This document shows positions 1 to 43,968 of a DNA stretch of 43,968 nt, in pieces. The stretch's first letter is position 1. Each line of letters starts with the position of its first letter. This DNA is from an uncultured Pelagibacteraceae bacterium (GTDB lineage Bacteria > Pseudomonadota > Alphaproteobacteria > Pelagibacterales > Pelagibacteraceae), in assembly GCA_902519375.1 (NCBI GenBank), contig CABYJS010000008.1, positions 1-43,968 on the forward strand, in the 5' to 3' direction. The translations under genes were made by a program, and so were the position numbers. Under the pieces are notes generated by a model. The model worked only from the letters and a program-made list of their open reading frames with translations, did not search any database and had not been told where the DNA came from.

Positions 1-1139
1 TCAGAAGATATTACCTCTAAAAAAATTGGATAAACTGTACCAACCAACACTACAGAGAGAAAATACATCATGAACCAATTATTTACTAAAATTGACGTCT
101 CTTTACTCAACCAAAAAAAAGAGTTGTTTTTAGTTTCGTTTTTATGAAAAAAAAAGAAAACAAAAAGAGACAAAAATATTAAAGAAAATAAAAAAATCAA
201 AATATATAAACCTCTTTCAGGATCATTTGCGAAGGTATGTACTGAGTTTAATATTCCTGATCTTACTAAAAAAGTTCCACTCATACTTAAAGTAAAAGTT
301 GCAATAGATAATACTATTACCCAAGATGTTAAAACTAATCTTTTTTCCAGAACTAAAATACAATGTAAAAGAGTAGTCAGTGCTAACCATGGCATCAAGG
401 ACACATTTTCAACGGGATCCCAAAACCAAAATCCACCCCAACCTAATTCATAGTACGCCCAAATAGATCCTAATAAAATTCCTAAAGTTAAAAAAATCCA
501 AGAAATTAAAACCCAATCTTTTATGTGTTTAGCCCATTCTTTAGAAATAAAATTCAAAGATGTAGCAGCTAGAGCGGATGAAAAAATTATTGATGATCCA
601 ACATAACCTAAATATAAAATTGGGGGATGAATAGCTAGCGCTGGATCTTGAAGAATAGGATTTAATCCAAGTCCCTCATTTGGTGTTGGAAAAATATAAT
701 TAAATGGATTTGATGTCTTTATTAAAAAAATAAAAAAACCAATTATAATTATTTGTTGGAACATTAAAGTAAGAACCCTGTAATTATTTGGTTGTTTTTT
801 CGATTTGATTAAAAATAAGAATATGAATAATGTTAATACTAATAACCAAAGTAACAAACTTCCTTCATGATTTCCCCAAGTTCCAGAAATTTTGTAAAAC
901 AAAGGTTTTGTTGTATGTGAGTGGTTAAATACTGTTTCGTTACTAAAATCAGAATTTATAAATGATATGATTAATCCAATAAAACTCATTATTACGAAGA
1001 AAAGTTGTAAAAATGTGAATGATAAAATTTTATTATCAAAACTTATAGGATTTTTAAAATTTTTTATTGAAAAAAAAATAATAAATAAAGAACAACTAAG
1101 TCCGAGAATTAAAGAATATGATCCAATTAAACTAGCCAA
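1..1139 (-). CDS. ccmF: Cytochrome c heme lyase subunit CcmF (partial, N-terminal ~380 residues)
   Basis: CcmF is a multi-pass inner-membrane protein that, with CcmH, attaches heme delivered by CcmE to apocytochrome c. The frame is open from a TTG at 1137-1139 to the window edge, about 380 of some 650 residues. Visible family motifs are WGNHEGS (about residue 90), HPPILYLGY (about 170) and the heme-handling WWD-type block GWGGFWFWDPVENVSLMPWL (about 230-250). The near-edge sequence ends in the usual VGTVYPIF. The TTG start is chosen because it follows a GAGGAG Shine-Dalgarno placed inside the end of ccmE, and no ATG lies near the family N-terminus. It is the last visible gene of ccmC-D-E-F; the C-terminal half lies outside the window. 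Confidence 0.95.
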   Translation of the reverse strand, partial: MASLIGSYSLILGLSCSLFIIFFSIKNFKNPISFDNKILSFTFLQLFFVIMSFIGLIISFINSDFSNETVFNHSHTTKPLFYKISGTWGNHEGSLLLWLLVLTLFIFLFLIKSKKQPNNYRVLTLMFQQIIIIGFFIFLIKTSNPFNYIFPTPNEGLGLNPILQDPALAIHPPILYLGYVGSSIIFSSALAATSLNFISKEWAKHIKDWVLISWIFLTLGILLGSIWAYYELGWGGFWFWDPVENVSLMPWLALTTLLHCILVLEKRLVLTSWVIVLSIATFTLSMSGTFLVRSGILNSVHTFANDPERGLYILIFLFSLIFLSLFVFFFFHKNETKNNSFFWLSKETSILVNNWFMMYFLSVVLVGTVYPIFLEVISS

Positions 1140-1141
1140 AT

Positions 1142-1561
1142 TTATTTCTCCTCAATCGCTGCTTTCACTTCTGGGGGCATATAGTTTTCATCATGTTTAG
1201 CTAAAATCTTAGTAGCCAAGAAAAAGTTTTTATCTTTTAAAAATCCCTCTGCCACGACCCCTTTACCCTCCTCAAAAAGATTTGGGATCGCTCCAGAATA
1301 AATTACATTAATTTCATTTTTGAAGTCTGTGATAACAAATTTAAGCTCTTTAGCTTTAAGGGTTACAGAGTTATCTTTTACCATGCCTCCAACTCTTATC
1401 TTTTTTTTTAATATTTCTGGTAATGATTTTATCTCCGATGGTGACTGGAAGTAAATAACATTTTCCTCAAGAGATTTTAGAATAAGAAAAACAGAGAGTA
1501 CTAAAATAAGTAATATAGATAATATAAAAAAGAATCTTAATTTAACTTTACGACCATACAT
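1142..1561 (-). CDS. ccmE: Periplasmic heme chaperone CcmE
   Basis: CcmE carries heme covalently in the periplasm from CcmC to the CcmF/CcmH lyase. The 139-aa protein has a short basic N-terminus, one membrane anchor (about residues 9-29) and an OB-fold domain. The heme-binding signature HDENY lies at residues 123-127, where His123 is the expected covalent heme ligand and Tyr127 the axial one, followed by MPPE. The length is normal for the family. It ends 2 nt before the ccmF start codon, and the ccmF ribosome-binding site is inside its last codons, so the two are probably translationally coupled. Confidence 0.95.
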
Positions 1562-1571
1562 GGCTTAAAAG

Positions 1572-1799
1572 TTAAATGCCTGATGGGTTAGATAAAATTT
1601 CTTTATTAATAGTTTGAGATTTTGCAAACGCTGCCTTTTCAGATTCTAGTGTTCCAAATTTAGCAATAAACTTTTTCTTTTCTCTAGTATATTGAATTTT
1701 TGTAATTGTATAAAGTGATGTAAAACTTAAACAAGTGAATATAAAAGCAGACCAAACATAAATTCCATATCCATCCATAAATAATATTTCATTAATCAT
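1572..1799 (-). CDS. ccmD: Heme exporter protein CcmD
   Basis: This is a 75-aa protein with one membrane helix (about residues 13-33). It starts with the typical CcmD pattern of a short N-terminus followed by MDGYGIYVWSAF, in which the YVW motif precedes the helix, and a charged cytoplasmic tail (YTREKKKF) follows. CcmD stabilises the CcmABC complex and helps release holo-CcmE. The assignment rests on this pattern and on its place between ccmC and ccmE, since the family is poorly conserved. The ATG overlaps the ccmC stop codon (ATGA). The tail of about 30 residues is a little longer than in many CcmD proteins. Confidence 0.85.
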   Translation of the reverse strand: MINEILFMDGYGIYVWSAFIFTCLSFTSLYTITKIQYTREKKKFIAKFGTLESEKAAFAKSQTINKEILSNPSGI

Positions 1800-2503
1800 A
1801 ATCTATCTAAACCTTTGTTTTTTATCTTTATCAGTTCTGTATTATATTTCATTAAAAAAATTAATAACGAAAATAGTGCAAATGCCGCAGTCATAATCAC
1901 TAATGGCAAAAGCATAGATGAATGAATTGATGACTTTGATAAAATATTTATAGAAGAAGATTGGTGCAAAGTATTCCACCAATCTACTGAATATTTTATT
2001 ATAGGGACATTAATAATTCCAAGAATTGTTATGATCGATGATATCTTAAATGCTTTTTCATCATCCTTATAAATTCTCCAAACTAATAGGTACATTATAT
2101 AAAATAGACTGAGAATTAACATTGAAGTAATTCTAGCATCCCAAGCCCACCATGTTCCCCAAGTCGGCTTTCCCCAAATTGAACCTGTGACAAGTGCTAT
2201 AATATTAAAGACAAGGCCAGATGCTGCTAAACTCTTTGAAATTAAAAAAAAATTTCTTATTTTAAAAATATATCCAATAACTGACAATAGAGTCATGGAT
2301 GAAAAAATTCCAAGTGTGATCCATGCTGCTGGAACATGTACATACATAATTCTTACGGAATGACTTTGTTTATAATCTTCTGGAGATAATATGAGAGCCT
2401 CGACAAGACCTATGGATAATACAATAACAAATAATATAAAAACATATTTGGGAGCCTTAGATGTTATTGAAAAAATTCTATTAGGCTGAAAGTATTTAAA
2501 CAT
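1796..2503 (-). CDS. ccmC: Heme exporter protein CcmC
   Basis: CcmC is a six-helix inner-membrane protein that presents heme to CcmE. The 235-aa sequence has the Trp-rich motif WGTWWAWDARITS at residues 115-127 and the two periplasmic heme-coordinating histidines expected in the family (His56 in YVHVP and His180 in NTLHQ). The length is normal. It is the first gene of the visible ccmC-D-E-F operon; ccmA and ccmB are not directly upstream, because hspQ and a 174-nt gap with a hairpin precede it, so they must lie elsewhere. Confidence 0.96.
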   Translation of the reverse strand: MFKYFQPNRIFSITSKAPKYVFILFVIVLSIGLVEALILSPEDYKQSHSVRIMYVHVPAAWITLGIFSSMTLLSVIGYIFKIRNFFLISKSLAASGLVFNIIALVTGSIWGKPTWGTWWAWDARITSMLILSLFYIMYLLVWRIYKDDEKAFKISSIITILGIINVPIIKYSVDWWNTLHQSSSINILSKSSIHSSMLLPLVIMTAAFALFSLLIFLMKYNTELIKIKNKGLDRL

Positions 2504-2548
2504 AAATAAATTTATCTTAATTTTTAGATCTTTTATTATGAAAAAATT

Positions 2549-2612
2549 TTCTGATCAAGAATGTAGAGGGAGATAATAACGAAGGGTAAATAATTAACAC
2601 TCTTGATCAGAA
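2549..2612 (-). other. Long hairpin between hspQ and ccmC (terminator-like or small RNA end)
   Basis: Two 16-nt arms, 2549-2564 and 2597-2612, form an inverted repeat with a 32-nt loop. On the minus strand every position pairs, one of them as G-U; on the plus strand that position is an A-C mismatch. The minus-strand 3' arm runs into AAATTTTTT, so the structure reads as a terminator in the hspQ direction. The loop on that strand contains CCCTTCG and CTCCCTCT, pyrimidine-rich stretches complementary to Shine-Dalgarno sequences. It may terminate hspQ, or be the 3' part of a small RNA in the 174-nt gap. I found no SRP or 6S signature. Confidence 0.55.
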
Positions 2613-2677
2613 TTAGATTAATTTAATAGATGGCTGTGTCGAAGATTTGAGCTAAATGTGTTAAAAAAATGATTTTC

Positions 2678-2998
2678 TTAGTTTGAAGGCTTAAAATAAC
2701 CCGATCCTTTTTTCCCAGAAAAAATCTCCTCAATAAGAGGGTGTTTTATTGGCTCATCAGAATCATCTATGAGCAAATTTTGTTCAGAAACGTAAGCTTC
2801 ATAGGTTATTTCATCATTTTCAGCTAAAAGATGATAAAAAGGCTGATCTTTTCTAGGCCTAACGTTTTTTGGGATAGATTGATACCATTCTTCAGAATTA
2901 TTAAATTCGAAATCTACATCATATATCACACCTCTAAATTCAAAGTGTTTGTGTCTAACAATATCTCCTATTGAAAATTTAGCTTTTTGAATTGGCAT
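2678..2998 (-). CDS. hspQ: Heat shock protein HspQ (YccV/hemimethylated-DNA-binding family)
   Basis: This 106-aa protein matches the HspQ/YccV family: KFSIGDIVRHKHFEFRGVIY at the start (residues 6-25), then WYQSIP, RPRKDQPFYHLL and YVSEQNL. In enterobacteria HspQ is a heat-inducible protein that acts as a specificity-enhancing factor for the Lon protease. The start is an ATG without a Shine-Dalgarno sequence. A sigma-32-like promoter (see 3006-3033) sits 7 nt upstream, which fits heat-shock control and a very short or absent leader. The C-terminal tail (GKKGSGYFKPSN) extends slightly beyond the core domain. Confidence 0.9.
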   Translation of the reverse strand: MPIQKAKFSIGDIVRHKHFEFRGVIYDVDFEFNNSEEWYQSIPKNVRPRKDQPFYHLLAENDEITYEAYVSEQNLLIDDSDEPIKHPLIEEIFSGKKGSGYFKPSN

Positions 2999-3005
2999 AG
3001 GTTTA

Positions 3006-3033
3006 GTATGGGTATTTAAAAATAAAAATCAAT
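3006..3033 (-). promoter_or_regulatory. Putative heat-shock (sigma-32-like) promoter of hspQ
   Basis: On the minus strand, ATTGATT (3027-3033), a 13-nt spacer and ACCCATAC (3006-3013) resemble CTTGAAA-N13-CCCCATnT: TTGA is kept in the -35 and CCCAT in the -10. The -10 box ends 7 nt before the hspQ ATG, the same distance as at hslV. The match is moderate and the region is AT-rich, so the call leans on gene identity and on the parallel with hslV. Confidence 0.5.
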
Positions 3034-3085
3034 AAGAAAAAATATAAAGTTTTTACGAAAAAATTTTTATGTTAATATCTTTGAA

Positions 3086-3637
3086 GTGAATAAATCTTTT
3101 TTAAAGTTTCTTACTGATTTTGGGCCATTAATAATTTTTTTTTACTACTATTACGATAGTGGTAAAGATTTAAAAATTGCCATTCCACCATTTATAGTTG
3201 CGACAATTATAGCATTAGCTGTGATGTGGTTTATCGAAAGAACAATTCCCAAAGTCCCTTTAATAAGTGGAATTTTAATTACATTTTTTGGAGGCCTAAC
3301 AATTTATTTTGATAATCCAGTATTCATTTATATCAAACCGACAATAATTAATATTTTATTTGGTCTTGCTTTGATTTTTGGAAAATATTTTACAAATGAA
3401 CCTGTGTTAAAAAAGTTGATGGGAAAATCTGTTTCTCTGACTAACGAGGGTTGGGAACTTTTAAATAAAAGATGGGTGTATTTCTTTTTTGGACTAGCTA
3501 TTTTAAATGAACTTGTTTGGAGAACACAATCTGAAGAATTTTGGGTAAATTTTAAAGTTTGGGGATTGTTGCCTATAACTTTTATTTTTACAGCTTTCCA
3601 AATTGGGCTAATTAATAAATATAAAGTAAATGAATAA
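3086..3637 (+). CDS. yciB: Intracellular septation protein A family (YciB/IspZ)
   Basis: This 183-aa integral membrane protein has about five helices. It matches the YciB/IspZ family: FLTDFGPLIIFFYYYY at the N-terminus, then MGKSVSLTNEGWELLNKRW and LNELVWRTQSEEFWVNFKVWG in the C-terminal half. Family members are inner-membrane proteins linked to cell division and envelope synthesis; the biochemical activity is unknown. The start is GTG; an ATG further upstream is out of frame and stops quickly. Its last 8 nt overlap the downstream DUF2794 gene, an arrangement that suggests co-translation. Confidence 0.93.
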   Translation: MNKSFLKFLTDFGPLIIFFYYYYDSGKDLKIAIPPFIVATIIALAVMWFIERTIPKVPLISGILITFFGGLTIYFDNPVFIYIKPTIINILFGLALIFGKYFTNEPVLKKLMGKSVSLTNEGWELLNKRWVYFFFGLAILNELVWRTQSEEFWVNFKVWGLLPITFIFTAFQIGLINKYKVNE

Positions 3638-3977
3638 TAATTTAAGATTAATAATAAACAATACTAGTGATAAAAATTTTAATGATAAAAATTTTTTTGA
3701 AAAAAAAGAACTTAAAATTATATTAGATTTGTACGCCAAAATGGTTTCTGAAGGTTCTTGGAAAGACTACGGTCTTAATATCTCAACAAAACAAATAGGT
3801 TTTAGTGTTTTTAAAAATTCTACTGAAAATGCTCTCTACAAGATATGTAAAAACTTTAATCCGAAAAATAAAAATCTAAGATATTTAATAACTGATACCA
3901 ACGGTAAAATACTTAAAAATTCTTTTGATTTAAGTTTACTTTTGAAAAATACTAACTGGAAAAAGCTTCAAAAATAA
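3630..3977 (+). CDS. DUF2794 family protein
   Basis: This 115-aa soluble protein matches the alphaproteobacterial DUF2794 family: KKELKIILDLYAKMVSEG (about residues 25-42), WKDYGL, FSVFKNSTENALYKI and a closing ITDTNGKILKNSFDL. The function is unknown. It overlaps the yciB end by 8 nt and converges with the BI-1 gene 2 nt downstream. The N-terminal segment has a short imperfect duplication (DKNFNDKNF) produced by a low-complexity AT-rich repeat, which is probably not functional. Confidence 0.85.
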   Translation: MNNNLRLIINNTSDKNFNDKNFFEKKELKIILDLYAKMVSEGSWKDYGLNISTKQIGFSVFKNSTENALYKICKNFNPKNKNLRYLITDTNGKILKNSFDLSLLLKNTNWKKLQK

Positions 3978-3979
3978 AA

Positions 3980-4741
3980 TTATCTTCTTTGACCAAAAAG
4001 TCTTAGGAGCATGATAAACAAATTAATGAAATCTAAATAAAGAGTTAAAGCTCCCATCACAGCTTTTTTTCCAATAACTTCACCTGAATCACTTGAAGTG
4101 TACATGTTCTTAATCTTTTGAGTATCATAAGCTGTAAGCCCAACAAAAATTAATACCCCTAGAATTGAAATAACAAAATACATCATGGATGATTTCAAAA
4201 AAATGTTAACTAGTGAAGCAATAATAATTCCAATTAGTCCCATCATTAAAAAAGATCCTAGTTTTGTTAAATCTCTTTTAGTAGTGTAACCATAAATACT
4301 CATTGCACCAAAAGTTGCTGAACAAATAAAGAAAACTCTTGTTACACTCATCCCAGTGTAAATTAATAGAATTGATGACAATGATAGACCCATTAATGCT
4401 GCAAAAACCCAAAAAGTTGTCTGAGCTTTTGATGCGCTCATTTTATTGATCCCAAAACTCATATAAAAAACAATCCCTAAAGGTGCTAACATTACTAACC
4501 ATTTGAGTCCTGACATATAAATTGCATTTCCTATTGAGGTTAAACCAACTATAGATCCTGACTGATCTGTAACTACTGACATTTTAAATGTTATTAAAGC
4601 AACAATTCCAGTTAACAATATACCTGTTGCCATATAGTTATAAACTTTGAGCATATATGCTCTTAAGCCTTCATCGGTTGCTACTGTTGTTTGTTGAGCG
4701 GCTTTAGCTCTTCCTAAGATTCCTTTTTTATTAAATTCCAT
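3980..4741 (-). CDS. Bax inhibitor-1 (BI-1)/YccA family inner membrane protein
   Basis: This is a 253-aa protein with about seven membrane helices after a cytoplasmic N-terminus of about 25 residues. Family marks are the C-terminal GLTAYDTQKIKNMY (the conserved Asp/Tyr of the calcium-leak channel fold) and ALTLYLDFINLFIMLLRLFG at the end. Bacterial relatives (YccA, YbhL) interact with or are substrates of the FtsH/HflKC protease system, and the family is linked to ion leak. It is a single gene on the minus strand, divergent from the aldo/keto reductase. Its upstream region carries a CTTGAA-type promoter candidate. Confidence 0.93.
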   Translation of the reverse strand: MEFNKKGILGRAKAAQQTTVATDEGLRAYMLKVYNYMATGILLTGIVALITFKMSVVTDQSGSIVGLTSIGNAIYMSGLKWLVMLAPLGIVFYMSFGINKMSASKAQTTFWVFAALMGLSLSSILLIYTGMSVTRVFFICSATFGAMSIYGYTTKRDLTKLGSFLMMGLIGIIIASLVNIFLKSSMMYFVISILGVLIFVGLTAYDTQKIKNMYTSSDSGEVIGKKAVMGALTLYLDFINLFIMLLRLFGQRR

Positions 4742-4751
4742 AATGAAAGAT

Positions 4752-4779
4752 ATATATAGTCTTTTACTAATTATTCAAG
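4752..4779 (-). promoter_or_regulatory. Putative promoter of the BI-1 gene
   Basis: On the minus strand, CTTGAAT (4773-4779), a 13-nt spacer and CTATATAT (4752-4759) lie 10 nt before the ATG. The -35 half matches the sigma-32 element well, but the -10 half lacks CCCAT. Read as a housekeeping promoter it is TTGAAT-N16-TATATA. Which sigma factor uses it cannot be settled from sequence alone. Confidence 0.45.
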
Positions 4780-4823
4780 ATGCCTTAAAAGATCAATAAT
4801 AAACTAATACTTAAAAAACCTTA

Positions 4824-5864
4824 ATGAATTACAAAAAATTAGGTAATACTAACCTTGATGTCAGTACAATTTGTCTCGGCACCATGACTTGGGGAGAACA
4901 GAACACTCAAGAAGAAGGTTTTGAGCAAATGGATTATGCAATAGATCAAGGAGTGAATTTTTGGGATACGGCAGAGATTTATTCTATTCCGATGCGGGAG
5001 GAAACTTATGGAGAAACTGAACGAATAATTGGAAATTGGTTTGAGAAAACAAACAAAAGAAATAAAATAGTATTGGCTACTAAGGTTTGTGGAAATACTT
5101 CAAACAAATATATTAGAGGTGGTGGATATAATTTTGGAAAAAAAAAGATTGCTCAAGCACTGGATGAAAGTTTAAAAAGACTAAAAACAGATTATATTGA
5201 TTTATACCAACTTCATTGGCCGGAAAGAACTACAAATTTTTTTGGAAAACACGGTTATGAACATAATGATGAAGATAACAACTGGACACCTTTTGAAGAA
5301 ATTTTAGAAAGTTTAAAAAAGTTTGTTGATGAAGGTAAAATTAGATATGTGGGTTTATCTAATGAAACTGCCTGGGGTCTAGCTAAATTTCTTGAACTCT
5401 CAAAATTAAAAGATCTTCCCAAAATGATGTCTGTTCAAAATCCATATAACTTACTTAATAGGACTTATGAAGTTGGGCTAGCAGAGATATCAATAAGAGA
5501 AAAAAGTGGATTGTTGGCTTATTCGCCGCTAGCATTTGGATATCTCACTGGCAAATATAGGAATAATATTCTTCCAAAGAAATCTAGAATGGATCTGTTC
5601 AAAGATTTTACAAGATATAAAAATGAAAATGGTCAAACAGCCATTGAAGAATATTACAAAATATCAAAAAAATATAATATTGATTTTACACAAATGTCCT
5701 TAAAATTTTGTGAAATTCAACCTTTTATGACGAGTGTAATCATTGGTGCGACTACAATGGAACAGTTGAAAACAAATATAGAAAGTGTAAATGTAACTTT
5801 ATCAGATGAAATTATTAATGAGATTAACAAAATTCAGAAAAAATATCCAAATCCATGCCCTTAA
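4824..5864 (+). CDS. Aldo/keto reductase (Tas-like)
   Basis: This 346-aa TIM-barrel NADPH-dependent oxidoreductase has the full catalytic tetrad: Asp and Tyr in FWDTAEIYSIP, Lys in VLATKVCG and His in YQLHWPER. The sequence around the tetrad and the long loop with HWPERTTNFFGKHGY resemble the Tas subgroup of AKRs. The C-terminal cofactor region SVIIGATTMEQLKTNIESV is also typical. The physiological substrate cannot be read from the sequence. Its last 10 nt overlap the IalB-like gene, so the two are probably co-transcribed. Confidence 0.92.
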   Translation: MNYKKLGNTNLDVSTICLGTMTWGEQNTQEEGFEQMDYAIDQGVNFWDTAEIYSIPMREETYGETERIIGNWFEKTNKRNKIVLATKVCGNTSNKYIRGGGYNFGKKKIAQALDESLKRLKTDYIDLYQLHWPERTTNFFGKHGYEHNDEDNNWTPFEEILESLKKFVDEGKIRYVGLSNETAWGLAKFLELSKLKDLPKMMSVQNPYNLLNRTYEVGLAEISIREKSGLLAYSPLAFGYLTGKYRNNILPKKSRMDLFKDFTRYKNENGQTAIEEYYKISKKYNIDFTQMSLKFCEIQPFMTSVIIGATTMEQLKTNIESVNVTLSDEIINEINKIQKKYPNPCP

Positions 5865-6367
5865 TTAAAAAAATTTTATTTCTATCGATTACTATTTTTG
5901 CTTTATCAGGATCAAAATTATTTGCTGAAGATTTAAAAAAAGTTGGAAAATTTAAGGACTGGGAGGTAATGGTAATTGCTGAAACATCCGGCAAAGTATG
6001 TTTTGCTCAATCAATTCCTGTTTTACAAGCACCAAAAATAAACAAAAGAGATGCAAGATTATTTATAACATTTAGACCAAACGAAAAAATTTCTAATGAA
6101 ATAAGTACTACAGCAGGTTATGAATTTAATAAGAACAACTCTGTTTTAGCAACCTCAGGAAATAATAAATTTAAATTCGATATTAAACAACAAGGTTTTG
6201 CTTGGATGACTAGTAAAAAAAAAGAAAATATAATGGTTAAGGTAATGAAAAAAGGATCCAGAATAATGGTTGCAGGATATAACGAAAAAGGATCACAAAC
6301 TATAGATCATTATTCGTTATTAGGATTCACTAAAGCATATAATACTGCCAAAAAAGCCTGCAGCTAA
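5855..6367 (+). CDS. Exported IalB-like (invasion-associated locus B) family protein
   Basis: This 170-aa protein has a signal peptide (about residues 1-24, cleavage near LFAED). The mature part starts with the IalB pattern of FKDWEVMV followed by a Cys (KVCFAQS), and ends with GFTKAYNTAKKACS. The two cysteines probably form a disulfide. Despite the family name, such proteins are common in free-living alphaproteobacteria as periplasmic proteins of unknown role. It overlaps the AKR gene upstream and lies 3 nt before argG, so it is part of a tight three-gene run. Confidence 0.75.
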   Translation: MPLIKKILFLSITIFALSGSKLFAEDLKKVGKFKDWEVMVIAETSGKVCFAQSIPVLQAPKINKRDARLFITFRPNEKISNEISTTAGYEFNKNNSVLATSGNNKFKFDIKQQGFAWMTSKKKENIMVKVMKKGSRIMVAGYNEKGSQTIDHYSLLGFTKAYNTAKKACS

Positions 6368-6370
6368 TAA

Positions 6371-7558
6371 ATGAAATTAAAAAAAAGAATCGTGCTCGCT
6401 TATTCTGGTGGCTTGGATACTTCCATAATTCTTAAATGGCTTCAAGAAAACTATAATGCCGAAATAATTTGTTATACAGCTGATATAGGTCAAGAAATTA
6501 ATAAAAAAAAAATAATTACTAATGCTAAAAAATTGGGAGTAAAAAGTATAATTATTAAAGATCTTAAAAATATATTCGTAAAAGATTATGTTTTTCCTAT
6601 GCTCAGAGGTCACGCAATTTATGAGGGTGTTTATTTATTGGGCACCTCTATAGCAAGACCATTGATTGCAAAAGATCAAATTAGAATTGCTAAAAAATAC
6701 AAAGCTTACGCAGTCTCTCATGGATCAACTGGAAAAGGTAACGATCAAATTAGATTTGAACTTGGTTATCATTTCTTTGGACCAAAAATAAAGATAATTG
6801 CACCGTGGAGAATTTGGAAATTAAACTCTAGATCAGACTTAATTAAATACGCAAAAGAACATAAGATAGCTATTCCTAAAGATAAAAAAGGTGCTCCCCC
6901 TTTTTCAGTTGACGATAATCTGTTTCATACTTCAACTGAGGGCAAGGTCCTAGAAAATCCTAAAAATTCTGCACCAGAAATTGTCTTTCAAAGAACAGTT
7001 TCGCCAGAAAAAGCTCCTCGTAAAGCATCTTTTGTAACTATAAGATTCAAAAATGGAGACCCCTTTGAAGTAAATGGAAAAAAATTAGGTCCTGCTAAAT
7101 TACTTGAAAAATTAAATCAACTTGCAGGTAAAAATGGAATTGGAAGAGTAGACTTAGTAGAAAATAGATTTTTAGGAATTAAGTCAAGAGGAGTATATGA
7201 AACTCCAGGAGGAACATTACTAATTAAAGCCCACAGAGCAATTGAGTCTGTCACTTTAGATAAAGAGACTATGCACAAAAAAGATAATATAATGTCTAGA
7301 TATGCTGAATTAATCTATAATGGTTATTGGTATTCAAAAGAAAGATTTAATCTTCAAAAAATTGTAGATCTTAAGAGAAATAAAGTTAATGGGAGCGTTA
7401 AACTAAAACTTTATAAAGGGAATGTAATTATAGTATCAAGAATGACAAGTGGTAAAGCTTATTCAATGAAAAAGGTTTCATTCGAAGAAAACAAATCATT
7501 TAATAAAAAAAATGTTGAGAAATTTATAAATTTTCATAAGAAAAAACTGCGTTCTTAA
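6371..7558 (+). CDS. argG: Argininosuccinate synthase
   Basis: ArgG joins citrulline and aspartate using ATP in the penultimate step of arginine synthesis. The 395-aa length is standard. The ATP-pyrophosphatase P-loop AYSGGLDTSI is at residues 10-19, SHGSTGKGNDQIRFE lies near 117-131, and ENRFLGIKSRGVYETPGG around 270. The gene starts with ATG 3 nt after the IalB-like gene stop. The region has no unusual substitutions. It is followed by a 57-nt gap that probably carries a promoter for the next membrane-protein pair. Confidence 0.98.
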   Translation: MKLKKRIVLAYSGGLDTSIILKWLQENYNAEIICYTADIGQEINKKKIITNAKKLGVKSIIIKDLKNIFVKDYVFPMLRGHAIYEGVYLLGTSIARPLIAKDQIRIAKKYKAYAVSHGSTGKGNDQIRFELGYHFFGPKIKIIAPWRIWKLNSRSDLIKYAKEHKIAIPKDKKGAPPFSVDDNLFHTSTEGKVLENPKNSAPEIVFQRTVSPEKAPRKASFVTIRFKNGDPFEVNGKKLGPAKLLEKLNQLAGKNGIGRVDLVENRFLGIKSRGVYETPGGTLLIKAHRAIESVTLDKETMHKKDNIMSRYAELIYNGYWYSKERFNLQKIVDLKRNKVNGSVKLKLYKGNVIIVSRMTSGKAYSMKKVSFEENKSFNKKNVEKFINFHKKKLRS

Positions 7559-7615
7559 TAAACATAAGGTCAATTTAACATTTGTTTAATTTGCTAGAAA
7601 CTATATCTTAGAAAC

Positions 7616-8074
7616 ATGGAATCGTTTAAAAATTGGATGAAAGATGCTGCAAACATTTTGTTTGATGATAGTAAAAATGATTTAAGAGCTCTTCCTAAAA
7701 CAGTTAGATTACAAATACTTTTAGTCTTAAGTTTTATTTGGACTACTGTTTTTAGTTTATATGTGTTTTCATATACTACTTTTGCATTTGGTTGGGCGGG
7801 ACTCTTCGTTGCACACATTGGATTGATATTTGCTGTGTACACAACATTTAAACATTTCCATAGAGCTGAGGAAAGTTCAGCTAGTGTCTTCAAAACTAAG
7901 AATTTTGACCCATTTAAAATTATGGTTATTGTTTTTGTAATTGTATTTATTTTTGTTTTCTCAAAGGGTATTGAGGTATTAACTAGCCCTAACCCTTATT
8001 CTTATTCAATTCCCTACGATGGTTCTTCAAAATCAGTGTTTGAAAAATGGCTACCATTTAGTAAAGATAAGTAA
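7616..8074 (+). CDS. Small membrane protein of unknown function (three predicted helices)
   Basis: I do not recognise this 152-aa protein. It has an amphipathic N-terminal part of about 35 residues (ESFKNWMKDAANILFDDSKN), two helices forming a hairpin (about residues 36-80), a charged link (FHRAEESS) and a third helix (about 100-120). A polar C-terminus with PNPYSYSIPYDGSSK is probably exposed on the periplasmic side. Its stop overlaps the start of the PsiE-family gene by 1 nt (TAATG), so they are translationally coupled and may act together in the membrane. Confidence 0.7.
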   Translation: MESFKNWMKDAANILFDDSKNDLRALPKTVRLQILLVLSFIWTTVFSLYVFSYTTFAFGWAGLFVAHIGLIFAVYTTFKHFHRAEESSASVFKTKNFDPFKIMVIVFVIVFIFVFSKGIEVLTSPNPYSYSIPYDGSSKSVFEKWLPFSKDK

Positions 8075-8454
8075 TGGAAAAGATTGCTAAAAACTTACAG
8101 CTAGTATTAATGGTAATTATTTTAATTAGCACAGTCATTGCTGTAGGAATTGAAATTAATAAAATGTTTCTTGTTCAATCGGTAACTTTGGCTGATTTAC
8201 TTTTAATGTTTCTTTATCTAGAAGTATTAGCAATGGTTAGAGTTTTTTGGGATCAACAATCCATAAGTATAACTTTACCACTTTTAATAGCAATTACTGC
8301 GCTTGCGCGATTTATTATTCTTCAAGGAAAAGAAATGGATCCAACTGCATTAGTTTATGAAGCTGTGGCAATAGTTCTTATAGCTGGTGCAATCGTAATC
8401 TTAAGATTGAGACATAGTGATAAATTAGGTCTTAAAAGAAAAAAAAATAAATAA
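8074..8454 (+). CDS. PsiE family (phosphate-starvation-inducible-like) membrane protein
   Basis: This 126-aa protein has four helices and matches the PsiE family: DLLLMFLYLEVLAMVRVFW, LPLLIAITALARFIILQGKEM and a last hydrophobic helix followed by a Lys/Arg-rich tail. PsiE was named from an E. coli gene induced by phosphate starvation; the molecular role is unknown and family membership does not prove phosphate control here. I see no Pho box in the short gap before the upstream gene. It is coupled to the unknown membrane gene upstream and lies 5 nt before the photolyase-like gene. Confidence 0.8.
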   Translation: MEKIAKNLQLVLMVIILISTVIAVGIEINKMFLVQSVTLADLLLMFLYLEVLAMVRVFWDQQSISITLPLLIAITALARFIILQGKEMDPTALVYEAVAIVLIAGAIVILRLRHSDKLGLKRKKNK

Positions 8455-8459
8455 TCTTA

Positions 8460-9602
8460 ATGAATTTTGGACCATCAAGAGCTTCGGCTATTGAAAACTT
8501 AAATAAATTTGTCGATCAAAACTTATTTGAGTATTCGAGGTTAAGAAATTTTGACTTTGGTCCAGACAATAGATCTAACGTCTCTTGTTTGTCCCCATAT
8601 ATTACTCACGGAGTTATAAGTGAACTAGAAGTAATCAAAAAATCACTTAATAAATTTTCATTTTCTAAAAATGAAAAATTCATTCAAGAAGTTTTATGGA
8701 GAACTTATTGGAAAGGATGGTTAGAGTTAAGACCTGTCGTTTGGATGGATTATTTAAGTGAACTTAAAAAAATTCGTGAGGAATTTAAAGACAACGTCGA
8801 TTACAAAAATGCTACTGAGGGTAATACAAATATCGAATGTTTTAATGAATGGGTAAAGGAATTAAAAAAAACTAATTATTTACACAATCATGTAAGAATG
8901 TGGTTTGCAAGTATATGGATTTTTACTTTAGATCTGCCTTGGCATCTTGGTGCAGAATTTTTTATGAAGCATCTTTATGATGGAGATGCTGCATCCAATA
9001 CTTTGGGATGGAGATGGGTTGCTGGCATTCAAACTCAAGGTAAAAATTATCTTGCAAGCGAGTGGAATATAAAAAAATTCACTAACAACAGATTTAGTAA
9101 TATTAAGTTGAGCGAGAATGCACCACCAAAAGTCTCTGGAAAAGCTTACTCTATTGTAAAACAAGATTTTAGTAATTCTGAAATTAATGAGAATCAAAGC
9201 TTATTAATTTTTGAAAATAATCTATCTTTTGAGATCACTGATTTTAAGAATAATAAATTTAAAAAGATTTATTTAATTTTTAATAAAAATGAAAATAGGT
9301 CTATTAAACTTAGTGAAAAAGTATTGGAATTTAAGACCTTTCTAACCAAGGATCAGGAGCAAACATTGAAAAATAATTCTATTAATTGTGAAGTAATAGA
9401 TATAAGTGAAATTAAAAATATCTCTGATCAAATTATTGCTCTTTATCCAACAGTTGGTGAAAATTTAGATTATTTAAATTTAAATAATTTAAAATTAAAT
9501 TTTTTATATAGAAAGCTTGATCAATATTCCTGGCAATATTGTAATAAAGGTTTTTTTAATTTTAAAAATTATATTCCAAAAATAATTTCAACATTTAATT
9601 AA
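8460..9602 (+). CDS. Short photolyase/cryptochrome-like FAD-binding protein without N-terminal antenna domain
   Basis: This 380-aa protein begins directly in the FAD-binding helical domain of the photolyase superfamily. Visible motifs are SCLSPYITHGVIS (42-54), WRTYWKGWLELRP (80-92), HNHVRMWFASIWI (142-154) and DGDAASNTLGWRWVAGIQTQ (174-193), the last holding the Asp that faces flavin N5 in photolyases. The usual N-terminal Rossmann antenna domain is absent. Instead a C-terminal segment of about 150 residues looks alpha/beta (KKIYLIF, then ISDQIIALYPTVGENLDYL) and ends YSWQYCNKGFFNFKNYIPKI. DNA repair by light is the likely role, but the lesion is unknown. It could instead be a cryptochrome-like sensor. 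Confidence 0.85.
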   Translation: MNFGPSRASAIENLNKFVDQNLFEYSRLRNFDFGPDNRSNVSCLSPYITHGVISELEVIKKSLNKFSFSKNEKFIQEVLWRTYWKGWLELRPVVWMDYLSELKKIREEFKDNVDYKNATEGNTNIECFNEWVKELKKTNYLHNHVRMWFASIWIFTLDLPWHLGAEFFMKHLYDGDAASNTLGWRWVAGIQTQGKNYLASEWNIKKFTNNRFSNIKLSENAPPKVSGKAYSIVKQDFSNSEINENQSLLIFENNLSFEITDFKNNKFKKIYLIFNKNENRSIKLSEKVLEFKTFLTKDQEQTLKNNSINCEVIDISEIKNISDQIIALYPTVGENLDYLNLNNLKLNFLYRKLDQYSWQYCNKGFFNFKNYIPKIISTFN

Positions 9603-9610
9603 GATAGATA

Positions 9611-10300
9611 TTATCTTGCAAGTTTAATAAATATATCACCCATCCCCGCTTCTAAATTTTCTAAAGGAGTATTGTTTCTTAATTCACAAAATCTGCCTGT
9701 AACTTGATGATTTTTAACAAAGTCTATATCATCTTTTTTGCACTTTCTTCCTTTGTGCAGTAAACCTATTACTATTCGTCCATTAAGATTATAAACTTGA
9801 TCGTTGTTAATCTTTTTACCATTACAAAAATAATCCTTATTTACTCTGGAAGGAAAGTCTTTTTTATTACAAGGATTTTTTATTGTGAATACGTAAAATT
9901 CTTTTAAACCATCTAAAAATTTATGTTTCATCTTCTCAACCTCAGAATATTTCATAATATCACATGAACAAGGAATGCAGCATTTATAATAATTACCACA
10001 AATTTTTTCTTTAGTTTTGCTCTCATTGGCGTATAAAAAATTTGGTTCACTATCTGGATCAATCAATGATCCAGAAACTGCACAATATAGCTTATTAAAC
10101 TCTTTAAAATCTTTATAAGTAATCTTTTTATCAATAATGTATTTAAAAAACTTTGGTCCTGCAGCGTTTCTATTTTGATCAGGGAATATTCTTGACCAAT
10201 CAGTAATTAACTCTTTGTGGTAATTTTTTTCGTCTGCGATTGTTTCAAATTGAAATAATGCGAAAAATATTAAAAAGAATTTAGATAAAGTTTTTTTCAT
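9611..10300 (-). CDS. Exported cysteine-rich protein of unknown function
   Basis: I do not recognise this 229-aa protein. A signal peptide covers about residues 1-22 (cleavage near TIADEKN). The mature part has ten cysteines, five of them clustered in CGNYYKCCIPCSCDIMKY, a motif that could bind a metal or be held by disulfides. The C-terminal half has RIVIGLLHKGRKC and TGRFCELRN. The ATG overlaps the stop of the FG-GAP/ASPIC gene (ATGA), so it is the last gene of the photolyase-DUF2256-FG-GAP operon. It converges with the short photolyase gene, whose stop is 8 nt away. Confidence 0.7.
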   Translation of the reverse strand: MKKTLSKFFLIFFALFQFETIADEKNYHKELITDWSRIFPDQNRNAAGPKFFKYIIDKKITYKDFKEFNKLYCAVSGSLIDPDSEPNFLYANESKTKEKICGNYYKCCIPCSCDIMKYSEVEKMKHKFLDGLKEFYVFTIKNPCNKKDFPSRVNKDYFCNGKKINNDQVYNLNGRIVIGLLHKGRKCKKDDIDFVKNHQVTGRFCELRNNTPLENLEAGMGDIFIKLAR

Positions 10301-11715
10301 TTTTGCTTTATAGTAACTGTTTGATTTAGTGAGTTAATTTCAATTAAATTTTTTTTTCCATTAGTCCATTTAATTTCTACTTTAAAATCTTTTTCATTTT
10401 TTCTAATTCCATAATGTGCTACAGGCTCCATTTGACATAGATAACCTGATCCAGCATCGATAGTTTTAGAGTGTTTTCTTTGATTAGTAAGTAATGTAAC
10501 TGTCGCTCCTCTTGCTGGAGCACCAAATTTATTTATAGGCTTAATTCTCAAATATTTACTATGCTTATTAACTTTTGCCTTGTACAAAGTAAGTGATTGC
10601 TCTTTGCTTTCACCACGTGCAACAAGTAACTCTAGAATTCCATCATTATCAATATCGGCAACAGCTGCTCCTGTTCCATAACCATCAGCTTCCATACCTG
10701 TATTTAGTTTAATCTCCTCGAATTTACCATTTTCTTTAATCTTAAATAATCTATTAGGCTCTGCTATATTGTTCATAAAAACTTCGTCAAAACCATCATT
10801 GTCAAAATCTGCGGAAATAATTGTTCTAATTCTTGATGGTTTGTCGAATTTTTTATTTCCTATATCTTTAAATTGATCGTCTTTCAAAACATAAGCTCTG
10901 TGATAACCTAGCCAATTGCCACTTAGAATATCTAGTCTTCCACGATAATATATATCTGATAATGCTGTACCTCTGCCATTTTGAATTACGTCATCTACTC
11001 GGTATTCAAAAGCTACGTCCTCAAATTTGCCATTCTTATTTTTAAATAAATAATTTGCGCCTCTTTCATTCGCAGCAAAAATATCTGATCTATCAGTTAA
11101 AATATGCCCTGAAACTACCGCCCTACCTCCAGTCACATTATCTAGATTTAAATCTACTGCATTATCTTTTATTTCATCACTCTCAATCTCATAAAATCTT
11201 GTAGGTCCTCCATAGTTGGCTACATATATACCATATTTACCGTTTCCTTTTCTATCGACACAAACTACAGATCTTCCTGCGGTTAAATTTAAGTTTTTTC
11301 TATTATTTTCAAGCTCGAATAAATCAAAATAGTTATTATCTTTAATATCAATTAATCTGTCAGAGTACCTTTTAACTCCACTATATGTATCAGTATTTAG
11401 AAAATAAATTTCTTCAAAACCATCCCTGTCTATATCACAAGCTGCAACTCCAATTGTTCGTCTAAAAGGATCTGAAAAAATATCTTGTTGATTTATATTC
11501 TTAAGTTTTCCGTTTTTAAAAGAAAGTGCTAAATTAGGATAACCAAAACCTGTAACTATAAACTCATAATTACCATCCAAATCAACATCTGAAACGGAAA
11601 TACCATAACTAAGTCTTTTATTATTATCATCAATAATTTTTGACAAATCTTCAAAGAATTCTGCTCGTAGATTGTTGATAGATATCAATAAGAAAAATAT
11701 TATAAAAAATTTCAT
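10297..11715 (-). CDS. Exported FG-GAP/VCBS repeat protein with C-terminal ASPIC/UnbV domain (CRTAC1-like)
   Basis: This 472-aa protein has a signal peptide (MKFFIIFFLLISINNLRAEF). Repeated calcium-binding-type blades follow: DVDLDGNYEFIV, DIDRDGFEEIYF, DRKGNGKYGIYVAN, DFDNDGFDEVFMNN and DIDNDGILELLVARG, consistent with an FG-GAP beta-propeller. The last 90 or so residues (NKFGAPARGATVTL, SGYLCQMEPVAHYGI) are an ASPIC/UnbV domain, as in human CRTAC1. The frame stays open to a TTG at 11742, but the ATG at 11713-11715 is preferred because it overlaps the DUF2256 stop (ATGA) and gives a clean signal peptide. The ligand is unknown; a periplasmic or surface binding role is inferred. Confidence 0.88.
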   Translation of the reverse strand: MKFFIIFFLLISINNLRAEFFEDLSKIIDDNNKRLSYGISVSDVDLDGNYEFIVTGFGYPNLALSFKNGKLKNINQQDIFSDPFRRTIGVAACDIDRDGFEEIYFLNTDTYSGVKRYSDRLIDIKDNNYFDLFELENNRKNLNLTAGRSVVCVDRKGNGKYGIYVANYGGPTRFYEIESDEIKDNAVDLNLDNVTGGRAVVSGHILTDRSDIFAANERGANYLFKNKNGKFEDVAFEYRVDDVIQNGRGTALSDIYYRGRLDILSGNWLGYHRAYVLKDDQFKDIGNKKFDKPSRIRTIISADFDNDGFDEVFMNNIAEPNRLFKIKENGKFEEIKLNTGMEADGYGTGAAVADIDNDGILELLVARGESKEQSLTLYKAKVNKHSKYLRIKPINKFGAPARGATVTLLTNQRKHSKTIDAGSGYLCQMEPVAHYGIRKNEKDFKVEIKWTNGKKNLIEINSLNQTVTIKQK

Positions 11716-11840
11716 TTTTTTGATGAACATTTTTTTGAACAATATTTAACCTTTTCCCAATTCAATCTCCATTTTTTTCTCCATTTAAATGATCTAAGAC
11801 ATATAGGGCAAGTCTTGGAAGGTAAATTCTCTTTTTTCAT
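11712..11840 (-). CDS. DUF2256 family zinc-finger-like protein, 42 aa
   Basis: This is a tiny gene of 42 codons. The protein begins MKKENLPSKTCPICLRSFKW and continues RKKWRLNWEKVKYCSKKCSS, matching DUF2256 almost end to end. Cysteines at 11, 14, 34 and 38 (CPIC and CSKKC) look like a zinc-binding site. It starts 1 nt inside the photolyase stop (TAATG) and its stop overlaps the next ATG (ATGA), so all three are coupled. DUF2256 genes are, to my knowledge, often next to or fused with cryptochrome/photolyase genes, which fits this position. The function is unknown. Confidence 0.9.
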   Translation of the reverse strand: MKKENLPSKTCPICLRSFKWRKKWRLNWEKVKYCSKKCSSKK

Positions 11841-13330
11841 TAAACTGTATTTAATTTAATAAATTTATCAGCTTCAGATAAGATTAATTTTTTTCTATCT
11901 TTTTTCATCTTATCAAAAATATGTACCATCATAGATAGTCTAGGATTTTTTGAAAAAAACTTTCTATTTCGATCAATAAATCTCCAATAAAGACCATCCA
12001 TTGTATTGCACCAGTCTCCTTTTTTAAAATCCATCATTTTCATGAAATAAGCAGATCCGCAAATATAAGGTTTAGTTGCAAATATTCCACCATCACTAAA
12101 TAATCCCATACCATAAACATTTGGAACCATCACCCAGTCGGAAGAATCTACGAACATTTCCATAAACCATTTATAAACTACAACTGGTTTAATCTCACAA
12201 AGGTTCATAATGTTTGATAAAATCATTAGTCTTTCAATATGGTGGGACCAACCATTGTTTAATGCGTTTTTAATAGCATAATCTAATGGGGGTAAACCTG
12301 TTGTTCCATCATACCAAGATTTTTTCATTTTTCTATTTTGTTTGAAAAAGTTTCTTGTTTCCATTTCATTTGAATAGGATTGATATATTCCACGCATAAA
12401 CTCTCTCCAACCAATTACTTGACGAATGTAACCTTCTAACGAATTCATTCTTATTTTATTTTTTTTATGAAAGTCTAAAACTTTTTGAATAATCAATTCA
12501 GGGGTTATTAATCCTAAATTAATATAGGGACTTAAAGCGCTATGAAATAAAATATTATCTTTCTGATTTACTGCATCTTCATAATCTCCAAATAGATTTG
12601 ATTTTTCTTTTATAAAAAAGTTTAAGAGTTTAACCACATCATCAAATTCCGTTGCTAACCAGAAGTTTTCTGTACTACCTGGATGGTCTTTGAATAATTT
12701 TTCAACAATTGGTTTTAATTTTTTTGTATGATTAGTTTCATTAATTTTAGGAAATTTTGGTATTGAAATATCTTTTGGTAATTTATTTCTATTATCTTCA
12801 TCAAAGCTCCACTTTCCTCCTATGGGATTTCCATCTGCACCCATCAATATTCCAGATTTTTTTCGAACCTCTTTATAAAATGTTGCCATAAAAGGTTTTT
12901 TAGATTTTTCCAAATAATTTTTAAATTCTCTTCTTGAATTTAAAAACATGGGTGTTTGGACTATATTCCAATTAATTTTTTCTTTTTTTAAGAACTGAGA
13001 AATCTTTTTTTCAAAAAATTTATCTTCAATTTCAAAACTAGAAATTTCTTTAATCTTTTTTGAATTTATAATCTTTTTTAATTTTTTAAGGTAATCATCT
13101 TTAAATTCCTTGTCTTCAATTTTTATGTAATCTAATTTGAATTTATTTTTTTTAAGTTTGTCAGCATAAGATCGCATGGAAGACAAAAATAATAGTATTT
13201 TCTGTTTATGGTGTTTTTCATAAGTGCATAAACCATTGTCTTCAGCCATAAAGAATATATGGTCTTTTTTGAAGCGGTCGAGGTATTTTGATGGAAATAA
13301 TTGATTACCAAGTATAAAAAATAACTTCAT
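11840..13330 (-). CDS. Cryptochrome/photolyase family protein, FeS-BCP/(6-4) photolyase type lacking the CxxC iron-sulfur ligands
   Basis: This 496-aa protein has the DPRP-type N-terminal antenna domain (FFILGNQLFP, then FMAEDNGLCTYEKHHKQKI, residues 4-44). A FAD-binding helical domain follows, with YIRQVIGWREFMRGIY (301-316), WSHHIERLMIL (361-371), MVPNVYGMGLFSDGG (401-415) and LYWRFIDRN (447-455). This is the bacterial (6-4) photolyase/CryB lineage. Where classical members carry CxxC plus a later Cys for a [4Fe-4S] cluster, this protein has the shorter loop MDFKKGDWCNTMDG (433-446); only Cys378, Cys424 and Cys441 are nearby. It heads the operon with DUF2256 and two exported proteins and diverges from the SDR gene, 27 nt apart. 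Confidence 0.92.
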   Translation of the reverse strand: MKLFFILGNQLFPSKYLDRFKKDHIFFMAEDNGLCTYEKHHKQKILLFLSSMRSYADKLKKNKFKLDYIKIEDKEFKDDYLKKLKKIINSKKIKEISSFEIEDKFFEKKISQFLKKEKINWNIVQTPMFLNSRREFKNYLEKSKKPFMATFYKEVRKKSGILMGADGNPIGGKWSFDEDNRNKLPKDISIPKFPKINETNHTKKLKPIVEKLFKDHPGSTENFWLATEFDDVVKLLNFFIKEKSNLFGDYEDAVNQKDNILFHSALSPYINLGLITPELIIQKVLDFHKKNKIRMNSLEGYIRQVIGWREFMRGIYQSYSNEMETRNFFKQNRKMKKSWYDGTTGLPPLDYAIKNALNNGWSHHIERLMILSNIMNLCEIKPVVVYKWFMEMFVDSSDWVMVPNVYGMGLFSDGGIFATKPYICGSAYFMKMMDFKKGDWCNTMDGLYWRFIDRNRKFFSKNPRLSMMVHIFDKMKKDRKKLILSEADKFIKLNTV

Positions 13331-13357
13331 AATTAAATATAACTAATAAAATTTTTT

Positions 13358-14068
13358 ATGTCAGAAAAATATATTGTTTTTGGTGCGACAGGTTCAATCG
13401 GATCCAGTTTAGCAGAACAATTAGTAAGTTCAGGAAATAAAGTTCATTTAGTTGCAAGAAATGAAGCTGAACTTAAAAATATTTCTAGCAAACTAGGGTG
13501 TACATCCACAGTAGCTAATGTTTTAGAGGAAGGGTTCATTGATAAAGTAAAGAATGATATTTCTGAAACAAAAGGAATTGCTTACTGTGTAGGATCAATT
13601 GATTTGAAACCTTTACGAATGGTTACAGAACAAGATTTTAATAAATGTATGAAGCTTAATCTTTATTCAGCTGTTGAAACAATTAAAGGATATCAAGAAA
13701 GTTTGAAAAAAAATAAAGGTTCAATTGTTCTATTTTCTACTGTAGCTGCACAAAGAGGATTTACAAATCATGCTATTATTGCTTCTGCTAAAGCAGCTGT
13801 TGAGGGATTAACTGTTTCTCTAGCTGCTGAATTTGCACCAAACATTAGAGTAAATTGTATCGCTCCAAGTTTAACTAATTCTAAAATTGCTGAGCCAATG
13901 TTAAAAAATAAAGCCCTCGCAGATGGAATAGCAAAAGCACATCCATTAAAAAGATTAGGAGAGGGAAAAGACTCAGCCTCGCTAGCAAAGTTTTTAATTA
14001 GTGAAGATAGTTCGTGGGTGACTGGACAAATAATTGCTGTAGATGGTGGAAGATCAAAACTTTCTTAG
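13358..14068 (+). CDS. SDR-fold protein lacking the catalytic tyrosine
   Basis: This 236-aa Rossmann protein has the NAD(P)-binding GATGSIGSS (9-17), an Arg after strand 2 (VARN, 32-35) that suggests NADP(H), the C-terminal VTGQIIAVDGG, and the usual AAEFAPNIRVNCIAPSL. Ser127 is present in LFSTVAAQRGF. The expected YxxxK is IxxxK (Ile141, Lys145, in HAIIASAKAAVEG), so the proton-donating Tyr is missing. It may be a binding or regulatory protein or use another acid. It diverges from the photolyase operon and its end overlaps the sugar dehydrogenase gene, so it belongs to this light-associated cluster. Confidence 0.88.
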   Translation: MSEKYIVFGATGSIGSSLAEQLVSSGNKVHLVARNEAELKNISSKLGCTSTVANVLEEGFIDKVKNDISETKGIAYCVGSIDLKPLRMVTEQDFNKCMKLNLYSAVETIKGYQESLKKNKGSIVLFSTVAAQRGFTNHAIIASAKAAVEGLTVSLAAEFAPNIRVNCIAPSLTNSKIAEPMLKNKALADGIAKAHPLKRLGEGKDSASLAKFLISEDSSWVTGQIIAVDGGRSKLS

Positions 14069-15134
14069 GGTGAAACAGTTTTTTTTTTTAATAATCTTTT
14101 TTTTTATTTTTCAATCTAATTCGTTTTCAAAAAATTATAACTTTCAAAAATTGATTGAAATAGATGGGCCCTGGGGATCCTCTTTTATAAATAACAATGA
14201 ACTGATATTTACTGAAAAAAATGGAAAAATAAAGATTGTTGATATCAATTCAAAAAAAATTTCAGAAATTAAACATAATTTAAATTATCTAGTTCATGGA
14301 CAGGGGGGTTTGCTAGATATTTTATTTAAAGATAATTTTATATATATTTCATATTCTGAAAATAGGGGTAATGGACAATCAAGTACATCTATTGCTAAAG
14401 CTAAATTTAATAAAAATAAACTTAACTTTAAAAATATTTTTCAAGCCGAGCCACCAATTAATTCTGGTTACCATTTTGGATCCAGACTCGCTATTAAAGG
14501 AAATAATCTTTTTGCTTCAGCTGGAGAAAGAGGGAAAGGGATGATAGCTCAAGATCCAACGAAACATCCTGGAAGTATAATTAGAATAAATTTAGACGGT
14601 AGCATTCCTGAAGATAATCCAAAATTTACTGGTAAATCAGAATGGCTTCCAGAAATTTACCAAATAGGTATTAGAAATCCACAGGGATTAGTTGTATCAC
14701 CTTTTGATAACAAAATTTATATGAGCAATCATGGAGCAAAAGGTGGTGATTGGTTTGGGGAGGTAAAAAAAAGTGAAAACTATGGTTGGAAAATATTAGG
14801 ATGGGGGGGTAAAAATTATTCTGGACTTCCAATAGGTCCTAAATGGAAACCTGGGTTTACAAAAGCGATTAAATACTGGGTACCTTCAATAGCAACTAGT
14901 GCAATTACTATCTATAAAGGAAATGAATTTAAAGACTGGAATGGTCATGCTTTGGTCACTTCTCTAAAAGACCAGTCGCTAAGAAAATTAATATTTAAAA
15001 ATGAAAAAGAGGCTAAAGAGGAAATAATTTTTAAAGGGAAAATAGGGAGAATAAGGGATATCCAAATTCATCCAGTAAATGGAAAAATTTTTTTTTTAGC
15101 AGGAGATAGTTTGTGGTTAATGGAAAAAAAATAA
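14043..15134 (+). CDS. PQQ-dependent aldose/sorbosone-type sugar dehydrogenase, exported
   Basis: This protein of up to 363 aa is a beta-propeller of the soluble glucose/sorbosone dehydrogenase family (YliI-like). It has a signal peptide (hydrophobic stretch QFFFLIIFFFIFQSNSFS), then HGQGGLLDILF, HFGSRLAI, QDPTKHPGSIIRINLDG, GIRNPQGLVV, HGAKGGDWFGEV and SLKDQSLRKLIF, which are the conserved strands around the PQQ site. An ATG at 14043 lies inside the SDR gene; a GTG at 14070 just after the SDR stop would give a shorter signal peptide (VKQFFF) and is a real alternative. I see no PQQ synthesis gene here. The substrate is unknown. Confidence 0.85.
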   Translation: MVEDQNFLRVKQFFFLIIFFFIFQSNSFSKNYNFQKLIEIDGPWGSSFINNNELIFTEKNGKIKIVDINSKKISEIKHNLNYLVHGQGGLLDILFKDNFIYISYSENRGNGQSSTSIAKAKFNKNKLNFKNIFQAEPPINSGYHFGSRLAIKGNNLFASAGERGKGMIAQDPTKHPGSIIRINLDGSIPEDNPKFTGKSEWLPEIYQIGIRNPQGLVVSPFDNKIYMSNHGAKGGDWFGEVKKSENYGWKILGWGGKNYSGLPIGPKWKPGFTKAIKYWVPSIATSAITIYKGNEFKDWNGHALVTSLKDQSLRKLIFKNEKEAKEEIIFKGKIGRIRDIQIHPVNGKIFFLAGDSLWLMEKK

Positions 15135-16195
15135 TTCTATTTATATTTTTTTTATTTATAACAAACGTATACATTGATCTTGGAATAACTATGGAGGAAA
15201 AACCTTATCACCATTTATCAGATGGAACTTTTAGAAATCCAGAAGGTTCACCTAAAAGGGATCCTAATGTTAAGTGGTCTTACAAGATTTTCAATAAGGA
15301 GAAGAAGAAACTTGATATGACAGTTCCTAGAGACCATGTCATTGAAAAAGAAAAAGTTTTATCAGATTTAAAAAAATTTAAAAATGGGGACTACGTAGCT
15401 TGGATAGGTCATGCAACTTTTTTAATAAAATTAGGTGATACAACAATAATTACTGATCCAGTGTTTTCAAAAAATGCAGGCCCATTAATTTTTGGACCTA
15501 AGAGATTTACTGAACCAGCACTTAAATTGGATGAAATACCCAAAACAGAAATTTTTTTACTTACTCATAATCATTATGATCACTTAGACATGATGACTGT
15601 AAGAAGATTTCCTCATAAGAATGCTAAAGTCCTACTCCCATTAAAACTTGGAAAATATTTTAAAAAAAATGGATATAAAGATGTTAACGAAATGGACTGG
15701 TATGATAAAATTGAGATTAATAAAGACTTGAGAATTACACTCCTTCCTGCAGTTCATTGGTCCAAGAGAAGTTTAACAGACACAAATAAAACTTTGTGGG
15801 GAAATTTTTTAATCGAATACGATGGAAAAAAAATTCTATTTAGTTGTGATACAGGAGTTGGAGACATTTATAAAGATATCGGTGAAAAATTTGGTCCAAT
15901 AGATTTAACATTTATTAATATAGGTGCTTATAATTTTTATCCCATCATGCCTTATAAAGATAAATCAATTTATCATACTAATCCCGAAGAAGCTTTAGAA
16001 GTTGCAAAAAACCTACAGAGTAAAAAAGTAATTGGCATGCATTGGGGAACTTTTGTTTTATCTTTAGAACCAATTATGGAGCCACCAGTTCGATTTAAAA
16101 AGAATGCAGAAAAGTATGGATTTAAAAAAGAAGACGCTGTGATTTTTAAAATTGGAGAAATAGCTGCATTAAAAGATTTAATTAATAATGATTAG
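15113..16195 (+). CDS. Metallo-beta-lactamase fold hydrolase (NAPE-PLD/UlaG-like), membrane-anchored or exported
   Basis: This 360-aa protein has an N-terminal hydrophobic segment (KKIILFIFFLFITNVYIDLG), then a metallo-beta-lactamase domain: WIGHATFLIKLG, TDPVFS, the zinc motif THNHYDHLD, LLPAVHW, FSCDTGVGD and IGMHWGTF. The GPKRFTEPA stretch and the overall length resemble NAPE-phospholipase-D-like and UlaG-like members, so a phospholipid or other phosphoester substrate is plausible but unproven. The GTG start is supported by AGGAG 7 nt upstream, inside the dehydrogenase gene, with a 22-nt overlap. It ends the SDR-dehydrogenase-hydrolase operon and converges with the SHOCT gene, overlapping it by 4 nt. 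Confidence 0.87.
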   Translation: MVNGKKIILFIFFLFITNVYIDLGITMEEKPYHHLSDGTFRNPEGSPKRDPNVKWSYKIFNKEKKKLDMTVPRDHVIEKEKVLSDLKKFKNGDYVAWIGHATFLIKLGDTTIITDPVFSKNAGPLIFGPKRFTEPALKLDEIPKTEIFLLTHNHYDHLDMMTVRRFPHKNAKVLLPLKLGKYFKKNGYKDVNEMDWYDKIEINKDLRITLLPAVHWSKRSLTDTNKTLWGNFLIEYDGKKILFSCDTGVGDIYKDIGEKFGPIDLTFINIGAYNFYPIMPYKDKSIYHTNPEEALEVAKNLQSKKVIGMHWGTFVLSLEPIMEPPVRFKKNAEKYGFKKEDAVIFKIGEIAALKDLINND

Positions 16196-16458
16196 TTATC
16201 TAGAATTTTTTTTTTAGCTTTTTCAAATTCCTCTTGAGTTAAAGCACCACTTTTTAAAAGTTCATTTAATTTATTTAACTCCTCAGTAATGTTTTCAGGC
16301 TTATTTGCGATATTATCTATATTTTCATTTGTTTCTATTTCAGCATCAGATTTATTAGAACTCTTGGCGCTAAAACCTGTCATTATAGCTCGACCACCCA
16401 AGTAAAGTACAAAAAGAAAAATCGGAATAACTAAACCAAAAAAAATTATCGTTTCCAT
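16192..16458 (-). CDS. SHOCT-domain small membrane protein
   Basis: This 88-aa protein has one N-terminal membrane helix (about residues 2-27), a charged linker rich in Asn/Glu, and a C-terminal SHOCT motif (LNKLNELLKSGALTQEEFEK, residues 63-82). SHOCT domains are short helical oligomerisation modules found at the ends of many unrelated proteins. The function is unknown. It is preceded by another small membrane-protein gene 3 nt upstream, which may be its partner. Confidence 0.8.
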   Translation of the reverse strand: METIIFFGLVIPIFLFVLYLGGRAIMTGFSAKSSNKSDAEIETNENIDNIANKPENITEELNKLNELLKSGALTQEEFEKAKKKILDN

Positions 16459-16461
16459 ATA

Positions 16462-16665
16462 TTAATCCTCATCATCTTCTCTCCAATTTTTTTCATACAT
16501 GAGCCATGCTGCATATATTACTGAAAATGTACCTACTATCATACCATAATCATATCCAGTTTGTCGGTCATATAAATACCAACCTAATTGGGTTGCACCT
16601 ATCGGTGGAACTGTAAGTATCAGCATTAAAATTGCTATTCGGTAAGGATATTTAGGTTTTTTCAT
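16462..16665 (-). CDS. Small two-helix membrane protein of unknown function
   Basis: I do not recognise this 67-aa protein. It reads MKKPKYPYRIAILMLILTVP at the start, followed by a Gly/Tyr-rich link (QLGWYLYDRQTGYDYG), a second helix and an acidic end (NWREDDED). The ATG at 16663-16665 is preferred over a TTG at 16680, because GAGTGG lies 5 nt upstream and the basic start suits a membrane protein. It lies between folD and the SHOCT gene on the same strand with gaps of a few tens of bases or less. Confidence 0.6.
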   Translation of the reverse strand: MKKPKYPYRIAILMLILTVPPIGATQLGWYLYDRQTGYDYGMIVGTFSVIYAAWLMYEKNWREDDED

Positions 16666-16702
16666 ATACCACTCTAACAAATATTTTTAATTCAATTAAT
16701 TG

Positions 16703-17548
16703 TTAAACTTGCGATCTTTTGAAACAGTCGATTGTATTTTTGAGTAAACAAGCGATAGTCATTGGACCAACACCTCCAGGCACTGGAGTTAATGCTTTTG
16801 CATTCTTTGAAGCTTCGTCAAAAGCTACATCTCCAACAATTCCTTTATCAGTTTTATTGATGCCAACATCAATTACTATTGCATCTTTTTTAACCCAATC
16901 ACCTTTTACAAGTTCAGGAATACCAACTGCTGCAACTATAATATCTGCTTTTAAACATTCATTTTTTAAACTTACTGTTCTTGAATGTGTAATTGTAACT
17001 GTACAATTTTCTTTGAGTAAAAGTTGAGTCATTGGTTTACCATTTAAATTAGACCTGCCAATAATGACAGCTTTTTTACCACTTAAATTTGGTTCAATTT
17101 TCTTTATTAATAGATAACACCCTAGAGGTGTACATGGTACGGAACTTTGGTAACCCGAAGAAAGATTGCCAACATTCATAGGGTGAAAGCCATCAACATC
17201 TTTTGAAGGATGAATAGTTTCAATGACTTTTTTCTTATCAATATGTTTTGGTAACGGTAATTGAACTAATATTCCAGAAACTGTTTCGTCATTATTTAAT
17301 TCTTCAATTTTATCCAGTATTATTTTTTCCTCAACCGAATCAGGATATTTTAATATGTCAGATTTTAATCCAACTTCCTTTGCTGATTTCTCTTTATTTC
17401 TTACATAAATTTGACTTGGTGTTAAGTCACCAATTAAAATAACAGTTAAACCAGGTACTTTATTATATTTAGTTTTTAAATTAGAAACTTCTTTTTTAAG
17501 TTCTTCTCTTAATTCTGCAGCAATTTTTTTTCCATCAATTAAAATCAT
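16703..17548 (-). CDS. folD: Bifunctional methylenetetrahydrofolate dehydrogenase/cyclohydrolase
   Basis: FolD interconverts 5,10-methylene-THF, methenyl-THF and 10-formyl-THF using NADP. The 281-aa length is normal. Visible motifs are YVRNKEKSAKEVG (with the catalytic Tyr and Lys, about residues 48-60), GILVQLPLPKHI, DVDGFHPMN, PCTPLGCY, the Rossmann VIGRSNLNGKPMTQLL and the C-terminal PVPGGVGPMTIACLL. SAR11 depends on C1 metabolism for many methylated substrates, so this gene probably has a central role. YggT lies 6 nt upstream on the same strand. Confidence 0.98.
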   Translation of the reverse strand: MILIDGKKIAAELREELKKEVSNLKTKYNKVPGLTVILIGDLTPSQIYVRNKEKSAKEVGLKSDILKYPDSVEEKIILDKIEELNNDETVSGILVQLPLPKHIDKKKVIETIHPSKDVDGFHPMNVGNLSSGYQSSVPCTPLGCYLLIKKIEPNLSGKKAVIIGRSNLNGKPMTQLLLKENCTVTITHSRTVSLKNECLKADIIVAAVGIPELVKGDWVKKDAIVIDVGINKTDKGIVGDVAFDEASKNAKALTPVPGGVGPMTIACLLKNTIDCFKRSQV

Positions 17549-17554
17549 ATATTT

Positions 17555-17845
17555 TTAGAATATTAGTGGTGCGATATAAAGTTTCATACACATTTCTATA
17601 AACCAAATCAATAAAAGTAAAATTATTGGTGATACATCCAAAGAACCTAAATTTGGTAAAAATCGTCTAATTTTATTTAATATCGGATCTGTGAGTTTGT
17701 AAGTTAATTCTAGAATTGAATATACAAACCTATTCTGAGTATTTAAAATATTAAAAGCTATTAGCCAACTAATAATAACATTTGCTATGACGACATAAGA
17801 ATAAAGTTTCAGTAATTGTAAAGCTAAATAAAAGATAGCTATCAT
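17555..17845 (-). CDS. YggT family membrane protein
   Basis: This 96-aa protein has two membrane helices and matches YggT: LKLYSYVVIANVIISWLIAF (about residues 13-32), then LTYKLTDPILNKIRRFLP (47-64) followed by LGSLDVSPIILLLLIW. Related small proteins in other bacteria are linked to osmotic tolerance and to cell division. Its ATG overlaps the stop of the MscS channel gene by 4 nt, so both membrane proteins are probably made together, which fits an osmotic role. Confidence 0.88.
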   Translation of the reverse strand: MIAIFYLALQLLKLYSYVVIANVIISWLIAFNILNTQNRFVYSILELTYKLTDPILNKIRRFLPNLGSLDVSPIILLLLIWFIEMCMKLYIAPLIF

Positions 17846-18927
17846 TTTTTTTCGATATAAATTGAAGAACTTGGAAATGCAAATGAAGCTTTATTGCTTT
17901 CAACAATTTGTTTAATTGCTAAAGCTAACTTTTCTTTAACTGAAAGCCACTCATTCCAACTATCAGAATTAGTGAAGCAACGAACATACATATCTATGGA
18001 ACTATCAGAAAATTTATCAATTCTTACAGCGACTCCTATGCTAGTATTAAACTCTTCACTTTTTTTAATATGATCCTCAATTTGATTTCGAATTGTTTTT
18101 AATTGATCAACTGTTGTGTCGTATTGAAGTGTAATAATCCAACTTATCAACCAGTTCGATGTTTCACTTACATTTACAACTGCATTTTCAGCAAATTGAA
18201 AATTTGGAATTATTGCTAAAGATTTATCAAATTTTCTAATTGTTGTTGACCGAAAACCAATTTTCTCAACTATACCCTCAATGATTCCATCTACTGCAAT
18301 CCAATCACCAATTTTAAATCTTTTTTCTACTAGAACTAAAATTCCTGAAATTAAATTTTTGAATAAATCTTGTGCACCTAAAGCAACTGCTACGCCAAAT
18401 AATCCCAATCCAGCAATTATTGGTCCTATCTTAATTCCCCACAATTCTAAAACTGCAGCAAGTCCTAATATAAATATTAATATCTTTAACGATTTTATAA
18501 TCCATCCAATCAACTCTCGTGTTAACAACTTATCTAATCCACTTAAAATATATGAAACAGGTTCAATGATTTGATGAATAACCCAAAAAATTAAAATGGT
18601 AATTAAAGTTCTGTTTATGGTGTCTACGACTTCTCTTCCTTCAATAGAAAAAGTCATATAATAACTTGCAATAAAAAAACCTAGTACGATTGGTAAAAAT
18701 CTTGCTGGACCTACTAAAGCAGAAACAAATGTGTCATCTAATTTATTTGTAGTTCTTTTTGAAATAATCTCTAATTTTTTAATTATAAGCTTACTGATAA
18801 GCCCTCTGAAAATAAGGAAAACTAAAAATATTCCTATGCCTATTAGTATTTGAAAAATATCTACACCAAGGATACCTTTGTTCCATACTGACAAAAATAT
18901 ATCAGAAAAATTATTTAAAATTTCCAT
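17842..18927 (-). CDS. MscS-family mechanosensitive ion channel
   Basis: This 361-aa protein has about four to five N-terminal helices and a C-terminal cytoplasmic MscS domain. The pore helix and following beta domain show the family signature: GLGLFGVAVALGAQDLFKNL (about residues 173-192), then GDWIAVDGIIEGIVEKIGFR and the IPNFQFAENAVVN stretch. It probably opens under hypo-osmotic stress to release solutes. It is longer than minimal MscS because of extra N-terminal helices. It sits 2 nt downstream of hemD and is translationally coupled to yggT. Confidence 0.93.
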   Translation of the reverse strand: MEILNNFSDIFLSVWNKGILGVDIFQILIGIGIFLVFLIFRGLISKLIIKKLEIISKRTTNKLDDTFVSALVGPARFLPIVLGFFIASYYMTFSIEGREVVDTINRTLITILIFWVIHQIIEPVSYILSGLDKLLTRELIGWIIKSLKILIFILGLAAVLELWGIKIGPIIAGLGLFGVAVALGAQDLFKNLISGILVLVEKRFKIGDWIAVDGIIEGIVEKIGFRSTTIRKFDKSLAIIPNFQFAENAVVNVSETSNWLISWIITLQYDTTVDQLKTIRNQIEDHIKKSEEFNTSIGVAVRIDKFSDSSIDMYVRCFTNSDSWNEWLSVKEKLALAIKQIVESNKASFAFPSSSIYIEKK

Positions 18928-18929
18928 AA

Positions 18930-19628
18930 TTAAATTTTATATAACAAAAACTCCTCTTCTCCAGGATTAAAAAGAAAAATTTTTTTCCACTTAATTTCAT
19001 TCAATATTGTTGAGGTTTTTTCACCTATGCACATTAAATTTGTATTCATCCATGAGTTTTCTAATTGGTTAATTTTTATAAAATTTAAAAAACTAGAGGC
19101 ACTATTATTTGAATATATGTAGACTATGTCTGGGATTTTTTGTTTTAATTGCTTAATAAATTCCTGATCAAAATCATCATTATGATTTGTTCGATAATTT
19201 ATAATTCTTTTTATGTTGTAACCTTCTTTTAATAATTCTTTATCCAGATCTATAGAAATCATTTCACCACTAAAATAAATTAATTTTCCATCTTTGTTTT
19301 CAAAATTTTGTAAAATTAGTTCTTTTAAATTTTGTACATTTCCTTCAGCAGAGATCACATTTTGAAAACCAGTGCTTCTAGCTTTTTTTTCTGTAGTACT
19401 GCCAACACAAAAACATAAAAATTTTTTATCGACGGCTTTAGTGTCTAAAAATTTTATAGCATTTGCACTAGTAAAGATAATTCCTTTATAATCTGAGAAA
19501 TTTATTTCACCGCAGTCTACACGTTCTATTTTGAGCAATGGTAGATGTGAAACTTGATGACCTAAAGATTGAAACTTTAAAATCATTTCAGAACAATCTT
19601 CTAAAGGTCTAGTTAATAGTACATGCAT
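18930..19628 (-). CDS. hemD: Uroporphyrinogen-III synthase
   Basis: HemD closes and inverts ring D of hydroxymethylbilane to give uroporphyrinogen III in heme synthesis. The 232-aa sequence is diverged, as is usual for HemD, but keeps LLTRPLEDC at the start, GIIFTSANAIKFL (about residues 49-61), CVGSTTEKKA (about 73-82) and MCIGEKTSTIL near the end. The strongest support is its position directly after hemC with a 1-nt gap. The ATG follows immediately after the hemC end, so translation is probably coupled. Confidence 0.9.
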   Translation of the reverse strand: MHVLLTRPLEDCSEMILKFQSLGHQVSHLPLLKIERVDCGEINFSDYKGIIFTSANAIKFLDTKAVDKKFLCFCVGSTTEKKARSTGFQNVISAEGNVQNLKELILQNFENKDGKLIYFSGEMISIDLDKELLKEGYNIKRIINYRTNHNDDFDQEFIKQLKQKIPDIVYIYSNNSASSFLNFIKINQLENSWMNTNLMCIGEKTSTILNEIKWKKIFLFNPGEEEFLLYKI

Positions 19629-19629
19629 G

Positions 19630-20547
19630 TTATTTTTTATAAGTATTATTTGATTTAAATTTTAAAATTTGTCCTATTTCTTGACCAAGTTTTTTGGCAT
19701 CTTTAACATCTGATGACTTTTTTTCATAAAATCTTTTTTTGCCGTCTAAAGAAAAAAGCTCTGCTTCCAAAATGATTATTTTTTCTTTCACTAAAGCATG
19801 AGCACCAACTGCAGTTTCACAGTCTCCCTCTAAAACTTTTAGGACATTACGTTCTGCGCTTGCCCTTTGGTATGTCTCTTTATGATTTATATTTTTTAAT
19901 AAAGAAATTGCTTCTTTGTCATTTTCTCGACACTGGAGTGATATTATTCCTTGTCCTGCACTTGGTATCAAATCTTCCACAGAAAATATCTCTGAAACAT
20001 GATTGTTCATATTTAAAGATTTAATTCCTGCATAAGATAAAATTATAGCATCATATACCCCGTCATTTAATTTTTTAATTCTTGTATCCACGTTTCCCCT
20101 TATTAATTTACAATTTATATCTGCTCTGATATTTTTTATTTGAAATTCTCGTCGAAACGAAGAGGTTCCTATTATTGCATTAGGTTTTAGCTCTTTTAAT
20201 TTTTTCTTATCTCTTGTTATTAAAATTTCCCTAGGATCATTTCTTTCTAAAAAAATATCAGTTTTAAGACCATCAGTTTCCATAGCCGGCATATCTTTTA
20301 AAGCATGAACAGCTATATCAATTTTTTTTTCTTTTAATTCCTTCTCTATGCTTGAAGAGAATAATCCTTTTCCGCCTACTTCTGATAGTCTTATATCTTG
20401 AAACTGGTCGCCTTGAGTTTTAATCTCTTTAATTAAAATATCTTTTGTATCCAAATTGTTATTTTTAATAATCTTATCTTTAGCGATTTGAGCATAAATT
20501 AAAGCTAACTTGCTGCCTCTAGATCCAATAATTATTTTTTTACCCAT
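19630..20547 (-). CDS. hemC: Hydroxymethylbilane synthase (porphobilinogen deaminase)
   Basis: HemC polymerises four porphobilinogens to hydroxymethylbilane. The 305-aa length is normal. Motifs are IGSRGSKLALIYAQ (6-19), VHALKDMPA (about 80-88) with the catalytic Asp, GTSSFRREFQI (about 127-137), RGNVDTRIKKL and the dipyrromethane-cofactor Cys in EGDCETAVGAHA. It heads the minus-strand run hemC-hemD-mscS-yggT-folD and diverges from tsaD across a 56-nt gap with a 10-bp palindrome. Confidence 0.97.
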   Translation of the reverse strand: MGKKIIIGSRGSKLALIYAQIAKDKIIKNNNLDTKDILIKEIKTQGDQFQDIRLSEVGGKGLFSSSIEKELKEKKIDIAVHALKDMPAMETDGLKTDIFLERNDPREILITRDKKKLKELKPNAIIGTSSFRREFQIKNIRADINCKLIRGNVDTRIKKLNDGVYDAIILSYAGIKSLNMNNHVSEIFSVEDLIPSAGQGIISLQCRENDKEAISLLKNINHKETYQRASAERNVLKVLEGDCETAVGAHALVKEKIIILEAELFSLDGKKRFYEKKSSDVKDAKKLGQEIGQILKFKSNNTYKK

Positions 20548-20576
20548 AAATAAATTTATTTCTTACTTGTATTGAG

Positions 20577-20586
20577 ATTGTACAAT
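20577..20586. promoter_or_regulatory. 10-bp palindrome in the hemC/tsaD divergent gap
   Basis: ATTGTACAAT is a perfect 10-bp palindrome within the 56-nt gap between the divergent hemC and tsaD genes, 17 nt before the tsaD ATG. It could be half of an operator or only a chance AT-rich palindrome. No second copy was seen nearby. Confidence 0.25.
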
Positions 20587-20603
20587 TAATAAAAACTATT
20601 TGT

Positions 20604-21677
20604 ATGAGTAAAAAACCCTTAATTCTTGGAATAGAAACTAGCTGTGATGAGACGGCAGCATCAATAATAACTGAAAATGAACAAGGAAATCCTATAGTTT
20701 TGTCTAATATTGTTTCAAGCCAAGTTGAGGTTCATAAAGAGTTTGGGGGCGTGGTGCCAGAACTGGCTGCTCGTTCACATATTGAAAAGATAGATTGGAT
20801 TGTTGAAAAAGCAATTGATGAAAGTGGAAAAAAAATTACTGACATTGATGCAGTAGCATCAACCGCTGGACCAGGTTTAATTGTTTGCTTGTCTGTTGGT
20901 TTAAGTTTTGGGAAAGCATTCGCTGCATCAATTAATAAACCTTTCATAGCGGTAAATCATTTAGAAGGTCACGCTTTAAGTCCAAAATTAAATTCAAATT
21001 TAAATTATCCTTACCTTCTTTTATTAATTTCTGGTGGACATTCACAATTTTTAAATGTCCAAGGACTTGGAAAATATAAAAGGTTAGGAACAACTATTGA
21101 TGATGCTTTGGGAGAAGCATTTGATAAAACCGCAAAACTTTTAGGAGTTGAATTTCCAGGTGGACCACAGATTGAAGTTTTGGCAGAGAAAGGTGATCCA
21201 AATAAATATAATTTACCAAAACCTATCTTAAATAAAGGGGGTTGTAATCTTTCTTTTGCTGGTCTCAAAACTGCAATCTTAAAAATTACCAAAAGTATAA
21301 AAACAAAAAAAGAAAAATTTGACTTAGCAGCATCTTTTCAAAAAACAATTGAAGAAATATTATATAAAAAAACTAAAATTGCCTTTAGTGAATTTGAAAA
21401 ACAAAATGGTATTAAAGAAAAGATATTCGTAGTTGCGGGGGGTGTTGCAGCAAATAAGAAAATTAGGTCAATGCTTTTCAGTCTTTGTGAGGAAAAAAAT
21501 TACAAGAATATTTTTCCACCTATTGAATTTTGTGGAGACAATGCTGCAATGATTGCAATGGTTGGTTTAGAAAAATACAAATTAAAACAATTTGATAAAT
21601 TAGATCATCCCGCAAAACCAAGATGGTCTCTTGATGAAAAGGCTGCTTTCCTCAAAGGTGCTGGGGTAAGACTTTAA
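20604..21677 (+). CDS. tsaD: tRNA N6-adenosine threonylcarbamoyltransferase TsaD
   Basis: TsaD transfers threonylcarbamoyl to A37 of ANN-decoding tRNAs with TsaB and TsaE. The 357-aa length is normal. Visible are GIETSCDETAAS (9-20), FGGVVPELAARSHIE, the metal-binding HLEGH (about 115-119), LLISGGHSQFL, GEAFDKTAKLLG, LSFAGLKTAI and FCGDNAAMIAMVG. It overlaps the EVE-domain gene by 1 nt (TAATG), so the two are coupled. Confidence 0.98.
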   Translation: MSKKPLILGIETSCDETAASIITENEQGNPIVLSNIVSSQVEVHKEFGGVVPELAARSHIEKIDWIVEKAIDESGKKITDIDAVASTAGPGLIVCLSVGLSFGKAFAASINKPFIAVNHLEGHALSPKLNSNLNYPYLLLLISGGHSQFLNVQGLGKYKRLGTTIDDALGEAFDKTAKLLGVEFPGGPQIEVLAEKGDPNKYNLPKPILNKGGCNLSFAGLKTAILKITKSIKTKKEKFDLAASFQKTIEEILYKKTKIAFSEFEKQNGIKEKIFVVAGGVAANKKIRSMLFSLCEEKNYKNIFPPIEFCGDNAAMIAMVGLEKYKLKQFDKLDHPAKPRWSLDEKAAFLKGAGVRL

Positions 21678-22090
21678 TGCAGTATTGGTTACTCAAATCA
21701 GAACCGGATGTTTGGTCAATTGACCAACAAGAAAAGGCTGGGAACAAAGGAGCACCTTGGGACGGTGTAAGAAATTATCAAGCCTCTAAAAATTTAAAGG
21801 CAATGAAAATTGGTGATAAATGTTTTTTTTATCATTCAAATATTGGAAAAGAAATTGTTGGAATAGTGGAAGTTATCAAAGAACATTACTTAGACAAATC
21901 AGATAAATCTGGGTGTTTTGTTGCTGTGACTGTCAAATTTTTAAAGAGACTGAACAAACCAGTTACCTTAGAGGAAATTAAAAAAAACAAGCATTTAAGC
22001 CATTTATCTCTTATTAAACAAAGTAGACTTTCAGTAATGCCCATCGACTCTAAAAGCTGGAAAATTTTAAACAACATGGGTAAGATTTAG
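21677..22090 (+). CDS. EVE domain-containing protein
   Basis: This 137-aa protein matches the EVE/thymocyte nuclear protein 1 family: [16 protein letters not shown] at the start, [20 protein letters not shown] (about residues 28-47), [17 protein letters not shown] and [16 protein letters not shown]. The PUA-like fold is thought to bind modified nucleic-acid bases. The pairing with tsaD, a tRNA modification gene, fits a role in reading or handling modified nucleosides, but this is inference. The gene is coupled to tsaD (1-nt overlap) and lies 11 nt before acs. Confidence 0.93.
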
Positions 22091-22101
22091 TTTTAAAAAG
22101 T

Positions 22102-24222
22102 ATGCCAAAAAAAAAGAAAAAATCTAGAATTAAGAAAAAACCTTCAAAAAAAAGAAGTGTTAGCAAGAAAAAATCTAGAATTAAGAAAAAACCTTCAAAA
22201 AAAAGAAGGGTTAGCAAGAAAAAATCTAGAACAAAGAAAAAACCCTCAAAAAAAATTTATAATAAAAAGAATGAAAATTCCTCACCTAAAGAGTTAATTT
22301 TTAAGACAAAACAAGAGTGGATAAGAAGCGGTCTAGCTAATAAGTCTCAATATCAAAATAAGTATAATGAGTCGATAAAAAATAATAACTCTTTTTGGAA
22401 AAAAGAGGGAAAAAGAATTACATGGATTAAACCATATAAGAAAATAAAAGATGTTAAATACAGTAAGGAAGAAGTAAGAATTAAATGGTATGAAGATGGC
22501 ACGTTAAATGCCTCAGCCAACTGTGTTGATAGACACTTAAAAGATAAAAAAGATAAAACAGCAATTATATGGGTAGGAGACGATCCTAAAGATAATCAAA
22601 AAATATCATATAAACAATTACATCAAAAAGTTTCCAAAGCAGCAAATGGGCTAAAGAAATTGGGTATTAAAAAAGGGGACAGAGTTACAATATATTTAAC
22701 AATGATTCCTGAGCTAGCAATTTTAATGTTAGCTTGTGCAAGAATTGGTGCGGTACACTCAATAATATTTGGTGGTTTCTCTGCAGAATCGATTTCGGGA
22801 AGAGTCAATGACTGTGAGTCTGAATACATAATAACTGCTGATGAAGGTGTAAGAGGAGGAAAAACAATTCCTCTAAAAGCAACAACAGATGAAGCACTTG
22901 CTAGCTGCCCTAATGTTAAAAAATGCATAGTTGTTAAAAGAACTGGGAACTATGTGTTTTGGAACAACGATAGAGATGTTTGGTATCACGATCTTGTTAA
23001 AGATGTATCAAATCAGTGTGAACCTGAGGAAATGAATGCAGAGGATCCTTTGTTTATTCTCTACACATCTGGATCAACAGGAAAACCTAAGGGTGTACTT
23101 CATACTACTGGTGGCTATATGGTTTATGCATCTATGACACATCAATATGTCTTTAATTATAAACCAAAAGATATCTATTGGTGCACAGCAGACATAGGTT
23201 GGGTGACAGGTCATAGTTACATTATCTATGGACCATTATCTAATGGAGCTACAACAATTATGTTTGAGGGAGTGCCAAATTATCCTGATAGTTCAAGGTG
23301 GTGGCAAATAGTAGATAAATTTAAAGTAAATACATTCTACACTGCACCCACTGCAATTAGAGCATTAATGAGAGAGGGTGACGAGCCTGTAAACAAAACA
23401 TCTAGAAAATCTCTAAAATTACTAGGTACTGTTGGAGAGCCTATAAATCCAGAAGCTTGGATGTGGTATTATAAAACTGTTGGTAATTCTAAATGTCCAA
23501 TCGTTGATACTTGGTGGCAAACAGAGACAGGTGGAATTCTAATAACTCCTCAAACTGGAGCAATACCTCTTAAACCTGGTTCAGCAACTAAACCTTTTTA
23601 TGGTATCAAACCAGTCATTGTTGATAAAGATGGAAAAGAAATTAAGGGAGCAGGCGAAGGAAGACTTTGCATAGCACATTCTTGGCCAGGTCAAATGAGA
23701 ACTGTTTATGGTGACCATCAAAGATTTATAGATACTTACTTCTCTCAATTTGACGGAAAATACTTTACTGGTGACGGGTGTAAAAGAGACAAAGATGGAT
23801 ATTACTGGATAACTGGTAGGGTGGATGATGTTATTATTGTTTCAGGTCATAATTTAGGTACTGCTGAAATTGAAAGTGCATTCGTTGCTCATCCAAAAGT
23901 TGCTGAAGCTGCTGTCGTTGGATATCCACATGACATTAAAGGTAACGGACTTTATTGTTATGTAACTTTAAATGCCGGTGAAACAGAAACGGGAGATCTT
24001 GAAAGGGACCTAAAATTATGGGTTAGAAAACAAATTGGTCCACTAGCTACACCAGATCTTATTCATTTTAGCCCAGGTCTGCCTAAAACAAGATCAGGAA
24101 AAATTATGAGAAGAATTCTTAGAAAGATTGCAGCAAATGAACATGATCAATTAGGAGACACTACTACATTGGCAGACCCATCAGTTGTAGCAAGCTTAGT
24201 TGAAAATAGAAAGAATATTTAA
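22102..24222 (+). CDS. acs: Acetyl-CoA synthetase with a lysine-rich N-terminal repeat extension
   Basis: Acs activates acetate to acetyl-CoA through acetyl-AMP. The core is complete: [20 protein letters not shown] (P-loop), [43 protein letters not shown] and the C-terminal [15 protein letters not shown], whose Lys in GKIMRR is the usual acetylation target. At 706 aa it is about 55 residues longer than usual. The extra part (residues about 1-60) is three 17-residue repeats of the type [17 protein letters not shown]. No other start codon lies between the ATG at 22102 and the core, so the tail is probably translated. The downstream symporter suggests acetate as substrate. Confidence 0.96.
22114..22254 (+). 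repeat. 51-bp tandem repeat (2.8 copies) inside the 5' end of acs
   Basis: Units are 22114-22164, 22165-22215 and 22216-22254 (partial). Each unit is 17 codons, in frame, and encodes a Lys/Arg/Ser/Pro-rich segment. Units 1 and 2 differ at one base (AGT to AGG); unit 3 has a few more changes. Copy number is likely to vary between strains. Confidence 0.9.
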
Positions 24223-24842
24223 AACTCTACTCTCTCTTTTAATTCTTTTTTTACAACATCCCATTTGAGAATGACGGAATTTAAGACTATCTTTCTGTCA
24301 AGAATTTTTAAATCTTCAGCTATTGGTGCCCACTTATAAAGAGATAGAGCGCTAGGATTAAATGGTAAGTTATTTAAATAAGTATCCCAGTTTATTCCCT
24401 GTAGTCTTTGACTAAAATTTTTTTTAGCATCTTCTATTATATCTAAGGGCATCTTATTTGATATTTCATCATCTAAGATTTTTAAAAATATTTCCTCTGC
24501 CTTTTCAACTTCTAGATGGTTAAAATTTACTTTTAGATATGAAAAAATGAAAAATGTCAGATCTTGAAGAGCAACAGAATAAATATTCCATTTGGCTAAA
24601 TTAACTGATGACATAAATTTATCATTTTCAAAATGAAGAACATATCTTGTGCCCATTCTTGTTTTTAAATATCCATAAAGAGTTACCTGAGCCACCCATG
24701 CTGATTTTGTTTGTATAAAATCCTCTATTTCGTCTAAATTTTTAATTTTCTTCTTTGGAACAAAAGCTTTAAAAAGAGCAAAAAGGTAAACTTTAAAATC
24801 GTTTAAAGTGAGGTCTTTCCAGGTTAATTTGTACTTTCCCAT
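24219..24842 (-). CDS. Conserved protein of unknown function
   Basis: I cannot name a function for this 207-aa protein. It has no signal peptide or membrane helix and looks largely helical. A distinctive segment is [20 protein letters not shown] followed by [13 protein letters not shown] (about residues 43-75); a later one is [20 protein letters not shown] (about 169-188). Its stop overlaps the acs stop region (convergent, 4 nt). It is divergent from the DUF4212 gene across 125 nt. The position between acs and the symporter hints at a link with acetate use, but only by neighbourhood. Confidence 0.75.
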
Positions 24843-24967
24843 AAAAATCAGTATTTTCTTAATATATACCCTAAAAATCCCCCTAATATGAACAATTTTA
24901 ACACTTTAAATCTCTTTCATAATCGGTATGGTTTTGCCCAGTTATAACTAAAAGAGAGAGGTATATA

Positions 24968-25228
24968 ATGTCAAAACAAGCACAACACTGGGAAAAAACC
25001 AGAGGATTGTTAATGATGACTTTAGCAATTTGGTTTGTATTCTCAATTGGCATCTTTCTTTTTGGAGCTGAGATGAACGAAGTTACGGGACCATTTGGTT
25101 ACCCATTAACTTATTGGTTCACTTGTCAAGGTTCTCTTGGAATTTTTGTAATCCTAATTTTCTGGTTTGCAAATAGACAAGAAAAAATTGATGAAGAGTT
25201 TGGCTTTTCAGAAAGAGGAGATGACTAA
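24968..25228 (+). CDS. DUF4212 small subunit of a sodium/substrate symporter
   Basis: This 86-aa protein has two membrane helices. It matches DUF4212: HWEKTRGLLMMTLAIWFVFS at residues 7-26, then GPFGYPLTYWFTCQGSLGIF, WFANRQEKIDEEFG and an acidic end. Such small proteins always precede SSS-family symporters of the VC_2705 type and are thought to be accessory subunits. A good Shine-Dalgarno (AGAGAGG) lies about 5 nt before the ATG. Its end overlaps the start of the large subunit by 1 nt (TAATG). Confidence 0.93.
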   Translation: MSKQAQHWEKTRGLLMMTLAIWFVFSIGIFLFGAEMNEVTGPFGYPLTYWFTCQGSLGIFVILIFWFANRQEKIDEEFGFSERGDD

Positions 25229-27039
25229 TGATTAAAGGTAATTTTATAGACAATTTGCCTAAAGTTTATGGAATCTATACAGGAGGTTTCCTTGGTTTCA
25301 TAATCATTATGGCAATCGGAGAGCAGATGGGTATGACAGCGAAAACAATTGGTATTTGTTTCGTTGCCTTCACAGTAGCCATCTATGCTATAATTGGTTA
25401 TCTATCACGAACAGCCCAAGCAGATGCGTATTACGTAGCTGGAAGGCAAGTACCAACCGTGTTCAATGGAATGGCGACTGCAGCAGACTGGATGTCTGGT
25501 GCCTCGTTTGTTGCAATGGCAGGTGGTATTTACTTTAAAGGTTATGGTTATATGGCACTACTTGTAGGTTGGACTGGTGGATATGTATTAGTTGCATCTT
25601 TATTAGCACCATACTTAAGAAAATTTGGCTGTTACACAGTTCCAGATTTTATTGGTACAAGATACGGTGGTAATTTAACAAGGTTTCTTGCAGTAGTAGT
25701 TTTAACTGTTGCTTCATTTACCTATGTGACTGCACAAATTAATGCCACAGGTACTATTGCTTCTGTTGCACTTGATATTCCATTTCAATACGCTGTATAT
25801 GTTGGATTAATAAGTATCTTATTATGTTCAATGTTAGGTGGAATGAGAGGAGTAACTTGGACACAGGTTGCACAATATATCGTACTAATCATAGCTTACT
25901 TGCTTCCAGTATTCTGGATCAGTAACAAAATAGGTGCGGGTTTCTTCCCTCACTTTATGTTAGCTGATGAGGTAGCTAGAATTGGTGAATTAGAGCAACA
26001 GTTTGGATTTGTAAAAAATGCAGCTGCTGATCTAAAAACAGTGCCTAAAGGGTTAGCTGGAATTACTAAAGCTCACTCTGCAGTTAACGCAACACCTTGG
26101 GGATTTATTTCATTAGCGCTAGCAATGATGATGGGAACAGCTTCATTGCCTCACGTTATGATGAGATATTTTACTACTCCAAGTGTAAAAGCAGCTAGAA
26201 AATCAGTAGGTTGGTCTTTATTCTTTATCTTCTTACTTTATTCTTCTGCTCCAATGTTAGCTACGCTGTCAAAATTGTCATTGATGGATCCAACATTATC
26301 AACTGGTATTATTGGTAAATCAATTACAGATGTTCAAGCGATAGATTGGTATCAAAACTGGAATAGTGCAAACTTAATGTTCATAAGCGACTTTAACGGA
26401 AATGGAACTCTTGAATTAAATGAGTTTTTCATGGGTGGTAAAGCCGTTGTGTTAGCAACTCCAGAGATAGCTGGATTACCATATGTAATCTCAGGTCTGG
26501 TTGCTGCTGGAGGTATGGCTGCTGCCATGTCTACAGCTGATGGTTTGATTCTAGCGATTGCTAATGCGATCTCACATGATGTTTATTATAAGATCATTGA
26601 TCCAAAAGCAGAAACTGCAAAAAGACTGGTTGTTGCAAGGGTATTACTTGTAGTAATTGGTTTTGCTGGAGCAACTATTGCGGCAATGGAGATTCAAGGT
26701 ATCTTAGGTTCAGTAATCTGGGCTTTTGACTTTGCGATGTCTGGATTGTTCTTCCCACTTGTACTTGGTGTATGGTGGAAGAGAGCTAACAGAGAAGGTG
26801 CTATAGCTGGTATGGCTTTAGGTCTTGCTTCTGGTATGGGTTACCTAATATGGGTACGAAATGGTGGAAGTGGATTCTTAGGTATTACACAATTAACGTT
26901 TGGTATCTTCGGTTCAGCAGTTAGTTTAGTATCTATGGTTGTTGTAAGTTTAATTACTTCAGAACCAAGTGCTGCAACTCAAAGAATGGTTGACGAAGTT
27001 CGAGTACCATCTGGTAGATCGATCATCGGAAAACAATAA
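25228..27039 (+). CDS. Sodium:solute symporter, VC_2705 subfamily (acetate-permease-like)
   Basis: This 603-aa SSS-family transporter has about 13 helices. Typical segments are YLSRTAQADAYYVAGRQVP (about residues 58-76), GMATAADWMSGASFVAMAGG, TVPDFIGTRYGG, LGGMRGVTWTQVAQYIVL, MMMGTASLPHVMMRYFTTP and GGMAAAMSTADGLILAIANA. The DUF4212 partner upstream and acs nearby suggest acetate or another short carboxylate. An EF-hand-like loop is inserted (D388 to E399, DFNGNGTLELNE). Codon use looks richer in G/C-ending codons than its neighbours, consistent with high expression. A clear terminator follows. Confidence 0.93.
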   Translation: MIKGNFIDNLPKVYGIYTGGFLGFIIIMAIGEQMGMTAKTIGICFVAFTVAIYAIIGYLSRTAQADAYYVAGRQVPTVFNGMATAADWMSGASFVAMAGGIYFKGYGYMALLVGWTGGYVLVASLLAPYLRKFGCYTVPDFIGTRYGGNLTRFLAVVVLTVASFTYVTAQINATGTIASVALDIPFQYAVYVGLISILLCSMLGGMRGVTWTQVAQYIVLIIAYLLPVFWISNKIGAGFFPHFMLADEVARIGELEQQFGFVKNAAADLKTVPKGLAGITKAHSAVNATPWGFISLALAMMMGTASLPHVMMRYFTTPSVKAARKSVGWSLFFIFLLYSSAPMLATLSKLSLMDPTLSTGIIGKSITDVQAIDWYQNWNSANLMFISDFNGNGTLELNEFFMGGKAVVLATPEIAGLPYVISGLVAAGGMAAAMSTADGLILAIANAISHDVYYKIIDPKAETAKRLVVARVLLVVIGFAGATIAAMEIQGILGSVIWAFDFAMSGLFFPLVLGVWWKRANREGAIAGMALGLASGMGYLIWVRNGGSGFLGITQLTFGIFGSAVSLVSMVVVSLITSEPSAATQRMVDEVRVPSGRSIIGKQ

Positions 27040-27050
27040 ATAATATTATT

Positions 27051-27080
27051 AAAGGGGCGATTAATTTCGCCCCTTTTAAT
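27051..27080 (+). terminator. Rho-independent terminator after the symporter operon
   Basis: A perfect 10-bp stem (27051-27060 AAAGGGGCGA with 27067-27076), a 6-nt loop and a short T/A tail start 12 nt after the symporter stop. It is the only GC-rich terminator stem seen in the window, which suggests a strongly expressed transcript that has to be insulated. The A-run before the stem also allows weak function on the other strand. Confidence 0.85.
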
Positions 27081-27109
27081 TACATAAAATTTCCAATATA
27101 AATTCTCAA

Positions 27110-27454
27110 ATGTCTGCTAATTTCCATCCTTTAGTTTATATAATTGACTATATTTTAGGAATAATTATGTGGACGTTGATTGGTAGAGTTGCGATGAATA
27201 TATTTCAAAGGGAAGACTCTGAGTTTTTCTTTATGAGAGTATTTGTTAAATTTACTAATCCCTTAATAAGACTTTTTAAGATTGTAACACCCTCATTTAT
27301 TATCCAACCCTTAGTTCCATTATATGTAGCTTGGTTTTTCTTTATGATAAGATTTTACTTAATGCCATGGATTTTGGGCTATTCTGTAATGGGCATGTTA
27401 TCATTTCCTCTTGAAAGTGAGATTTCGAGACAAATTTATCAATTTTTTAATTAA
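27110..27454 (+). CDS. Small YggT-like membrane protein
   Basis: This 114-aa protein has about three membrane segments: LVYIIDYILGIIMWTLIGRV (residues 8-27), a middle part with FFMRVFVKFTNPLIRLFKIV and TPSFIIQPLVPLYVAWFFFM. The pattern of helix, then (F/V)xxxTNPLIRLFK, then helix resembles YggT, including the basic turn after the first pair. This is a pattern match only and the function is unknown. It lies 70 nt after the symporter with a terminator in between, so it probably has its own promoter. Confidence 0.6.
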   Translation: MSANFHPLVYIIDYILGIIMWTLIGRVAMNIFQREDSEFFFMRVFVKFTNPLIRLFKIVTPSFIIQPLVPLYVAWFFFMIRFYLMPWILGYSVMGMLSFPLESEISRQIYQFFN

Positions 27455-27468
27455 ATTAAATTTTAAAA

Positions 27469-27496
27469 ATTGATACAAGTACACTTAAGTATCAAT
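27469..27496 (+). promoter_or_regulatory. Inverted repeat covering the rpe start codon
   Basis: Arms 27469-27476 (ATTGATAC) and 27489-27496 (GTATCAAT) are perfect 8-bp inverted repeats with a 12-nt loop; the second arm includes the first two bases of the rpe ATG. In RNA it could hide the start codon; in DNA it could be an operator. The stem is AT-rich, so stability is modest. Confidence 0.4.
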
Positions 27497-28154
27497 GAAA
27501 AAAATACAAATAGCACCGTCAATTTTATCTGCTGACTTTAGTCAATTGGGAAGTGAAATAAAGAGATTAGAAGAAGCTGGAGCTGACATGATCCATGTTG
27601 ATGTTATGGATGGACATTTTGTTCCAAATCTAACTATTGGCCCCCCGGTTATAAAGGCTTTAAAAAAACACTCATCAATATTTTTTGATGTACATTTAAT
27701 GATTTCTCCAGTTCATAAATATATAGAAGCTTATGCAGACGCTGGGGCAGATATTATTACGATTCATCCAGAAGCTACTGAGGATCTTAAATCCTCAATC
27801 TCTAAAATTAAACAACTTAAAAAAAAAGTTGGGATTTCATTAAATCCTGAAACTAAAATAGATGTTGTGTTAAATTTCTTGGATCAAGTTGATTTGGTCC
27901 TTGTAATGAGTGTAAACCCAGGATTTGGGGGACAAAAATTTATGCCTGAAGTTTTAATAAAAATAAAAGAATTAAGGCAAATTAGAAAAGAGAGAAATTT
28001 AAAATTTGATATTGAGATAGATGGAGGAATTAATTTTGATAATTCTAAGATAGCAATAGAAGCAGGTGCTAATATCTTAGTGTCAGGTACAACAATTTTT
28101 AAAAGTAATGATGGAGATATTAAAAAGAATATTGAATTGCTAAAATCGAAATAA
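27495..28154 (+). CDS. rpe: Ribulose-phosphate 3-epimerase
   Basis: Rpe interconverts ribulose-5-P and xylulose-5-P in the pentose phosphate pathway. The 219-aa TIM barrel has IAPSILSADFSQLG (5-18), HVDVMDGHFVPNLTIGP (about 34-50) with metal-binding His and Asp, FFDVHLMI, VLVMSVNPGFGGQKFM (about 136-151) and the second catalytic Asp in DIEIDGGINFDN. The start overlaps an inverted repeat. It lies 4 nt before the heparinase-like gene, an order (rpe, heparinase-like, purH) known in alphaproteobacteria. Confidence 0.98.
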   Translation: MKKIQIAPSILSADFSQLGSEIKRLEEAGADMIHVDVMDGHFVPNLTIGPPVIKALKKHSSIFFDVHLMISPVHKYIEAYADAGADIITIHPEATEDLKSSISKIKQLKKKVGISLNPETKIDVVLNFLDQVDLVLVMSVNPGFGGQKFMPEVLIKIKELRQIRKERNLKFDIEIDGGINFDNSKIAIEAGANILVSGTTIFKSNDGDIKKNIELLKSK

Positions 28155-28158
28155 CTTA

Positions 28159-29769
28159 ATGATTTATATAAATCAGTTTTTTTTTGGCGTTTCTAATCAA
28201 ATAAGAAAGTTTTATTTAAATTCAAATATCTACAATAAAAAAATCTCTAAAATTTACAGCAAAGATTTTACATACAAACCCAGTCGACATTTATTATCTT
28301 CATTAATAAAATATCAAAAAAAAAAGTTTAGAATTGAAGATTTTGCTTTTGATAATGTTTGGAATAATAAAAGTATAAATGATAAGGAATTTAAAATTTT
28401 AAATAACTTTTACTGGTTTTTTAGTTTAGACTTAAAGTCATCTAAAGAAATTACACAAACAGTTATAATAAATTGGATCAATAATAACCACAAATATAAC
28501 TATAAAAGTTGGAATTTTGATTTAACAGCTAAAAGAATTATCGCCTGGCTATCTTGTCATGAGCTTACTTATGAAGAAAGCAATCAAGATTATAAAGATA
28601 ATTTTAATAATATCATTCAAAAACAGACAAATCATCTAGTAAACGAAATAAATAGATCTGATTTAATAGAAGATAAATTAGTTGGATGTGCTTCCATTAT
28701 TTTAGTTGGGCTTTGCTATGAAAATGAAAAAAATTATTTATCGTTTGGCTCTACTATTCTGAAAAGAATATCAAAACTTACCTTGGATAGTCATGGTTTT
28801 CCAAAATCAAGGAATATTAAACAACTAACTTTTTATCTTAAATATTTCATATTAATAAGGGAGTGGTTTAAAGAAGCTCAAGTAACTATTCCTGAACATA
28901 TAGATGAAACTATATATTATCTTGGTCAGGGATACGCTTTTTTTTCCAAAAATCCAGAATCTGATCTATTATTTAATGGTAACAACATTTCAGATAATAA
29001 AGAATTTGACAATTATCTCAAAAGACTAGGGTATAAATTCAAAAATGAAGATAAAGAATTAGGGGGTTATATTATATTACAAAATAGAAGGATTAGTTTA
29101 ACGATGGATGTAGGATCCACTCCAAATTTAAATTATACTAAAGACTATCAATCTGGAGCTTTATCATTCGAAGTAATATCTAGTGGAAAAAAATTAATAA
29201 GTAATTGTGGATATTACAAAAAAAAGAATAGTAAGCTCAGTGATTTATCAAAATCATCTGCAACTCAAAATACTCTAGTTATTGATGATAATTCATCTTG
29301 TAAGTTTATTAATATTAATAAGTCATTGATGGTAAAAAGGGGATTAAAAATAATTAAAAAAAACTTTGTTTTCGAAAAAAATTATTGGAAAATCACCGCT
29401 TCTCATGATGGATATTTAAAAAAATATAACTCTATACATGAAAGAGAAATTGAATTTTATACAGACAATATGACATTTGTGGGAATAGATAGGATAATAA
29501 AAAAAAAAATAAATCATAATTATAAGTTTGATATTCGATTCCACGTAGAGCCAAGTGTAAAACTAATGAAAACTCAAGATAATAAAACAATATTAATAGA
29601 ATTAGATGGTGAGGGTTGGAGGTTTACTTGTGACAATTATAAAATAAATATTGATAATGGTTTATATTTCGGTATTAAAAATTCATACACTAAAAATCAG
29701 AATATTTTTATTTCGGGTATTTCTAATAATCAGATTGAAAATATTAAGTGGGAAATAAAAAAAATATAA
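28159..29769 (+). CDS. Heparinase II/III family protein, probably cytoplasmic
   Basis: This 536-aa protein has a helical toroid N-terminal half (about residues 1-310) with HGFPKSRNIKQL, and a beta-rich C-terminal half containing GALSFEVISSGKKLISNCGY, SSATQNTLVIDDNSS and a closing NGLYFGI...ISG. This matches the heparinase II/III-like family often found between rpe and purH in alphaproteobacteria. No signal peptide is visible, so it is not an obvious secreted polysaccharide lyase; the real substrate is unknown. The sequence is very Asn/Lys/Ile-rich and diverged. Its stop overlaps the purH ATG by 1 nt. Confidence 0.82.
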   Translation: MIYINQFFFGVSNQIRKFYLNSNIYNKKISKIYSKDFTYKPSRHLLSSLIKYQKKKFRIEDFAFDNVWNNKSINDKEFKILNNFYWFFSLDLKSSKEITQTVIINWINNNHKYNYKSWNFDLTAKRIIAWLSCHELTYEESNQDYKDNFNNIIQKQTNHLVNEINRSDLIEDKLVGCASIILVGLCYENEKNYLSFGSTILKRISKLTLDSHGFPKSRNIKQLTFYLKYFILIREWFKEAQVTIPEHIDETIYYLGQGYAFFSKNPESDLLFNGNNISDNKEFDNYLKRLGYKFKNEDKELGGYIILQNRRISLTMDVGSTPNLNYTKDYQSGALSFEVISSGKKLISNCGYYKKKNSKLSDLSKSSATQNTLVIDDNSSCKFININKSLMVKRGLKIIKKNFVFEKNYWKITASHDGYLKKYNSIHEREIEFYTDNMTFVGIDRIIKKKINHNYKFDIRFHVEPSVKLMKTQDNKTILIELDGEGWRFTCDNYKINIDNGLYFGIKNSYTKNQNIFISGISNNQIENIKWEIKKI

Positions 29770-31304
29770 TGAAGAAAATAAAATCAGCTTTAATATCTTT
29801 ATCTGATAAATCAAATTTAAAATCTCTTTTAAAGGTATTAAAACAAAATAATATTAAGGTAATTAGTTCCGGAGGTACGTTTAAAGAAATCAAAAGACTT
29901 GGATTTAGCTGTTTAGAGGTTTCAAAGTTTACCGACTCCAGTGAAATTCTTGATGGTAGGGTTAAGACTCTACACCCCAAAATTCACGCTGGTATTCTTA
30001 ATAAAAGAAATAACAATTCCCACAAAAAAGACTTAAAGATAAATAATTATGAAAATATAGATCTTGTTATTGTAAATTTTTACCCATTTGAACAAACTTT
30101 AATGCAAACAAAAGATCACAATAAAATTATTGAAAAAATAGATGTTGGTGGGCCAACAATGGCTAGGGCTGCAGCAAAAAATTACAATGATGTTACTATA
30201 ATCACCTCTTCTAATCAATATTCTGAACTCATTTATCAACTAAATAAAAATAGAGGCTCAACATCGTTGGAATTTAGAAAAAAAATGTCACAAATAGCCT
30301 TCTCGGAAACAGCTTATTATGACTCGGTAATAGTGAATTATTTCAATAAAATTTTAAAAACTTATTTTCCAAAAAAAAAAATTATACATGCAAATTTAAT
30401 CGAAAAGTTAAGATACGGTGAGAACCCTCACCAACAAAGTGCTTTTTACTCAGGGGATCAATATATAAAGATAAATAAAATCCATGGAAAACAACTTAGT
30501 TATAATAATTATAATGACATCTTCTCTGCACTAGAAATTTCCAAATCTCTTCCAAAAAATACTGGTACAGTGATTGTTAAACATGGAAATCCTTGTGGTG
30601 TTTCAATTCACAAAAATAATCTTAAAAGTTATGAGTCAGCTTTAGCATGTGACCCTATAAGTGCTTTTGGTGGTATTGTTTCGTGTAATTATAAAATTAC
30701 TAAGTCTATAGCTATCGAATTAAATAAGATTTTTTTAGAGGTAATTATAGCCAATGGTTTTGATAAAAATTCAATTAGAATATTGAAGTCTAAAAAAAAT
30801 GTTAGATTAATAGATGCATCAAACTATTCATTAAATGAAATAATAAGATCTAGTTCCATTAATGGCTCTATGTTGGTTCAATCACAAGATAGGCAAATTT
30901 TTTCTAAAAAAAATTTTGAATTTGTTTCAAAAAAAAAACCCAATAAATCACAGTTAGATAATCTATTATTTGCGTTTAACATTTGTAGGTATGTGAAATC
31001 CAATGCAATAGTACTTGCAAATAACAAATCTACTATAGGGATTGGATCAGGACAGCCTAGCAGACTAGATAGTTGTGAAATTGCTATAAATAAAATGAAT
31101 AAATTTATCAGAACAAAGAATGAAATTGTTGCTGCATCAGATGCATTCTTTCCATTTGTAGACGGAATTGAGAAACTTGTCCAATCAGGAGTCTCAGCAG
31201 TTATTCAACCGGCAGGGTCAATTAGAGATAAAGAAATTATCAAATTTGCTAATTCAACAGGAACAATTTTAGTTTTTTCAAAAACTAGACATTTCAGACA
31301 TTAA
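29769..31304 (+). CDS. purH: Bifunctional AICAR formyltransferase/IMP cyclohydrolase
   Basis: PurH performs the last two steps to IMP. The 511-aa protein has an N-terminal MGS/IMP cyclohydrolase domain (ALISLSDKSNLKSLL, VKTLHPKIHAGIL, KIDVGGPTMARAAAKN) and a C-terminal formyltransferase domain (LRYGENPHQQSAFY, VIVKHGNPCGVSI with the catalytic Lys-His, ALACDPISAFGGIVSCN, GIGSGQPSRLDS, SDAFFPFVDGIE). An in-frame GTG at 29748 would add seven residues, but the ATG at 29769, overlapping the upstream stop (TAATG), matches the family N-terminus. It converges with the pterin dehydratase gene with an 11-nt overlap. Confidence 0.98.
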   Translation: MKKIKSALISLSDKSNLKSLLKVLKQNNIKVISSGGTFKEIKRLGFSCLEVSKFTDSSEILDGRVKTLHPKIHAGILNKRNNNSHKKDLKINNYENIDLVIVNFYPFEQTLMQTKDHNKIIEKIDVGGPTMARAAAKNYNDVTIITSSNQYSELIYQLNKNRGSTSLEFRKKMSQIAFSETAYYDSVIVNYFNKILKTYFPKKKIIHANLIEKLRYGENPHQQSAFYSGDQYIKINKIHGKQLSYNNYNDIFSALEISKSLPKNTGTVIVKHGNPCGVSIHKNNLKSYESALACDPISAFGGIVSCNYKITKSIAIELNKIFLEVIIANGFDKNSIRILKSKKNVRLIDASNYSLNEIIRSSSINGSMLVQSQDRQIFSKKNFEFVSKKKPNKSQLDNLLFAFNICRYVKSNAIVLANNKSTIGIGSGQPSRLDSCEIAINKMNKFIRTKNEIVAASDAFFPFVDGIEKLVQSGVSAVIQPAGSIRDKEIIKFANSTGTILVFSKTRHFRH

Positions 31305-31638
31305 TATTTTTATCAATTTTAGCTGCCAGTATAAAATCATTCTCAGATAAACCCTCAATAGCGTGAGTAGTTATAGTAACTTTTGCATATCCCCAGCCAA
31401 ATGAAATATCGGGATGATGCCCCTCTTCCTCAGATATCTTTCCAACTTGATTAACAAATTCCTGACTTTTTATAAAATTCTTAAAGGTAAATTCTTTTTT
31501 TAAAAAAAAAACATTTTTTTCATTTTTAATAAGATCCCAACCGTCAACTTTTTTTTGATATTTGTGTATTTCAGAAATATCAAAAGGAATAACACCACCC
31601 TCGCACGGAATGCATTTTTTATTTAACAAATCATTCAT
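31294..31638 (-). CDS. Pterin-4a-carbinolamine dehydratase
   Basis: This 114-aa protein has the family signature SEEEGHHPDISFGWGYAKVT (about residues 69-88), including the two catalytic histidines, plus WDLIKNEK and LSENDFILAAKID. The enzyme dehydrates pterin carbinolamine after aromatic hydroxylation, or assists molybdopterin-type pterins. No aromatic amino acid hydroxylase gene is in the window, so its partner is unknown. It starts with an N-terminal CIPCEGG motif, common in the family. It lies 7 nt downstream of tRNA-Gly on the same strand, so the two may be co-transcribed. Confidence 0.95.
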   Translation of the reverse strand: MNDLLNKKCIPCEGGVIPFDISEIHKYQKKVDGWDLIKNEKNVFFLKKEFTFKNFIKSQEFVNQVGKISEEEGHHPDISFGWGYAKVTITTHAIEGLSENDFILAAKIDKNINV

Positions 31639-31645
31639 AACTATT

Positions 31646-31720
31646 TGGAGCGGGCAAAGGGGGTCGAACCCTCGACCTTCTCGTTGGCAACGAGACGCTC
31701 TACCACTGAGCTATGCCCGC
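31646..31720 (-). tRNA. tRNA-Gly (anticodon GCC)
   Basis: A complete 75-nt cloverleaf is on the minus strand: acceptor GCGGGCA/TGCCCGC, D arm GCTC-AGTGGTA-GAGC, anticodon stem TCTCG/CGAGA with loop TTGCCAA (anticodon GCC), T arm GAGGG-TTCGACC-CCCTT, discriminator U and an encoded CCA end. The T stem has one G-U pair. A pseudo-ORF on the opposite strand is a by-product. Confidence 0.98.
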
Positions 31721-31812
31721 AAACAAAATTATTATAGAACATGGTTTTTTTTTAGCAACAATAATTAAAATAGATTTAGTAAATTTATTATATTAAATAT
31801 TGACTTACTTTT

Positions 31813-33900
31813 ATGGAAAAATCTTTAAATGAACTAATTAACGATACAAAAAAAAGCTTGTCACTAAAAAAATATGATGAAGCCTTAATCAGTTTGAATT
31901 TGATAATCAAAAAAGATGCTGAAAATTTAAGTGCACTATCTACTATAGGAGATATTAATGTCTACAGGGGTAAATTTATAGAAGCAATAGAAATATTTGA
32001 CAAGATAATTCAAATAAACCCTAAATTATCTTTTATCTATAATAATAAAGGTTTCTGTTTATTAAAAATTTTAAAATATGCTGAGTCTATTTTAAGTTTT
32101 CAAAAAGCTATTCAATATAAACCTGATTTTGCAGAGGCTTACAACAATTTAGGTTTAGCATTTAAAAATGTTGAAAAAAATTTAGAAGCTAAGAAAAGTT
32201 TTTTAGATGCGATTAAGTATAAAAAGAATTTTTTCCAGGCATACAACAATCTAAGCACAATAGCTTTAGAAGAAAACAATTTAGAAGATGCTACAAAGTA
32301 TGCAAAGTCTTCAATTGAAATAAATCAAAAAAATATTGAGGCATATAATAACTTAGGATTAATATTTAAAAAAAAAGGAGATTTTGAAAGCTCACTAATT
32401 AACTTCAATAAAGTTTTAGAGATTAATTCTAAATATTTACCTACTTTAATTAATATAGCTAAGAACTATGAAGAGTTAAATGATAATGATAAAGCCCTAG
32501 AGTATCTTAAAAAAACTCATAGTATTGATCCAGATAATATAAATTCTCTATCTAGTCTTATTTACCTAAAATTAAAAATTTGTGATTGGCACAATCTAGG
32601 TAACCTAAAAAAAAGATTGTTCTATTTATGTGATAAGTTTGAAACTAAAAAAATGCAACCCTATTATTCTTTATTATTAAAGGATGATTTAAAACTTCAG
32701 AAAATAATTGCAGAAAAATGGGCAAAAGATTATTTGTATAAAAAAAGAAATCGAGAATTTAAAAAAAATAATAATCAAAATATTAAAGTTGGATATTTTT
32801 CTTCTGATTTTGAAAAACATGCTGTTGCATCATTATTGAAAGATTTATTTAGAAATCATGATAAAAATAAATTTGAACTATATGGTTTCAATTTAAGTAA
32901 AAAATTTTTAAAAAATAGTATAAACAAAGATATTATCAAAAATTTTAAAGAATTTATTGATTGTAATTCCAAGACCGATGAAGAAATTAGAAATATTTGT
33001 AATATATTAAAAATTGATATAGCTGTTGATTTAAATGGTCATACATATGGAGGGCGACCTGCTATCTTTAAAAATAAATGTGCGCCCATTCAGATAAATT
33101 ATTTAGGTTATGCAGGAACTATGGGTGATAAATCATATGACTATATTGTTGCAGATAAATTTGTCATACCAAAAAACAGTGAAAAGGATTATTTAGAGAA
33201 AATAATCTTTATCCCTAATTCTTTCTTTCCAAATTCACTTGAAAATAAAAATATAGAAAGTGGTTTAACTAAAAAAGATTTTTTTTTACCTGATGATAAA
33301 TTTATTTACTGTTGTTTTAATAATATTGTAAAAATTAACGAAAATATTCTTAATATTTGGTCAAAAATACTTCATTCAACAAAGAATTCGATACTTTGGT
33401 TATCCATAACAAAAGGAACACTACAACATAAAAATATTTTAAAAGAATTTAATAACAGAAATATTGACTCATCTAAAATTTTTTTTTCTGAAAAAATTGA
33501 ATATCAAAAATATTTAGAGAGATTTCAATTAGCTGATCTATTTTTAGATACTTATCCTTACGGTGGTCACACAACATCAATTGAAGCTTTATCGTCAGGT
33601 CTTCCAGTACTAACTCTCAAAGGTGAAGCTTTTCAAAGCAGAGTGAGTGCTAGTTTACTTAAAAATTTGGATTTAGATGAATTAATAACATTAAATGAGG
33701 AAGATTATATTAATTTGGCTATCAAATTATACAAAGACAATAAAAAAATAAAATCTTTTAAAATCAAACTCACAAATCAAAAAAAATTGTCTAATATATT
33801 CAATAATAAAATTTATACCAAAAATTTAGAAAAGGCCTATTTTGAAGCACAAGATAGATTTGTTAATCAAAAAAAAATAGATAATATATATTTAGAATAA
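31813..33900 (+). CDS. TPR-repeat O-GlcNAc-transferase-like (SPINDLY-type, GT41) glycosyltransferase
   Basis: This 695-aa protein has about six to seven TPR repeats in residues 1-250 (for example AEAYNNLGLAFKNVEKNLEA) and a GT41 catalytic region in the C-terminal half. The catalytic part has KVGYFSSDFEKHAVASL with the family His at residue 336, IDIAVDLNGHTYGGRPAIF, APIQINYLGYAGTMGDKSYD, CFNNIVKINENI with the nucleotide-binding Lys507, and DLFLDTYPYGGHTTSIEALS. No signal peptide is seen, so it should glycosylate cytoplasmic proteins. The target is unknown; in some bacteria such enzymes modify flagellin, but no flagellar gene is present here. It lies 23 nt before the LON-domain gene. Confidence 0.92.
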   Translation: MEKSLNELINDTKKSLSLKKYDEALISLNLIIKKDAENLSALSTIGDINVYRGKFIEAIEIFDKIIQINPKLSFIYNNKGFCLLKILKYAESILSFQKAIQYKPDFAEAYNNLGLAFKNVEKNLEAKKSFLDAIKYKKNFFQAYNNLSTIALEENNLEDATKYAKSSIEINQKNIEAYNNLGLIFKKKGDFESSLINFNKVLEINSKYLPTLINIAKNYEELNDNDKALEYLKKTHSIDPDNINSLSSLIYLKLKICDWHNLGNLKKRLFYLCDKFETKKMQPYYSLLLKDDLKLQKIIAEKWAKDYLYKKRNREFKKNNNQNIKVGYFSSDFEKHAVASLLKDLFRNHDKNKFELYGFNLSKKFLKNSINKDIIKNFKEFIDCNSKTDEEIRNICNILKIDIAVDLNGHTYGGRPAIFKNKCAPIQINYLGYAGTMGDKSYDYIVADKFVIPKNSEKDYLEKIIFIPNSFFPNSLENKNIESGLTKKDFFLPDDKFIYCCFNNIVKINENILNIWSKILHSTKNSILWLSITKGTLQHKNILKEFNNRNIDSSKIFFSEKIEYQKYLERFQLADLFLDTYPYGGHTTSIEALSSGLPVLTLKGEAFQSRVSASLLKNLDLDELITLNEEDYINLAIKLYKDNKKIKSFKIKLTNQKKLSNIFNNKIYTKNLEKAYFEAQDRFVNQKKIDNIYLE

Positions 33901-33923
33901 GATTATAATTGTATATTTAATTT

Positions 33924-34574
33924 ATGAAAAAAAACGATCTACCAAAAAAAATACCTGTTTTCCCTCTTAGCAATTTTATAATATTTCCTAAGACTGCTGT
34001 TCCATTGAATATTTTTGAACCAAGGTACATTGATATGATCAATGATAGTATGAAATCAAACAAATTAATCGGGATGATACAGCCAAAAACTACAAATAAT
34101 AATAATTTAAATAATGACCCACAACTTCACGATATTGGGTGTTTAGGAAAAATAACAGGTTTTAAAGAATCAGAAGACAAAAGATACCTTATAGAACTTA
34201 AAGGAATTATAAGATTTAAAATTATTAAAGAAATACAATCTAATAAAAAATATCGTGAATGTGAAATTAATTTTGATAATTTTTATGAAGATCTAGAAAA
34301 TAAAAAAGAGGATATAAAGTTTTCTGATTTAGAACTAATTTTTAAGGACCTTAAAACCCTTTTTAAAAAAAGAGGTTTTATAATTAATTGGAAAGCACTT
34401 GAGAAACAAAGTTTAGATGAAACTATAAATGCGCTTGCAATGGCTTCTCCCTTCACAATTGAGGAGAAACAAGTTTTATTGGAAGCTAAAAGTTTAAATA
34501 ACAGAAAAAATAAAATTTCAGAAATTTTAACAACTTACTCGTTTGATCAATACAATAACACTACGGTTCAATAA
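33924..34574 (+). CDS. LON peptidase substrate-binding domain protein
   Basis: This 216-aa protein matches the stand-alone Lon N-terminal domain: PKKIPVFPLSNFIIFPKTAV at residues 7-26, then PLNIFEPRYIDMINDSM, GMIQP, DIGCLGKITGF and MASPFTIEEKQVLLEAKSL near the end. It lacks the ATPase and protease parts, so it is a substrate or adaptor-like domain of unknown target. HspQ, a Lon-modulating family, is also encoded in this window, but a functional link is only a guess. Its end overlaps the convergent UbiH-like gene by 7 nt. Confidence 0.93.
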   Translation: MKKNDLPKKIPVFPLSNFIIFPKTAVPLNIFEPRYIDMINDSMKSNKLIGMIQPKTTNNNNLNNDPQLHDIGCLGKITGFKESEDKRYLIELKGIIRFKIIKEIQSNKKYRECEINFDNFYEDLENKKEDIKFSDLELIFKDLKTLFKKRGFIINWKALEKQSLDETINALAMASPFTIEEKQVLLEAKSLNNRKNKISEILTTYSFDQYNNTTVQ

Positions 34575-35650
34575 TCTCTCAAAGTAATCCCACTATCAGC
34601 AAATTTAGTAAAAAATTTATTGACAGTTTTATTCTTACCAAAAAATTTGACAAATTTACTTAAATTATTTGTATTAAACTTGCTCTCTAAATTAAAAAAC
34701 TCATAAATAAAATCAATTCCACTTGAGAAAATATAATTTTTGTCTTTAGAATTTTTTTCAAAATCATTGCCTATAGATTTATCAAGACTTAAGCCATGAA
34801 TTTTTTTGAATTTAATTAATCTATATATTTCTTTAATATCTCTGATAGTCATGTTGAAACCTTGTCCTGCTAAAGGATGTATTCTGTGAAGTATATCTCC
34901 AAAAGCAATTATATTTTTGAAATGGTAAGACCTTAGATTGGACTGTTTTAACTCAAAATTTAACCCTTTATTTATCTTTAAAATCTCATACTTAAAGTTA
35001 TATTTTTTTATCAAGTTTGATAAATCGATATTTTTTTTTCGTTTTACGGAATAAACGACTGAAGTTTCTATTGGAGAAATAGGTAAAAAAGCTAATGGAC
35101 CTTCATTAGTAAAAATTTGTAAAGCTATTCGGTTTTGCGATATTTTTTTATGTTCAAAGGTTGTTACATGTGCAAAGCTATTATAGTTTTTTTCAATTCT
35201 ATTATAAAAAAATTTCTTAGTTATATAATCAGAGTAGTCACAATTAAAAATTAAATCATAATTTTTTCTTAATAATTTTTGATAGGTAATTTTTTTTTTA
35301 AAAGAAACTAATTTATTTCTATTAAGACAGCGTAGCAACAAAGTATATAAATCATAATTTTTTATAATTGAAAAAAGATGTTCATATTTGTTTTTAAAAT
35401 CTAAGATTTTTTCATTTTTAAGACTTTCACTATAAATCTCTATATTTTTTATATTCCATAAAAGTTTATCAATATTCAAAATATTATTATTAAAAAAGAC
35501 TAAGTTTGAGCGTGAAATTCCTAATGTTTGGATTTTGTTGTTTTTTTTCTTTTTTTTATCTGAAAAAATATCTACTTTTATACCTAAATTTACAAGTGTC
35601 TTTGTAAGAGTTAAGCTGGTTAAATTATTGCCTATTATAGAAACTTTCAT
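34568..35650 (-). CDS. UbiH/COQ6-type FAD-dependent monooxygenase, diverged
   Basis: This 360-aa protein matches the ubiquinone-hydroxylase flavoprotein family by its second FAD motif GDILHRIHPLAGQGFNMTIR (usual GDAAHxxHPxAGQG) near residue 255. The N-terminal dinucleotide motif is degenerate (IIGNNLTSLTLTKTL, where GxGxxG is expected). The start is the ATG at 35648-35650; an upstream ATG-like extension is unlikely because it adds a hydrophobic stretch before the beta strand. Neighbours ftsK and lolA match the gene order for ubiH-like genes in alphaproteobacteria. The role in ubiquinone hydroxylation is likely, but the position hydroxylated is unknown. Confidence 0.8.
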   Translation of the reverse strand: MKVSIIGNNLTSLTLTKTLVNLGIKVDIFSDKKKKKNNKIQTLGISRSNLVFFNNNILNIDKLLWNIKNIEIYSESLKNEKILDFKNKYEHLFSIIKNYDLYTLLLRCLNRNKLVSFKKKITYQKLLRKNYDLIFNCDYSDYITKKFFYNRIEKNYNSFAHVTTFEHKKISQNRIALQIFTNEGPLAFLPISPIETSVVYSVKRKKNIDLSNLIKKYNFKYEILKINKGLNFELKQSNLRSYHFKNIIAFGDILHRIHPLAGQGFNMTIRDIKEIYRLIKFKKIHGLSLDKSIGNDFEKNSKDKNYIFSSGIDFIYEFFNLESKFNTNNLSKFVKFFGKNKTVNKFFTKFADSGITLRDY

Positions 35651-35714
35651 AATAATTTTAATTTTAACAATAAAAATTAGATGATACAAAGTGGTAAATT
35701 TGATTCATCAAAAA

Positions 35715-37805
35715 ATGGATATAAAAAAACTAGGAAACTCAGTATTAATTTTTAGTATCAATCGGTTAATAGAAATCATTGGTATTTTTATTGTTTGTTC
35801 GGGAATTTTACTATTTACTGCATTGCTATCTTATTCACCCACTGATCCAAATTTTATATTCCCTCAAAATACTGAAATCAAAAATTTTTTGGGATCTCGT
35901 GGAAGTTATTTGGCTGATTTTTTCATCCAATCTGCAGGATTAATCACTTTTTTAATACCAATTACTATTATTTTTACTGGTATTAATATGTTTAAAAAAA
36001 AAGAAATATTTATACTTATTGAAAATATTTTTTTTGCAACAATATACGCTCTAATAGGATCTTTTTTTTTTAGTTTTTATTATAAAGACTCATTTACATT
36101 CTACATAAACGGTAACGGTGGTTTTGTTGGAAATTATCTTAATGAAACCTTTTTATACAATATAACTAAATCTAATGAGAATATTTTTTTTTATTTTTTT
36201 CTAATTATTATAACTCTATTATTTTTAGTAAGTATCAATTTTAAAATGAAAAGTTTTATAAATTTTATAAAGAATATCTTCAACTTATTTTCAAGGAAAA
36301 GTTATAAGAATTATACAAACAAAAATGAAATAATTAATGAATATATTCCACAAGATGAAATTAAAAATTTAATACAAGAAGATCTGCCTTTTATTAAATC
36401 AGAAGCAGATACAAATTTAAAAAAAGAAAAATTTAAACTTCCTTCACTAGACTTATTAAATACCCAAACCAAAAAGGAAAGGGCAATCTTAAATAAAACT
36501 GAAAATAATAATTCTGATTTTTTAGAAAAGATTCTTTTAGATTTTGGTGTAAATGGAAACATAAAAAAAGTAAGTCATGGACCAGTTGTAACTTTAAATG
36601 AATTTGAACCAGCTGCAGGAGTTAAGGTATCTAAAATTATTAATTTGTCAGATGATATAGCAAGAAATACTAGCTCAGAGTCAGCTCGTATTGCCACCAT
36701 TCCAGGAAGCAATACAATTGGTATCGAATTACCAAATGTATCAAGGGAAAATGTTTATTTAAGTGAAATATTAAATAATTTAGATTTTAAAAAAAAAGAA
36801 ATCAAATTGCCTATAGCTCTAGGAAAAAATATTTCAGGCGCACCTATAGTTGGTGATTTGACTTCAATGCCCCATCTGTTAATTGCAGGAACAACCGGAT
36901 CTGGTAAATCAGTTTGTATAAACACAATTATACTATCTTTACTCTATAGACACACACCAGATAGATGCAAATTTATTCTTATTGATCCGAAAATGTTAGA
37001 ACTTTCAACTTATGAAGGAGTTCCTCATCTACTTTGTCCGGTAATTACAGAAGCAAAAAAAGCAGCTTCAGTTTTAGGTTGGGTGGTTAAAGAAATGGAA
37101 AGCAGATATAGACTGATGACTAAAGAGGGAGTTAGAAACATCGACGGGTACAATGCAAAACATAAACTTCCGATGCCTTACATAGTTGTGGTAGTTGATG
37201 AAATGTCAGATTTGATGTTAGTAGCAGGTAAAGAAATTGAGAATTACATTCAAAAATTATCTCAAATGGCAAGAGCAGCTGGAATTCATATTATAATGGC
37301 TACACAAAGACCAAGTGTTGATGTAATTACTGGTACTATTAAAGCAAACTTTCCTACTCGTATCTCTTTTCAAGTTTCTTCTAAAATAGATAGTAGAACA
37401 ATTTTGGGAGAACAGGGTGCAGAACAACTATTAGGTAAAGGTGATATGCTTTATATGTCATCTGCAAATAAAATTATTAGAATTCATGCTCCCTTTGTCT
37501 CGGAAAATGAGATAGAAAAAATAAATAATTATCTAAGATCACAAGCAGAACCTGATTATATTGATGAAATCTTGAATTTTGTAGATGAAAAAGAAATTAA
37601 TGAAAACACAAGAAGTCAAGGAGACAAAGACGAGCTTTATGAATCAGCTGTTGAATTAATAAAGTCTGAAGGCAAAGCCTCAACATCTTTTTTACAACGA
37701 AAACTTCAAATTGGTTATAATAGGGCTGCAAGAATAATTGATATGATGGAAGCTGAAGGACTAGTGAGCAAAGCTAATCATGTTGGAAAACGTGACGTTC
37801 TTTAA
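35715..37805 (+). CDS. ftsK: DNA translocase FtsK
   Basis: FtsK pumps DNA at the septum to resolve and sort chromosome termini with XerCD. The protein is 696 aa from the ATG at 35715 (MDIKKLG); a GTG at 35691 would add eight residues. It has four N-terminal helices (about residues 15-180), a short linker of about 80 residues, the motor (Walker A GTTGSGKSVCIN, LIDPKMLELSTYEGVPHLL, Walker B region VVVVDEMSDLM, MATQRPSVDVITG) and a C-terminal winged-helix gamma domain (QRKLQIGYNRAARIIDMMEA) that reads KOPS sites. It is shorter than E. coli FtsK because the linker is short. Its stop overlaps the lolA ATG by 1 nt. Confidence 0.97.
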   Translation: MDIKKLGNSVLIFSINRLIEIIGIFIVCSGILLFTALLSYSPTDPNFIFPQNTEIKNFLGSRGSYLADFFIQSAGLITFLIPITIIFTGINMFKKKEIFILIENIFFATIYALIGSFFFSFYYKDSFTFYINGNGGFVGNYLNETFLYNITKSNENIFFYFFLIIITLLFLVSINFKMKSFINFIKNIFNLFSRKSYKNYTNKNEIINEYIPQDEIKNLIQEDLPFIKSEADTNLKKEKFKLPSLDLLNTQTKKERAILNKTENNNSDFLEKILLDFGVNGNIKKVSHGPVVTLNEFEPAAGVKVSKIINLSDDIARNTSSESARIATIPGSNTIGIELPNVSRENVYLSEILNNLDFKKKEIKLPIALGKNISGAPIVGDLTSMPHLLIAGTTGSGKSVCINTIILSLLYRHTPDRCKFILIDPKMLELSTYEGVPHLLCPVITEAKKAASVLGWVVKEMESRYRLMTKEGVRNIDGYNAKHKLPMPYIVVVVDEMSDLMLVAGKEIENYIQKLSQMARAAGIHIIMATQRPSVDVITGTIKANFPTRISFQVSSKIDSRTILGEQGAEQLLGKGDMLYMSSANKIIRIHAPFVSENEIEKINNYLRSQAEPDYIDEILNFVDEKEINENTRSQGDKDELYESAVELIKSEGKASTSFLQRKLQIGYNRAARIIDMMEAEGLVSKANHVGKRDVL

Positions 37806-38353
37806 TGAAAAAGTATCTTTTACTTTTTTTTCTAATTCTTTTCAATAACGAGATAAAAGCTTTTGAGAAGGAAAATATTATCCAAAATTTAGAAAATATA
37901 AAAAATTTATCTTTTAATTTTGAACAGGATATTGATGGAGAAAAAGAAAAGGGAACCTGTATTTTAGAGTATCCTAAGAAAATCTTTTGTAAATATAATC
38001 TGGATAATCAAAAAACTTTAACTTCAAATGGTAGATATATAGTCGTAAAAACAATTGATAGCCATTACATTTACAATATTCAAAAAACACCTTTAAATTT
38101 GATCTTAAATAAAGATTTTATAATAGACAAAATTCGGAATGCAGATGGAAAAATTCTAGATAATAGATTTATAGGTTTTAATTTCTTTGAAAAGGAAAAT
38201 GAGATTAATTTGTTTTTTGATAAGAATAAATACGATTTGGTTGGATGGCAATCAATAGATATTTATCAAAATTTAAGTATCACATTTATATCATCAATAG
38301 TTAAAAATATTGAAATAGACGAAAATTTGTTTAAACTACCAAAACAAGACTAA
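37805..38353 (+). CDS. lolA: Outer-membrane lipoprotein carrier protein LolA family
   Basis: This 182-aa protein has a signal peptide (MKKYLLLFFLILFNNEIKAF) and a LolA-like fold: IKNLSFNFEQDIDGEKEKGT (about residues 32-51), ILEYPKKIFCKY, then later SIDIYQNLSITFISSIVKNI and FKLP at the end. LolA shuttles lipoproteins through the periplasm. Sequence identity in this family is low, so the position after ftsK, a common alphaproteobacterial arrangement, adds support. It overlaps ftsK by 1 nt. Confidence 0.87.
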   Translation: MKKYLLLFFLILFNNEIKAFEKENIIQNLENIKNLSFNFEQDIDGEKEKGTCILEYPKKIFCKYNLDNQKTLTSNGRYIVVKTIDSHYIYNIQKTPLNLILNKDFIIDKIRNADGKILDNRFIGFNFFEKENEINLFFDKNKYDLVGWQSIDIYQNLSITFISSIVKNIEIDENLFKLPKQD

Positions 38354-38857
38354 TTAAATTGTTATAGTTTCTTTTTTAAAAATCTTCATTCCTCTGGCGA
38401 TATAATTATTTAAAGCATTTTTATGATCTAGTGAACAAGTGTGTACCCAAACTCTTTTTGGTTTAATTAAAAATGATTTTTTTATCGCACAGGTTAATAA
38501 GTATGAACCTAATTTTTTATTGTGATATTCTTCTAATAAACCCAAATAAGCTATTTCCACTTCATTTGAATTATAATGAAAAATTAATTCAAAATAACCC
38601 ACAAGATCCTCACCTTTTTTTAATATATAAGTTTTCACTTTTTCATCAGAAGTGTATTTAATCCATTCCTTTTCTGCCCAACCTAATCTGTCTACCCAGT
38701 GATGTTTTTTACCAACATTCCTATAAAAAAATTTATTCAATTGGAAATCCGGTTTATCTAAAAATTTTAAAGAATAATTATCAAGACCAACAATAGACTC
38801 ATTTAGATCTTTAATGGAACTGATCTCTAAATAATTTCTATTGATTCTTTTATTCAC
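38354..38857 (-). CDS. GNAT family N-acetyltransferase
   Basis: This 167-aa protein has the GNAT acetyl-CoA-binding pattern LGLLEEYHNKKLGSYLLTCA (about residues 105-124), preceded by a beta-strand DLVGYFELIFHY and followed by VWVHTCSLDHKNALNNYIARG. The substrate cannot be predicted. The start is GTG, overlapping the stop of the HIT gene upstream (GTGA, 4 nt). It is the last gene of the his-HIT-GNAT run and converges with lolA with no gap. Confidence 0.88.
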   Translation of the reverse strand: MNKRINRNYLEISSIKDLNESIVGLDNYSLKFLDKPDFQLNKFFYRNVGKKHHWVDRLGWAEKEWIKYTSDEKVKTYILKKGEDLVGYFELIFHYNSNEVEIAYLGLLEEYHNKKLGSYLLTCAIKKSFLIKPKRVWVHTCSLDHKNALNNYIARGMKIFKKETITI

Positions 38858-39219
38858 TCAACCATCTTCCCAATTTTTTCACCACCAAACAAATGAAAAT
38901 GAAGATGTGGAACTTCTTGACCTCCATCTTCACTAATATTTGCAAGAGCTCTATATCCCTTTCCGGTATCAACCGAAATCTCAAGCTTTTTAGCAACTAA
39001 ATTTATACCTTTTAATAAACCCACCATCTCTTCGGAAGAGGCTTTTTGACTAAAATCGTCAAGATCAATATATTTACCCTTAGGTATTATCAATGCGTGA
39101 ATTTTTTTTTGTGGATTAATATCATGGAATGATAATACAAATTCATCCTCATAAATTTTATTGCAAGGTATCTCTCCTCTTAAAATTTTAGCAAATATAT
39201 TATTATCGTCGTAAGCCAT
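38854..39219 (-). CDS. HIT family (histidine triad) hydrolase
   Basis: This 121-aa protein has the HINT-branch histidine triad HLHFHLFGG near the C-terminus (about residues 106-114), plus IFAKILRGEIPCNKIYEDE at the start and FHDINPQKKIHALIIPK. Such proteins are small purine nucleoside phosphoramidases; the natural substrate is unclear. It follows hisE by 38 nt and overlaps the GNAT gene. HIT genes next to his operons are seen in other alphaproteobacteria. Confidence 0.95.
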   Translation of the reverse strand: MAYDDNNIFAKILRGEIPCNKIYEDEFVLSFHDINPQKKIHALIIPKGKYIDLDDFSQKASSEEMVGLLKGINLVAKKLEISVDTGKGYRALANISEDGGQEVPHLHFHLFGGEKIGKMVE

Positions 39220-39257
39220 TAATAATCTTAACTTAATTATATCCTATTACTTATTTT

Positions 39258-39530
39258 TTATCTTCTTCTACTATTTAATTCTTGCATCACATCTTCAATT
39301 TTAATTCCACTTTTTTCAAGATACATAATTAAGTGATAAAGAACATCTGCTGCTTCATGAATTTTGTTCGTATCTTGTTCTACAGCTCCAATTAACTCAT
39401 TAATCTCCTCTAAAACCTTTTCTTTTGCTAAAGATTTATCTTCTAAAAGCTTATTAGTATATGAGTCCTTTACAGGATTACTTTTTCGCTCTCTTGCAAG
39501 GATAACGAGATCTTCTAAAATTTTTAACAT
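39258..39530 (-). CDS. hisE: Phosphoribosyl-ATP pyrophosphatase
   Basis: HisE performs the second step of histidine synthesis. The 90-aa protein starts at the ATG at 39528-39530 (MLKILEDLVILARER), 1 nt after the hisF stop; a longer in-frame extension inside hisF is unlikely. The MazG-like motif is visible: KVLEEINELIGAVEQ and HEAADVLYHLIMYLEKSG, with the Glu and Asp residues that bind magnesium. The separate HisI cyclohydrolase is not in this window. Confidence 0.95.
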   Translation of the reverse strand: MLKILEDLVILARERKSNPVKDSYTNKLLEDKSLAKEKVLEEINELIGAVEQDTNKIHEAADVLYHLIMYLEKSGIKIEDVMQELNSRRR

Positions 39531-39531
39531 A

Positions 39532-40284
39532 TCAAATCCTAACAGGTATATCTTTTGACGACAAATATTGCTTAGCTTCTTTAACAGAATAAGTACCATA
39601 GTGAAATATAGATGCTGCTAAAACAGCACTTGCACCTGATTTTATTCCATCTACCAAGTGATCTAAAGTTCCAACTCCACCAGATGCAATCACTGGAATA
39701 TTTACACTAGATGATATTTTTTGCATAAGCTCAATATCATATCCTGATTGAGTTCCATCTTTATCCATAGAGGTGATTAGTAGTTCTCCAGCTCCACATT
39801 TTTCCATTTTAGATGCGAATTCCAGAGCATTTATACCTGTTGGATTTCTTCCTCCATGAGTAAAAACTTCCCATCCATTATTTTTTCTTTTTGCATCAAT
39901 TGCAACTACAATACATTGTGAACCAAACTTTCTAGAGCTGTCTTCAACCACTTTTACATTTTGAACTGCAGCAGTGTTAATTGATACTTTATCTGCTCCA
40001 CAATTAAGTAGTTTGTTAATATCCTCAACATTTCTAACACCACCTCCAACAGTTAATGGTACGAAACATTTCTTAGAAGTTTTATCTACAACATCGTAAA
40101 TTGTATCTCTATTTTCATTTGAAGCAGTAATATCTAAAAAGCAAATTTCATCTGCACCACCATCAGAATAAATTTTAGCTTGTTCAACAGGGTCTCCTGC
40201 ATCCTTTAAGTCTACAAAATTAATACCCTTCACTACACGACCGTTTTTGACATCCAAACAAGGTATTATTCTATTTTTAAGCAT
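39532..40284 (-). CDS. hisF: Imidazole glycerol phosphate synthase subunit HisF
   Basis: HisF is the cyclase half of imidazole glycerol phosphate synthase and uses ammonia from HisH. The 250-aa TIM barrel has [18 protein letters not shown] (6-23) with catalytic Asp11, [17 protein letters not shown] (about 77-93), [20 protein letters not shown] with Asp near 130, and [16 protein letters not shown]. Length is normal. It overlaps hisA by 8 nt and is followed by hisE after 1 nt. Confidence 0.98.
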
Positions 40285-41002
40285 CTACTTCCTTGGCTAA
40301 TTGATCTAAATTAATATCACCATCGTATATGGCCTTACCAACTATAATTCCTTCAATATTTATATTATTTAATTCTTTGGCTTTTTTAATATCATCAATC
40401 GAAGAAACACCGCCAGATATTATAACTGGACAATTTGAAATATCAGCAACTCTAGATGTTTCCTCAAAATTTGGGCCTTGTTTCATCCCATCCTGATTAA
40501 TGTCTGTGTAAATTAATCTACTAGCACCAAAGTCATTTACCTCTTTTAAAAAATCTAAAGTTAATTGATTAGAGTTTTCTCTCCAACCGGACACAGATAA
40601 GTATCCATCTTTGGCATCTAAACCTAAGGCAATTTGACTTGGAAATTTTTCACAAGCTTCTTTTAAAAAGCTTTTATCTTTTATAGCTGCACTACCTAAA
40701 ATTACTTTTTCAACACCCACATCAATATATCTTTTTATACTATCAATATTTCTAATACCGCCCCCTACTTCAATTTTTAAATCAGATTTTTTAACAATAT
40801 CTTGTATAGTATCTAAATTAACTGTTTCACCACTTAATGCCCCATCTAAATCAACTATATGTAAATTTTTAAAATCATGGTCTTTATATTTTTCAGCTTG
40901 TTCAACTGGAGACATTTTATATTCAGTTTTTTTATCAAAATTTCCTTTAATTAATCTCACACACTTTTTATCTTTAATATCTATTGCTGGGAATATTTTC
41001 AT
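40277..41002 (-). CDS. hisA: 1-(5-phosphoribosyl)-5-[(phosphoribosylamino)methylideneamino]imidazole-4-carboxamide isomerase
   Basis: HisA opens the ribose of ProFAR to PRFAR. The 241-aa TIM barrel has [18 protein letters not shown] (3-20) with the catalytic Asp8, [38 protein letters not shown] with the second catalytic Asp, and [13 protein letters not shown]. The two half-barrel phosphate-binding GGG/SGG repeats are intact. It directly follows the hisH stop and overlaps hisF. Confidence 0.98.
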
Positions 41003-41629
41003 TTACAAATTAATAAAGTTATCAATTATTTTAAGTCCAGTTTTGTCACTCTTCTCCGGATGAAACTGAGTTCCGAAAATATTTTCTTTTTCAACAGAAC
41101 AAACGATATTAGATGAGTAATCCGTAGTTGCTGACACTACACTTTTATCATTTGGAACAAGTTCATAACTATGAACAAAATACATGTGAGAGTTATTTTT
41201 TACTCCTTTGAAAATTTGGCTATCTTTAACAATATTTATTTGATTCCAGCCAATATGTGGAAGCTTAAATTTACCATCTTGGTTATCAATTTTAGACACT
41301 CTACCTGATATCCACCCTAGACCTTTGGTTTCTATTTCTTCATAGCCAACTTCAGCAAACATCTGTAACCCAACACAAATTCCAAGGAGTGGTTTTTTAT
41401 TGTTAGTTGCGAATTCATTTAAAGTATCAACTAAACCATTGATGTTATTTAAGGCATCCACACAACTTTTAAATGAGCCCTGTCCTGGTAAAACTACTTT
41501 ATCACTTGATTTAATCTTTTCTAAATCCGAAGTTACTTTGATATTTACCTTATTTTTAGCAACTTCCTTAAAAGAGTTTATTACCGAGCTTATATTGCCT
41601 GAGTTATAATCAACAATTGTAACGTTCAT
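41003..41629 (-). CDS. hisH: Imidazole glycerol phosphate synthase subunit HisH (glutaminase)
   Basis: HisH is the class I glutamine amidotransferase that feeds ammonia to HisF. The 208-aa sequence has VDYNSGNISSV at the N-terminus, VLPGQGSFKSCVDAL (about 46-60), the nucleophile Cys in PLLGICVGLQMFAE (about 80-93) and the catalytic His and Glu in FGTQFHPEKSD near the C-terminus. The triad is therefore complete. It lies 5 nt after hisB and abuts hisA. Confidence 0.98.
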   Translation of the reverse strand: MNVTIVDYNSGNISSVINSFKEVAKNKVNIKVTSDLEKIKSSDKVVLPGQGSFKSCVDALNNINGLVDTLNEFATNNKKPLLGICVGLQMFAEVGYEEIETKGLGWISGRVSKIDNQDGKFKLPHIGWNQINIVKDSQIFKGVKNNSHMYFVHSYELVPNDKSVVSATTDYSSNIVCSVEKENIFGTQFHPEKSDKTGLKIIDNFINL

Positions 41630-41634
41630 TAAAT

Positions 41635-42225
41635 TTATAAAGAACCTTTGGTCGAAGGAATTGATTTACTATTCCTAGGATCAATTTCTAATGCAGTTCT
41701 TAATGATCTTGCTAATCCTTTAAAACAAGATTCAATTATATGATGACTATTATCACCGTAAATATTTTCAACGTGTAAAGTAACTCCTGCTGCCTGAGAA
41801 AAAGCCTGAAACCATTCTTTGAATAGTTCTGTGTCCATTTCACCAAGCTTTTCTACTTTGAGATTAACTTTCCAAATTAAATAAGGTCTATTCGAAATAT
41901 CAATTGCAACACGGGATAAGGTTTCATCCATTGGTATCATTGCATGCGCATATCTTCTAATACCAACAGATTTTTTTAAAGCTTTTTTTAATGCCTCACC
42001 AATTGCAATACCTGAGTCTTCAGTTGTGTGGTGAAGATCTATATGAGTATCACCTTTTACTTTGATGTTCATATCAATCGATGAATGCTTTGATAATTGC
42101 TCTAGCATGTGATCTAAAAAACCTATTCCAGTATCAATCTTATACTTTCCTTTGCCATCAATATTCAAATCAACACTAATACTGGTCTCTTTTGTTTTTC
42201 TATTAATTTTGCCTTTGCGCTTCAT
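41635..42225 (-). CDS. hisB: Imidazoleglycerol-phosphate dehydratase
   Basis: This is the monofunctional HisB, which dehydrates imidazole glycerol phosphate. The protein is 196 aa from the ATG at 42223-42225; a TTG two codons upstream is less likely. It has [37 protein letters not shown] (metal-binding His/Glu), the mirrored half [12 protein letters not shown] and [19 protein letters not shown]. There is no fused histidinol phosphatase. It heads the hisB-H-A-F-E operon and diverges from hslV. A promoter candidate (42237-42265) sits just upstream. Confidence 0.97.
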
Positions 42226-42236
42226 AATCAAAATTA

Positions 42237-42265
42237 GGTATACATATATTATTCAATTATGGCAA
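42237..42265 (-). promoter_or_regulatory. Putative sigma-70-type promoter of hisB
   Basis: On the minus strand TTGCCA (42260-42265), a 17-nt spacer and TATACC (42237-42242) fit a housekeeping promoter (5 of 6 and 4 of 6 consensus bases). The start of transcription would be near 42230, only about 5 nt before the hisB ATG, so the leader would be very short. No T-box or histidine-leader peptide is visible. Confidence 0.5.
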
Positions 42266-42281
42266 TAATACTAAACCTGGG

Positions 42282-42309
42282 CTTGAACTATTGAATTTAG
42301 TATCCATTT
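42282..42309 (+). promoter_or_regulatory. Putative heat-shock (sigma-32) promoter of hslVU
   Basis: CTTGAAC (42282-42288), a 13-nt spacer and ATCCATTT (42302-42309) match the sigma-32 pattern CTTGAAA-N13-CCCCATnT at 6 of 7 and most of the -10 positions. The -10 box ends 7 nt before the hslV ATG, so transcription would begin at or next to the start codon. No Shine-Dalgarno sequence precedes the ATG. hslVU is a classical heat-shock operon, which supports the call. Confidence 0.7.
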
Positions 42310-42316
42310 ATAAGCT

Positions 42317-42832
42317 ATGACAACGATTGTATTAGTAAGAAAGAATAATGAAGTAGTCGTCGCAGGTGACGGCCAAGTAAGTATGGGAAATACAGTTGTT
42401 AAAAGCACTGCCTCAAAGGTCAGAAAAATTGAGAAGAGAGATGTAGTGGCTGGATTTGCTGGTTCAACAGCTGATGCTTTAACATTATTTGAAAGATTAG
42501 AGGGAAAATTAGAAAAACATGCTGGTAACTTATCTAGGGCTGCTGTGGAACTAGCTAAAGATTGGAGAACAGATAAATATTTAAGAAGATTAGAAGCACT
42601 AATGGCGGTTGGTGATAAAAATAATAGTTATATAATTTCAGGAACTGGTGACGTTCTTGAGCCTGAGGGAGATGTTATTGGCATTGGTTCAGGAGGAAAC
42701 TACGCATTGGCTGCAGGTAAAGTTTTAATGGAAAGCAGTATATCAGCAGAAGAAGTCGCAAAAAAAGCTATAAAGGTTGCGGCCGATATTTGTGTTTTTA
42801 CAAATGAAAATGTTAAAGTTGAAAAAATATAA
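42317..42832 (+). CDS. hslV: ATP-dependent protease subunit HslV
   Basis: HslV is the proteasome-like peptidase of the HslUV complex. The 171-aa protein starts [20 protein letters not shown]; Thr2 becomes the N-terminal nucleophile after Met removal. Typical segments are [54 protein letters not shown] and [15 protein letters not shown], with Gly-Ser-Gly close to the active site. Length is normal. Its stop overlaps the hslU ATG by 1 nt (TAATG). Confidence 0.98.
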
Positions 42833-43968
42833 TGGATAAATCAAACGTAGCTCAATTACATCCTAAAGATAAGGAACAAAAAGATGAAGCTTCATTAGTA
42901 AGCTCTTTATCACCTAGAGAAATTGTTTCTGAATTAGATAGATTTGTAGTCGGTCAAAATAAAGCTAAAAAAGCTGTTGCTGTTGCTTTAAGGAACAGGT
43001 GGAGAAGGCAAGCTTTAAAGGGTGAAATGAGAAATGAAGTTTTGCCAAAAAATATTTTGATGATCGGTCCAACTGGTGTTGGGAAAACAGAAATTTCAAG
43101 AAGGCTTTCAAAATTAGCTGAGGCTCCTTTTGTTAAAGTTGAAGCAACTCGATTTACTGAAGTTGGTTATGTTGGAAGAGACGTCGAACAAATTGTAAGA
43201 GATTTAGTTGAAATAGCAATTTCAATGGAAAAAATTAAAAAAAGAAAAGAGGTCTTTGCAAAAGCTCAAAAATTAGCTGAAGAAAAAGTATTAGACGCTT
43301 TAGTTGGTAAAAAAGCAAGCACAGCTACAAGGGAGAGTTTTAGAAAAAGACTTAGAGATGGTGATTTAGATGATAATGAAATTGAGATAGCAGTTAGTGA
43401 CGCTGGAGGTACCAATACTTCTTTTGAAATTCCTGGTATGCCAGGGGCTAACGTTGGTATGATAAATATTGGTGAAATGCTAGGCAAATCAATGGGAAGT
43501 AAAGAAAAAAAGAAAAAAATGTCAGTAAAAGAGTCTCATGAAATTTTAATAAATGATGAGTCTGATAAATTAATTGAGCAAGATAAGATTATTAAAGCTG
43601 CCAAAATCTCTACTGAAAATAATGGAATAGTTTTCTTAGATGAGATTGATAAAATCTCAGGAAGAACAGATAGAGTTGGTGGAGACGTTTCAAGAGAAGG
43701 TGTCCAAAGAGACCTATTACCTTTAATTGAAGGAACAACAGTAAATACGAAATATGGACCTATTAAAACTGACCATATTCTTTTTATTGCATCAGGTGCT
43801 TTTCAATTAGCAAAACCCTCTGACTTGCTTCCAGAATTACAAGGAAGACTGCCAATTAGGGTAGAGCTAGAAGCTTTAACTAGTGACGACTTTAAGAGAA
43901 TTTTAAGAGAGCCAGATTATAGTTTAATTAAACAGTATGTAGCTTTGTTAAAGACTGAGAATGTTGAA
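42832..43968 (+). CDS. hslU: ATP-dependent protease ATPase subunit HslU (partial, C-terminus outside window)
   Basis: HslU is the AAA+ unfoldase that feeds HslV. 379 codons are present. Visible are [20 protein letters not shown] (26-45), Walker A GPTGVGKT (79-86), [20 protein letters not shown], a charged I-domain (about 130-240), Walker [14 protein letters not shown] and sensor-type [17 protein letters not shown]. The N-terminus has about 25 extra residues ([18 protein letters not shown]) before the usual PREIV start, common in alphaproteobacteria. The missing part is the C-terminal domain with the HslV-contacting tail. Confidence 0.97.

Follow-up and report, generated by a model that had tools for sequence, protein, structure and literature searches.

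A 42-residue protein of the DUF2256 family, encoded directly beside a photolyase in the window (the whole 43,968-nucleotide stretch of Pelagibacteraceae DNA analysed here), probably helps light-driven DNA repair, and does so without replacing the metal cluster that this photolyase has lost. The usual picture of a photolyase is of a repair enzyme that works as a single protein; a conserved tiny protein kept with photolyases across phyla, Fe-S cluster or not, would be an unrecognised component of photorepair, and would supply a first function for a widespread family of ~50 residues whose genes can be missed by length cut-offs. Fe-S-less prokaryotic 6-4 photolyases are already known; the link between DUF2256 and photolyases was not found in print, our literature searches having returned no published function for DUF2256 and no paper connecting it with photolyases.

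The functional link to photolyases raised in an earlier note on this DNA is real: the two families co-occur in each of two phyla as well as within the window's order, often with unlinked genes. Among 299 genomes of the window's phylum, DUF2256 and the photolyase family PF04244 occurred together in 57, DUF2256 only in nine, PF04244 only in nine and neither in 224 (Fisher p 9e-42), and counting by genus gave 44, 5, 6 and 99, respectively (p 3e-26). All 66 DUF2256 genomes of this sample carry a photolyase (PF04244 or PF00875), and DUF2256 was found in 0 of 152 photolyase-free genomes, a count that rests on the first search. The small gene was present in 57/66 genomes with PF04244 as against 9/81 with PF00875 alone. 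In a second phylum (194 genomes) the corresponding counts were 54, 35, 3 and 102 (p 2e-20), with DUF2256 in 54 of the 57 PF04244 genomes and 35 of the 89 DUF2256 genomes lacking PF04244; only five of these 54 pairs were adjacent, whereas 26 were separated by 25 kb or more of a single contig and 23 were on different contigs. Genomes of the window's order that were at least 90% complete gave 89, 4, 3 and 9 (p 5e-8), and 39 pairs in the order lay on other contigs or >5 kb apart with both genes still kept (a distance count covering 112 of 113 pairs, G121 being omitted, in which the start of the domain served to estimate where each photolyase ends). Since the families co-occur far above chance even when their genes are apart, DUF2256 probably aids light-driven repair.

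Single DUF2256 negatives in these counts can be false because few first-look candidates were scored per genome (at most 23 in the window's phylum and at most 36 in the second). PF04244-only and PF00875-only genomes were re-searched using alignment A1, which gives known DUF2256 copies 57 to 92 bits in separate scoring. A missed DUF2256 gene was rejected as an explanation of the PF04244-only genomes, as the re-search of 22 of them (nine from the phylum sample and 13 from the order) gave nothing convincing, the best match having an E value of 0.01 and an internal stop. Re-searching 63 of the 72 DUF2256-negative PF00875-only genomes, with at least 112 candidates or all of them scored per genome, gave 0 matches in a run without positive control. 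DUF2256 is not obligatory for PF04244, because it is absent from nine of 66 PF04244 genomes in the window's phylum, from three of 57 in the second, and from Haloferax volcanii, which has PF04244. Caulobacter vibrioides and Synechococcus elongatus, by comparison, each carry the two families.

In the window, the photolyase (11840..13330, minus strand, 496 aa) is followed by DUF2256 (11712..11840, minus strand, 42 aa, net charge +13) and then by the next gene of the run, encoding an FG-GAP/UnbV_ASPIC protein by Pfam (10297..11715, minus strand). The exact fit of the small frame between its neighbours was confirmed from the ORF coordinates: base 11840 is common to the photolyase and DUF2256 ORFs (TAATG), and the DUF2256 stop TGA (11714-11712) overlaps the FG-GAP start ATG (11715-11713) as ATGA, this start being a choice because longer starts of the same ORF exist upstream. 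As to the coupled translation read from this arrangement, the overlaps are present, but a simple ORF script finds 13 overlaps among the window's 32 same-strand gene pairs (one base long in five cases, four bases in three), so that overlap is ordinary here and coupling alone means little. We found no evidence in this analysis that the FG-GAP gene belongs to a photorepair module.

Domains, modelled fold and residues point to the prokaryotic 6-4 group for the window photolyase, and 6-4 repair is its predicted activity. Pfam gave 225.6 bits for DPRP (PF04244) and 35.4 bits for FAD_binding_7, both over cut-off, its sequence relatives are PhrB, CryB and the Vibrio 6-4 photolyase, and the AF2 model (pLDDT 91.9) aligned to PhrB (4dja/5kcm) with a Foldseek TM of 0.93. 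H364, Y422 and Y428, invariant in 30 rows, are the equivalents of PhrB His366, Tyr424 and Tyr430, to which passages of PMC4619345 assign roles in the active site. PhrB carries a 4Fe-4S cluster on four cysteines (4dja; PMC3204975, PMC4619345), whereas the window photolyase has none of them: at the columns of PhrB 350, 438, 441 and 454 it reads P, gap, gap and N, and the Cys of its GDWC motif is shifted outside the ligand columns. It was thus correctly suspected of lacking Fe-S ligands, and the four Fe-S cysteines of the FeS-BCP subtype are absent from it. The loss of all four positions extends from the window protein to the 30 loci of its order that were read (L032-L061, of which L033 is the window's own copy), and in a tree that did not include PromaPL by name the 30 Fe-S-less rows fell on one side of a single branch (100/100), together with three rows from second-phylum genomes of 1.6-1.7 Mb. 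Prokaryotic 6-4 photolyases of this kind have been described in PMC9178010 and PMC4619345, including, in section 13 of the former, an Fe-S-less subgroup M with PromaPL of Prochlorococcus, which the window protein resembles in its PF04244 and FAD_binding_7 domains, PhrB fold, absence of the four cysteines and retention of His364, Tyr422 and Tyr428. The main text of PMC9178010 contains neither 'zinc' nor 'small protein', and a mention of DUF2256 was not found in it.

The 42-aa gene is real: the protein matches PF10013 with 63.7 bits against a cut-off of 25, over positions 1-39 of 40, and a chance ORF is discounted because the family (presumably COG4338) keeps 10 alignment columns invariant and its conservation spans phyla. 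The zinc-finger-like CxxC...CxxxC set claimed for it was also upheld, reading CPIC...CSKKC in the window, with C14, C34 and C38 invariant and C11 nearly invariant in an alignment of 61 homologues. The family features of this alignment (CxxC...CSxxC with an LPxK and WRKKW core, and an invariant WR..W...W) make the window protein a member with no difference seen, and net charge averaged +8 over the 61 homologues. DUF2256 is best read as a basic, predicted treble-clef-like finger to which YacG, a DNA gyrase inhibitor (PF03884; which we take to be DUF329), and the FCS zinc finger are nearest, though weakly so. The nearest folds of its AF2 model, a metal-free single chain, were gyrase-bound YacG chains (4tma) and the FCS finger (Foldseek E 0.41, not significant; VIA Z 2.6-3.0), hhalign against E. 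coli YacG gave a probability of 40 over 28 columns, and the YacG profile score was weak (11.8 bits, cut-off 25.5). YacG shares the short CPxCG..W...CSxRC finger, but its tail after the finger is without counterpart in DUF2256, because the alignment stops at YacG residue 34 of 65. DUF2256 and DUF329 are both placed in the TRASH clan (PMC4047054). A PDB sequence search with DUF2256 returned insignificant matches only (ribosomal L24 and others), and searching viral contigs with E. coli YacG turned up no relative.

Gene neighbourhoods were compared in 80 named loci, the best of at least 563 confirmed; they are an uneven sample because they were ranked by similarity to one Pseudomonas-like first row, and some were ended by contig ends. 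Within this best 80, a photolyase-family gene lay no more than 300 nt away in the same orientation in 39, whilst 35 had no photolyase in the stretch, PF04244 being present elsewhere in 24 of those genomes. Adjacency takes different gene orders by lineage: the photolyase precedes DUF2256 in the window's family and in Pseudomonas and follows it in G004, small-genome cyanobacterial cases and Bacteroidota loci, and in other loci DUF2256 stands beside a PF00875 type that we call l242p, after the locus (L242) in which it was first met. Plasmid copies adjoin photolyases in six loci (L234, L235, L366, L368, L369 and L371) and have none nearby in Pantoea, Erwinia, Azospirillum, Achromobacter and Hirschia; temperate phages bear stand-alone copies, and 31 of 32 viral contigs with DUF2256 have no photolyase near. 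A scan of nine DUF2256-neighbour proteins from photolyase-free stretches gave no common family beyond leucine aminopeptidase (two Erythrobacter loci). A search of the loci examined for DUF2256-photolyase fusions, using stop-to-stop ORFs of 120 aa or longer, found none, and the long open frames lying over some DUF2256 matches contained no photolyase match. L100, L106 and L107, in which the picked ORF did not match, were excluded from the photolyase HMM, and L025 yielded an empty core. In single cases the neighbours of DUF2256 were of stress type, namely MsrB, a lipocalin, and CFA synthases with DUF1295.

The presence of DUF2256 is independent of the Fe-S cluster. The earlier note had asked whether the small cysteine protein supplies a metal site to the cluster-less photolyase, an idea to which the four lost photolyase cysteines and the four conserved cysteines of DUF2256 lend themselves; the count of Fe-S and non-Fe-S partners that it called for goes against it. 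Among the matches listed, 28 of 35 classified photolyases linked to named DUF2256 loci keep all four cysteines and seven are without (L163, a partial photolyase, being left out of 36), and 20/28 and 6/7 of these, respectively, share the strand of DUF2256 and are no more than 300 nt from it. In the second phylum it accompanies 32/34 genomes with a cysteine-keeping and 8/9 with a cysteine-less photolyase, a further four being unclassified and 10 not read (L292, L350, L351 and L355 are gapped at the Fe-S columns and L362 is partial). Replacement of the cluster is thus rejected, the small protein standing also beside photolyases with all four cysteines, and DUF2256 cannot serve Fe-S assembly alone, because the Fe-S-less clade (100/100) retains it; we regard either version as very improbable. 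Equally improbable is an adjacency arising merely from the short spacers and dense genes of a compact genome: gene overlap is common in the window and the FG-GAP gene is joined equally tightly, but the co-occurrence extends to two phyla, 49 of the 54 second-phylum pairs are non-adjacent and the separated pairs of the window's order retain both genes.

We consider that there is about an even chance that DUF2256 is a small, basic single finger serving light-driven DNA repair at the DNA, with the prokaryotic 6-4 photolyase as its main partner. Such a strongly basic, treble-clef-like zinc finger would work mainly with PF04244, and with other photolyase types in some lineages, most likely by raising photolyase access to, or hold on, lesions and not by supplying a cofactor; that it binds zinc and DNA, touches the photolyase and affects repair is in each case inferred. 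A possible, less probable account is a shared regulon, in which DUF2256 would belong to the response to light or UV stress, act on another target (e.g. a topoisomerase, as for YacG) and be co-inherited with photolyases through common stress. The top, non-significant Foldseek ranks of gyrase-bound YacG and the FCS finger, the 28-column YacG match, the phage and plasmid copies with no photolyase nearby and the stress-type neighbours would all fit, as would the near-identical DUF2256 that accompanies photolyases of different type; conservation this extreme across such partners hints that the target is something else than the surface of the photolyase. Stress alone, however, does not explain why PF04244 is a far better predictor than PF00875, nor the repeated direct pairing with photolyases, and the YacG tail is unmatched. 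It is unlikely, though conceivable, that DUF2256 is a general photorepair factor bringing photolyases to DNA, used alongside prokaryotic 6-4 photolyases across several phyla, whose early-region copy in temperate phages would turn the host photolyase to phage DNA.

Two further genes of the window were considered. The divergent neighbour of the photolyase is an SDR oxidoreductase by Pfam (13358..14068, plus strand), which was dropped as a fixed third member: similar SDRs occurred in 11 of the searched loci at very uneven strength (42 to 316 bits), and the query found no relative in a Rhizobium plasmid stretch, though an SDR occupies the same place there. A second photolyase-like gene (8460..9602, plus strand) encodes a short, photolyase-like protein of SPL type in which Pfam recognised FAD_binding_7 as the sole domain and found no antenna domain at the N terminus, and its homologues share a stretch with DUF2256 in eight loci (L129, L130, L137, L145, L167, L168, L176 and L181).

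DUF2256 is a small, basic and highly conserved Cys4 protein that is co-inherited with photolyases, above all those of the prokaryotic 6-4 type, independently of the photolyase Fe-S cluster. In the window its 42-aa gene (11712-11840, minus strand) lies between the gene for a 496-aa photolyase (11840-13330, minus strand; Pfam PF04244 plus FAD_binding_7) and an FG-GAP/ASPIC gene, the next of the same minus-strand run, with a start ATG at 11715. The Pfam matches scored 63.7 bits for DUF2256 (cut-off 25), 225.6 bits for DPRP (PF04244) and 35.4 bits for FAD_binding_7, and an NCBIfam search with the DUF2256 protein gave no match at E 0.001. The two junctions, TAATG with the photolyase and ATGA with the FG-GAP gene, are exactly those described in an earlier note on this DNA. 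Such tight junctions are not special in the window, since 13 of 32 same-strand neighbour pairs overlap, five by 1 base and three by 4, in a simple-script count built on 49 ATG ORFs. The draft genome, of a SAR11-like bacterium, comprises 872,961 bases in 39 contigs, and listed members of the order range from 0.7 to 1.5 Mb. Another photolyase-like gene (8460-9602), which has the FAD domain alone (SPL type), lies 2.1 kb from DUF2256, and SPL-type genes are also present in the stretch at DUF2256 loci from Rhodobacteraceae, Flavobacteriaceae and Verrucomicrobia.

The nearest solved relatives of the window photolyase are Agrobacterium PhrB, the Caulobacter and Vibrio 6-4 photolyases and CryB, and its AlphaFold2 model (pLDDT 91.9, pTM 0.92) matches PhrB with a TM score of 0.93. 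PhrB His366, Tyr424 and Tyr430, which the available text of PMC4619345 reports as required for repair or lesion binding, correspond to H364, Y422 and Y428 and are invariant across 30 aligned rows. The electron-transfer residue Trp342 of PhrB aligns with Tyr340, with a Trp at the neighbouring position 339, whilst the equivalent of PhrB Trp390 is retained as Trp388. The photolyase does lack Fe-S ligands, as had been noticed earlier: all four positions are lost, the aligned columns reading P, gap, gap and N. The cysteines are likewise absent from 30 loci of the order (L032-L061, with L033 the window's own photolyase), from eight more of its photolyases (L265, L266, L268, L270 and L272-L275) and from seven linked named DUF2256 loci; in a tree built from 64 selected rows, the 30 that are Fe-S-less, the window's among them, are all set apart by a single branch with 100/100 support. 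Fe-S loss in prokaryotic 6-4 photolyases is not new, because an Fe-S-less subgroup M, including Prochlorococcus PromaPL, is described in the available part of PMC9178010, and that of PMC4619345 gives the cysteines as missing in 7% of 464 members.

Among the best 80 of at least 563 confirmed named DUF2256 loci, a photolyase-family gene lies in the stretch in 45, and in 39 it is on the same strand and no more than 300 nt away (23 PF04244, 8 DASH, 6 of the PF00875 type that we call l242p and 2 SPL type), set against a rough chance expectation of 0.05% per locus if 3 Mb hold five such genes. PF04244 occurs elsewhere in the genomes of 24 of the 35 loci with no photolyase in the stretch, and in none of the other 11. 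In the window, as in Pseudomonas loci, the photolyase precedes DUF2256, whereas it follows DUF2256 in another genome of the window's order (G004), in five adjacent cyanobacterial cases and in Bacteroidota loci; since gene order varies by lineage, adjacency probably arose more than once. In 12 plasmid regions, one of them unannotated but read, a photolyase directly adjoins DUF2256 in six (L234, L235, L366, L368, L369 and, divergently, L371), is one gene away in L236 and is absent from the stretch in L237, L364, L365, L367 and L370. Two Pseudomonas genomes without PF04244 (loci L122 and L123) have DUF2256 adjoining the same family, phrog_34034, on the opposite strand.

Across 299 genomes of the window's phylum, DUF2256 was found in 66, PF04244 in 66 and PF00875 in 146, the first search for DUF2256 having scored at most 23 candidates per genome, so that single negatives could be false. 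DUF2256 and PF04244 occurred together in 57 genomes, alone in nine each, and both were absent from 224 (Fisher p 9e-42), and the same table collapsed to genera gave 44, 5, 6 and 99 (p 3e-26). These Fisher values treat related genomes as independent, against which the genus collapse and a second phylum serve as guards, and joint loss of linked genes can be a single event. Every DUF2256 genome (66/66) had at least one photolyase, and none of the 152 photolyase-free genomes had DUF2256, which was carried by 57 of 66 PF04244 genomes versus 9 of 81 with PF00875 alone. Repeat searches with a DUF2256 alignment (A1) again found none in the nine PF04244-only genomes, and none in 63 of the 72 DUF2256-negative PF00875-only genomes, the latter run without a positive control. 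The l242p clade was matched in 24 of the 299 genomes at E 1e-50 and directly adjoins DUF2256 by coordinates in eight (G153, G162, G213, G281, G284, G288, G320 and G362); DUF2256 was present in all 21 genomes with l242p plus PF04244 and in none of the three with l242p but no PF04244. The best solved-structure match of l242p itself (L242:2338-3882) is 4u63, at only 135 bits.

In the second phylum (194 genomes, sampled around that of a Microcoleus locus) DUF2256 was found in 89 and PF04244 in 57: the two occur together in 54, DUF2256 occurs without PF04244 in 35 and PF04244 without DUF2256 in three, and 102 have neither (p 2e-20). In five of the 54 pairs the genes are neighbours, 30 or 133 nt from each other; in 26 they share a contig but are separated by 25 kb or more, and in 23 their contigs differ. 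The adjacent five come from 1.6-1.9 Mb genomes, a size that suggests picocyanobacteria, with DUF2256 upstream and photolyases without Fe-S cysteines. A comparison of two lists for the window's order (147 genomes; DUF2256 in 119, PF04244 in 126) gave 113 with both, six with DUF2256 alone, 13 with PF04244 alone and 15 with neither, and for the 105 genomes with a completeness of 90% or more the figures were 89, 4, 3 and 9 (p 5e-8), two of these three PF04244-only cases (G056, G138) being fragments at contig starts. Of 112 measured pairs in the order, 69 are separated by no more than 500 nt and four by no more than 5 kb, and the remaining 39 are more distant or split between contigs, some different-contig pairs being possible assembly breaks; the pair is clearly unlinked in three one-contig genomes (G001, G007, G009). 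The order genomes with DUF2256 and no PF04244 match are G096, G106, G008, G023, G073 and G104, and in G106 some 1.1 kb separate the DUF2256 gene from the start of a contig.

The earlier note had asked whether DUF2256 supplies a metal site to a photolyase lacking its own, an idea contradicted by the linked, classified photolyases of named DUF2256 loci, 28 of 35 of which keep all four Fe-S cysteines and seven none; DUF2256 is a same-strand neighbour within 300 nt in 20 of the 28 and in 6 of the 7. Nor did co-occurrence with the two photolyase classes, a count the note had suggested, depend on the cluster: in the second phylum, where 43 of 57 photolyases were classified, 4 were not classifiable and 10 not read, DUF2256 accompanied 32 of the 34 photolyases with the cysteines and 8 of the 9 without. 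DUF2256 is retained with and without the cluster, and therefore neither replaces it nor serves only to build it. The C..C...CP motif is present in all five PF04244 plasmid copies.

An alignment of 61 DUF2256 homologues, taken from the window and from genome and viral loci, has ten invariant positions (P7, C14, W20, R21, W24, W28, V31, C34, S35 and C38) and a nearly invariant C11; the mean net charge of the 61 is +8 (range +4 to +13; +13 in 42 residues in the window). The predicted structure (pLDDT 85.3, pTM 0.49), with its two short strands and a helix at the C terminus, resembles a treble clef. The top five Foldseek matches were four chains of gyrase-bound YacG, which we take to be DUF329, and a human FCS finger (E 0.41 to 1.7, none significant). 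VIA-align gave Z 3.0 for FCS and 2.6 for YacG, near unrelated rows at 2.5 and 2.1, and hhalign against E. coli YacG gave a probability of 40 across 28 columns. In the literature searched, two papers name DUF2256: one presents a small-protein database, and the other, PMC4047054, in its available text assigns DUF2256 to the TRASH clan beside zf-FCS and DUF329. The literature searched, mostly outside subscription journals and bioRxiv, yielded no link with photolyases in the text available, and the accessible part of PMC9649867 lists just two previous cases of photolyase genes in operons and mentions a zinc protein for neither.

We consider the chances about even that DUF2256 is a photorepair accessory. 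Its role would then be in photorepair, and its most likely site of action would be the DNA, because one nearly invariant surface accompanies photolyases of several types and DNA is what these have in common. The leading alternative, a shared light-stress regulon in which DUF2256 has another target, draws on the likeness to YacG and on the stand-alone copies; we hold it possible, if rather doubtful.

DUF2256 is also encoded on 32 viral contigs, in 31 of which (L202-L226, L228-L233) no photolyase-family gene was found in the fetched stretch, L227 being the sole exception. Twenty-five (L202-L226, including duplicates such as L203 and L204) carry near-identical copies with Lys replacing the nearly invariant Tyr before CS. 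Because scanned proteins of L203, L213, L224, L229 and L231 include integrase, repressors, O-like and DnaC-like replication proteins, Erf/RecT, terminase and portal, these five are temperate phages or prophages, whilst the sole scanned protein matched no phage family in L228 and was a ribonucleotide reductase in L232. No DUF2256 copy was found in 50,697 INPHARED records at the limits used, and E. coli genomes gave no match to the 201 bases surrounding the copy in L203. The L203 surroundings partly resemble phi80 and Pantoea/Erwinia phage regions, no record covering 80%, and Erf or RecT genes lie near the DUF2256 copy in L203 and L213.
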